Below are positions 1 to 37,376 of a DNA stretch of 37,376 nucleotides, in pieces. Origin of the DNA: a virus; IMG/VR virus record IMGVR_UViG_3300018058_000001, positions 1 to 37,376 of that record, one strand, 5' to 3'. A program made the translations under genes and the position numbers. The notes under the pieces were generated by a model. That model saw only the letters and a list, made by a program, of their open reading frames with translations. It did no database searches and was not told the DNA's origin. Every line of letters starts with the position of its first letter. The first letter of the stretch is position 1.

Positions 1-78
1 ACGTTTGCTGCGCTCGATAAGGTAGAAGTAGGAACTGTAATTGTCGTAATGGTCATTTTTGTTGCCTTCTATATATAA
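1..78 (+). CDS. C-terminal part of a small membrane protein (continues from 37284 if circular)
   Basis: If base 37376 is joined to base 1, the plus-strand ORF that starts at 37284 continues here in frame for 25 codons to a TAA at 76-78. This part begins TFAALDKVEVG and ends in about 16 strongly hydrophobic residues (VGTVIVVMVIFVAFYI), which looks like one membrane-spanning helix at the very C-terminus. Its stop is 3 bases from the stop of the convergent glycine-rich gene, as expected for two genes packed tail to tail. The full product would be 56 aa, with a lysine-rich N-terminus and a C-terminal anchor. A small membrane protein such as a holin is possible, but the family is not recognised. 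The call depends on the genome being circular. Confidence 0.5.
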   Translation, partial: TFAALDKVEVGTVIVVMVIFVAFYI

Positions 79-81
79 GTT

Positions 82-849
82 TCACATTAGAATGGCTTCT
101 GGACTGGTTACATTATAGCTAATTATTATTACTCCTTGTCTTCCAGTACCGCCAGATCCTATGCCGGCTATACCACCACCCCCCCCACCACCATATAATC
201 CACCGGAAGCTCCAGAACCTCCAATTCCTCTTCCACCACCGCCTGATCCTATTCCATATATTTCTGTCCCATTACCTACAGGTGTGATTGGTGTCCCACC
301 ACTGCCGCCGTATCCTGCGTCTCCATTTCCTCCCCATCCTCCATTAGAGATGTTGAAGTAATCTGAACTTCCATCACCTCCTACACCATAAGGGCCTCCT
401 GCCCCTCCACCTCCGCTAGATACATAATTGGCATTACTATAGGCTGGACCACTACCCCCATTTTTAAGAACAGATCCTATACCAGAGCTTCTTATTCCAC
501 CTCCAGCGCCTGGAATAAAATAGTTTGCACCATTAGATCCTGCACTACCACCTCTAGCTAAGATATACGAAGAGCTGTAAAACCATGTATCTCCTCCAGC
601 AGTCTGACTTCCACCACCAGAACCGATATTATAACTTATTGTAGAGTTAGGAGGAAGAGATAGATTAGTATTAGAGGCATATTGTCCACCACCGCCACCT
701 ACTCCTCCATACGTATTATTATCCCCACCGCCGTTACCACCACCCCCCCCACCACCAATGCACTCGATTTTATTACTGTCATTTCTCCAATCATACGGCA
801 CTTTCCATGTAGAACCTGAAGTAAGTATTATGAATTTTTTATATGCCAT
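82..849 (-). CDS. Glycine-rich phage tail-tip / adhesin-like protein
   Basis: This 255-aa product opens with about 35 ordinary residues (MAYKKFIILTSGSTWKVP, then a segment ending IECIGG). The rest is dominated by glycine runs such as GGGGGGG and GGGGNG mixed with Ser, Tyr and Asn, and it ends GVIIISYN. Glycine-rich proteins with this N-terminal pattern are common at the end of phage tail-fibre operons. There, polyglycine-II-like domains act as receptor-binding tips. It is the last gene of the long virion operon, 3 bases after the preceding virion gene. The exact receptor cannot be read from sequence. The antisense proline-rich reading frame over this gene is a by-product of the glycine codons. 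Confidence 0.7.
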   Translation of the reverse strand: MAYKKFIILTSGSTWKVPYDWRNDSNKIECIGGGGGGGNGGGDNNTYGGVGGGGGQYASNTNLSLPPNSTISYNIGSGGGSQTAGGDTWFYSSSYILARGGSAGSNGANYFIPGAGGGIRSSGIGSVLKNGGSGPAYSNANYVSSGGGGAGGPYGVGGDGSSDYFNISNGGWGGNGDAGYGGSGGTPITPVGNGTEIYGIGSGGGGRGIGGSGASGGLYGGGGGGGIAGIGSGGTGRQGVIIISYNVTSPEAILM

Positions 850-852
850 TAT

Positions 853-1656
853 TCAACCCATATTTTGTGCAACTATAAATCCACGATTGTTTACAAAAAG
901 ATTAGTAGTCACAAGTACAATTACATCTAGCTTTCCAGCACCACTTGTAATCGTAGGGGGCACTCCTCCAGGCCAGGAACTAGATCCAATCCATCCAGTA
1001 ATATTATATGATCCTGTATTAGTTATTTCCATTGTTACTTTACATAGTCCAGCTGGAATATTGATAAAAGTTAAGCTGCTTACATTAGCTGCAAGTTGCA
1101 CCTGTAAGTAGCACCCACTATTAAGGTTAACCGTTGGATTAGACGTATTCCACGTAACTGACTGATTAGTATTCTCTAAGACTGCGTTGTTTACTGAAGT
1201 TACAACATCAAGGGTAGCCAACCCTGAACCATATGTTAGAGATAAGAGTCCAGATGTCCCAAGTGATATTACATTACTAGTAGCTAGCCGTGCCCCATTA
1301 GTTCCGTCGAATATAGCAAGCGTCCGGCTGCCTTGTGGAAGTGTAAGAGCGGAACCTACTCCATTTGTTATGGTGACTGCATAAGCACCGGTTGTCAGGT
1401 TCTCAATAAATGTAAAACCTTGGCATGCGGTCGTAATCTGAACAGCTCCAGTAAGAGTGCCAGTTAATCGCAGAATCGCAGCTTGAGACTCTGTGGCCGA
1501 TAGAGTAACATTGACATTAGTAAGATTTTTGCCAACAATTCCGCCAAGATTATTGTCGAATACCGGAAAGGTTGTAGTATTAAGTAATGTACCCCACGTC
1601 CCGCTGTCTCCTGAAACAGTTGGAAGGTATGCACCTTTATATGTACTGGTAGCCAT
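853..1656 (-). CDS. Phage tail fibre-like structural protein
   Basis: This 267-aa protein begins MATSTYKGAYLPTVSGDSG, a start seen in phage fibre and appendage proteins. It continues in Asn/Thr/Gly/Val-rich beta-strand sequence (NVTLSATESQAAILRLTG). No membrane segment or enzymatic motif is visible. The ATG follows directly on the TAA of the upstream virion gene, and the glycine-rich gene starts 3 bases downstream, so the three are probably co-translated. The likely role is a distal tail fibre component that carries or neighbours the glycine-rich tip. This rests on composition and position, not on a recognised domain. Confidence 0.6.
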   Translation of the reverse strand: MATSTYKGAYLPTVSGDSGTWGTLLNTTTFPVFDNNLGGIVGKNLTNVNVTLSATESQAAILRLTGTLTGAVQITTACQGFTFIENLTTGAYAVTITNGVGSALTLPQGSRTLAIFDGTNGARLATSNVISLGTSGLLSLTYGSGLATLDVVTSVNNAVLENTNQSVTWNTSNPTVNLNSGCYLQVQLAANVSSLTFINIPAGLCKVTMEITNTGSYNITGWIGSSSWPGGVPPTITSGAGKLDVIVLVTTNLFVNNRGFIVAQNMG

Positions 1657-3318
1657 TTATTGATTTCCAGAAAGTTGAGCATAGGGCAATGGAGTAGCCG
1701 CTGGTCCATATTGCCTTAATATATTGGAGACATATTCAGCACCGGCCGGCCGGTTAAGGAGGGCAGCACGGGCGAGCTTTTGGCCTGTTTGGCTATATAA
1801 GAGAGGAAGGGCAATTCCAGGTAAGATGCTGAGCGGATTTAGATGCCCGGATGCGATGCCGGCAACTGCACCGTGCGTCATGAGGCGTTCTGGAGTGCCA
1901 CTATCAGCTACAGTGGATGGCATAACCTGTTTGCCAGCTTCTGCTATATCCTGGTACAATCCCTGCCCACGTGCGGCTCCCCTGCGTCCGGCAAGCTGTG
2001 TATCTGCCTGAAGAAGCCTTGTTGGTGTGAAGGCTCCTTCTCGTGCTCCGCTAGCAGAGCTTCCAGTCGCTCTTTCAAGCCGGAGAAGGTGAGCCCATCC
2101 AAGATTGATTTTATTTAAAACAGGTGCTTGTTCTGGATTCTGCCGCATAAGCAGGTTTTCAAATGCATCGTGAACATCGTCCACGGATCTGGCCAATGCG
2201 CGGTTATCCGCCGAAGCATCGAACCGGTAATTACGCATAATCCGCTTAAGTTCTGACGATATATCCTGAATTTGAGAGCCGTCTACATTTCCCTTGTTGG
2301 CAACAAACCGATCCCTTATATGTTTATCTATAATAGATTGAAGCTGTCCTAATTTATCGGATGACATTTCAGGCTTGGCTGTTTCAAGGGCATTGTTAAC
2401 ATCGGTCATAAACTTAGTATCGAGACGCGCGGACATATTTGCGTGCGTCTCATCGTAGGCATCGCTTAATTTACCTTCGGTATAATTGAACAGGTCGTGT
2501 CCTGGCTTTATACCAGATTGTACTTTTTCTCCGATTGGAGCAAGGGCACGGTTTGCAGAGGCCGTATTAAACCCTTCAAGGGCACGTTCCTGAGCTTCTC
2601 TGACAGATGCTCCAAAGAATGGAGTCTTAGCTGCAACATCTTCCAGTCGCTTGAAAGATGGGCCAGCAAGCTGCCCAACTGTAAGAGGAACCCCTTCGCC
2701 TACAAGCTTTTGAGCAGCAGCATCTATCGTTGGTTTAATCGCCCGGCCAACAAGCTGAGCACCAGGCCCAAGAGCTGCTCCAGCAAGAGCACCTGTTGCA
2801 GCCTGTCCAGCCTTTTGTCCCCAGTATCCTTGCTCGGGAGTGACATCAGCTACAGGCTGCGCAGCCGCATAGGCGGCTCCTGAAGCTGCTCCACGGCCTG
2901 CGGCACCTAAGAGTGTCTTCGCTCCTAGACCTGCTACACGGGCTGCTGCGCCTCCTGGGATAGCGTTTATAGGAGACAGGACATTTCCAGCTCCACTCCA
3001 GTAATCCCAATCGTCCTTGGTAAGCCCAGCCTGGGCACGGGAAGCCTGATAAAATTCATGCTCCTTACGGGCAAGTTCGTCCATAGTCTGCGTGCCAAGT
3101 CCGGTGCCATGAGCGGCAAGCTGCCCAAGTCCAACTACAGGCTCAGCAGCTCCCTGAAGGAAGCGGCCCGCTTTCGAGGCCCAAAATGGGTTTACTTGCT
3201 GTTGTGGCTGCTCAGGTGTGGCAGGCTGGGCTGTATCCACTGAAAATCCAGCGGGAAGCTCTTGCCCGGATGGTGCTTCATCTAAAGTGAAGCCAGCCGG
3301 TAGCTCCGATCCAATCAT
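1657..3318 (-). CDS. Internal virion / DNA-ejection-type protein
   Basis: The product is about 553 aa. The ATG at 3318 is preferred because it overlaps the stop of the upstream gene by ATGA, this operon's usual coupling; a longer TTG start at 3333 is possible. The N-terminus has two repeats of the pattern ELPAGF. A small-residue stretch rich in Ala and Gly follows (roughly residues 100-200, for example LLGAAGRGAASGAAYAAAQP) that could insert in membranes. The rest is mostly helical with charged residues, ending in a Pro/Tyr-rich tail. Large Ala/Gly-rich helical proteins beside a virion lysozyme in podoviruses are usually ejected internal proteins that help form the DNA-transfer channel. The match is by composition and gene order. 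Confidence 0.55.
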   Translation of the reverse strand: MIGSELPAGFTLDEAPSGQELPAGFSVDTAQPATPEQPQQQVNPFWASKAGRFLQGAAEPVVGLGQLAAHGTGLGTQTMDELARKEHEFYQASRAQAGLTKDDWDYWSGAGNVLSPINAIPGGAAARVAGLGAKTLLGAAGRGAASGAAYAAAQPVADVTPEQGYWGQKAGQAATGALAGAALGPGAQLVGRAIKPTIDAAAQKLVGEGVPLTVGQLAGPSFKRLEDVAAKTPFFGASVREAQERALEGFNTASANRALAPIGEKVQSGIKPGHDLFNYTEGKLSDAYDETHANMSARLDTKFMTDVNNALETAKPEMSSDKLGQLQSIIDKHIRDRFVANKGNVDGSQIQDISSELKRIMRNYRFDASADNRALARSVDDVHDAFENLLMRQNPEQAPVLNKINLGWAHLLRLERATGSSASGAREGAFTPTRLLQADTQLAGRRGAARGQGLYQDIAEAGKQVMPSTVADSGTPERLMTHGAVAGIASGHLNPLSILPGIALPLLYSQTGQKLARAALLNRPAGAEYVSNILRQYGPAATPLPYAQLSGNQ

Positions 3319-6300
3319 TGCAATGGCATCCAATTTCCGTTATGGAATATTAACTTCTTACCGCTAGGTCCGCTTGCGGTTTGGCCTTCCTGGAAGGATG
3401 AAACAGGAGCGGATGCCGCCTGTGCGCGTGAAGCGGCACCACGTCCTGCCACTGGTCTACCAGTGATCTCTTCGATTTTATCCGGCCCAAGCATGGCGAT
3501 AGCCTTTTTCTGTTGGGCAGGAGTCATATAATCCATAATTGTTTTATAGTTTGGATTATCAGGAGTATAGCCATGGGCAGTATTATATGAAGTAAGGTTA
3601 GACTGACCATTCTTAAGGCCAATCTCTGCTTCTGTCCTAAGAGCTGCTTTAAGCGTCTCAGGATGCTGGAATTGATTCATAGTAGCAGCACGCCGCTGTG
3701 CATCTCCTTCCGCTCCCTGGCCGCCACCTTTGGCAACCGCAGATGCGGTATCGACAACGTTATTCAGGGAAGTGCCAAGAGCTGCGATTGACCGGCCGTA
3801 TTCAGAACCGGATGGCATTGTATTCCACATAGCCCTATTGGCATACTCAGACTTTGTATTTCTAGTCTTGTCTGCCAATGAAGAAGCTTGTTCCGTTTCA
3901 TCGAATAGCCGTCCAATAGAACGGATACCTTTTGAAACGTCTCCAGATGCTAACTTGCTCGTACTATCAGCAGCAGCTTTATAGTTCTCAGGCCTGTAAT
4001 CTGGATTAATGCGAGCGGCAAGCCGATCAATATACGCCCTTCTATCGCTCTTAATGCCATATAACTTACTTATATCTGTATCATAATTAGCAACACGTTT
4101 AGCCTCTGCTAAATCTGCAGCAGTATATCCTTGTTGCTTAGCCTGCTCAATGAAATCTTCACCAGTTATACCCGGTGGAATAGATTCCATGTCCTGAACA
4201 ACTTGAGCATTTGACGCACCAGTTTGCAATGGATTTACAGTTCCCTTACGGGGATCTACAAGAACAATCTGCTCTCCACCACTCTGTGTCTTTAGTTTTT
4301 CAATGCGTGGAGTATCCGTCTTCTCAATTTGAGACTGCATAAGGCGGAGTCTCATCGCATCTAATTGTGCCTGACGCTCTTCCTTACTAGTCCCTTGCAA
4401 AGAATTGGCATAGGCCATCATCCCATGGCCAAGATTGCCGGTAGCGGCCATAGCTCCGCCCATACTGATAAGAGCCATGCGTTCCTTTTGTGTGAGTCCA
4501 AGAGGATTGAAGTTGATGCCAAGCATCCTAGAAAGAAGGCTGCCTGTCTCACGGTCCTGTTTATCCTTATAAGGATGCTGTTCTTGCGGATCAGGAGAAA
4601 ATCCTCTCTGGATTGTATCTCTCACCTTTCCAGCCATTGTACTTATGCCGCCAGCTACGCCTGCGCCTGCTTCCTGAGCACCAGAGGCAACAGCTCCAAT
4701 ACCGCTTTTGGCCGTGTTATAGATTCCACTAGCGAAGTCTTCTATGCTTGGAACGCCCCGGCCATAGGCTGCCTCACGCTGCATACGGTATTGTTCAGCA
4801 GGTTTTTCATATCCATTCAGATAAAGCTGTGCTGCTTCTGCTGGAGTTTTGGCGTTTTGCATCTTATCCCACAATCCGGGATAATTTTCTTTCAAATTTT
4901 GAACTGTGAATTCTGCCTGTAACTTATGGTCCTTCCAGTTGCCATCTGGGTGGTTCTGTTGGAGCCAATCAGAATACTTGTTCCATTCCGCACCTCCTTC
5001 TTGGAAAAGACCATGTGCGAAGTGAGCTTCGCCTCCCCAGTGCGGCTGATCGGGATGCCTAAGAGTTGGGTTGAAACCGGACTCATCTTTTGCGTTGGCT
5101 AGCATCCCGCGTATTGCATTTTCATTCGCACCCTGATTCTTCCATACGCCAACGATGTCATTAACAACCTGATTGCCCTTTACTGGAGCAACCCCCTCCT
5201 GAAATGGATTTGGAACAGTCTGCGTTGCGGAAGTAGGTGAGAATCCATTAGGAATGCTAGTAGCACCATATTGCGCTGCGATTTCATGAGGTGCTAAGGC
5301 TGTAGGGAGAGTAATCGGAGATGGTGCAGAAGGCTGTTCTGCCGCTTGAGCGGACTTCATCTCAGCAAGGTTTTGCATTGCGGGAGAAGAAAGTGCAGAG
5401 ATTCCAGCCGGTGAAAGAGATGGATTGCTTATGCTAGAGGTAAGGCCTCCTGGCACTTCAGGCTTCCCGACAGGGTTGTTTGTGACGGATTCCCATGGCG
5501 CCGGTTCGCCATAAACCTCGCTTGTATCTGGCTTTAACCTGAATGCTTCTGGAACGTAAGCGTTTGAAAATCCCGCTGGCATCGAGGGAGAAGGGACGTT
5601 AGCAGGAGCGGCGGCAGGGCTAAATCCACCTCCATTATATGGGTTCACTTCAGGTGGATTATATAAGTAAGAAGATAAATCTCCTGAATCTGCTTCTCCT
5701 CCATCCTCAAAAGGGAGGCGTGCCAATCCTCCGTTTGCGAAGCCGCGAACAGCGCCTCCAGATCCCTTTCCAGTGTTTATCGAAGGCATAGGAACCCATG
5801 GAAGGCTTACACTCGGCATGGAAGGCATAGAGATGTTTGGCATGCTGACATTAGGCGCAGAGAGAGACGGCATAGAGATCGATGGCATCGAAATCGAAGG
5901 CGCTGATACGGAAGGAGCAGATACTGGAGCGCCTCCCGTCCGGCCGCCGCTAGCAAACATCCCAGAGAAAGCATCCCCTATGCTGCTGCCAAGGTCTGAT
6001 AGGCCTGAACTTAGGCTCGAACCGGCCTGCTGCAGAGTGTTTCCGAGGCCGCTAGATCCAACGGCGCTAGCTGTCTGCGTCCCAGTCTGCCATCCTCCAT
6101 CGCCTGTAACCGTTGGAGAAGATGAGCCAAATAGGCTTGCTCCTATATTGCTGAGGCCCTTGCCTGCTTTCTGTCCCATCTGAAATGGCTGGGATACTGA
6201 GTTGTAGCCCGCCTGCATAGTGGATTGCGGCTTTTGCTGCGCCTGAGCTTGCTGTTGTTGCATAACGGCCGGCGCGAGAACCGGAGCTTGGTTCATTGAT

Positions 6301-7031
6301 AGCAGCTGGAGCATCTGGGCAAGACCTGGATCGGCACTGCCTCCATCGGCCATTTTTATAGAGCCGCCATCTTTCGCAAACAGACCAGCCAATCCTAGAC
6401 CAGCTCCAATGCCTCCCATCAATCCTGGATTTGTCGTGGTGCTTCCAGCTCCTGCAGATGTGCCAGCAGAAGCCTGTGCGCTATTCATTCCTCCAAGCGT
6501 AGAGCTAAGCTGCTGCCCAAGCATGCTAGCAAGACTCTGCCCGGAGGTTGTTCCACCAGATAGCCCTGCTGCCTGAAGCTGCCGGGCTTGATCTGCCTGT
6601 GAAGCAGCAAGCGAGGTGTTATAACCCTGCGATAAAATCTGGCTAGCAAGATTTCCAGCACCTAAATTATTCAGATACCCGCCATAAGCTTGGGCTACCG
6701 CCTGCCGGTCACCACCAAGTGCGTTGTTCGAAATCGCATTCCCAACGATTTGGTTCTGTGTCTGGCCAGCTTGCAACCCATATTGCTGCATAGCCGAGTT
6801 AAGGACTTGCTGCTGATATGGATTCATATACTGCGAAATGCCGCCGGCGGCTGGTGCAGTTCCGGCCGACAAGTATTGCTGCGCAAGTGCACTCGGCGCA
6901 TAGGTCTGCGTTGAAGTCTGACCGCTATTTTGACCATATGTGCTCCCTGTATTGGAGCCATAGTTCATGCTGGATGCGGCATTCTGTGCAGTGTTCGATG
7001 CCTGTTGGGTATTCTGTGATGCACCACCCAT
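3315..7031 (-). CDS. Giant internal virion protein with tail-lysozyme-like domain
   Basis: This 1238-aa protein is the largest in the window. Residues 1-200 are Gln/Ser/Ala/Gly-rich. About residues 365-420 form a tandem Pro/Met/Ser repeat (SMPSI, SAPNV, SMPNI types). About residues 615-765 resemble the phage tail lysozyme family: VVNDIVGVWKNQGANENAIRG, then a likely catalytic Glu near residue 650 in AKDESGFNP, then HFAHGLFQ and AAQLYLNGYEKP. The C-terminal third is helical and charged. The domain probably opens peptidoglycan locally during DNA injection. It is the only recognisable muralytic domain in the window. The start overlaps the GNAT stop (TAATG) and the end overlaps the next gene (ATGA). 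Confidence 0.8.
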   Translation of the reverse strand: MGGASQNTQQASNTAQNAASSMNYGSNTGSTYGQNSGQTSTQTYAPSALAQQYLSAGTAPAAGGISQYMNPYQQQVLNSAMQQYGLQAGQTQNQIVGNAISNNALGGDRQAVAQAYGGYLNNLGAGNLASQILSQGYNTSLAASQADQARQLQAAGLSGGTTSGQSLASMLGQQLSSTLGGMNSAQASAGTSAGAGSTTTNPGLMGGIGAGLGLAGLFAKDGGSIKMADGGSADPGLAQMLQLLSMNQAPVLAPAVMQQQQAQAQQKPQSTMQAGYNSVSQPFQMGQKAGKGLSNIGASLFGSSSPTVTGDGGWQTGTQTASAVGSSGLGNTLQQAGSSLSSGLSDLGSSIGDAFSGMFASGGRTGGAPVSAPSVSAPSISMPSISMPSLSAPNVSMPNISMPSMPSVSLPWVPMPSINTGKGSGGAVRGFANGGLARLPFEDGGEADSGDLSSYLYNPPEVNPYNGGGFSPAAAPANVPSPSMPAGFSNAYVPEAFRLKPDTSEVYGEPAPWESVTNNPVGKPEVPGGLTSSISNPSLSPAGISALSSPAMQNLAEMKSAQAAEQPSAPSPITLPTALAPHEIAAQYGATSIPNGFSPTSATQTVPNPFQEGVAPVKGNQVVNDIVGVWKNQGANENAIRGMLANAKDESGFNPTLRHPDQPHWGGEAHFAHGLFQEGGAEWNKYSDWLQQNHPDGNWKDHKLQAEFTVQNLKENYPGLWDKMQNAKTPAEAAQLYLNGYEKPAEQYRMQREAAYGRGVPSIEDFASGIYNTAKSGIGAVASGAQEAGAGVAGGISTMAGKVRDTIQRGFSPDPQEQHPYKDKQDRETGSLLSRMLGINFNPLGLTQKERMALISMGGAMAATGNLGHGMMAYANSLQGTSKEERQAQLDAMRLRLMQSQIEKTDTPRIEKLKTQSGGEQIVLVDPRKGTVNPLQTGASNAQVVQDMESIPPGITGEDFIEQAKQQGYTAADLAEAKRVANYDTDISKLYGIKSDRRAYIDRLAARINPDYRPENYKAAADSTSKLASGDVSKGIRSIGRLFDETEQASSLADKTRNTKSEYANRAMWNTMPSGSEYGRSIAALGTSLNNVVDTASAVAKGGGQGAEGDAQRRAATMNQFQHPETLKAALRTEAEIGLKNGQSNLTSYNTAHGYTPDNPNYKTIMDYMTPAQQKKAIAMLGPDKIEEITGRPVAGRGAASRAQAASAPVSSFQEGQTASGPSGKKLIFHNGNWMPLQ

Positions 7032-7537
7032 TAAGGGGCTCCAGTCTTGCCATTATATAAAAAGTATGCACCAGCAGGACTGCCTAGCTGGCGCTTATAA
7101 AGTCTGATCTTGGCTTCAGTACGATTGTTTGAAACAATACCGATAAGAAGCGGAACCTTTAATTCCCGTGAACACTTCTTAGCATATTCAAGCAAAGTTT
7201 TAGCACGAGACGATTGACGATATTCTGGCTTTACGTAGGCGAGGATCTCTTCAAGATGCGGCGTATTAGAATACCAGAACTGCCCTCTTATTAGGACCAT
7301 AATGGCTTCGGGGCTTCCGATTGGGCCTATAGCCACACCGATCACCTGCTTTGCTACTGCGGAGCGGGCCATGGCTATTACCCGGTCCATCGAAAACGGC
7401 ATAAGGCCATTCTCTTTGTGAAGAGCTTGCCCTATTTTAATTAGTTCCGGAATATCGTCTTCGTGAAATAATCTTACCTTAAATGTTTCCGTCTTAGCAG
7501 CAGGCGCCAGCGCGGCTCCTGTACCAGTTTGCAGCAT
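7031..7537 (-). CDS. GNAT-family N-acetyltransferase-like protein
   Basis: This 168-aa protein has the GNAT layout. It starts with a strand and helix (FKVRLFHEDDIPELIKIG). A central beta pair precedes a motif-A-like region (LEEILAYVKPEYRQSSRAKTLLEYAKK) where the acetyl-CoA pyrophosphate loop would sit, although the classical Q/RxxGxG/A is degenerate (RQSSRA). A C-terminal strand and tail follow (LLIGIVSNNRTEAKIRLYKRQLG). Phages often carry such a gene next to internal virion proteins. The substrate is unknown, and modification of a virion or host protein is only a guess. It has a good ribosome site (AAGGAAGG) and ends in a TAATG overlap with the giant virion protein. Confidence 0.7.
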   Translation of the reverse strand: MLQTGTGAALAPAAKTETFKVRLFHEDDIPELIKIGQALHKENGLMPFSMDRVIAMARSAVAKQVIGVAIGPIGSPEAIMVLIRGQFWYSNTPHLEEILAYVKPEYRQSSRAKTLLEYAKKCSRELKVPLLIGIVSNNRTEAKIRLYKRQLGSPAGAYFLYNGKTGAP

Positions 7538-7552
7538 TTGGAATTGCCTTCC

Positions 7553-8197
7553 TTATGATTGTACAGGCCCTGGCAAGTGCTTGCGCCGCTCTATATCGGC
7601 GTGCCGGACATGCAGAATAAATGCATCTAACGCACGGTGGCCGCGTTCGAGATCTCCATCTCCAGCAACATGCTGGACATCATGGGGATGGATTGCAAAC
7701 TCACCGTCACTCAACTTAACATTGACTTTGCTGGAATGACCACCCGCCATAAGTCCTCGTGGCGATCCAGGCATATGCCGCATGCGAAGGGTGTGCGGCA
7801 TCTTAGGAATGCGTGGAATGGATTGCTGGGGTATCCTTGGCATGTTTGGAATGCGTGAAGACGCCATCTTTATGCTGGGAGCTTTCGGCTTGGCGCTGTT
7901 CGGAAACATCTTCGATAATTTGGCAGCGCCGGCAACGCTGTTTCCCTCTCCCAGTGAAGAGACAACATCGCTAGGGATTATATGACTGCCATTGGGTACA
8001 GAAGTGTCGATATCGTCCGCCCGGCCATCCGTAGTGCCAAGAAGAGGACCGGTAATTCCGCCACCTTCTGCTCTTTTCGGCCCATAGGCTGAGCGGAGTG
8101 CAGCGGCCACCGATTGGCTGTGTTTATGGCCAGCACGCTCCATTTCTGAAATATTAGACGATATAACTGAGCGGCTGGAGCCAGGCTTTAATGGCAT
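7553..8197 (-). CDS. Phage structural-region protein with Arg/Ile/Pro/Met repeats
   Basis: About 214 aa. The ATG at 8197, one base after the previous stop, is preferred to an upstream in-frame TTG at 8209. The N-terminal third contains SVISSNISEMERAGHKHSQS followed by a Gly-rich stretch. The middle has repeated short units of the type RIPNMP, RIPQQS, RIPKMP. The C-terminal 50 residues (VKLSDGEFAIHPHDV, then GDLERGHRALDAFILHVR) resemble a segment found in several uncharacterised phage virion-module proteins. No catalytic motif is visible. Its Met/Pro repeats resemble those of the giant virion protein downstream, so the two may interact. Confidence 0.6.
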   Translation of the reverse strand: MPLKPGSSRSVISSNISEMERAGHKHSQSVAAALRSAYGPKRAEGGGITGPLLGTTDGRADDIDTSVPNGSHIIPSDVVSSLGEGNSVAGAAKLSKMFPNSAKPKAPSIKMASSRIPNMPRIPQQSIPRIPKMPHTLRMRHMPGSPRGLMAGGHSSKVNVKLSDGEFAIHPHDVQHVAGDGDLERGHRALDAFILHVRHADIERRKHLPGPVQS

Positions 8198-8198
8198 A

Positions 8199-8567
8199 TT
8201 AGTATCCAATGGCTATGTAGTTAAACCCAAGCGTTGAACCGGAACTGCTGTAAACATTACATGATGTATTTCCTGGAGATGTGCTTGCTATAAGAGCGTA
8301 ATCTGAACCTATAGAGCTGCCAGTTATTGTTAGAATAACGTTTATACAAGAGTTAGGAAACGGCTTATTATAAATAATAAGTCCAGTTCCACTACTCGTT
8401 GAACTGTATCCCCAATTAATGATTAATTTATTCGAAAACTGTACATACCCATTCTGTGATAGGTTCTCAGAGGTTGATCCCCATGTTTTTACAAGCTCGG
8501 CTAAATTTTGATTTATTCCCTGTGCCTGACCGAGCATTTGGGCTTGATAGCTTGATGATTGGTCCAT
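8199..8567 (-). CDS. Small tail fibre with gp53-like C-terminal domain
   Basis: This 122-aa protein starts with a short helix (about residues 1-30). A compact beta domain follows with the signature of the gp53-like tail-fibre C-terminal fold: NGYVQFSNKLIINWGYSS, a central KPFPNSCINVILT strand, and the terminal FNYIAIGY. That ending is typical of fibre tips that trimerise and bind receptors. The usual family form is the tip of a much longer fibre, so here it is almost a stand-alone tip with a short attachment helix. It sits between the tail-hub gene and a virion gene, has a clear AGGAG ribosome site, and is preceded by a 2-base gap. Confidence 0.75.
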   Translation of the reverse strand: MDQSSSYQAQMLGQAQGINQNLAELVKTWGSTSENLSQNGYVQFSNKLIINWGYSSTSSGTGLIIYNKPFPNSCINVILTITGSSIGSDYALIASTSPGNTSCNVYSSSGSTLGFNYIAIGY

Positions 8568-8569
8568 AA

Positions 8570-10606
8570 TTATCTCCTGCCATCCTGACTATACCGCACG
8601 CGGATGTGACCAAGCCGCCAGAATGAGCCTGAGTCTGTGCTTTGGATTGTAAGGGATATCTGCCGGGCACGGATTCGAGTGGAGATGTACTGACTGGCCT
8701 GAGTTACGGTGAAAGGACCGTATGTTTTAGGAGTATCACCAGGATACCCAACTGCATTCACCGTGACTTGTATAATGGCACCTTGTGTGCCGCCAAATTC
8801 TCCCCAGCGGAAATCTGGGAAAATCCGGTCTATGAAAACAAATTCCCGGCCTTCGTCTATATAGAAATAGCCAGTTGTGAATCCGGATGTCATGGGACCA
8901 GTGTCAGCATCCATTCCATTCTCATGGGAATAGACAATCCCATTATTCGTACACGATAATGGAGGCCCGAAAGCCGTCTGGTCGATCCAGTTGTTACGCT
9001 GGAGAACGCCCAAGTCCCATGTATTCTCAAGAATATTATGTTTGACGTATCTACTTGGATAACCTAAATTATCGGCAATAGACGGATAGAAGACCCAGAA
9101 CTCACCAAATAATGTATTAGAGCCTGCAAAGCACTTGCTCATGTTTGTGGTGTCGAGATCCTGATAAATGGCATCCCAGACAGAGCATGGCAGGATGGAA
9201 ACAGCACCTCCGCTCAGTACGAAGAAATTATTTAAACCTAGCCAGTAAATGTTTCCAGCAAGCTGGGTAAAGGCATGTTTTCCAATTATGCCGCAGTTAG
9301 AACCAATTCTGGTGAATCCGAAAACAAGCTGAGCACCGATATAATTCATGCTCCAAAGCTCGACATCAGACCATATCAAATTACTGAAAGGCGTTGCGAT
9401 ACCGGCTATAAGCTTAGATCCGGTCGGAATGCGGAACGAACCGGCTTGATTTGTTATGCCTGGTGTCCAAGATGTGAAGTCCTGTACATTGCACCATTTG
9501 ATGGTCATTGGGTCCTGGTAAACGCCAATCGATGCATTGACTGAAGACCCGTATGCCACAATCACTTGCTGTGCCGTGGAAATAAACATGCCAGAATTGT
9601 AGGGTGGTGCGGTAGAGATCAGCACGGCATTTTGAATGCCGCCATCTGGAGGCCAGTAGTATATTCCACCATTCTCAGGACATGCAGTCAGATATGACCC
9701 CCAATTACCAAGGGTCCAGTCAGTAGCGGTTATCGATGTACCGGTCATACCAGGAGAAGAGACGCCAATACCATAGGCACCAGCACCATAATTTCCAGTT
9801 CCGTATCCAGCAGTTGCTGGAGTTGGCCCTCCAGCTATATAATATATGAAACCGGCATTGCCGGAGTTCATATTGATTGGACCGGCAGAAGATGTGGCCT
9901 GAGACGCCAGGTTTATATAAAAGTTGTCACCATCTTGAACACTCTGGACAACATACCGCCCTGAAATTGCGGCTCCGCCCACCGTTGTTGAGAGTGGAAA
10001 TACGATATCGTTTCCAACAGAAAGGCCATGATTTGCGAATGTGACTTTAACATTGTTGGAATTCAATGTGGTCGTGAACGCTGGCACCGCTCCACCGTGA
10101 GATACGCCTGCCGCACCATTCGTTAAAGCGGTGATTGTGTAGCTTGTGGCAGACAAAACGGATGTGACAGCATACATTCCGGATAGAATAATGCCATCCA
10201 CCGTAACAGGCGTATTAAAGAAAACCGAGCAATAATGAGTTATCGTACTAATATTAGCGTCAACAATGGTGACAACCGGCGATCCGATGGTTGTCGTAAA
10301 ATCCTTCGCTGTGTTCGATGTAAATGTTTGCGGGGTTAGAGTTTGCTCTGTTGTTCCGGTGAATACATCTAACTCTGTAGTAGTGCCGATTCCCAGCCAG
10401 CTATTGCCTTCAATGTCCTTCCACGAATTAATTGCTTTTGGTGAGCCGCCAACATTATAAGGGAGTAGCTTTGTCCAGCCTCCAACTTTTTGGAATAGCC
10501 CGGCCTTAAACCGGCCCAATGTGGTAGAAGTATATCCTGCCTGAAGCGCAGTTGGAGTTAATTCACTATTAACGCCAGGCGTCAGGGTAATTCCCATCCA
10601 AGGCAT
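8570..10606 (-). CDS. Tail hub / packaged-DNA stabilisation-like protein
   Basis: This 678-aa beta-rich protein begins MPWMGITLTPGVNSELTPTA and reads as repeated blade-like segments. Examples are FTRIGSNCGIIGKHAFTQLA, then NIYWLGLNNFFVLSGG, ENTWDLGVLQRNNW and GREFVFIDRIFPDFRWGEF, with a final LRW/HIRVRYS-type strand. This order resembles the propeller and jelly-roll of P22 gp10-type hub proteins, which close the portal after packaging and carry the tailspikes. It lies 6 bases after an adaptor-like gene and just before the fibre tip. The assignment is by layout and short motifs, and a homologous tail tubular B function is the main alternative. Confidence 0.6.
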   Translation of the reverse strand: MPWMGITLTPGVNSELTPTALQAGYTSTTLGRFKAGLFQKVGGWTKLLPYNVGGSPKAINSWKDIEGNSWLGIGTTTELDVFTGTTEQTLTPQTFTSNTAKDFTTTIGSPVVTIVDANISTITHYCSVFFNTPVTVDGIILSGMYAVTSVLSATSYTITALTNGAAGVSHGGAVPAFTTTLNSNNVKVTFANHGLSVGNDIVFPLSTTVGGAAISGRYVVQSVQDGDNFYINLASQATSSAGPINMNSGNAGFIYYIAGGPTPATAGYGTGNYGAGAYGIGVSSPGMTGTSITATDWTLGNWGSYLTACPENGGIYYWPPDGGIQNAVLISTAPPYNSGMFISTAQQVIVAYGSSVNASIGVYQDPMTIKWCNVQDFTSWTPGITNQAGSFRIPTGSKLIAGIATPFSNLIWSDVELWSMNYIGAQLVFGFTRIGSNCGIIGKHAFTQLAGNIYWLGLNNFFVLSGGAVSILPCSVWDAIYQDLDTTNMSKCFAGSNTLFGEFWVFYPSIADNLGYPSRYVKHNILENTWDLGVLQRNNWIDQTAFGPPLSCTNNGIVYSHENGMDADTGPMTSGFTTGYFYIDEGREFVFIDRIFPDFRWGEFGGTQGAIIQVTVNAVGYPGDTPKTYGPFTVTQASQYISTRIRARQISLTIQSTDSGSFWRLGHIRVRYSQDGRR

Positions 10607-10612
10607 AAATTA

Positions 10613-11314
10613 TCAGGCGTCCTTCATTGAGGAAGGTGGAGTTGACATCGCTGCAATATAAGACTTGCGTAATTCTTCCTTCTTGGCGGACGCGAGCCTT
10701 GTCTGAAATTGACTTTCCCAGGAGACAGACATTCGGGGATCGTCTCCCTGAGATCCGAAGTTCCGCATGTAACCGGATGCGCTCACCATAGCTCCAGCCA
10801 GGAATAAATCGCTTAGATACAAACTTAAGTATGTAGATGTATTAGTTGCGGAAAGTGGAGCAGGCCGTATTGTGCCGATTACCTCTACGGTATACGTTGA
10901 ATCAGGAGCAGGACCATATATAATGGATAGATCATCTGCACGGCAAAATACACCAGGATAGCATGGCGTGCTAAGAGAGTTTTCTCCAGGATATAAGAAA
11001 TCCACGCCCTCACGGGTGGCAGGCTTGACAGGATGCCGAATGCTAGTTGCATCTAAGACATTAATTGCGTCTATTACCAGAAAGTGGATCGTCCCCATGC
11101 TTCCAGAAGTTGGTAGCGTAAACGTCCGGCTGTTTGCGGTGGCGGTCCCATTCACAGTGACAACTGAAGTCAGCAGGTCCAATTCCCGGTAGATGCGCTG
11201 CTCGCTATCGTCAATCAGAGTAGGAAGGATCGCAAGAAAATCGGAGTCCGTAGGACCAACAACCATTTCCGCTGCAATTGCGGTAACGAATGTGGAATAA
11301 GTGTATCCAGGCAT
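10613..11314 (-). CDS. Head-tail adaptor-like protein
   Basis: The 233-aa protein begins with a helical region (TYSTFVTAIAAEMVV, then FLAILPTLIDDSEQRIYREL). A beta segment with NSRTFTLPTSG and a C-terminal helical region follow (YLSLYLSDLFLAGAMVSAS). Podoviral adaptor and tail-tube-A-like proteins share this plan of N-terminal helices, central beta strands and a C-terminal helical bundle that docks on the portal. It directly precedes the hub-like gene, which supports a connector role. A second adaptor-like gene lies at 16481-17197. Which of the two is the main adaptor cannot be decided here. Confidence 0.55.
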   Translation of the reverse strand: MPGYTYSTFVTAIAAEMVVGPTDSDFLAILPTLIDDSEQRIYRELDLLTSVVTVNGTATANSRTFTLPTSGSMGTIHFLVIDAINVLDATSIRHPVKPATREGVDFLYPGENSLSTPCYPGVFCRADDLSIIYGPAPDSTYTVEVIGTIRPAPLSATNTSTYLSLYLSDLFLAGAMVSASGYMRNFGSQGDDPRMSVSWESQFQTRLASAKKEELRKSYIAAMSTPPSSMKDA

Positions 11315-11553
11315 TAATGAAACTTCTCTACTTTATCTAACCGTCCATGAGCATATGACGTAGATGCAATTAGCGCTCTAATCTGAAATTCAAGATGCTT
11401 CTGCTTAGCCTCTAATGAAACTATTCTTTGTATTAAAGCCTTGTTTGCAGTAATGGCTCTTATTTTCTGTCTTAGCGAAAAGCCAGAAGTGGGGAATATT
11501 ATCACTCCCAACAATATTATAATGATAATATAATTTTTATAGTTTTTAGTCAT
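11314..11553 (-). CDS. Small membrane-anchored coiled-coil protein
   Basis: The product is 79 aa. Residues 1-8 are polar and basic, residues 9-26 form a strongly hydrophobic helix (IIIIILLGVIIFPTSGF), and residues 27-79 are helical and charged with heptad-like spacing (LIQRIVSLEAKQKHLEFQIR). It could be a signal-anchor protein with a periplasmic coiled coil. The start overlaps the end of the exported beta-helix gene by 8 bases (ATGACTAA), implying coupled translation. It also shares a TAATG junction with the adaptor gene. A spanin or holin-type role is conceivable because no other lysis gene is evident, but no family is recognised. Confidence 0.65.
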   Translation of the reverse strand: MTKNYKNYIIIIILLGVIIFPTSGFSLRQKIRAITANKALIQRIVSLEAKQKHLEFQIRALIASTSYAHGRLDKVEKFH

Positions 11554-13327
11554 TGTGTCTCAGAGTCATAAGCGCAACCGCATAGGTCACGCTTCCACCA
11601 GTATTGTTGCAAATCTCATAATTCGACCCGCTATTGCATACGGAACTCTTTGTGGAAGCAGGGGAACAGGTCGGAGATACAAACGATCCTACTGTGGAAG
11701 AAACAAGGCTTACATTACCTCCTCCTGCAATATAAAGTGCGGTATCGCCATTTATAGGGTTATTAACCGAAATTATGCCTGAACCAGCAGGAAAAGTAAC
11801 ACAGCTGCCATTTGATACTACGGTTGTATTTCCAGAAAAATCCTCTGCCCATTGTGTATGCGGGTTGGCAGATATTGCAACTCCTGGGATCGTGAATGAT
11901 GTCACGCCAGATCCTAATGTCAGTCCATATGTAGGAGTTCCGTTATTGTCAGAAAGAGACCATGTTATGAAGGAATTGGCAGTTCCACCAACCCAATGTT
12001 CCTGTACAGCCGCATTGATACCCACTACTGTATTGGCCCTAACATTAACATGAGGAACGCCTGCTCCAATGGCAGAATAGGATGAGAGCGCGGCCCCATA
12101 TGGCATATTAGCCGATGTATTTCCGGAAGTAGTTCCATTCCAATATATACCATTCAACGACAGATTGAGATTAGCCAATCCAACAGTCGCATTAATTCCA
12201 TACCCTCCGATTTTATAAGTCGGGTCGCCGATTGTAGTACCACTTATATTTATCCAGGAGTTTGCGCTATCGGTACGTATTCCGTCTTGGACGCAATTAA
12301 CTATAATGCCACCGGTCATAATGAACCGCCATTCGACATTGCTTTCAAAATAAATGCAATGTGTATGTGCCGTTGCAATCCATGAACCTGTTATAACCAG
12401 CAAAGCGTTTGCACTACCAGCATCGGTGATATCTATGTCCGGTCCGAACGATGTTGTGTCCAGTGCAACACCTGGTCCAAGAAATATTTGATTATTTGAG
12501 ATGGCAACTTGGCTTTGGTCTATCTTTATATCAATGCCATTTTCTAAAATATCTGTATGGTCTAGTGTAAATCCACCCACATTGCCTGCGATATTTAAAC
12601 CAATGGCCGTATGGGCTATCTTACCTCCGCCAGACTGGTACATATCGGTAAACTGATTTGTAGAATCTCCATTTATGATCTCTCCAATATTGGAAGCGGA
12701 GAAACTATACCCACGCATATGTATAGAGTTTCCTCCATTAAAATGGATAGCATTGTACCAATTTTGGCCAATTCCGTCATTATCCAAGTCTCCGCCAACC
12801 TTCAGATTAACTATATCAGCTTCACACATCCACCCAAGATAAAGTCCATCACCCGCAGTCATTGTGGTGTTTGACATTATTCGAAAATTGTTTAGTGCCC
12901 ATCCAAGTGTCCCGCACCCAGAAGCAGGAATGGATGTTGGACCGATGGTTATTGCCCTGGGAATCGATGTAGACGAACCATTATATAAAAATCCGCTGCG
13001 CTCCCCAGAACCATAGATCGATACGTAATTGACATTAGGGAACGCTAAAGCTATAGAAAATACACAAAAGTTGTTCGGAAGTTCAATCTTTGTTCCAACG
13101 GTAATTGTAGACAACCAGGTTTTCAATGCAGAAGTATCGTCCGTTACTCCGTCACATTTCGCCCCGAAATCAAGTGGCGATGTGATCTTAAAATTTAATT
13201 GGTTCCTAGTAATGGGAGCTGTTTGAACTGGACGTAATCGAGCCCTATTTCCAGGCATAAGGAATTGCGCGCTTACGCTTGATGTGAGCAGAAAAGTCGC
13301 AATAATGGCGATAATTATCTTCCTCAT
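11546..13327 (-). CDS. Exported right-handed beta-helix (pectate-lyase-3-like) protein, tailspike-like
   Basis: About 593 aa from the ATG at 13327; an in-frame TTG at 13345 lies inside the upstream gene and would spoil the signal peptide. Residues 1-20 (MRKIIIAIIATFLLTSSVSA) are a textbook Sec signal peptide with an Ala-x-Ala-like site. Next comes the pectate-lyase-3 signature LDFGAKCDGVTDDTSALK, then a long series of beta-helix rungs. A C-terminal domain follows. Such folds usually form tailspikes that bind or cut surface polysaccharide. A signal peptide is unexpected for a virion spike, which is assembled in the cytoplasm. The protein may instead be secreted or displayed on the envelope by the lysogen. 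Confidence 0.75.
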   Translation of the reverse strand: MRKIIIAIIATFLLTSSVSAQFLMPGNRARLRPVQTAPITRNQLNFKITSPLDFGAKCDGVTDDTSALKTWLSTITVGTKIELPNNFCVFSIALAFPNVNYVSIYGSGERSGFLYNGSSTSIPRAITIGPTSIPASGCGTLGWALNNFRIMSNTTMTAGDGLYLGWMCEADIVNLKVGGDLDNDGIGQNWYNAIHFNGGNSIHMRGYSFSASNIGEIINGDSTNQFTDMYQSGGGKIAHTAIGLNIAGNVGGFTLDHTDILENGIDIKIDQSQVAISNNQIFLGPGVALDTTSFGPDIDITDAGSANALLVITGSWIATAHTHCIYFESNVEWRFIMTGGIIVNCVQDGIRTDSANSWINISGTTIGDPTYKIGGYGINATVGLANLNLSLNGIYWNGTTSGNTSANMPYGAALSSYSAIGAGVPHVNVRANTVVGINAAVQEHWVGGTANSFITWSLSDNNGTPTYGLTLGSGVTSFTIPGVAISANPHTQWAEDFSGNTTVVSNGSCVTFPAGSGIISVNNPINGDTALYIAGGGNVSLVSSTVGSFVSPTCSPASTKSSVCNSGSNYEICNNTGGSVTYAVALMTLRHND

Positions 13328-13329
13328 GA

Positions 13330-13836
13330 TTAAAAATCCGCACAAATCGCAACGATGTTGATGAGTGTGCTTGAGCTAAGATTTGTGGCGAATGTCGCTT
13401 GCAGCGTGTCTCCGGAGCCCGCCAAGTAGATATAAGGGTTTCCGTCGCTATCGATAGGTAGGCCGGGCCAGTTTGCTGCTGACATGACATTAACCGCTCC
13501 AGCAGCAGCAGCAAAGCCAGGTGTTGTTGTTCCCGTTGTCACCGCAGTGCCGCCGTACTTCACAGCGCTGGTGACGAGTTGCACCGTTACAAGGTGTGCC
13601 GTCGAATCGGTGCTTGTGAGGAACATCCCTGTGCACTTGGAGCCGTTCGCACCGCCAGTATAGAGCGTCTTGTAAGTCCCAGCACTATCGGTTCCTTGAA
13701 GGAACTGTACAATTCCACGGTTTGGAGTTTGAACAAAGACGGGAGTTGAAGTGACTGCGGCATAGGCCGCACCGGTGGCAATGGCAAGTAGTGGTACGCC
13801 GATAAAGGCTCGGAATATCCATCGAAAACTGCGCAT
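13330..13836 (-). CDS. Exported small beta-rich protein of unknown function
   Basis: This 168-aa protein has an N-terminal signal peptide (basic MRSFRWIFRAF, hydrophobic core, cleavage after GAAYA). A small Thr/Gly/Ala-rich beta domain follows (TPVFVQTPNRGIVQFLQGTD, then NGSKCTGMFLTSTD). Two Cys residues in the mature part (KCTG and AICADF) could form a disulfide after export. It is the middle of three successive genes with signal peptides. The start codon follows directly on the TAA of the fibre-like gene, and an AGGAGG ribosome site lies within the end of that gene. The family is not recognised. It is probably a partner of the two exported neighbours. Confidence 0.65.
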   Translation of the reverse strand: MRSFRWIFRAFIGVPLLAIATGAAYAAVTSTPVFVQTPNRGIVQFLQGTDSAGTYKTLYTGGANGSKCTGMFLTSTDSTAHLVTVQLVTSAVKYGGTAVTTGTTTPGFAAAAGAVNVMSAANWPGLPIDSDGNPYIYLAGSGDTLQATFATNLSSSTLINIVAICADF

Positions 13837-15744
13837 TTATATGCCTCCTAAAAGGGAATGAGAACTTACTGCAATAAGCGGAGCTGAAGCGGTAATAGTG
13901 GTACTAACCGTTGAGACTTTCGCGCCATAACCAGCCTGGAGCGTCATGCTGCCGGTCTGGCTATTCAGTGCGGTCACGGCGAATCCAGTTGGCAGTGACG
14001 TGCAATCTGTTGGAGATGCTGAGCCACCAGTGGAATTACATTTGATTGAGAGCGCTGTCATGTTCGCCAGAGAGGTATTGGTAACGAGTCCGCTTGCTGT
14101 AAACGAGGTGGTGATAGTGGGGCTAACAATAGTTGGCGCGGATGACATGACTACGCTACCTGCTGATCCAGTTATTGAATAATTCCCCAACGTTCCTGCA
14201 TTATCATAGAGAACATAGCCGCTTGATCCTGAGCCAACAGGTGACGATCCAACATTGATCGAAGCGGAGGCAGTAATGGCGCAGGAGCTTCCAAGAGTAC
14301 AGGCTACACTATTCACCGTGACTGTCGGGCTTGTCCATGTCATGGATGACGTGCCACCACCTGCCGAAGTTAGTAGATATGACGAAGTTCCAGCGCTCGT
14401 TGGCAGATTGAAATTATAGGCCGATGTGGTTCCCAAATTCTGGATGGAGGCCAATGCACCGCCGCCGGCAGCCGTGGCCAAATTGAGAACGCCGTTCGTA
14501 GAGCCGTTAATCCCAAGCACTGGTGATGCGCTTGCAGCCCACGCATTCGTGCCTGAGGCATACAGCATCTGCCCTTGGGAGACGCTAGATGGCCAAGTTG
14601 CGGAACTCCAGGAAGGGGCCGAGGAAGCGCCAGATAGCAGCATCTGACTGGCAACGGCAGTCCCTGCCAGCACAGCACCAGCCGAACCAGTAGAATAGAA
14701 GATGCCGCCATTCGATGCAGTAAGGCTGGCATTGAGGCCACCATTGGTCAATGGTAGTGGATTGGTGATCGAGACTACCCCAGCTGCGCTTACCGAGATT
14801 GGCGCTGTCCCACTAATGGCACCACCGCCACTAGAGGTGACGCAGGTTGCACAAGCTATATTACCGGTCGTGGAACTTATCGTAAGCGGTACGTTAGCAT
14901 TGCTAACGAGCGTGCCACTGGTTGAGGGAAGCGTTAATGTCGGTGTTCCCGCAGCCGATTGTGGCGTGATTGTAGCCGTTCCAGAGGTAAGTCCTGCCAG
15001 CCTAAGCGTACCCATAGAGAGCCCAGGGTTGCCAAGAGTTGGTGCCGTTGTTGCGGTCCATGTATTCGTACCACTGGCATTTAAAACAGTTCCTATAGAT
15101 GCTGTTGATGGCCAAGTGGATGTGGACCATGATGGTGCAGCGCTAGACCCTGATAAGAGCATCTGACCAGCAATGGCTGTACCCGATAGCACAGAGAATG
15201 CTGATGCTGTGGAATAAATGATACCACCGTTCGAAGCGGTCAGACTGGCGTTCGTTCCACCGTAGGATAGGCTAATAGCACTTCCATTCCAAGTTACACC
15301 AGTTGGTATAGTGGTGCCAATAGATGGAACGCCACTGCCATTTGTGACCAGCACTCCATTATTTGCCGTTGTGAGATTGCCTAGCGAACCAGCGTTATCA
15401 TATAGAAGTCCGTTGCTTGTACCGCTTACAACACCTGTAGTTCCAGGTGTGATTGATGTGGCTGTTGCTGTGATCGAGCAAGTTGAGCCGAGTGTGCAAT
15501 TTATGCCGTTAATCTGGACTGTGGAACTAATCGCTCCAAGCGTTCCTGAATTGTTGTAAAGAATGGTGCCGCCCGTTCCAGACACTATCGGCGTAGCTCC
15601 AGAAACGAGCGGAGCCACACCAATCCATGGTGCAGCATCCAATGTGGTGCACTGTCCGGCTCCAGGCGTCGGGCAGATGGCTCTTGCTGAAGAAATAGCA
15701 CCTAGAAGAAGCGCTGCAGAGGCTAGCAATATACGATGATTCAT
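13837..15744 (-). CDS. Exported fibre-like protein with internal repeats
   Basis: This 635-aa Ser/Thr/Gly-rich protein has a signal peptide (MNHRILLASAALLLGAISSA, cleavage near residue 22). Two similar blocks of roughly 75 residues each start SLTASNGGI and contain MLLSG, PSWS and TWPS. Three shorter repeats contain LYDNAGSLGN-like units. Paired cysteines recur in the repeats INCTLGSTC and VACTLGSSC, spaced as possible disulfides. Repeats of this kind occur in phage tail fibres. Here the signal peptide and Cys pairs point to export. It overlaps the upstream gene by ATGA. Its role could be a surface fibre, a decoy or a receptor mask on the lysogen, or a fibre added at the envelope. Confidence 0.65.
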   Translation of the reverse strand: MNHRILLASAALLLGAISSARAICPTPGAGQCTTLDAAPWIGVAPLVSGATPIVSGTGGTILYNNSGTLGAISSTVQINGINCTLGSTCSITATATSITPGTTGVVSGTSNGLLYDNAGSLGNLTTANNGVLVTNGSGVPSIGTTIPTGVTWNGSAISLSYGGTNASLTASNGGIIYSTASAFSVLSGTAIAGQMLLSGSSAAPSWSTSTWPSTASIGTVLNASGTNTWTATTAPTLGNPGLSMGTLRLAGLTSGTATITPQSAAGTPTLTLPSTSGTLVSNANVPLTISSTTGNIACATCVTSSGGGAISGTAPISVSAAGVVSITNPLPLTNGGLNASLTASNGGIFYSTGSAGAVLAGTAVASQMLLSGASSAPSWSSATWPSSVSQGQMLYASGTNAWAASASPVLGINGSTNGVLNLATAAGGGALASIQNLGTTSAYNFNLPTSAGTSSYLLTSAGGGTSSMTWTSPTVTVNSVACTLGSSCAITASASINVGSSPVGSGSSGYVLYDNAGTLGNYSITGSAGSVVMSSAPTIVSPTITTSFTASGLVTNTSLANMTALSIKCNSTGGSASPTDCTSLPTGFAVTALNSQTGSMTLQAGYGAKVSTVSTTITASAPLIAVSSHSLLGGI

Positions 15745-16130
15745 ATGGCTACCTCATAATTGTAAACTAGGTCTGTCGAGGGAGCGGAAGGTAATATTAA
15801 AACCACATCGCAAGCTCCTCCAACAATAGTCTGAGACGAAATTTGTATTTCCCGCCAAGCGTTCCATGCTTCAGTATTGCCAGGAGCTGGGAAGAACTTA
15901 AATACATCAGTTGCTAGCATTCCGTTCACAACCACGGTTTTCGATACAGTTCCCGAGGAAAATGTGAACGATCCTATTAGCAACGACTTTAAAACACCAC
16001 CATTATTCGCTTGTCCTGATCCGGAATAGAGGTCTGTGAAGTTTGCCTGTACTTTAGTCATGGCAACGTCAAGATTGTCTCCAGTATATGTATTTGGACC
16101 GATCCCAAAATTTAGATTCTGTTGTGTCAT
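15741..16130 (-). CDS. Small phage structural-region protein
   Basis: The 129-aa protein starts MTQQNLNFGIGPNTYTGDN and contains LDVAMTKVQANFTDLYS, a short segment recurrent at the N-termini of phage fibre and collar proteins. A compact beta domain follows (SFTFSSGTVSKTVVVNGM, then LILPSAPSTDLVYNYEVAI). No signal peptide is present, unlike the gene after it. It overlaps its neighbours on both sides by ATGA, so translation is coupled to the zinc-knuckle gene and to the exported fibre gene. A fibre-attachment or collar role is an inference from position and the N-terminal segment. Confidence 0.55.
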   Translation of the reverse strand: MTQQNLNFGIGPNTYTGDNLDVAMTKVQANFTDLYSGSGQANNGGVLKSLLIGSFTFSSGTVSKTVVVNGMLATDVFKFFPAPGNTEAWNAWREIQISSQTIVGGACDVVLILPSAPSTDLVYNYEVAI

Positions 16131-16477
16131 GGTGCTACATATCCAGTGAGATCGATTGTCAAACGGGTATTATCGATGGTGATGAACGTATTCGTGATAA
16201 GAAGTGGCGTAACTTCATCCATCGGGAATGCGTTTTGAAGCGCGTCAAATGTAGGCGGTGGATCGGGAGGAAGAATGATAACGCGCTCGTTCGGGTTAGG
16301 GATGTCTAGGCAGCGCTGGCAAACCTTAAGACCGCTGTCTACGAGCGACGTGCCTGCCCAGCGGTACTGCGGATGGAGGTCGCATCGATTGTAGAGATCG
16401 CCGCACCTCTGGCACAAAGCCGTTTTTTCAGGCCAAGATGGGTCTATCCTGACATGGCGGCCGAATGTCAAAGTCAT
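16127..16477 (-). CDS. Small protein with paired CxxC zinc-knuckle-like motifs
   Basis: The 116-aa protein carries CQRC near residue 22 and CQRC near residue 58, with another Cys and a His between them (NRCDLHPQYRWAG). This is a plausible zinc-binding fold. The C-terminal half is a proline-rich linker (ILPPDPPP) followed by a beta segment (TNTFITIDNTRLTIDLTG). It sits between an adaptor-like gene and a small structural gene, with an ATGA overlap downstream. The function is not recognised. The zinc knuckle could stabilise a small virion part or bind nucleic acid. Confidence 0.6.
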   Translation of the reverse strand: MTLTFGRHVRIDPSWPEKTALCQRCGDLYNRCDLHPQYRWAGTSLVDSGLKVCQRCLDIPNPNERVIILPPDPPPTFDALQNAFPMDEVTPLLITNTFITIDNTRLTIDLTGYVAP

Positions 16478-16480
16478 ATA

Positions 16481-17197
16481 TTATATAATCCGGTAGTAGC
16501 TGGAGAGGCCCGGCATAATCGTGATTGGCACGTCCTCTTGATCCCGGCTGAGTGCACGGTTAAGGCGCAGTTCGGCAAGCTGGTAGAGGTTCTGTGCTTT
16601 TGCCGGCGCATAGCTTTCAGCGAGGCGCGCAGCGATCCCGGTCGCCAGGGCATCCAGGAAGCGGAATGGACTATCCACTCCTTGAGAGTTCGTCAAATCT
16701 ACGTCTTGAAGCTGCCTGAAGCTCTGGACGTAGAGCGTGTATGTCGATGTCCCGTCCGGAGTGGGCCAAAGCGTCAAGGATGGTGCTGATGTCAGGGAAA
16801 ACCAGTACGATACAGGCGGACCTTGCTGGGCTTTGGTTGGCAGAGCCTGGTACTCATAAGCAGAAATTGGCCCAAGAACGCGCTCTACGGTACTGCCACC
16901 GCTCGTGATCGCAATCGTAACAATGGGCACGGCAATCGTGCGCGTTGCGAGCGCATAATTGGCTGTGCCCTGAACGAGTGGAGTAACAGTCTGGGTTTCC
17001 AGAGCAAAGCGCATCGGGAGATGATTACTTAAATTAACCATCTCCAGATTTGCCGCCATAGCTGCATCCTGGTAGTGTTGGGTAGTGAGTTCAGTAGGCC
17101 TGATATTAATCAGGCTGAACGCATACAGCACAAGATCGCCGGCAGAGGGCGAGAACGTATAAGTTCCCGGCCCTGCCAGGCTTGTTGGGATTGCCAT
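16481..17197 (-). CDS. Head-tail adaptor / connector-like protein
   Basis: This 238-aa protein has a helical N-terminal part (GDLVLYAFSLINIRPTEL, then QDAAMAANLEMVNLSNHLP). A beta section with tryptophan/proline-rich strands follows (PSLTLWPTPDGTSTYTLYVQ). The C-terminal helices (FLDALATGIAARLAESYAP, then LYQLAELRLNRALSRDQED) resemble the leg helices of podoviral head-completion adaptors that bind the portal. It lies upstream of the small tail genes and downstream of capsid genes, which fits. It is longer than the usual 150-200 aa adaptor. A link to P22 gp4-like proteins is an inference only. Confidence 0.55.
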   Translation of the reverse strand: MAIPTSLAGPGTYTFSPSAGDLVLYAFSLINIRPTELTTQHYQDAAMAANLEMVNLSNHLPMRFALETQTVTPLVQGTANYALATRTIAVPIVTIAITSGGSTVERVLGPISAYEYQALPTKAQQGPPVSYWFSLTSAPSLTLWPTPDGTSTYTLYVQSFRQLQDVDLTNSQGVDSPFRFLDALATGIAARLAESYAPAKAQNLYQLAELRLNRALSRDQEDVPITIMPGLSSYYRII

Positions 17198-17252
17198 TAC
17201 TAGCTCTTGCTCTGGTGAATTTCACAACCCATGATAGTATTTAGTTATTTGC

Positions 17253-17846
17253 TCAACTGACCCAGTCATACTCCGCCCATGTAATGGACGCGACAAAGGT
17301 TTCTGCTGGAGCAACTGGATTGCCGCATAGGTGAACAAGAGAGCCCGGCTCAAGCACGACCTTATCGTAGAAGTCGTGCTCCATGGTAACGAGGCCAGGT
17401 GCCAGAGCCGTAGTTGCTTGTGAGAAGCCAAGGTCATAGAACGAGTTGGCGGCAGTGGTAAGAGTCGTAGTAGCTACGCCAACACGGGCTGAGCCAGAAC
17501 CAGTGCCGTACTTACCAACGCGGCCGTTATATACGGTAGCATCGGTCCAGGCGGCAATCGGAAGACCTGTTGCATAGGAAGAACCAGTGTTGACAACTTG
17601 TCCAAGGGCCAGAGTTGTGATCGCCGGAGTACCAGTAGCAGCGACACCAAGCTGGAGGCTGATCGGAACAACAAGTTTGTTGGTGCCGAGTGGATTCCAG
17701 AGGGCGAAAGAGACGCCAGAGGTAGCGGAATAGATCGGGATCGTGATGCCAGTGCCGGCAGCTCCGACCATGGAATGGAACACCCGCCCAGCTACGTTGA
17801 GCTGGAGAACGTTCGCAAAAGTCGATCCATTAGGAAGAATGGACAT
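17253..17846 (-). CDS. Virion protein of unknown fold (beta-rich)
   Basis: The 197-aa Gly/Ala/Thr-rich protein begins MSILPNGSTFANVLQLNVAG and has short beta-like segments (ITIPIYSATSGVSFALWNP, then SLVHLCGNPVAPAETFVASI) ending ITWAEYDWVS. No signal peptide or catalytic motif is seen. It has a strong ribosome site (AAAAGGAA) and lies between a 55-base gap and another small structural gene. Its size, composition and position downstream of the capsid gene suit a minor head or decoration protein. The family is not recognised. Confidence 0.5.
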   Translation of the reverse strand: MSILPNGSTFANVLQLNVAGRVFHSMVGAAGTGITIPIYSATSGVSFALWNPLGTNKLVVPISLQLGVAATGTPAITTLALGQVVNTGSSYATGLPIAAWTDATVYNGRVGKYGTGSGSARVGVATTTLTTAANSFYDLGFSQATTALAPGLVTMEHDFYDKVVLEPGSLVHLCGNPVAPAETFVASITWAEYDWVS

Positions 17847-17861
17847 GAAAATTTCCTTTTA

Positions 17862-18197
17862 TTATAGAGAACCTGGAGATTGAATGACGGTAAAGCGGAC
17901 CTCACCAGTTATGCTGGTCAGGTTGAGGCGGATGGCCGTCACAGGCGTTGTGATGGAATAAGCTCCGCTATTTGTCTGACCTGGAAGAGCAGAAGGAAGC
18001 GGAAACCAGCGCATATTGCCTGGGAAGTCTCCCGTATCGTCTCCAGTGATCTCAATTCCATACTGGGAATCTCCGCTCACGGTATCGACAATAGCCGTTA
18101 CCTGAAACGGGTTCTGCAGGTGGTTGAGGTTCTGATAGGGTTGCGGGCCGGGATTCGATCCTGGACCGTAGACAAAACGGTGAATTGCTTCAGACAT
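17862..18197 (-). CDS. Small virion-module protein
   Basis: The 111-aa protein starts MSEAIHRFVYGPGSNPGPQP. It has a beta-rich body (QVTAIVDTVSGDSQYGIEI, then YSITTPVTAIRLNLTSITGE) and ends RFTVIQSPGSL. The start shares a TAATG junction with the preceding 62-aa gene, indicating coupled translation. No signal peptide, membrane segment or catalytic residues are visible. It may be a head decoration or small tail protein. I do not recognise a family. Confidence 0.5.
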   Translation of the reverse strand: MSEAIHRFVYGPGSNPGPQPYQNLNHLQNPFQVTAIVDTVSGDSQYGIEITGDDTGDFPGNMRWFPLPSALPGQTNSGAYSITTPVTAIRLNLTSITGEVRFTVIQSPGSL

Positions 18198-18385
18198 TAG
18201 TGATGGAATCCCTTAAGCGTCTTCGCTAAGGCAGCGCGCCGGCGAAGGGTTGGATTTTCCGAATGAGCGGCCTTAGCCAGCTTCTTGGCGGGGATCTTCT
18301 CGCCTTCAGGAACATGAAGGGCACGGCGGAGACTTCCTGGATGCTGGATAGCTCCAGCAATCCATTTCTCTCCACCGTCCTTCAT
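18197..18385 (-). CDS. Small basic phage protein (KWIxGAIxHPGSLxxAL type)
   Basis: This 62-aa Lys/Arg/Ala-rich protein contains EKWIAGAIQHPGSLRRAL, then a VPEGEKIPAKKLAKA segment and RRAALAKTLKGFHH. Small basic proteins with this pattern recur among phage virion modules, next to low-complexity basic proteins as here. The regular Leu/Ala/Lys spacing suggests one or two amphipathic helices. A DNA- or RNA-contacting or capsid-internal role is possible but unproved. It ends in a TAATG overlap and starts 4 bases after the His-rich gene. Confidence 0.6.
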   Translation of the reverse strand: MKDGGEKWIAGAIQHPGSLRRALHVPEGEKIPAKKLAKAAHSENPTLRRRAALAKTLKGFHH

Positions 18386-18389
18386 ACCG

Positions 18390-18788
18390 TCAGGCCTTGT
18401 GTCGCCCCCGGTGATGACCTCCAGCTACACCGCCGCCTGCTTCATGATGGCGCCCAGCATGATGGATGCCAGAGGAGTGACCAACAGCCGCATGATGAAG
18501 CGGAACGTGGCCTCCAGTCTTGTGGTGATGGGCCTTTCCGCCCTTTGCCAGAGCGGAAGACGGATGCGGATTAACGTCCGCTCCGCCACCATGAGCGCGA
18601 TGCTTGGCATGGTGGACCTTACCGCCATGAGCCACACCAAGGTGCCCCTTCGCGGACTTTCCGTGCACGTGCCCGATAGAATGGCCCTCAGCGAGCTTGA
18701 AAATATTCGGGTTCCCGACTTTGGATTCACCCGCAGAGCCACCAAGAGCGTGATGGCTCTTATGACCCCTATGACGAATGCGTGACAT
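18390..18788 (-). CDS. Histidine/glycine-rich low-complexity protein
   Basis: The 132-aa protein is dominated by His, Gly, Ala and basic residues (HRGHKSHHALGGSAGE near the start and GGHHRGRHKA at the end). His clusters such as KVHHAKHRAHGGG and KAHHHKTGG are spread through it. An excellent ribosome site (AAGGAG, 7 bases before ATG) supports translation in this frame over two long competing frames. Plausible roles are metal binding, DNA condensation inside the capsid, or a disordered virion filler. It lies between the large beta-rich gene and the basic 62-aa gene and is probably co-translated with them. Confidence 0.65.
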   Translation of the reverse strand: MSRIRHRGHKSHHALGGSAGESKVGNPNIFKLAEGHSIGHVHGKSAKGHLGVAHGGKVHHAKHRAHGGGADVNPHPSSALAKGGKAHHHKTGGHVPLHHAAVGHSSGIHHAGRHHEAGGGVAGGHHRGRHKA

Positions 18789-18812
18789 TCGTGGATCTCC
18801 TTATATTATATA

Positions 18813-20318
18813 TTAAGCGTTAGTAAGTATTGCACCAGCTGTTACACGCTGGCATTGCATGGTGAACTTAATAGTACCCGCACCCGTGCAATTATATGTT
18901 GCCGCTGCGATCTGAAGCTTAGAACCTGCTTCAATCGTAAACGGAAGGTTCATGGCAGTTGTTGCCATGGATGATCCCTGCATCGTGATATTCGCACCAA
19001 GAGCAGTTACAATCTGTGTGCCAAGAGTAGTTGCACCATGTCCGCCTGTCTTGGTGATGGTGATATACGCGTTAGCAGTTTGGCTAGCGAGACCGGTACT
19101 GTCCGTTTCCATTGTGAAATTACGAACTAGGATATCGCCAGTAGTTGCAATCTGGGTCAAGTCAATGGCACCAGATGAAACAATCAGCGAACTGGTCACG
19201 CTCTTCTGAACTATAAAGTTCGCACCAGGAGCACCACTTAGAGTACCGGCACCAACTGTGAGCTGGGAAACACCGTTAGCTCCAATGGCATCAATCACGC
19301 TCTTATTGGTTCCTGGAGTAGAGCCGCCAGTACCGTTATTCACTGCATCTTGCACAAACCCTAAAACCGACTGGACACTATAACCAGTTGCATGAGCGTG
19401 GGATGTTTGCCAGGTGATGCCGTTTGGATAAGCTCCATAAAGTGCATTCTCTGCAGCAACCGTGCTATCCAGGATAGGGGCAGAAGCAGAACCGCCAATA
19501 TAATTGAAGCCAGCTGACCCATCGAATACACTGATAAAATATTCGGTAGAAGTGCCAACAGAGCTATCCACAAAGTCCTTGGCACCAGTAGTAGTGCCAG
19601 AATTGTAAATATAGCCAGTGATTACTACATCCTTGGATGCTGAGCCACCAACAGCGTTCACAACAGCAGTACTAGCTGTTCCTGTGAAGTCAATATTTAG
19701 GCGTACACCTGTGCAAACACTGATCTGGACCGGATTGACGCAAACAGCACTTCCTTCAACGCCACGGTAACGAAGATTGATCTTTGCATTCGATACTGTA
19801 GTAAGGAGTATGCAGCTGATCGCTTCATAAGAACCGGAAACGTCTTGCCATTCGATGTTTAAGGTAGGAGATGCGCCAGTAACCTGAATTGGACAAGTCA
19901 GATTGTTGATGCCTGCCTTGCAGATAATATTGTCCACTTTGACATTGGCACCACTAATGAGCATCGTTGCGCCAACTACAGTATTAAACGTAACTGTAGG
20001 ACGCGCATTTCCTGTACCAAGGCCAATAACCTGGACGCCAGCGGTAGAAATCGTAAGGCCGCTAGCAGCCGTCACTGTCTCCGTATGCTCAGGAGAAACG
20101 ATGATAACATCGCTACTTCCAAGACCTACGTTATATGTAGTAGAACAGGCGTGCGCGATGGAGTCGAACGGCTGATCTACCGTTCCTGGACCACTTGGAC
20201 CGCCTGTTGCGGAGTTCACAAACCAATAATTATCGGCCGTACCAGCAGTGGGAATCCCACTTCCAGCAAGCGGAACTCCAAAAGAGCTTACGCCCTGTGG
20301 AAAGTTCGTAATAGCCAT
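18813..20318 (-). CDS. Large beta-rich virion protein, possibly right-handed beta-helix
   Basis: The 501-aa protein begins MAITNFPQGVSSFGVPLAGS. It has regularly spaced short strands consistent with a parallel beta-helix: IIVSPEHTETVTAASGLTIS, then MLISGANVKVDNIICKAG and VSNAKINLRYRGVEG. A conserved-looking segment VNSATGGPSGPG, then TVDQPFDSIAHAC, resembles the start of some beta-helix surface proteins. It lies one gene downstream of the major capsid gene, separated by a structured 142-base leader. A capsid-decorating or baseplate-like role fits. The family is not recognised. Its start has a modest ribosome site (TAAGG). Confidence 0.5.
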   Translation of the reverse strand: MAITNFPQGVSSFGVPLAGSGIPTAGTADNYWFVNSATGGPSGPGTVDQPFDSIAHACSTTYNVGLGSSDVIIVSPEHTETVTAASGLTISTAGVQVIGLGTGNARPTVTFNTVVGATMLISGANVKVDNIICKAGINNLTCPIQVTGASPTLNIEWQDVSGSYEAISCILLTTVSNAKINLRYRGVEGSAVCVNPVQISVCTGVRLNIDFTGTASTAVVNAVGGSASKDVVITGYIYNSGTTTGAKDFVDSSVGTSTEYFISVFDGSAGFNYIGGSASAPILDSTVAAENALYGAYPNGITWQTSHAHATGYSVQSVLGFVQDAVNNGTGGSTPGTNKSVIDAIGANGVSQLTVGAGTLSGAPGANFIVQKSVTSSLIVSSGAIDLTQIATTGDILVRNFTMETDSTGLASQTANAYITITKTGGHGATTLGTQIVTALGANITMQGSSMATTAMNLPFTIEAGSKLQIAAATYNCTGAGTIKFTMQCQRVTAGAILTNA

Positions 20319-20340
20319 TTATTATGCCTTATGGATGAAC

Positions 20341-20360
20341 GAGATCTCCGAAGATATCTC
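20341..20360 (-). promoter_or_regulatory. C(UUCG)G-tetraloop hairpin in the leader of the beta-rich virion gene
   Basis: On the minus-strand transcript these 20 bases fold into an 8-position stem with one A-G mismatch, capped by the extra-stable C(UUCG)G tetraloop. There is no U-run after it, so it is not a standard intrinsic terminator. It sits 22 bases before the start codon at 20318, downstream of the capsid gene. It may protect or pace the mRNA of the following gene. Confidence 0.55.
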
Positions 20361-20377
20361 GGGCTTTACTGAAATAT

Positions 20378-20455
20378 GCTGAATATCCTCTCAATATTTA
20401 GTGAGAGTTTATGTAGATAGACACCACAGAAATATTGAGAGGAAAAAATATCAGC
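20378..20455 (-). promoter_or_regulatory. Long stem-loop just after the major capsid gene
   Basis: A perfect 13-bp inverted repeat (20387-20399 with 20430-20442) is extended outside by 5 more pairs (20378-20382 with 20451-20455) across an internal loop. Within the 30-base loop a second, alternative hairpin is possible (CTCTCA with TGAGAG). It starts 6 bases after the capsid stop codon and has no downstream T-run. It may be an mRNA-processing or 3'-stabilising structure for capsid mRNA, or a weak attenuator before the downstream genes. Confidence 0.6.
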
Positions 20456-20460
20456 GAATA

Positions 20461-21369
20461 CTAGCTTGTTGCCATTTGTCCGTATACAGACCGGGGATCG
20501 TTCCAAAAATATCCCTTACGTTCGTAGTTCTGGATCTTCAGATTGTGGGTATCGAAGTCGGCCCACATATTCTGCTCATAGGGCTCGCGCTCGAACTCAA
20601 TGAATCCCTTCACGCTCGTAAGCAGGAACCAGGCATATTTGCTGGACAGATACCGGCAAGTCTTGAGCCGGACATGACCGTTGAGTTGGTGAATAACGTT
20701 TGGATCGTTATTAGCCGTACCGGGACGGAGTTCTGCCTCCAGAAGACGAAGAGCCGTAGCGCGGAGATTCCACGGAACGAGAAGGGTTTCCGGCATGACA
20801 TCGATCAAAAGACCAGCCTGATCGACGAACGTGGTCGGAATGGCCGTGATTGCCGAGATCAAGCTACCTTCAGCAAGGCTCTGCGGAACTGAGCTGGTAT
20901 TGGCAAACGTTCCACCGTCTACAGGGTGAGAGACGGAAAGCAGCGGCTGGCCGGTACCTCCAGAGTTTGCATCATAGGTTGTGGCTGTGTTGAACAGATA
21001 TGCGGATTGGTAGTTCCAGAACTGCCGCATGCTGTTCTGCATGCCGATAACGGTAGGCCCGAACTCACTCTTATAGAGGTTATCAGCAAGAGCTTGGCGG
21101 GTGAAAACGACACCAAGTCCAGCACCAACTGGGCGCATATTGTACTTATAGCGCTGTCCAGAATTGTTATCGTATGAAATAGAACCACCGTCTTCCTTGA
21201 TCTGTGCGATCCCGGCGTAACGGTTCTGAACGGTAAACTCCTGGTTCATAAAGCTCTGGCGCTTTACAAAGACCTCCTCAAGCTCAAGAGGAACTTCCTT
21301 GTACTTGCCTTCAACAGCATTAAGGCCAGGAAGTAGAAGGTCGTGGATTGAACCTAAATTGATAGTCAT
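20461..21369 (-). CDS. Major capsid protein, HK97-like fold
   Basis: This 302-aa protein lies between the scaffold/decoration genes and the tail-module genes. An N-terminal helix (NAVEGKYKEVPLELEEVF) is followed by YAGIAQIKEDGGSISYD, the extended-loop region and GVVFTRQALADNLYK. Long helices and strands then follow (NSMRQFWNYQSAYLFNTAT, later LLVPWNLRATALRLLEAE). The C-terminal YEQNMWADFDTHNLKIQNYE then KGYFWNDPRSVYG segment is typical of gpT-like capsid proteins. Its length suits this family. A strong ribosome site (AAGGATT) lies before the ATG. It should form the icosahedral shell, with the scaffold acting before DNA entry. Confidence 0.85.
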   Translation of the reverse strand: MTINLGSIHDLLLPGLNAVEGKYKEVPLELEEVFVKRQSFMNQEFTVQNRYAGIAQIKEDGGSISYDNNSGQRYKYNMRPVGAGLGVVFTRQALADNLYKSEFGPTVIGMQNSMRQFWNYQSAYLFNTATTYDANSGGTGQPLLSVSHPVDGGTFANTSSVPQSLAEGSLISAITAIPTTFVDQAGLLIDVMPETLLVPWNLRATALRLLEAELRPGTANNDPNVIHQLNGHVRLKTCRYLSSKYAWFLLTSVKGFIEFEREPYEQNMWADFDTHNLKIQNYERKGYFWNDPRSVYGQMATS

Positions 21370-21384
21370 TGTCTAATCCTTTCC

Positions 21385-22011
21385 TTAAATCGTTGTAGAT
21401 GCGAATGGATTGGATTCGACAATAACGATATTATTAGCTGAGCTATCGTCAGTGCCAGGAATTCCGGATGGAACATATGAAGAGTACAAGTCTACAACCT
21501 TAAATGGATATGTGCTTGAAGCTCCTCCAGTTCCACCGAGATACGCACCATCTGCATACATACCGGAGCGTCCATAACCGCCAGTCACACTTCCGGAACC
21601 GGCATTAAGGTCAACGGTCTGCCCAAACAGAGATGATGTGAATGGCTGGCTGCTGTAGTTACCACTCATGACTTTGAAAAGCTGAGGAACGGCATCGGCA
21701 ATCGGAATGATATAAGCCCAGCCATCATAAGCATGATCTCCAGACGGCCAGTAACTCGATTCGATAACATTACCTCGCGCAGTAGACAGGTACTCACAGC
21801 CAACAAAAATGCCGGCAGTATTTCCGCCAGTCACGCCCTGAGCGCTAACCCCTACATAACCGGTAGTAAGTTTTCTAACTACATCTCCAAAATAAATTGG
21901 AGTATTATTGCTGGCATACAGCTTCATTTTGCGCTGGATGCCATTCACGGCAGGACCGCCCTTAGATGGGCCAATCCATTCGAACCCGAACGCAGTGCCC
22001 GGATTTGACAT
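21385..22011 (-). CDS. Capsid decoration-like protein
   Basis: The 208-aa protein begins MSNPGTAFGFEWIGPSKGGP. It has a small beta fold (MKLYASNNTPIYFGDVVRKL, then GIFVGCEYLSTARGNVIESS) and a Gly/Ser-rich C-terminal region. It lies directly upstream of the major capsid gene in the transcript, 15 bases away, the normal place for a decoration or head-stabilising protein. It has an AGGTGA ribosome site. No catalytic motif is seen. The fold resembles small beta-barrel virion proteins, but the call is mainly positional. Confidence 0.6.
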   Translation of the reverse strand: MSNPGTAFGFEWIGPSKGGPAVNGIQRKMKLYASNNTPIYFGDVVRKLTTGYVGVSAQGVTGGNTAGIFVGCEYLSTARGNVIESSYWPSGDHAYDGWAYIIPIADAVPQLFKVMSGNYSSQPFTSSLFGQTVDLNAGSGSVTGGYGRSGMYADGAYLGGTGGASSTYPFKVVDLYSSYVPSGIPGTDDSSANNIVIVESNPFASTTI

Positions 22012-22111
22012 GAAGTCACCTATGTGTTTGAAAATCGGCTTCGCAGCGCGCTTTGCCAGTGTGTTTAATAAAAATTCTTTGAATCCAGCGCGGAAATAAA
22101 GAATGGATTAA

Positions 22112-22675
22112 TTATTCGTCCATAGAAATCGGTTTATGTTCAGGCTGCCATGCGTTAGGAGCCCGTTCATACTCTCCACGGTCGGTAATCATTGCCTTCC
22201 GCCAAGGTAAAATACCGGAAGGAAGGTTACTAGCCCAATTGTCATCCTTGATTCTATCGAGGGAATGGGCTGCTAGTTCCTTGTTAACTTTATCCAGATG
22301 ATACTGCTGGTGCAGTTTGGTAAGACCAGCGGGACGCTCTACCAGAATAAGCCCTTGCATTTCAATATAATTCTGTCCCTCAGGCATAGAATCTTTGAAA
22401 TATCCTTTCAGACCGGTAACTGGAACTTCAGTCCAGCCATTACGCTTCATTTCTGGCAACTCATTTTTACTAGTATCCCCAAAAGCATTGGTTCTAATCC
22501 ATTGATAGGACCAGCCTGGATCTCTAACGCTTTCCGGAAAATCGAATTCGCTTCCACTCTCCGCAGGAGTAAATTTTAAGACTTGGCCATCGCGGCCCAT
22601 AAACTCATTGGGACGCAATTTTACCTGCCCTTCACGGACTGGCTCTCTAACTGGCTTGCGGACATTATCTTGCAT
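22112..22675 (-). CDS. Uncharacterised phage protein between scaffold and decoration genes
   Basis: The 187-aa protein begins with a basic region of repeated VREP units (PVREPVREGQVKLRP). It contains an aromatic segment (RDPGWSYQWIRTNAFGDTS) also seen in proteins encoded near scaffold genes of podoviruses, and EMQGLILVERPAGLTKLHQQ in its helical C-terminal half. It is acidic/basic mixed without membrane segments. Its place suggests a head-assembly accessory. The function is not recognised. The ribosome site GAAGG lies 12 bases from the ATG, a little far. Confidence 0.5.
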   Translation of the reverse strand: MQDNVRKPVREPVREGQVKLRPNEFMGRDGQVLKFTPAESGSEFDFPESVRDPGWSYQWIRTNAFGDTSKNELPEMKRNGWTEVPVTGLKGYFKDSMPEGQNYIEMQGLILVERPAGLTKLHQQYHLDKVNKELAAHSLDRIKDDNWASNLPSGILPWRKAMITDRGEYERAPNAWQPEHKPISMDE

Positions 22676-22696
22676 AGTAAAATTTGCCTTCAGTTA

Positions 22697-23695
22697 TCAT
22701 CTGGAATATGTACGCCCGCTACCGTTCGAAGGCTGCTTGCTACCAGCAGTTCTCTCCTTCGATGCGGCATAAGCTTCAAGTGATATGCCCATGCTTTGGG
22801 CGATCATCTTTTCATCTTCTGTCAGGTAAACCCGCCGCCTTCCAGGTGCAGATCCTGAAGTACGGGATGGCGGGGCAGATGGAGCGCGCCGGGCTGTCTT
22901 AGCAGGAACAGGATGCTGTGCAGGACGCTCATCTGGCTCAGCATCTGGCTCAAGATAACCCATCTGCTCATCAAGGAAATCCAGATATTCATCCGTTCCT
23001 GGCATGAAGCCCTTGGCAGCCGCCATCTGATCGGCCGCATATGCCAGTTTTTGCCGCTCCGGTTTTAGAACATCATCCCTATGCTCGCGTGCCCATGATG
23101 CCACTTTTGGATGCATGGTTGCTAAAGCTGCTTCGAATTGATCCTGAACTGGCGGAGCCGCTACCGGCTTAGGTTCTCTCTCACGGCGTTCAAGTTCCTG
23201 GTATGCATTGGCATACTGCGACATAATGCCATTCGAGCGTACCATTTCCTCCTGAGCATCTGCCGCCGCATCGAAGTTTCCTTCTTGCAGGGCAAGTGCA
23301 TAACGGCGCTTAGCATCCTTAACCTTTAGCTCTTCAGTAGAATAAGCCTGCTCAAGAACTGCTTTGTGGTTAGAAAGTTCGTTCGTGGCATGCCGGCCAA
23401 GCTGACTCTCTTGCTCCCGTGCCCTCGCTTCTGCTGCTTCAGCACGCTTCCGTTCTGCATCCCGCTCAGCCTGGGCTTCCTGAAATTGCCGCTTTAATAC
23501 CTCTAACGGCTCATCCTCACCCTTATCCTGGATAGCGGGAGTAGAGGACGGCTTTTCAGGAGCTAGCTCTTCCTGATTGGCATCCTCTAACTCTACCTCC
23601 ACGCCTCCCTCTGTATTGCCTTCCTTGAGGTAATCGAAATCATCTCCTGGCACCGTCTCACGTTTACCAGCGCGGTATCGTTGTTTGTGTCCCAT
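22697..23695 (-). CDS. Capsid scaffolding protein
   Basis: The 332-aa acidic/basic helical protein has the scaffold hallmarks. It has a disordered acidic N-terminus (EGGVEVELEDANQEELAPEK), a long coiled coil near residues 65-180 (LKRQFQEAQAERDAERKRAE, later YQELERREREP) and a flexible Pro/Ser/Arg-rich tail. The C-terminus has basic residues (PGRRRVYLTEDEKMIAQS), which in this class contact the capsid protein. It sits upstream of the capsid gene and downstream of the portal and GroES-like genes. It should guide procapsid assembly and then leave or be cleaved. No protease is seen in the gene itself. Confidence 0.75.
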   Translation of the reverse strand: MGHKQRYRAGKRETVPGDDFDYLKEGNTEGGVEVELEDANQEELAPEKPSSTPAIQDKGEDEPLEVLKRQFQEAQAERDAERKRAEAAEARAREQESQLGRHATNELSNHKAVLEQAYSTEELKVKDAKRRYALALQEGNFDAAADAQEEMVRSNGIMSQYANAYQELERREREPKPVAAPPVQDQFEAALATMHPKVASWAREHRDDVLKPERQKLAYAADQMAAAKGFMPGTDEYLDFLDEQMGYLEPDAEPDERPAQHPVPAKTARRAPSAPPSRTSGSAPGRRRVYLTEDEKMIAQSMGISLEAYAASKERTAGSKQPSNGSGRTYSR

Positions 23696-23704
23696 GGCGA
23701 TTCC

Positions 23705-24121
23705 CTAAAATACGCTTTCTGGATCGAATAAAGTACCCAAGATATCCGAGTCCCAAATATACCGGCACGCAATGCCTCCAATTCCGATCTCACGAGCATC
23801 CGAATTGAAGAAATGGACCCAATCGCCAACATCAGCTTTCGGACCCTCCCACTCATATTGAGGATAGCGGGGATCGTATTTAAACGCACTTACACCAAGC
23901 TTGAGCACCAAGCCTGCCTTTCCCTGCCACCGTCCTTCATCTTTACGGTTATCGGTAAAAATAATACCTCCCTTACTCCTGGACGCAGATGGAGCCAGTG
24001 CAATAAGAACACGCGGTCCAAATATAGCAGGAATATTAGGAAGTTCATTACGCAGACGCGACATAATAACTTCTGCTGGATTTTCAACACCTAATTGATA
24101 CTCTAATTGTTCGATTTTCAT
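23705..24121 (-). CDS. GroES-like co-chaperonin
   Basis: This 138-aa protein shows the GroES order. The first strands are GPRVLIALAPSASRS, followed by the mobile-loop/roof region KGGIIFTDNRKDEGRWQGKA, then GLVLKLG. A VGDWVHFFNSDAREIGIGGI segment matches the GroES barrel, and the end RYIWDSDILGTLF parallels the SDILA-type tail of GroES. It is longer than the usual 95-100 aa because of an N-terminal extension and an insert near residues 75-95. Phage co-chaperonins (such as T4 gp31) replace host GroES for folding capsid protein. Its position beside scaffold and portal fits capsid folding. Dependence on host GroEL is an inference. Confidence 0.75.
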   Translation of the reverse strand: MKIEQLEYQLGVENPAEVIMSRLRNELPNIPAIFGPRVLIALAPSASRSKGGIIFTDNRKDEGRWQGKAGLVLKLGVSAFKYDPRYPQYEWEGPKADVGDWVHFFNSDAREIGIGGIACRYIWDSDILGTLFDPESVF

Positions 24122-24327
24122 CTTTTGCCTTCCTCGTCATGAATCTCTTTATAAACTTGGTTAAACATCTCTAAAACTTCACCAAGTGAATAATATCTGC
24201 CTCCATGCCACCTATAGTCATCCTGATTGCATCTGCCTTCCAAGATTTGCTCTGCAACTAATAGACGGCGCTCATCGATCAATGCCTTCAGCTTGGAAGC
24301 AAAGATAGAGCCATTGAAATCGTACAT
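24118..24327 (-). CDS. Small phage protein of unknown function
   Basis: The 69-aa protein starts MYDFNGSIFASKLKALIDER and is largely helical (RRLLVAEQILEGRCNQDDYR), ending in a charged EIHDEEGKR tail. It overlaps both neighbours: TAATG with the 74-aa gene and ATGA with the GroES-like gene. The three are therefore translated as a coupled string. No motif is recognised. It could be a small head-assembly accessory. Confidence 0.55.
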   Translation of the reverse strand: MYDFNGSIFASKLKALIDERRLLVAEQILEGRCNQDDYRWHGGRYYSLGEVLEMFNQVYKEIHDEEGKR

Positions 24328-24551
24328 TACCGGGATGTCCTCAACCGGAGGCTCTGACGGCCTGGGATATAATCGCGAACCAGAGTAAAATCCTTAGCTG
24401 TATCGATCATTCCATGTGGAATCAAAACATCGTTTCCGCTAAAAATAACTAACGCTTTCAAACAATCCTCTACAAAACGGCCAGCTGTCTCAAGCTCTTC
24501 AATGCGTTTAAGAAGCTGGTCCCGTTCCGTTGTGTCCTTTGCCTTCGCCAT
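24327..24551 (-). CDS. Small helical phage protein
   Basis: The 74-aa protein begins MAKAKDTTERDQLLKRIEEL with a charged helix. A hydrophobic middle follows (DCLKALVIFSGNDVLIPHGM) and the tail is basic (GRQSLRLRTSR). A good ribosome site (TAGGAAGG) is present, preceded by an AT-rich TTATATAA stretch. It ends in TAATG overlap with the 69-aa gene. Function unknown; the place between portal and GroES-like genes suggests head assembly. Confidence 0.5.
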   Translation of the reverse strand: MAKAKDTTERDQLLKRIEELETAGRFVEDCLKALVIFSGNDVLIPHGMIDTAKDFTLVRDYIPGRQSLRLRTSR

Positions 24552-24579
24552 AGTTTGCCTTCCTATTATATAATATACG

Positions 24580-25092
24580 CTATTCCTTCCTCATCCGGCG
24601 CATATGAGCGGCCTTCTCAAGCCGGCCAATCCCATTATCGCCTGCATCGTAACCAGTAACTCGCTTCACAAGTCCTCCAGCCGCACGTTTCTTGATCTTA
24701 CCTCCCCTTTTCGCCATAGGTGCTCCAGCAAGAGCACCTAGCCCTCCAGTTGGAGGAACTGCCGGGGCAGACGGGCGGGAAGGCAAAGTCGCACCCGCTG
24801 CACCCGGCGTTGGTCCTCCAACGGGCACAGGCACGGCGCGCGCACCATCCCCACGAGGAGCAACTACGACATTCACTTGAGTTTTAGGCCGCTTCTTGCC
24901 AGCAGCTCCGCCCTTCGAATGGCATGTGCCGCCTGTCTTCTTGCCAGTCAGAGAAGATGGTTTGACCATTTTCTTGACAAGAGAGCGATCAGCCGCTTCA
25001 TCCGTATGGGGACTAGTCCCGTTACCGCCAAGCATCCGGTGAATCATCGTCTTCTGGAAATCGTGGTGGGAAGTAGTCTTATGGGATTTCAT
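24580..25092 (-). CDS. Basic Pro/Gly/Lys-rich low-complexity phage protein
   Basis: The 170-aa protein has a Lys/His-containing N-terminal helix (MKSHKTTSHHDFQKTMIHRM). A flexible Gly/Pro/Ala middle follows (PVPVGGPTPGAAGATLPSRP) and the C-terminus is basic (AKRGGKIKKRAAGGLVKRVT). Its end (RLEKAAHMRRMRKE) is strongly cationic, suggesting nucleic-acid or capsid contact. It is translationally coupled to the portal gene by an ATGA overlap. A head-internal or packaging-associated role is a guess. Its low-complexity tail resembles that of other basic proteins in this module. Confidence 0.55.
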   Translation of the reverse strand: MKSHKTTSHHDFQKTMIHRMLGGNGTSPHTDEAADRSLVKKMVKPSSLTGKKTGGTCHSKGGAAGKKRPKTQVNVVVAPRGDGARAVPVPVGGPTPGAAGATLPSRPSAPAVPPTGGLGALAGAPMAKRGGKIKKRAAGGLVKRVTGYDAGDNGIGRLEKAAHMRRMRKE

Positions 25093-27131
25093 TGAGGAAT
25101 CTCTGGGTTAACGGGATTCAAATTGTTGACAATTGCTTGACTAAGAGGATGAATTACCAATTCTTTTGCTAAATCTGTTTGGTGTTCCTGAACTTGAAGC
25201 GCCCGGTCTTGAGCCGCATCGTGTGCCTTCTGCGCCATCTCAACCGCCTTAAGCTGACGGTCCTGTGCTGCATCCGCACTCTTCATCTTCTGAGAGGCAA
25301 TCGCTGCCAATGCGCGGGCTCCATTATCCGCTCCGAGTGCAGGTGCTCCCTGCGGAGACTGCTGCATTTGCGGATTCTGAAGCATGAACCGCTTCATCTC
25401 AGGAATGCCAATTTGATCGCAATACCACTCCGTAACACTCTTGATGTCCCAAAGTTGCGGACCAGCCATCACAAGCTGCTTGGCTGCCTCCGCCTTACTC
25501 ATCCGCATCATGTGGCTAGAAACATTTGGATCGGCCTGCGGAATTAGATCGTAATCGTTAAGAGCAGTTATAATCGTATCTGCATTATATGGTGGCTTCC
25601 CAGTATGCCGCCAAAGCGCTTCAGGGTCCTCCTGAAGCAACTCCCGCAACATCCGGAATTCTTTACCCTGTGCCTGATGCATCCGCTTATGCGCCGCACC
25701 CTCAACCTTTGTAGCCTGTTCAATCAACGCTATCGTAGTGCCAACAGGGGCTTGCTGGTTGCCTTCTCCTACCTGCATCTCCGCCGTGCCGCCAATTCTC
25801 GAAACGTCTGTCTTGAGCTGCGTAACAACCTGCATGAAGGCAGGATCGAGAGGTACTCGTGGAGCCGGCATAATTTTATCAGAGATCTTCGAGTTTGCAT
25901 CGCAAACAAATGGAATTCCCTGTCCAGGTCCAGCCCGGAAATCGTTCTTGTCCTGCCCGCTTCCCGTCTTGGCATATATCCAGTACGGGAAGTTTCCGAT
26001 CATCCCATTGTCTATAGCAATCCGGAATGCCGCCGTAATACCGTTTACAGTATTGCCCATTAAATGCATGAGACCTAGCGGCCATAGTCCAAACGCACGT
26101 GCATACTCATACATCACAAACGTAGTGCGCTTCCTGCAATCCTCATCGTCTTCCTTCCAATTCCTGCGAATCTCAAGAATCTTCCGGGAAGCTTTATCAA
26201 TCGTAATTTTATACGGAAGCGGGAGCCCAGTCTCCTTGCCCTTGTGCTTATGCTCGTGACCGGGAATCTCATAATCGCAGTAGCATTCGTAAATCGTCCG
26301 GTCTATCTCTTCCGGACGTGAAGCAGTCTTGCTAATACCTTGTAATTGCTCAATCTTTGTATCGACTACAGTCGGATTCCGCTCAGGTGGAGAAAGATCG
26401 ATTTCCCTATATGCTCCCGCAATCTGCATCCGGATGAGCGTGGGCTTGTTCATCTTGATGACATGCGTAACACGCTGCGCAGAATCTAAATCCGTAGCCT
26501 GATCGCTTACAATCAGATCCTTCGCATCTATGCTCTCGATCACCGGCCGGCGCCTAAGCGGACAGTGATAACCTTTCACTATCCCAGCTCCGCTCCATCC
26601 TACTTGGAAAAACATCCGGTCGTGGTCAGGAACATATTCTGGAGAGCCAACTGTCAGGAAATTGTTGACAGCCTTCTCTAAAGCATCCGCCAGCATATCG
26701 TTCTGCTGAATGGGCGCTCCCTCATTGTGCACCTTGACTGGACCCGCAGCAGGTAAAAGCTCGCCAATCGCATTCGCCTGGAACCTTACACATGCCTCCA
26801 GTAAAGCCCCATCCTGATAAGACGACATCCCCTCAAATGGAGCCCCGCCACTCGATGAATCCGAACGCGGAGGAGCAATCTTGATACCAAGAAGCCCCAG
26901 TGCCTTCTCCCGCATCTGAAGCCATTCGCTCCGCGACCGGTCATCATCCTCTATGTCACGCAGCAAATCTGAAGCTATGACGCCTAAAACATCGTCACCA
27001 AGATCCTCTGCCAGATTGGAATAATGGTCGCCGCTCTCAAATTGGCTCTCACGGGATGGACCTAAATCTACCCAGCTGCCACCATGATCGTCATCCGTAA
27101 TGGTGACGCCAGCCATCGGAGTATCAAGCAT
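25089..27131 (-). CDS. Portal protein
   Basis: The 680-aa protein fits a podoviral portal in length, order and sequence. It has an acidic N-terminus, a wing region with APFEGMSSYQDGALLEACVR and the RFQANAIGELLPAAGPVKVH segment. A long central stem and clip follow. The GTIEMQV-like loop is seen as GGTAEMQVGEGNQQAPVGTT. Late helices (AKQLVMAGPQLWDIKSVTEW) match the crown. The dodecameric ring forms the DNA entrance and sits between terminase and the capsid. It follows terL by 14 bases and overlaps the basic 170-aa gene by ATGA. Confidence 0.85.
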   Translation of the reverse strand: MLDTPMAGVTITDDDHGGSWVDLGPSRESQFESGDHYSNLAEDLGDDVLGVIASDLLRDIEDDDRSRSEWLQMREKALGLLGIKIAPPRSDSSSGGAPFEGMSSYQDGALLEACVRFQANAIGELLPAAGPVKVHNEGAPIQQNDMLADALEKAVNNFLTVGSPEYVPDHDRMFFQVGWSGAGIVKGYHCPLRRRPVIESIDAKDLIVSDQATDLDSAQRVTHVIKMNKPTLIRMQIAGAYREIDLSPPERNPTVVDTKIEQLQGISKTASRPEEIDRTIYECYCDYEIPGHEHKHKGKETGLPLPYKITIDKASRKILEIRRNWKEDDEDCRKRTTFVMYEYARAFGLWPLGLMHLMGNTVNGITAAFRIAIDNGMIGNFPYWIYAKTGSGQDKNDFRAGPGQGIPFVCDANSKISDKIMPAPRVPLDPAFMQVVTQLKTDVSRIGGTAEMQVGEGNQQAPVGTTIALIEQATKVEGAAHKRMHQAQGKEFRMLRELLQEDPEALWRHTGKPPYNADTIITALNDYDLIPQADPNVSSHMMRMSKAEAAKQLVMAGPQLWDIKSVTEWYCDQIGIPEMKRFMLQNPQMQQSPQGAPALGADNGARALAAIASQKMKSADAAQDRQLKAVEMAQKAHDAAQDRALQVQEHQTDLAKELVIHPLSQAIVNNLNPVNPEIPQ

Positions 27132-27145
27132 TCAGTATGGAATTC

Positions 27146-28834
27146 CTATATGTTATATAATGCAGGCTGAGCCTTGTATTGCCTCTTGGCCTCATCCTTC
27201 GATATAAACTGCTCTTCCCTGCGGTCTAGAAATCCATTAGAACGTAAGTAATTAATCGCAGAAGATGTTGAATCCACCAAATCGTCGTGGCGGCCTCTCG
27301 GAAATACCGCACACTCGTCAATCACCATCCTGGCCCACTCTTTGTTACCAGGATCTAACGGTTCCTCTACATTGTACGGAGCCCAGATATACCCGCCTGA
27401 AAATACCGGCTGAACCATATTAACCCGAGCCGTCTTATCTAACCCCTTCGGATCGTAAGTCTGGACCTGAAACCGGGATCTCGGAAACAACCTAGCCATG
27501 GCCTGAACTACACTCAAGCCACTCGCCTTGTTCTCTATCAGAAGAACATCAACCTTGAACCGTTTGCACCTGTCCGCAACCGTCTCAACTAGGCCCCACC
27601 GTTCCTGAGCCCGCGCCCGGTAATCCGCATCCGTCTCGCCTAGATATCTCGGCTGGTCCGGTCCGCATAACTCTAGCCTCTTGCTAAACGCATCTAGCAA
27701 AATCGCCCCGCGCTCACCTTTCTCAGTCTGAAACGTGCCCCAAATCGTAAAACCGCTGGGGTCATTCTCCTGCTTAGCAGTATAAGCAGGGTCCAGACTC
27801 GCCAGAACAAAGTCGCATACAGGAAAGTCACGCTTCCCAGTTATCTTATTCGGTACGGGATTCCAGCACTTCCAATACTCATACCTGAGTATGCCGCCGC
27901 CTCTTGGAGCTGGCCTCTGCTGATACTGCCCAGCAAACGCAAACTCACCCAAGTCCATCGCGGCCTGTATAGCCTCATCAGGAAACCGCTCAGGCCAGAA
28001 ACACTCCCTATCCTCTTCGCGAGGATCACTCCAGCCTATTTCCGTCTCACAATGCCTGGACGGCTCGTACAAAAGAGGTATGCAGAGGTGAATATACGGA
28101 AGTCCACCCTCTAAAATAATCCCAGATATATCGTCCTGGTGCGATCTCTGCTGTATAACAATGATCGCAGAACGCGTCATATCGTTCAAACGGTTCGATG
28201 CAGCTTCCTGGAAGATCCTCGCCGCCTTCTCCCTGATCGCATCAGACTCAATGTCCGCTACGTTGTTCGGATCGTCTAATATGCAAATGTCCGCACGCCG
28301 TCCCGTAACCGAACCTGTTAAACCCGCTGCCTGCTTGGAGCCTGTGGCCGATGTCTCCAGCAGCTCCTCACCAGATTTCACCAGCTTGACGCGCTTCCCA
28401 TACAGTCTTTGGTACGCTGGCGAATTTATCAGATTGATGGTCTTGCGGTTATCGCGCTGCGGTAGTGCCTCGGAATACGATAGGCAGAGGAACCTAGCTG
28501 CAGGCCGGTCCTTCGCTCCCCATAGCCACGCGGGAAAAAATACTGAGCATAAGAGCGACTTCATGCTGCCAGGGCTGATGTTGATAAGAAGCCTGGTAAT
28601 CCGTCCGTCTGCAACCGCTTCCAGGTGCTCTGCCATTGCCTTCAGAGGCCAGCCATCCTGAAACGGTGTCTCCGGCTCAAGCACATGCCAAAAGTGCTTC
28701 ACGAACTTCAGAAGGCCGCCAGGAGCCGCAAATAACTCGCGTTCCCTCCTGGCTAGCTGTTCGTTCATTGCAACGGCTAGAGCACGCTTCGCGCCTACGT
28801 GCTCCATATACTCGTTGCAGGCTTCTAATGTCAT
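27146..28834 (-). CDS. Terminase large subunit (ATPase and nuclease)
   Basis: The 562-aa protein carries the packaging motor motifs. A Walker-A-like PGSMKS lies at residues 88-93 and a Walker-B-like ADICILDDP near 181-189. A coupling-motif candidate is RSAIIVIQQRSHQDDISG (residues 221-238). The RNase-H-like nuclease has acidic residues at D348 (SLDPAYT), E434 (LLIENKASG) and D517-D518 (RHDDLVD). Its length matches the family. It should pump DNA into procapsids through the portal and cut at the genome end. The start is 6 bases after the resolvase stop, with a GGAAGG ribosome site, and the portal gene follows. Confidence 0.9.
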   Translation of the reverse strand: MTLEACNEYMEHVGAKRALAVAMNEQLARRERELFAAPGGLLKFVKHFWHVLEPETPFQDGWPLKAMAEHLEAVADGRITRLLINISPGSMKSLLCSVFFPAWLWGAKDRPAARFLCLSYSEALPQRDNRKTINLINSPAYQRLYGKRVKLVKSGEELLETSATGSKQAAGLTGSVTGRRADICILDDPNNVADIESDAIREKAARIFQEAASNRLNDMTRSAIIVIQQRSHQDDISGIILEGGLPYIHLCIPLLYEPSRHCETEIGWSDPREEDRECFWPERFPDEAIQAAMDLGEFAFAGQYQQRPAPRGGGILRYEYWKCWNPVPNKITGKRDFPVCDFVLASLDPAYTAKQENDPSGFTIWGTFQTEKGERGAILLDAFSKRLELCGPDQPRYLGETDADYRARAQERWGLVETVADRCKRFKVDVLLIENKASGLSVVQAMARLFPRSRFQVQTYDPKGLDKTARVNMVQPVFSGGYIWAPYNVEEPLDPGNKEWARMVIDECAVFPRGRHDDLVDSTSSAINYLRSNGFLDRREEQFISKDEAKRQYKAQPALYNI

Positions 28835-28840
28835 TCCTTC

Positions 28841-29425
28841 CTATTTATTTGATAAAATACGGTGAATTGTTCGTCTACAAATCTTCATCGGTTTACCCTT
28901 AGATCCAATCTCCTGACTCAGCAGGTTAGCAATCGCTGTGGGCTGCATACCTTCGCTATGGAGTTCTAAGATGCGTTTCTTACGGGCATCCGATGTGGGC
29001 TTCCGGCCTTTGAACTTTCCTTCCAACTTGGCCTTCTCAATACCTTCACGCTGCCTTGTCAGCATAATTTCACGTTCGAACTGAGCAATCGAGGCAAGTA
29101 CGTTGAACGTCAGACGGCCCGCTGGAGTGCTGGTATCCATCGCAGGGTCCATAATGTGCAGGGCGGCACCTTTCGCCCGTAGCCGAGCCTCTATGGCCAC
29201 AACATCGGCTACTGAGCGCGCAAGGCGGTCAAGCTTCGTACAAACCAGAATGTCTCCATCCCGGCAGTAATCGATAGCCGCCTCAAGCTGGTCCCGCTTT
29301 GACTCCACGCTCGATAGCTGCTCACTGAATATCCTCTCGCACTTTGCCGCCTTAAGATCGCGCATCTGCGCCTCAAGACCGGCTACTTGCTCAAGGGTAG
29401 AAGTTCTTGCGTATCCGATTAGCAT
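28841..29425 (-). CDS. Serine recombinase / resolvase
   Basis: About 194 aa from the ATG at 29425, chosen because it follows an AGGA ribosome site and a promoter. The longer frame to 29473 would run through the promoter. The N-terminal catalytic domain begins MLIGYARTST with Arg7 and the nucleophile Ser9, and holds LVCTKLDRLARSVAD with R67 and R70 and RLTFNVLASIAQFERE. A dimer helix follows. The C-terminal part (GMQPTAIANLLSQEIG, then RRTIHRILS) is a helix-turn-helix DNA-binding tail. Small serine resolvases resolve multimers of circular molecules or invert DNA. A multimer-resolution role in a plasmid-state prophage is likely, and autoregulation is probable because repeats cover its promoter. 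Confidence 0.85.
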   Translation of the reverse strand: MLIGYARTSTLEQVAGLEAQMRDLKAAKCERIFSEQLSSVESKRDQLEAAIDYCRDGDILVCTKLDRLARSVADVVAIEARLRAKGAALHIMDPAMDTSTPAGRLTFNVLASIAQFEREIMLTRQREGIEKAKLEGKFKGRKPTSDARKKRILELHSEGMQPTAIANLLSQEIGSKGKPMKICRRTIHRILSNK

Positions 29426-29427
29426 TT

Positions 29428-29471
29428 GAGTGTCCTTTTTGTGACTTTGGAGTCTAAAGTATATGACACTC
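29428..29471 (-). promoter_or_regulatory. Nested inverted repeats over the resolvase promoter
   Basis: GAGTGTC (29428-29434) is repeated in inverse as GACACTC (29465-29471). Inside it, ACTTT (29444-29448) mirrors AAAGT (29456-29460). The outer pair brackets the -10 box at 29458-29463. Symmetric repeats overlapping the promoter suggest a resolvase or repressor binding site. Recombination at such a site would occur near the AT-rich centre, but this is not proved. Confidence 0.5.
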
Positions 29472-29487
29472 AAGAGACTTAAGTCAA
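29458..29487 (-). promoter_or_regulatory. Sigma70-like promoter of the resolvase and probably the virion operon
   Basis: Read on the minus strand, TTGACT (29482-29487) and TATACT (29458-29463) are separated by 18 bases, each one base from the consensus. The expected start lies about 8 bases downstream, leaving a short leader with an AGGA ribosome site before the ATG at 29425. It sits within the inverted repeats, so the product it drives may repress it. Confidence 0.6.
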
Positions 29488-29537
29488 GAAGGACTTCTGT
29501 GTCTCTCTTATTATTGCCTGCGGACTGTTGCAGATAA

Positions 29538-29565
29538 GTGACTTTGTCTCCTGCTCTAAAGTCAC
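29538..29565. repeat. 28-bp inverted repeat, res-subsite-like
   Basis: GTGACTTT (29538-29545) and AAAGTCAC (29558-29565) form an 8-bp inverted repeat with a 12-bp spacer, 28 bp in total. That is the usual length of a serine-resolvase binding subsite. A third copy of the motif is at 29441-29448, about 97 bases away, near the resolvase start. The three copies could be res subsites, or an operator. Confidence 0.5.
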
Positions 29566-29596
29566 CTAAGCCACTAGAACCCGATTATCACGGTGA

Positions 29597-29765
29597 TTAG
29601 CGCGTGTTTTCGAGCATTTAGCGCGTGAACTTCGATAACTTCTCAGTAAAACAGGACCAAAATGCCCGCTTAACCCAGCTCTCTGAGAAAAAACAGGACC
29701 AGCTAGACCATATTTAGCGCGAGAATAGGGGTGTTTAGCGCGTGTTTTTTGGCATTTCGCGCGTG
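29597..29765. repeat. Iteron-like array with 21-bp phasing
   Basis: Five copies of TTAGCGCGTG, or one- to two-base variants, start at 29597, 29618, 29714, 29735 and 29756. Within the two clusters the spacing is exactly 21 bp, two helical turns, so all copies would face the same side of DNA. Units one and four agree over 19 of 21 bases. The array lies in the non-coding 306 bases between the resolvase and the candidate small terminase. It could be an origin, a partition centromere, a packaging-initiation site or an operator. No coding ORF is seen in this stretch. Confidence 0.65.
29648..29701. repeat. Two 12-bp direct repeats 42 bp apart
   Basis: AAAACAGGACCA is found at 29648-29659 and again at 29690-29701, exactly 42 bases (four helical turns) apart. 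They lie between the two clusters of the 21-bp-phased array, and 42 is twice 21. A second protein may bind here on the same DNA face. Confidence 0.6.
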
Positions 29766-29779
29766 GACCGGCAATCGAT

Positions 29780-30214
29780 CTAGTTAAAATGATCTCCTTT
29801 CTCGATTGCCTTTAGTTTGTTTGCAGCGTCTTTAATGAAAATCTCAAGCTCATGCTCCGGTAGATCGGAGAATGCACCTGCCTCGCCTACCTCAAGCTGC
29901 TGGAGAGGCTTTCCGTGTCCGCGATCCAGAATAGCCTGCGCCGCAGCAACCTGTGCTGTAGCGCTTGCAGAGCTGTCTCGCATGATGTTGATAAGGCACT
30001 GCACCGCTTCGGAAGTATGCTCGCGGGCTAAAGCTTTGAGGGTTTTATCCTGCTTTGGACGGCCTGAAGGATTCCCGCTTTCCCCTTGTTTAAAAGGCCT
30101 TCCTGGTACCTTTTTAACTTTGCTGATTGAATTGCTGTTACCAGCTTCCACTTCATTTACAACTATTTGGTTAACTTCTTTTTCCTTCTCAACCAAAACT
30201 TTCTTCTTACTCAT
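29780..30214 (-). CDS. Candidate terminase small subunit / packaging-associated protein
   Basis: The 144-aa protein has a charged N-terminus rich in Lys, Glu and Val. The signature GRPFKQGESGNPSGRPKQDK lies near residues 38-57. A helical part follows (LKALAREHTSEAVQCLINIM, then VAAAQAILDRGHGKPLQQLE). The FKxGxSGNPxGRPK motif marks the DUF5681-type proteins often found next to phage terminases, where small subunits are expected. It lies one gene upstream of the resolvase and terL. The nearest GGAAGG ribosome site is 24 bases from the ATG, so initiation may be weak. The repeat array 3' to it could be its DNA target. Confidence 0.6.
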   Translation of the reverse strand: MSKKKVLVEKEKEVNQIVVNEVEAGNSNSISKVKKVPGRPFKQGESGNPSGRPKQDKTLKALAREHTSEAVQCLINIMRDSSASATAQVAAAQAILDRGHGKPLQQLEVGEAGAFSDLPEHELEIFIKDAANKLKAIEKGDHFN

Positions 30215-30283
30215 TGTTTTATCTACTTATCTAATTTGCCTTCCTGCTATTCTTCACCGGATTATACATGGAACTTGCATATA

Positions 30284-30421
30284 TTATACACTCTTTGGTA
30301 TATCAGGATTACGATCCTCAGCGTTTTCCGTTAGTATGGTTTCCAGTGGGAATTCTTTGTTTAGTTCCTGCAGAAATCGATAAATGCGTCTGCTGCGCGG
30401 TTTGGTAGATCTGCGATTATG
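30284..30421 (-). other. In-frame open extension after the amber stop of the 63-aa gene
   Basis: The 63-aa gene ends at a TAG (30422-30424). The same frame then stays open for 45 more codons to a TAA at 30284-30286, containing HNRRSTKPRSRRIYRF and ending DRNPDIPKSV. No ATG or ribosome site is seen in it. It may be occasional amber readthrough or the remnant of a longer gene. A chance ORF of this length is not rare, so this is weakly supported. The same 207-base gap (30215-30421) also holds two TATAAT-like boxes on the minus strand (near 30263 and 30285). Confidence 0.3.
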
Positions 30422-30613
30422 CTAAGAATCTTTTTCATCTGCAATATTAACCATTAAGCTGGTTAATTCCTTAAATATTTCTTTTGTGAGACGTAACCTA
30501 ATCCAGTTAGATATATTACTATCAGCATCAGTATTGATATCCATAAATACTGCGCTACCTTCATCTCCAATTGATATATAACCACCTTCAAATTTAATTT
30601 CTTTGACTTTCAT
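30422..30613 (-). CDS. Small protein of unknown function
   Basis: The 63-aa protein begins MKVKEIKFEGGYISIGDEG and has a beta-rich first half. A helical end follows (KEIFKELTSLMVNIADEKDS). A strong GGAAGG ribosome site precedes the ATG. The stop is a TAG after which the frame stays open (separate entry). It sits directly downstream of the HNH gene and may be co-transcribed with it. No family is recognised. Confidence 0.55.
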   Translation of the reverse strand: MKVKEIKFEGGYISIGDEGSAVFMDINTDADSNISNWIRLRLTKEIFKELTSLMVNIADEKDS

Positions 30614-30621
30614 TTGCCTTC

Positions 30622-31149
30622 CTATACCATTATCTCAAGGAGGGAGAACGGATCTGCGAATTCTCCATATATTTCGTTTGCGGCTTTTACCCTTGCCTTT
30701 GCTGCTTTCAGGATATCGGAGAAATATCCAACTGTTTTACGCTTTCCATTTACCATTACTCTTGCCTGCCATTTATTGTTGCTAGATGACCAGGAAACGC
30801 CTCTGAAGCCACTTGTATTATTCCGGTAGGGGTGCCCATGGATTGCATTTTGCTGGCTTGTAGCAGGCCGTAGATTGATCCAGCGGTTATCTGTACGGTA
30901 GGTATTAATATGATCCATTTGAACGGAGCACCATTCGCCTTTCATGTAGAGGTATGCAAGGGATTGTGCGGTGTAGGTTCTGCCATCCAAACTTATCTGC
31001 CAGTAACCTTCTGGAGATAGGCATCCAGGTATTTCACCGGCTTTCGTTTTGAACCTGTCTATGCGGTTAATGAAATTTCCGGTCTCTGGATTATATACTA
31101 GAAGTTCGTGGAGGCGCGCTGCGGTGAGCGGTTTGACCTTATTTGCCAT
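30622..31149 (-). CDS. HNH homing endonuclease with AP2-like DNA-binding domain
   Basis: The 175-aa protein shows an N-terminal part (PETGNFINRI), then an HNH-type core. The core has MDHI (residues 78-81, with the first metal-binding His) and NTYRTDNRWINLR, with N88 and N92. The C-terminal AP2-like half has YRNNTSGFRGVSWSS and WQARVMVNGKRKTVGYFSD. This pairing of HNH with AP2 is typical of freestanding phage homing endonucleases that cut related genomes lacking the gene. A stable imperfect hairpin lies just upstream. No intron or interrupted host gene is seen nearby. The active site looks intact by eye. Confidence 0.85.
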   Translation of the reverse strand: MANKVKPLTAARLHELLVYNPETGNFINRIDRFKTKAGEIPGCLSPEGYWQISLDGRTYTAQSLAYLYMKGEWCSVQMDHINTYRTDNRWINLRPATSQQNAIHGHPYRNNTSGFRGVSWSSSNNKWQARVMVNGKRKTVGYFSDILKAAKARVKAANEIYGEFADPFSLLEIMV

Positions 31150-31168
31150 GATATTGTCCTGCGGCTTT

Positions 31169-31232
31169 TCCTGCCAGAGCGGGGAGACAGGGAGCTACCC
31201 TTTTTATGTCTCTCCGCTGTGTCTGGGCAGGA
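31169..31232. promoter_or_regulatory. Long imperfect stem-loop upstream of the HNH gene
   Basis: The arms TCCTGCC (31169-31175) and GGCAGGA (31226-31232) match. Inside them AGCGG and GAGACA (up to 31189) match their mirror copies at 31207-31218. In total about 18 pairs form, with one bulge and one mismatch. The loop also contains a small self-complementary GGGAGCTACCC. It lies in the 119-base gap between the cold-shock-like gene and the HNH start. No T-run follows on the minus strand. It may be a processing or translation-control element. Confidence 0.5.
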
Positions 31233-31268
31233 CGGCCAGAAATTTATGAAGGTATCTATGCGGTACAG

Positions 31269-31580
31269 CTAAAATGGTAAATCAACTAAGAAATCATCTA
31301 TGAGTTCGATCTTCCAAACTGAAACCCGGTGTGGGACATCCGGGTCTTGACGTAGAAGATACTTAACTTTCACTCCTGGCCAGATATCGTTTATTCCGTT
31401 TTGCTTCAATGTCTCAGTGCTAAAATAAGCGTTTGGCTCTTTGTCATTATCCGGCTCGATTATTCCACCTCCCTTGGTGAAACTGTACTTCCGGACTATG
31501 CCTTGTTTCATACCTTTATGTGCTGAAAATTTCTTTTTTCTGGGGGACTCATACGATTCCCGACAGCATAAGCATTTCAT
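31269..31580 (-). CDS. Cold-shock-domain-like nucleic-acid-binding protein
   Basis: About 103 aa from the ATG at 31580, preferred to a TTG at 31610 because AAGGA sits 7 bases upstream of the ATG. The cold-shock barrel runs about residues 26-93: GIVRKYSFTKGGGIIEPD (in place of KGFGFI), NAYFSTETLKQNGI and PGVKVKYLL, then SVWKIELID. The aromatic RNP1 core is weakened (GGGII). A basic segment and a Cys cluster (KCLCCRES, residues 2-9) precede it and may bind metal. Such proteins bind single-stranded DNA or RNA. Its place just downstream of the replication gene suggests help in replication or mRNA control. It is not a typical 70-aa CspA. Confidence 0.65.
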   Translation of the reverse strand: MKCLCCRESYESPRKKKFSAHKGMKQGIVRKYSFTKGGGIIEPDNDKEPNAYFSTETLKQNGINDIWPGVKVKYLLRQDPDVPHRVSVWKIELIDDFLVDLPF

Positions 31581-31661
31581 GGGTATATCCTTGTCCTGAC
31601 CAATTTGCAACCTAAAAATGAAGTAAGTTGAGAGAAAAATGTGCGTCAGAATGTCGCACCC

Positions 31662-32753
31662 TCACGCGAATACTAGGGTCACTGCATGCCGTGCTGGCGT
31701 TCCGTCTGCGACAATGCTGGCCAGATGACGGCATTTTTCCCTGATCCACTCGGTAGTCATTGATGAATTCCACCTGTGCTCTCTGGATGCAATCCGTAAT
31801 GCTGCCTCTAGGTAATCCTGACGGTTTGGACACATTGCACGGGCGTCATTTGCGATATCGTCCGGCAATTCAAACGGAGGCTCCGCTGTAGAAGCATCGG
31901 CTTCGATAACAGAATTGGTTTCCATAGGGGCAGGCTCCTCCTGGAAATTTTCCCACCTGCGATCTGTGATCCATCCCTGCAGGTGTTTTACAGGGTAGTC
32001 TCTGCGGCGGCGGCGTTCGTTTGTTAACCAGGCAGAATACCGCTGCATCCCATGAAGGACCTCGCTAGCAATCTCCTCGCATCCCTGCTCGTTCCATGAT
32101 TTTAGGGCTGCCGGTTTTGACATTCCCTGACGGTCAGGCGTAATTTTCCAAACCTCCTCGAATGCTGGCGTGTAATCATAACACTTGCGTACTTTGGCTC
32201 TTCCTCTGGCAGAAGGAGTTTTCTTAACCTCTTCCAAAATTGTGAAACAATTCTCTTCTGCCGCGCGTTCCCCCTTTAGGGGGTTAGGGGGTATATTTGT
32301 AATTTGTATTTCTTTTGTATTTCTTTCTTTACTTTGTATGGGGGGTGGTTTTCCGTAACCTGGATTTTCCGTAACCTGGATTTCCCCGGTTACGGTGGAA
32401 TCCATAACCTGGGTTTTCCCGGTTACGGTTTCTCCATTGAAAACATGGGGGACATCGGTAAATAAATATACAGTTCGTCCTGTGACACGCCCATCAGCTC
32501 CCCGCTCACGATCTGTCCGCATAAAGCCGGCTTTTTTTGCATCGCGGATGATCCTCTCTAGCCTAGTCTCGCCGATATCAAATTCCTCTTTTGCCCATTC
32601 CGGCCGGAATTTCCAATCTAACGGCATAGAGAGTAGGGTTGCGACAAAACCACGCACGTCAGGTGAAACACCTCGTGCCTGCAAGAGCCTGTTGTCAATG
32701 ACAGTATACGGTTTGGCTGGTGAGGCATTGCGAAAAATATATTGTGATTTCAT
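31662..32753 (-). CDS. Phage replication initiator, RepO-like
   Basis: The 363-aa protein has an N-terminal winged helix near residues 20-100: VDNRLL-type opening (DNRLLQARGVSPDVRGFVAT), KEEFDIGETRLERIIRDAKK, then VYLFTD. A linker (about 105-185) carries Thr/Val repeats encoded by the DNA repeats. The C-terminal half has DYTPAFEEVWKI and DYPVKHLQGWITDRRWENFQ, resembling the P/TWLNxxRW motif common in phage replication proteins. A lambda O/DnaA-like role is likely: it would bind its own iterons inside the gene and recruit the host helicase. The start makes a TAATG junction with the preceding 94-aa gene. Confidence 0.75.
   Translation of the reverse strand: MKSQYIFRNASPAKPYTVIDNRLLQARGVSPDVRGFVATLLSMPLDWKFRPEWAKEEFDIGETRLERIIRDAKKAGFMRTDRERGADGRVTGRTVYLFTDVPHVFNGETVTGKTQVMDSTVTGEIQVTENPGYGKPPPIQSKERNTKEIQITNIPPNPLKGERAAEENCFTILEEVKKTPSARGRAKVRKCYDYTPAFEEVWKITPDRQGMSKPAALKSWNEQGCEEIASEVLHGMQRYSAWLTNERRRRRDYPVKHLQGWITDRRWENFQEEPAPMETNSVIEADASTAEPPFELPDDIANDARAMCPNRQDYLEAALRIASREHRWNSSMTTEWIREKCRHLASIVADGTPARHAVTLVFA
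32284..32428. repeat. Candidate origin: iteron-like repeats and AT-rich tract inside the initiator gene
   Basis: A 16-bp unit, TTTTCCGTAACCTGGA, occurs twice in tandem (32349-32364 and 32365-32380). The core CCGTAACC is at 32353 and 32369, with a variant CCATAACC at 32402. Its inverse GGTTACGG is at 32388 and 32421. The gene then reads through a T-rich tract (32284-32340) of nearly pure A/T on one strand. Iterons followed by an AT-rich unwinding region inside the initiator gene is the lambda origin layout. Origin function is an inference from this layout. Confidence 0.65.
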
Positions 32754-33037
32754 TATGAATTTTCCTCAAATGCGGCCATGCCAGCCTCGCTGTAAAATAC
32801 CCAGCCCTGCCTCGAAATTGCGCAGCCGTTTGTGTACAGGTGATACCGGCTGAGCCGGACCGGAAACCTGCAGTTGTTAGGGCGCACAAATACGCCCGCT
32901 TTTGTTTTATGATTTACTGGATGAGATTCCCAGATAGGCCGGAGCGGACTAGTATCCGCATAACGGCGCGTAAAAACGCATTCTCTGGGATCAAAATTCC
33001 CGTTGACAACGGGAGTAATCGTGTCTATATCAGTCAT
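32753..33037 (-). CDS. Small protein at the head of the replication operon
   Basis: About 94 aa from the ATG at 33037, chosen because it follows a GAGG ribosome site; the longer TTG start at 33097 lies inside predicted RNA hairpins. The protein is basic and aromatic (MTDIDTITPVVNGNFDPRE, then RPNNCRFPVRLSRYHLYTNG and WVFYSEAGMAAFEE). No family is recognised. It is tied to the initiator by a TAATG overlap, so its translation could control initiator translation. A candidate plus-strand antisense RNA starts at this gene's start codon. Confidence 0.5.
   Translation of the reverse strand: MTDIDTITPVVNGNFDPRECVFTRRYADTSPLRPIWESHPVNHKTKAGVFVRPNNCRFPVRLSRYHLYTNGCAISRQGWVFYSEAGMAAFEENS
33003..33031 (+). 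promoter_or_regulatory. Sigma70-like plus-strand promoter for the antisense RNA
   Basis: TTGACA (33003-33008, perfect consensus) and TATATC (33026-33031) are separated by 17 bases. Transcription would start near 33038, just before the first hairpin of the candidate RNA. The promoter lies inside the 94-aa gene and points opposite to nearly all genes of the window. Confidence 0.6.
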
Positions 33038-33129
33038 ATACAGCCGCCTCTGGTTCGGCTGAAGCCGCATATTTGGATTCGCAGTCCGAATATGCAACAG
33101 ATTGCCCCAGCACCATGCTGGGGTTTTTT
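33038..33129 (+). ncRNA. Candidate antisense regulatory RNA of the replication operon (about 92 nt)
   Basis: Following the promoter, the plus-strand RNA would fold into three hairpins. The first pairs 33041-33046 with 33056-33061 (6 bp). Its 9-base loop contains CCTCT, complementary to the AGAGG in front of the 94-aa gene's ATG at 33037. The second pairs 33067-33077 with 33085-33095 (11 pairs with one G-U). The third pairs 33105-33112 with 33116-33123, followed by T6. This is the layout of counter-transcribed RNAs that set plasmid copy number by blocking replication-gene translation. The function is an inference; the structure is directly visible. Confidence 0.6.
33105..33129 (+). terminator. 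Rho-independent terminator on the plus strand
   Basis: CCCCAGCA pairs perfectly with TGCTGGGG around a three-base loop (33113-33115), followed by six T residues (33124-33129). In the opposite direction the stem has no U-run. It ends the candidate antisense RNA. Confidence 0.8.
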
Positions 33130-33162
33130 GTTTCTACTCTATGCTACTGATTCTGCAAACTA

Positions 33163-33209
33163 AAAACGCCGCTTCACGGGACGGGGAATGTCAGCGTGCG
33201 CGGCGTTTT
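33163..33209 (-). terminator. Terminator of the cargo operon (bidirectional-looking)
   Basis: AAAACGCCGC (33163-33172) and GCGGCGTTTT (33200-33209) form a 10-bp stem with a 27-base loop that can pair internally (CACG with CGTG). On the minus strand it is followed by a fifth T. It lies 55 bases after the exported Cys-rich gene and would end the glycosyltransferase operon, insulating the replication genes. Confidence 0.65.
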
Positions 33210-33264
33210 CAGATGTGTGCATTCTAGTAATAACACACCTAAAACGCGCGCGCAACTAAAATCT

Positions 33265-33561
33265 TCACTTGGTTGAGTTTTCCACAATGTAGTAACAAGA
33301 CTTTAAACGTTGAAGGCATATTTGTTGATCTTTATCATATTCATGCAAAGGATGCATGCAATTAGATGGCTGAGGAATGTTATCACATCTATTCAGCTTC
33401 CATTCATTCCATAAAAGGGTAAGTTGTCTAACAGCCTCAGTTGTACAATAGTTATATGCTATATTTGCCATTTTCCTTTCATCTGAAGATATGCAAGTAT
33501 CGCCATTTGATGAGCTACTAGCAATCATCAAGGCAATTACTGAGCAAGCAAGTAGTCTCAT
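33265..33561 (-). CDS. Small exported Cys-rich protein
   Basis: The 98-aa protein starts with a short signal peptide (MRLLACSVIALMIASSSSNG). The mature part has about six Cys (DTCISSD, YNYCTTE, LNRCDN, SNCMHP, QQICLQRL, SCYYIV), suggesting several disulfides. No lipobox is seen. It is 2 bases downstream of the glycosyltransferase gene, with a GGAG ribosome site, and is the last gene of the operon. A periplasmic superinfection-exclusion or envelope role is a guess. The family is not recognised. Confidence 0.65.
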   Translation of the reverse strand: MRLLACSVIALMIASSSSNGDTCISSDERKMANIAYNYCTTEAVRQLTLLWNEWKLNRCDNIPQPSNCMHPLHEYDKDQQICLQRLKSCYYIVENSTK

Positions 33562-33563
33562 GT

Positions 33564-34463
33564 TTATTCTCCGGTAACTGTTTCATAATGACGGGATCTG
33601 ACTCCGTAAAATCCCTCAATCATTCCTATACCTTCACTAAAATTCCTGATTGCAGAGAAAAGCGTACGTAGTCCTCTTCCAATTAAGAAGGCAGGAGGAA
33701 CAATGATAAATTTCCCAACTCCAGTCATAATTCTCCGCGCTGCTTTTGCTTTTAGAGGTTTCAAATCTACATTCAGCATTTTGGCACTATGGATTGTATG
33801 TCTTCCTTTATGCTTACTCATTTTAATGTACCACTTAAGAGTTGTCCTTTCAGTTGGTACAGTTTCGGTAACAATTGCACGATTAGTCCATACAATTTTG
33901 CCTCCATTTTCGCTCAATTGATAAGTGAATAGCGTATCTTCTCCACCATCAAATCCAACGGACTCCTCAAATGTAAGGCCAAGTTTCTGCACAAAACGAA
34001 GATCTAGAAGAAGGTTACAAGTTCCGGCTATTTGGCGCCTGAATCCTTCTGGAAATCTAGGAACATCCCATCTAGCCCGTTTTCGCCATTTCTCTACTCC
34101 ATCTGCATATTTATAGAATTGTGGTCCTGATACCGCCTGCGCCGAATATAAGTTTCTCGTATCCAGAAGACGTGACAACCAATCCTGATTGGCAATCCCA
34201 TCATCATCAATAAATGCTAGCCACTCATATCCCCGTTCTATTGCAGCCTTCAGGGCAGCATTTCTGGCCATAGCGATACCACGATGCGGCTCATGAACAA
34301 GAACTGCATTAGCCGGCAGGTCAGGAAGCTCATGCGTCTCAGGATCATTATCTACAACGATAATGGGTGCTCCCTGCCCTTCTAGGCTCTTAAGGCATTC
34401 GGCAAGCATCTTAGGCCGTTTATAGGTGCACACTGCGATTACAACTTTTAGTTCCCCGTCCAT
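33564..34463 (-). CDS. GT-A family 2 glycosyltransferase
   Basis: The 299-aa protein has the GT2 hallmarks. The nucleotide-binding start is VVIAVCTYKRPKMLAECLKS. The metal/sugar-phosphate motif FIDDDG has Asp at 86-88, and the acceptor-side ED pair is at 174-175 (GGEDTLF). A C-terminal hydrophobic stretch near residues 248-262 (VGKFIIVPPAFLIG) suggests membrane contact. It would transfer a sugar from a nucleotide donor, perhaps to lipopolysaccharide or another envelope glycan of the host. It follows an inverted repeat and lies in an operon with a second glycosyltransferase and a methyltransferase. Confidence 0.8.
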   Translation of the reverse strand: MDGELKVVIAVCTYKRPKMLAECLKSLEGQGAPIIVVDNDPETHELPDLPANAVLVHEPHRGIAMARNAALKAAIERGYEWLAFIDDDGIANQDWLSRLLDTRNLYSAQAVSGPQFYKYADGVEKWRKRARWDVPRFPEGFRRQIAGTCNLLLDLRFVQKLGLTFEESVGFDGGEDTLFTYQLSENGGKIVWTNRAIVTETVPTERTTLKWYIKMSKHKGRHTIHSAKMLNVDLKPLKAKAARRIMTGVGKFIIVPPAFLIGRGLRTLFSAIRNFSEGIGMIEGFYGVRSRHYETVTGE

Positions 34464-34484
34464 ATTAAACTCCAGCTTAGGTTG

Positions 34485-34532
34485 TTATATAACGTATAAC
34501 ATCATCAGACCGTGACATTATACGTTATATAA
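34485..34532. repeat. Perfect 15-bp inverted repeat with an 18-base spacer
   Basis: TTATATAACGTATAA (34485-34499) and its perfect reverse complement (34518-34532) frame an 18-base spacer. The repeat begins two bases after the stop of the 57-aa gene and precedes the glycosyltransferase ATG. It is AT-rich with little GC, so it is more likely an operator or protein-binding site than a classical terminator, although the transcript could form a weak hairpin. Confidence 0.65.
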
Positions 34533-34534
34533 GA

Positions 34535-34708
34535 TTAACGATTCTGGCCTTCTATTTTGGATACGATAGCATCAAGTTTCTGCTCGATTCTATCGACTCT
34601 TATCGAGATTTGATTCTGGTCTTTCCTTAGTTCAGACATTTTCGAACCTATTTCTCCAAATATAATTAGGAGAAGAACTATTCCTGCTAAAGCGAGGTAC
34701 TTATTCAT
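34535..34708 (-). CDS. 57-aa membrane-anchored coiled-coil protein
   Basis: Reading on the minus strand from the ATG at 34706-34708 gives MNKYLALAGIVLLLIIFGEI, then a charged helix (SELRKDQNQISIRVDRIEQK) to a TAA at 34535-34537. One N-terminal membrane helix is followed by heptad-like spacing over residues 25-55. A GGAAGGAA ribosome site lies before the ATG, and an ATGA overlap couples it to the upstream methyltransferase. These features make it real despite its length. It may be a signal anchor, a holin-like protein or a partner of the glycosyltransferases. It resembles the 79-aa protein at 11314-11553 in layout only. Confidence 0.75.
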   Translation of the reverse strand: MNKYLALAGIVLLLIIFGEIGSKMSELRKDQNQISIRVDRIEQKLDAIVSKIEGQNR

Positions 34709-35241
34709 TTCCTTCCCCCCTTTATCCTTGATGGTTTTATTGCCTTAAGCACGAACGCGAATTGATCTCCTTTAACCTCCGAATGGATGATATCGAAGTC
34801 CGCCTTGTAAACGAACCGGTAATCGCTCATGGCGGTCTTTCCGATTTGAGCTGTATATTGCGTCTGGTTGAGGAAGATTAGAGATTCATGGGATATTACC
34901 CTGCAGTGGCCAGGATCGCCCCAGCACCACGGACTTGAAAGGCTTGGTACAGTAGCAAAGAAGTGTCCACCTGGCTTCAGCAGCCTCCAGAAGTCGCTAA
35001 ATTGCGCAAAGAAGAACCGCCAACCTCCTTGCTTGCCGAGGTGTTCAAGGATCTCATACCCATGGATCTCATCGAAGTGGTTATCGGGAAGCGGAACTGG
35101 TAGGATTTCAAGATCGTGAAGCACGTCCGGCTTGTGATCTGGATTTATATCCAGCGTAGTAAGATCCTGCCACTTCCTGCTTCCTTCCAGGAAGAGCCGC
35201 TTATCACGGGTAGCTCCGCATCCGATTAACAGCTCAGGCAT
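34705..35241 (-). CDS. Class I SAM-dependent methyltransferase
   Basis: The 178-aa protein has a glycine-containing motif I (PELLIGCGATRDKRLF), motif II with an acidic end (LTTLDINPDHKPDVLHDLE) and a motif around LPDNHFDEIHGYEILEHLG. A motif-IV-like region RLLKPGGHFFATVP follows. This is the methyltransferase-11 type pattern. It lies between two genes for a glycosyltransferase and a membrane protein, with an 8-base overlap with the first and an ATGA with the second. The likely substrate is a sugar or a small molecule on the envelope. A DNA target is less likely because no target-recognition part is seen. Confidence 0.75.
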   Translation of the reverse strand: MPELLIGCGATRDKRLFLEGSRKWQDLTTLDINPDHKPDVLHDLEILPVPLPDNHFDEIHGYEILEHLGKQGGWRFFFAQFSDFWRLLKPGGHFFATVPSLSSPWCWGDPGHCRVISHESLIFLNQTQYTAQIGKTAMSDYRFVYKADFDIIHSEVKGDQFAFVLKAIKPSRIKGGRK

Positions 35242-36001
35242 CGAGATTTCCTTTTATCTGATAAGGTGCAGTAGACAGCTCCATTGTAGGAGTCAGTGCA
35301 TTGAAACGTTTACCTACATGGACAATTTGCCGCGCTGGTTCATAATCCGCTAAGACTTTGAAACCATGACGTATTACCTTCTTACAGAAGTTGACATCTT
35401 CCGAGAATTGCCCTACAGGTGAAAACTCACTTGCCAAGAACTCTTGCACCTCAGGGATCTGAAGCATCTTTATTATCCCACCTTGACTAAGGCGAGGAAA
35501 TACATCAGCCATACAACCCAGAAACTGCTCTTGCTGGCTGCGATCTGGGTACCAATATGTCTCAAAGAAATATGGATGCCTGATTGTTTCGAACACCTCT
35601 CTTTTCACAAGCAGGCAGCCAGCTCCAACGAATTCCATTTCTGTCAGCCCAGGATACTGGCCATCCTCATTAACTACAACTGGACGGCCAACCCAGTTGT
35701 AAGGAGGCCTGCGCTGCGGATATGGAACTGACATAACATCCTTGTCATATGCCAGCATGGTCTGTAGAACCTGATTCGGTAGAACGACATCGGAATCCAC
35801 AAAGAAGACGTGGGTTGCCCCTTGCTTCAGGGCGGCATCTACTAGTTCATTCCGGCTCACAGCAATTCCAGCCGCATCCCTAGTCAGGAGAATGGCATCA
35901 AGGTCTCCCCTGTTTCCAAGAAGTTGACAAAGGCTTTGAGCCATTTCAGAAATCCATTCTCCTACACTTGGAACGCAGATGGCAATTTTAGGTTTCTTCA
36001 C
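35234..36001 (-). CDS. Phage-type GT-A glycosyltransferase
   Basis: The 255-aa protein starts at GTG (35999-36001) behind an AAAGGA ribosome site. The Rossmann-like start is KIAICVPSVGEWISEMAQSL. A DxD motif is at residues 69-71 (FFVDSDVVL). PQRRPPYNWVG and a GAGCLLVKREVFETI acceptor-region segment follow, then EDVNFC (E201-D202) and HVGKR near the end. These features match phage-borne glycosyltransferases. The 14-base overlap with the preceding gene and the 8-base overlap with the methyltransferase point to one operon. Together with the second GT it could glycosylate the host surface; DNA glucosylation is an alternative. Confidence 0.8.
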   Translation of the reverse strand: MKKPKIAICVPSVGEWISEMAQSLCQLLGNRGDLDAILLTRDAAGIAVSRNELVDAALKQGATHVFFVDSDVVLPNQVLQTMLAYDKDVMSVPYPQRRPPYNWVGRPVVVNEDGQYPGLTEMEFVGAGCLLVKREVFETIRHPYFFETYWYPDRSQQEQFLGCMADVFPRLSQGGIIKMLQIPEVQEFLASEFSPVGQFSEDVNFCKKVIRHGFKVLADYEPARQIVHVGKRFNALTPTMELSTAPYQIKGNLDA

Positions 36002-36218
36002 AGTCGAGTTCCTTTAATCTATCAATAAATTTAACTAATCCCGATACGCTGAATTCAAGCCATGCCACTTCCTGCCGTAATTTTTCAACCATATCTGCTG
36101 GAGCCTGCATGTGCTTGTAAACATCCTCTACCGCACGCAGGGCTTCAGCTACCCGGTCTTTAGCGTATAATATACGGATCTTCGCCTCGGTATGGGTCAG
36201 GGTAGATACGGTATTCAT
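35988..36218 (-). CDS. Small helical protein at the head of the cargo operon
   Basis: The 76-aa protein begins MNTVSTLTHTEAKIRILYAK. It is almost fully helical with amphipathic spacing (RVAEALRAVEDVYKHMQAPA, then KLRQEVAWLEFSVSGLVKFI). No DNA-binding motif is clear. It has a CGGAG ribosome site and lies behind a promoter whose -10 is covered by the 22-bp operator. Function unknown. Confidence 0.6.
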   Translation of the reverse strand: MNTVSTLTHTEAKIRILYAKDRVAEALRAVEDVYKHMQAPADMVEKLRQEVAWLEFSVSGLVKFIDRLKELDCEET

Positions 36219-36233
36219 AATTATCTCCGTTCA

Positions 36234-36255
36234 TCTATAATTATAGAATTATAGA
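36234..36255. promoter_or_regulatory. 22-bp operator/centromere-like element (copy 1)
   Basis: TCTATAATTATAGAATTATAGA contains a perfect 14-bp palindrome (TCTATAATTATAGA), then another TATAG half-site 8 bases on. The same element with one base changed lies at 37226-37247 in front of parA. Half-sites at an 8-bp step are typical of RHH protein arrays. This copy covers the -10 box of the next operon. Confidence 0.65.
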
Positions 36256-36276
36256 CTGACCTATTTGCACTTTCAA
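36248..36276 (-). promoter_or_regulatory. Sigma70-like promoter of the glycosyltransferase cargo operon
   Basis: On the minus strand TTGAAA (36271-36276) and TATAAT (36248-36253, perfect -10) are separated by 17 bases. The start would be near 36241, with a ribosome site before the ATG at 36218. The -35 overlaps the end of the RHH gene, and the -10 lies within the 22-bp element, so the RHH protein could repress it. Confidence 0.65.
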
Positions 36277-36533
36277 GCTTTAATCGACTTGTACTCATAG
36301 GCAGGCTCGCCCTGCCTAGCTAACCACTCGTCCACAGCTTCTGCTACAAGCTGCTGAAGCGCGGTTTGCCGCTCGGATGCGATATCCTTCATACGCTTAT
36401 GGGTTGCTGGGCTCATATAAAACGTCATTCCAACCCGGTCTTTCCCTGCTGTTTTCCGCACAGCCTTATGGGTAGGACGCGGGGTTGCTTCCTCAAACTG
36501 AGCGGTTATATCACGGCTAATTGCTCTGCTCAC
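36273..36533 (-). CDS. Ribbon-helix-helix partition/repressor protein (ParG/CopG-like)
   Basis: The 86-aa protein starts with a flexible charged tail (about residues 1-30). The RHH core follows: the strand KDRVGMTFYMSPATHKRMKD, then a helix (ASERQTALQQLVAEAVDEWL), residues 31-72. The GTG start overlaps the end of parA by 4 bases (GTGA), the usual parA-parB-type coupling. In type Ib partition systems such small proteins bind centromere repeats and repress their own promoter. The two 22-bp elements flanking the operon are the likely sites. Confidence 0.8.
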   Translation of the reverse strand: MSRAISRDITAQFEEATPRPTHKAVRKTAGKDRVGMTFYMSPATHKRMKDIASERQTALQQLVAEAVDEWLARQGEPAYEYKSIKA

Positions 36534-37162
36534 TGATTTGTCTCCTTTTCAAGCCAAGCGAATAGTTCTTTAAATTCCAAGGAACTCTTCGAATCTGGGT
36601 CTACTTCACAAACTCCCTTTCCCGAACTTACGGAATCTGGCACGACCGTCCTTTGAATGATGCGGGCTGGCACAACAGGGTGCCCTAATGCAGTAAGCAT
36701 GCCTTCCATCTGTTTAGCGCGGGCAGCTTCCTTATGAGCTGGAACTATGCTCATCAAGTAGAAATACCTTTTTCCTGCACGTTTAGCTGACTGCATAGTT
36801 GCAATGGATGCTTCTACATCAACCTCAAGTGGACGGCATGGGATCAGCGTAAGATCGGCAGACACCATTCCCGCATTTGCCAAGTGAGTAGCCCGGCCTG
36901 GAAGGTCCAGGAATACCCAATCGTATCCAGCATCCCTAAGCTCATTAAGAACAGCATCCAGCTCCCCTACCCCAGCAGACCTTACGGTTGGAGTATCCAA
37001 CCCGTTCCTTCGTGTTCCCCATTTACGGGAAGTCCCTTGTTCGCTGTCCATATCTATGATTGCAGCTTTATGCCCGGCCGCAACAGCGCAAGTTGCAAGG
37101 TTAATCGCCGTGCAACTTTTGCCTGTGCCTCCCTTTTGCTGGCCTAGCGCGATAATGCGCAT
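36530..37162 (-). CDS. parA: ParA-type Walker ATPase (partition)
   Basis: The 210-aa protein has the deviant Walker A KGGTGKS (signature Lys10, catalytic Lys15), motif A' IIDMDSEQG (residues 35-43) and the Walker B WVFLDLPG with Asp86. It also has the LIPCRPLEVDVEAS and KRYFYLMSIVPAHKE segments of short plasmid ParAs. It is much shorter than chromosomal ParA, lacks an N-terminal DNA-binding domain, and fits type Ib (ParF-like). It should segregate a low-copy circular molecule with the RHH protein. Its GCAAGGAG ribosome site and an upstream operator fit autoregulation. It is the main evidence for plasmid-like maintenance. Confidence 0.9.
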   Translation of the reverse strand: MRIIALGQQKGGTGKSCTAINLATCAVAAGHKAAIIDMDSEQGTSRKWGTRRNGLDTPTVRSAGVGELDAVLNELRDAGYDWVFLDLPGRATHLANAGMVSADLTLIPCRPLEVDVEASIATMQSAKRAGKRYFYLMSIVPAHKEAARAKQMEGMLTALGHPVVPARIIQRTVVPDSVSSGKGVCEVDPDSKSSLEFKELFAWLEKETNQ

Positions 37163-37195
37163 CGCGATTTCTCCTTGCAGTGCATCCTGAAATCG

Positions 37196-37224
37196 TCTAT
37201 ATCACCCTTTATCGAAGTCTGCAA
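37196..37224 (-). promoter_or_regulatory. Weak sigma70-like promoter of parA
   Basis: On the minus strand TTGCAG (37219-37224) and TATAGA (37196-37201) are separated by 17 bases. The 22-bp operator copy ends just before the -35. A leader with AAGGAG follows. The -35 is poor, so an activator or another start is possible. Confidence 0.45.
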
Positions 37225-37225
37225 G

Positions 37226-37247
37226 TCTATAATTATAGAATTGTAGA
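37226..37247. promoter_or_regulatory. 22-bp operator/centromere-like element (copy 2)
   Basis: TCTATAATTATAGAATTGTAGA is identical to copy 1 except for one base (A to G). It is centred between the parA promoter and the divergent plus-strand gene, ideal for repressing both. On either strand it contains a TATAAT hexamer. A centromere/operator bound by the RHH protein is the simplest reading. Confidence 0.65.
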
Positions 37248-37283
37248 TTTTTTTACACAGATAGATGTGGACGGGGATGTGAA

Positions 37284-37376
37284 ATGAGTAAGAAAAAAAC
37301 TGGAGATGCAAAAAGGGTCGCAGGTGCGACCTTCGATGCGACCCAAATTGCGACCTTCGCTAGGTGGGTCGCATAT
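37284..37376 (+). CDS. N-terminal part of a small membrane protein (divergent from parA)
   Basis: The plus-strand ATG at 37284 opens a frame (MSKKKTGDAKRVAGATFDAT, then QIATFARWVAY) that is still open after 31 codons at the window end. The ribosome site is only a GGGG stretch 9 bases upstream. The first 11 residues are Lys-rich; the next part encodes ATF/ATQ repeats. With base 1 following, the protein would be 56 aa with a C-terminal membrane helix (entry at 1-78). No family is recognised. A plus-strand gene is exceptional here. Confidence 0.5.
   Translation, partial: MSKKKTGDAKRVAGATFDATQIATFARWVAY
37316..37373. repeat. TGCGACC repeats, three at exact 12-bp steps
   Basis: TGCGACC occurs at 37325, 37337 and 37349, exactly 12 bp apart. 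It is flanked by inverted copies GGTCGCA at 37316-37322 and 37367-37373. They lie within the coding frame of the plus-strand gene, so part of the regularity comes from ATF/ATQ codons. A protein-binding or origin site is also possible. Confidence 0.45.

Follow-up and report, generated by a model that had tools for sequence, protein, structure and literature searches.

The replication operon of the virus studied here is probably held in check by a small antisense RNA. We propose that this RNA blocks translation of the 94-aa gene at the head of the operon and hence, by translational coupling, that of the replication initiator, so keeping copy number low. The DNA analysed is a virus record of 37,376 bases (the whole of this stretch is termed the window), in which the recognisable genes all lie on the minus strand. 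The proposed RNA gene is on the plus strand and faces the start of the replication operon, the antisense geometry that an earlier note on this DNA had described. It is a well-formed candidate, confirmed at the level of sequence, and we infer its function. The features discussed are collected in Table 1.

Table 1. Position of the antisense RNA gene and associated features (window coordinates).
Feature	Position	Strand	Description
Predicted antisense RNA, ~92 nt	33038..33129	+	5′ end from promoter spacing, 3′ end from T tract
Antisense RNA promoter	33003..33031	+	TTGACA 33003-33008, 17-nt spacer 33009-33025, TATATC 33026-33031
Palindrome TCCCGTTgacAACGGGA	32998..33014		Centred on antisense −35 box; unique in window
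Hairpin 1	33041..33061	+	CAGCCG-CCTCTGGTT-CGGCTG, 9-nt loop CCTCTGGTT
Hairpin 2	33067..33095	+	13 pairs, two G-U (A-C mismatches on other strand)
Intrinsic terminator (hairpin 3)	33104..33129	+	Stem 33104-33124, then T6 to 33129
94-aa gene	32753..33037	-	No known family; first gene of replication operon
Replication initiator, 363 aa	31662..32753	-	PHROG 270, phage O/DnaD-like
Five 11-bp iterons	32353..32428		CCRTAACCTGG + inverted CCGTAACCGGG, inside initiator gene
Candidate promoter, 94-aa/initiator operon	33131..33159	-	TTTGCA, 17, TAGAAA; 8/12 matches, weak
Inverted repeat with A/T tracts	33160..33212		Between replication operon and 98-aa gene
Partition cassette	36226..37255	-	RHH protein 36273-36533, ParA 36530-37162, between two repeat arrays

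The −35 and −10 boxes and the 17-base spacing that had been noted opposite the genes are present. Taken alone the pair of boxes carries little weight and is not significant, because promoter-like sites are common on the plus strand (24, compared with a shuffle mean of 14 per strand). The TATATC box lacks the final T of the E. coli type and is thus weak by E. coli rules, and a scan for E. coli-type promoters did not list the site. The sigma-70 consensus of S. meliloti is CTTGAC-N17-CTATAT (PMC2573895). Read as GTTGAC-N17-CTATAT, the antisense promoter agrees with this at 11 of 12 positions, and it is the only match with one mismatch in the window. Most alphaproteobacterial sigma-70 promoters are without a T at −7 of the −10 element; their commonest spacing is 17 bp, and the commonest gap to the start site is 6 bp (PMC8407463). 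That gap places the predicted 5′ end of the RNA at 33038, 1 nt upstream of the 94-aa start codon, and the RNA covers the AGAGG sequence. The palindrome TCCCGTTgacAACGGGA over the −35 box is a possible operator, and a protein bound there could switch the antisense RNA off. The same palindrome would also form a hairpin in the mRNA of the 94-aa gene.

Three consecutive hairpins followed by a terminator had been described within 127 bases. The positions and the terminator stand, but there are only two hairpins together with the terminator hairpin. The terminator stem has nine pairs, including the expected eight Watson-Crick pairs at 33105-33123, and is followed by the T6 tract. On searching both strands of the window, no other terminator combined a stem of ≥8 pairs with T6. 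Dinucleotide shuffling (n = 400, both strands) generated 20 such terminators in total, so that ~0.05 is expected per shuffled window, and none of the 400 shuffles placed a promoter (TTGAC/TAT) within ~190 nt upstream of one.

The calculated folding energy of the plus strand over 33040-33131 is −45.9 kcal/mol, compared with a shuffle mean of −25.9 (z = −6.1). For the reverse strand of the same interval it is −38.0 kcal/mol (z = −3.6). The plus strand is therefore better by 8 kcal/mol, partly because the G-U pairs of hairpin 2 become A-C mismatches in the other strand. These G-U pairs, together with a T6 tract that would work only in the plus direction, indicate that the RNA is read from the plus strand. 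When both strands were scanned in windows of 92 nt (4,972 in all), the 400 most stable included only one with a lower z than the antisense RNA; this ranking used single-base shuffles. The lowest (z = −8.5) was at 20371-20462, between the gene ending at 20461 and a 501-aa gene, where there is a long inverted repeat (CCTCTCAATATTT ... AAATATTGAGAGG) without a T tail.

The loop of hairpin 1 contains CCTCT (33047-33051), which faces the AGAGG of the 94-aa gene (33051-33047, 9 nt before the ATG at 33037-33035), in agreement with the complementarity originally proposed. The CUGG within the same loop (CCUCUGGUU) is a YUNR motif, and such motifs are typical of loop-loop antisense systems (PMC4485353). 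In the modelled sense mRNA the Shine-Dalgarno sequence occupies the apical loop of hairpin 1, with AGA fully and GG partly unpaired, and the predicted duplex between the antisense RNA and the leader is far more stable than the separate folds.

The codon use of the 94-aa frame is the best of the six frames, but weakly so, and AlphaFold prediction of the protein from the single sequence yielded no useful model (pLDDT 36). The 363-aa initiator has no match in Pfam or NCBIfam, but does match PHROG 270 and related initiators of phages. Its start overlaps the stop codon of the 94-aa gene as TAATG at 32753, the linkage that had been pointed out. The initiator also has its own GAGG ~10 nt before its ATG, and coupling of its translation to that of the 94-aa gene is therefore an assumption and not certain. 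The iterons within the initiator gene are the probable origin of replication; the lambda gene O likewise contains the origin (PMC6022878). Upstream of the operon, the inverted repeat is probably a bidirectional terminator that ends transcription of the 98-aa gene. This would cut the operon off from upstream transcription, so that it needs its own promoter between there and 33050. A leader initiated at the candidate promoter would sit wholly opposite the antisense RNA.

Two other reading frames in this region were set aside. A 28-codon frame on the minus strand (33116-33030; ATGACTGA) terminates over the 94-aa start codon and is reminiscent of tap leader peptides, but has no Shine-Dalgarno sequence, and chance alone could well produce a frame of this kind. 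A plus-strand frame at 32840-33163 encloses the terminator and scores no better for codon use than the 94-aa frame.

The structural genes in the window are of phage type, accompanied by a terminase. Relatives of the terminase in genomes are mainly from Alphaproteobacteria and the best plasmid relatives of the ParA ATPase are mainly alphaproteobacterial; the host is probably an alphaproteobacterium in which the virus is kept as a plasmid. A small serine recombinase is encoded, and no integrase was recognised among the genes of the window. The operon of ParA and the ribbon-helix-helix (RHH) protein is flanked by nearly identical arrays of 8-bp repeats (TCTATAATTATAGAATTATAGA; 36226-36263 and 37218-37255) that are probable partition sites and operators, and this layout is as expected for a partition cassette. 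Given the cassette with its repeats, the PHROG-assigned initiator with internal iterons and the failure to recognise an integrase, the phage-plasmid lifestyle suggested by the earlier note is well supported, though not proved. Between the replication and partition modules (33564-36001) are two glycosyltransferase-like genes and a methyltransferase-like gene; the 299-aa glycosyltransferase has a single match of 32%, in a human faecal phage. Clustered TGCGACC repeats and inverted repeats are present at positions 37308-37374, the right end of the record.

The closest relative of the terminase (60% identity) belongs to an integrated prophage with an integrase and different replication genes, indicating that structural and replication modules have been exchanged. 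Because its replication genes differ, it was dropped as a comparison for the RNA region. Viral contigs were searched with patterns from the 94-aa gene, the initiator, ParA and the coat-position protein, plasmids and phages by both DNA and protein, and genome contigs for the initiator; these collections yielded neither a homologue of the 94-aa gene nor a close homologue of the initiator. The same was true of 32 terminase-related virus records, and 385 alphaproteobacterial genomes contained no close relative of the initiator, the 94-aa gene or the RNA region. Iteron and partition-repeat patterns used as queries returned no relatives for covariation. A 28-nt stretch within an unrelated 675-aa gene was the only DNA match to the RNA region, and the ten sequences that match the loop-1 16-mer have no genes in common with the window; we attribute both to chance. 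Among remote initiator homologues in phages, genomes and plasmids none of eight has an antisense terminator upstream, so the RNA does not generally accompany initiators of this family.

We suggest the following mechanism. An RNA of ~92 nt would be counter-transcribed constitutively from 33038 to 33129; its complementarity to the replication mRNA leader would be complete, ending 1 nt short of the first start codon. Hairpin 1 has complementary 9-nt loops in the two RNAs, with the Shine-Dalgarno sequence of the 94-aa gene displayed in one of them, and first contact in the cell would probably be made there. Pairing would spread from the loops, and ribosome binding at the 94-aa gene would then be blocked. 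With the stop codon of that gene lying on the start codon of the initiator, lowered translation of the 94-aa protein would result in less initiator. The dose of antisense RNA would track the DNA copy number, and the phage-plasmid would be held at low copy.

Interference between convergent promoters is a real rival to translational blocking. The lambda promoter pO is close to the beginning of gene O and fires against pR; its loss alters origin-proximal transcription and replication, and the OOP RNA does not act on the O-P mRNA (PMC3985674). Here too a convergent promoter heads the operon of an O-like initiator with iterons, and collision might damp transcription of the initiator and origin, the RNA itself being minor. 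Yet here an anti-Shine-Dalgarno loop is set against the ribosome-binding site of the first gene, and G-U pairs maintain hairpin 2 in the plus strand, a feature for which interference would have no need; we consider this explanation unlikely. It is also rather unlikely that the structured 5′ leader of the replication mRNA acts in cis (a folding switch would be one form of this) and that the plus-strand signals are coincidental. The sense leader does fold better than its shuffles (z = −3.7 and −3.6) with the Shine-Dalgarno sequence in a loop, but over the same interval the plus strand has the 8 kcal/mol advantage, the T6 tract is present on that strand only, and the promoter-terminator pair arose in no shuffle.

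Antisense pairing might alternatively induce a terminator in the replication mRNA, i.e. attenuation as in repABC or pT181. The repABC antisense RNA acts in this way (PMC3155836), and ~21 nt into the 94-aa gene there is a hairpin (33014-32998) whose T-rich tail is weak. However, no repABC-type switch of the leader to a terminator was seen in the computed folds. This hairpin, the only terminator-like one downstream, is unchanged, with pair probabilities of ~0.98 compared with 0.99 when calculated with and without the antisense RNA; moreover its tail is only ATTTTGAT and it is located within the coding region. We regard attenuation as very unlikely here. Lastly, a stray plus-strand terminator may have fallen beside a promoter-like site, giving an RNA of no consequence. 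In favour of this are the 24 promoter-like sites on that strand and the failure to find relatives in which the elements are conserved, but the uniqueness of the terminator against the frequency expected from shuffling, the absence of the pair from all 400 shuffles and the fold z of −6.1 make a chance origin highly improbable.

Translational blocking by the antisense RNA is favoured by several lines of evidence. The gene is complete, with a single strong terminator and a promoter-terminator pairing that shuffling did not reproduce. The promoter fits an alphaproteobacterial consensus (11/12) and the relatives of ParA and the terminase are mainly alphaproteobacterial. The fold is exceptional and biased to the plus strand; the Shine-Dalgarno sequence lies in a sense loop, a YUNR motif is present and the antisense-leader duplex is stable; and the context is that of a plasmid, with internal iterons in the initiator gene and a ParA/RHH cassette. 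The proposal is weakened by the lack of homologues for covariation in the collections searched, the abundance of promoter-like sites on the plus strand, the weak sense promoter, the weak codon support for the 94-aa gene, the GAGG that the initiator has of its own, and the remote initiator homologues without an antisense terminator.

A more far-reaching possibility, which we consider unlikely, is that a single antisense RNA acting on a lambda-O-type initiator operon steers the virus between low-copy upkeep and lytic amplification, a palindrome-binding protein switching its promoter. Were this so, silencing of the antisense RNA would release the same origin to fire at the lytic rate. How phage-plasmids hold their copy number as plasmids and yet replicate fast as phages has been worked out mainly for P1, N15 and a few mycobacteriophages. 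Antisense control here appears to be joined to a phage-type (O-like) initiator with the origin in its own gene, so that the switch from plasmid to lytic replication could be tested with a few small constructs. The RNA would also add an antisense RNA that is outside every Rfam family, and the example illustrates why genes of this kind in Alphaproteobacteria are undervalued when promoters are judged by E. coli rules.

Comparison of the whole window with Rfam gave no match at gathering scores, and a permissive scan gave weak unrelated matches that were far below gathering; the earlier opinion that this is not a known family is therefore upheld. The general properties of plasmid counter-transcribed RNAs are present in the sequence, i.e. 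a short RNA gene opposite an operon leader with its own promoter and terminator, stable stem-loops, complementary loops and a YUNR motif (CUGG in loop 1). The best reading is that the RNA would work like the antisense RNAs of plasmid copy control, yet is a member of no family tested.

CopA of plasmid R1 (IncFII) is an antisense RNA of ~90 nt with stem-loops, made opposite the leader of the coupled tap frame and initiator. The RNA described here is like the CopA/CopT system in its length, its stem-loops and its position opposite a small frame coupled (as we suppose) to the initiator. It differs in having no Rfam match, in that the coupled gene is of 94 aa, and in that the Shine-Dalgarno sequence is covered directly. 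The OOP RNA of lambda covers the 3′ end of the upstream gene cII, whereas the present RNA lies over the 5′ leader of the operon's first gene. What the two share is a small antisense RNA whose promoter heads an O-type initiator region, with iterons inside the gene for that initiator (PMC3985674, PMC6022878).

In the repABC plasmids (p42d, pTi) a short antisense RNA similarly lies opposite the leader of an initiator with the origin inside its coding sequence (PMC3155836), and these plasmids are alphaproteobacterial, the same class as the inferred host. That RNA is placed between repB and repC and works by attenuation (PMC3155836). Here, by contrast, the initiator is phage O-like (PHROG 270) so that the RNA does not lie between repB and a RepC-family initiator, the partition genes are elsewhere (the ParA gene is 3.4 kb away) and the RNA comprises two hairpins and a terminator. 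RNAII of pMV158 (copG-repB) prevents translation from starting in an operon where a small gene precedes that of the initiator (PMC4485353), as we propose here. It is however an RNA of 48 nt with one hairpin, located between both genes and binding by its 5′ tail. The present RNA faces the first gene, has two hairpins and a terminator, and has a loop complementary to the Shine-Dalgarno sequence. The replication region of extrachromosomal mycobacterial prophages, phage-plasmids with parABS, also contains a noncoding RNA; that RNA is required for replication, in phages without repA (PMC7157519), whereas an initiator protein is present here and the RNA is predicted to be inhibitory. The combination that most sets this system apart is that of a phage O-like initiator with the origin inside its gene, an orphan first gene, and a palindrome on the −35 box of the antisense promoter.
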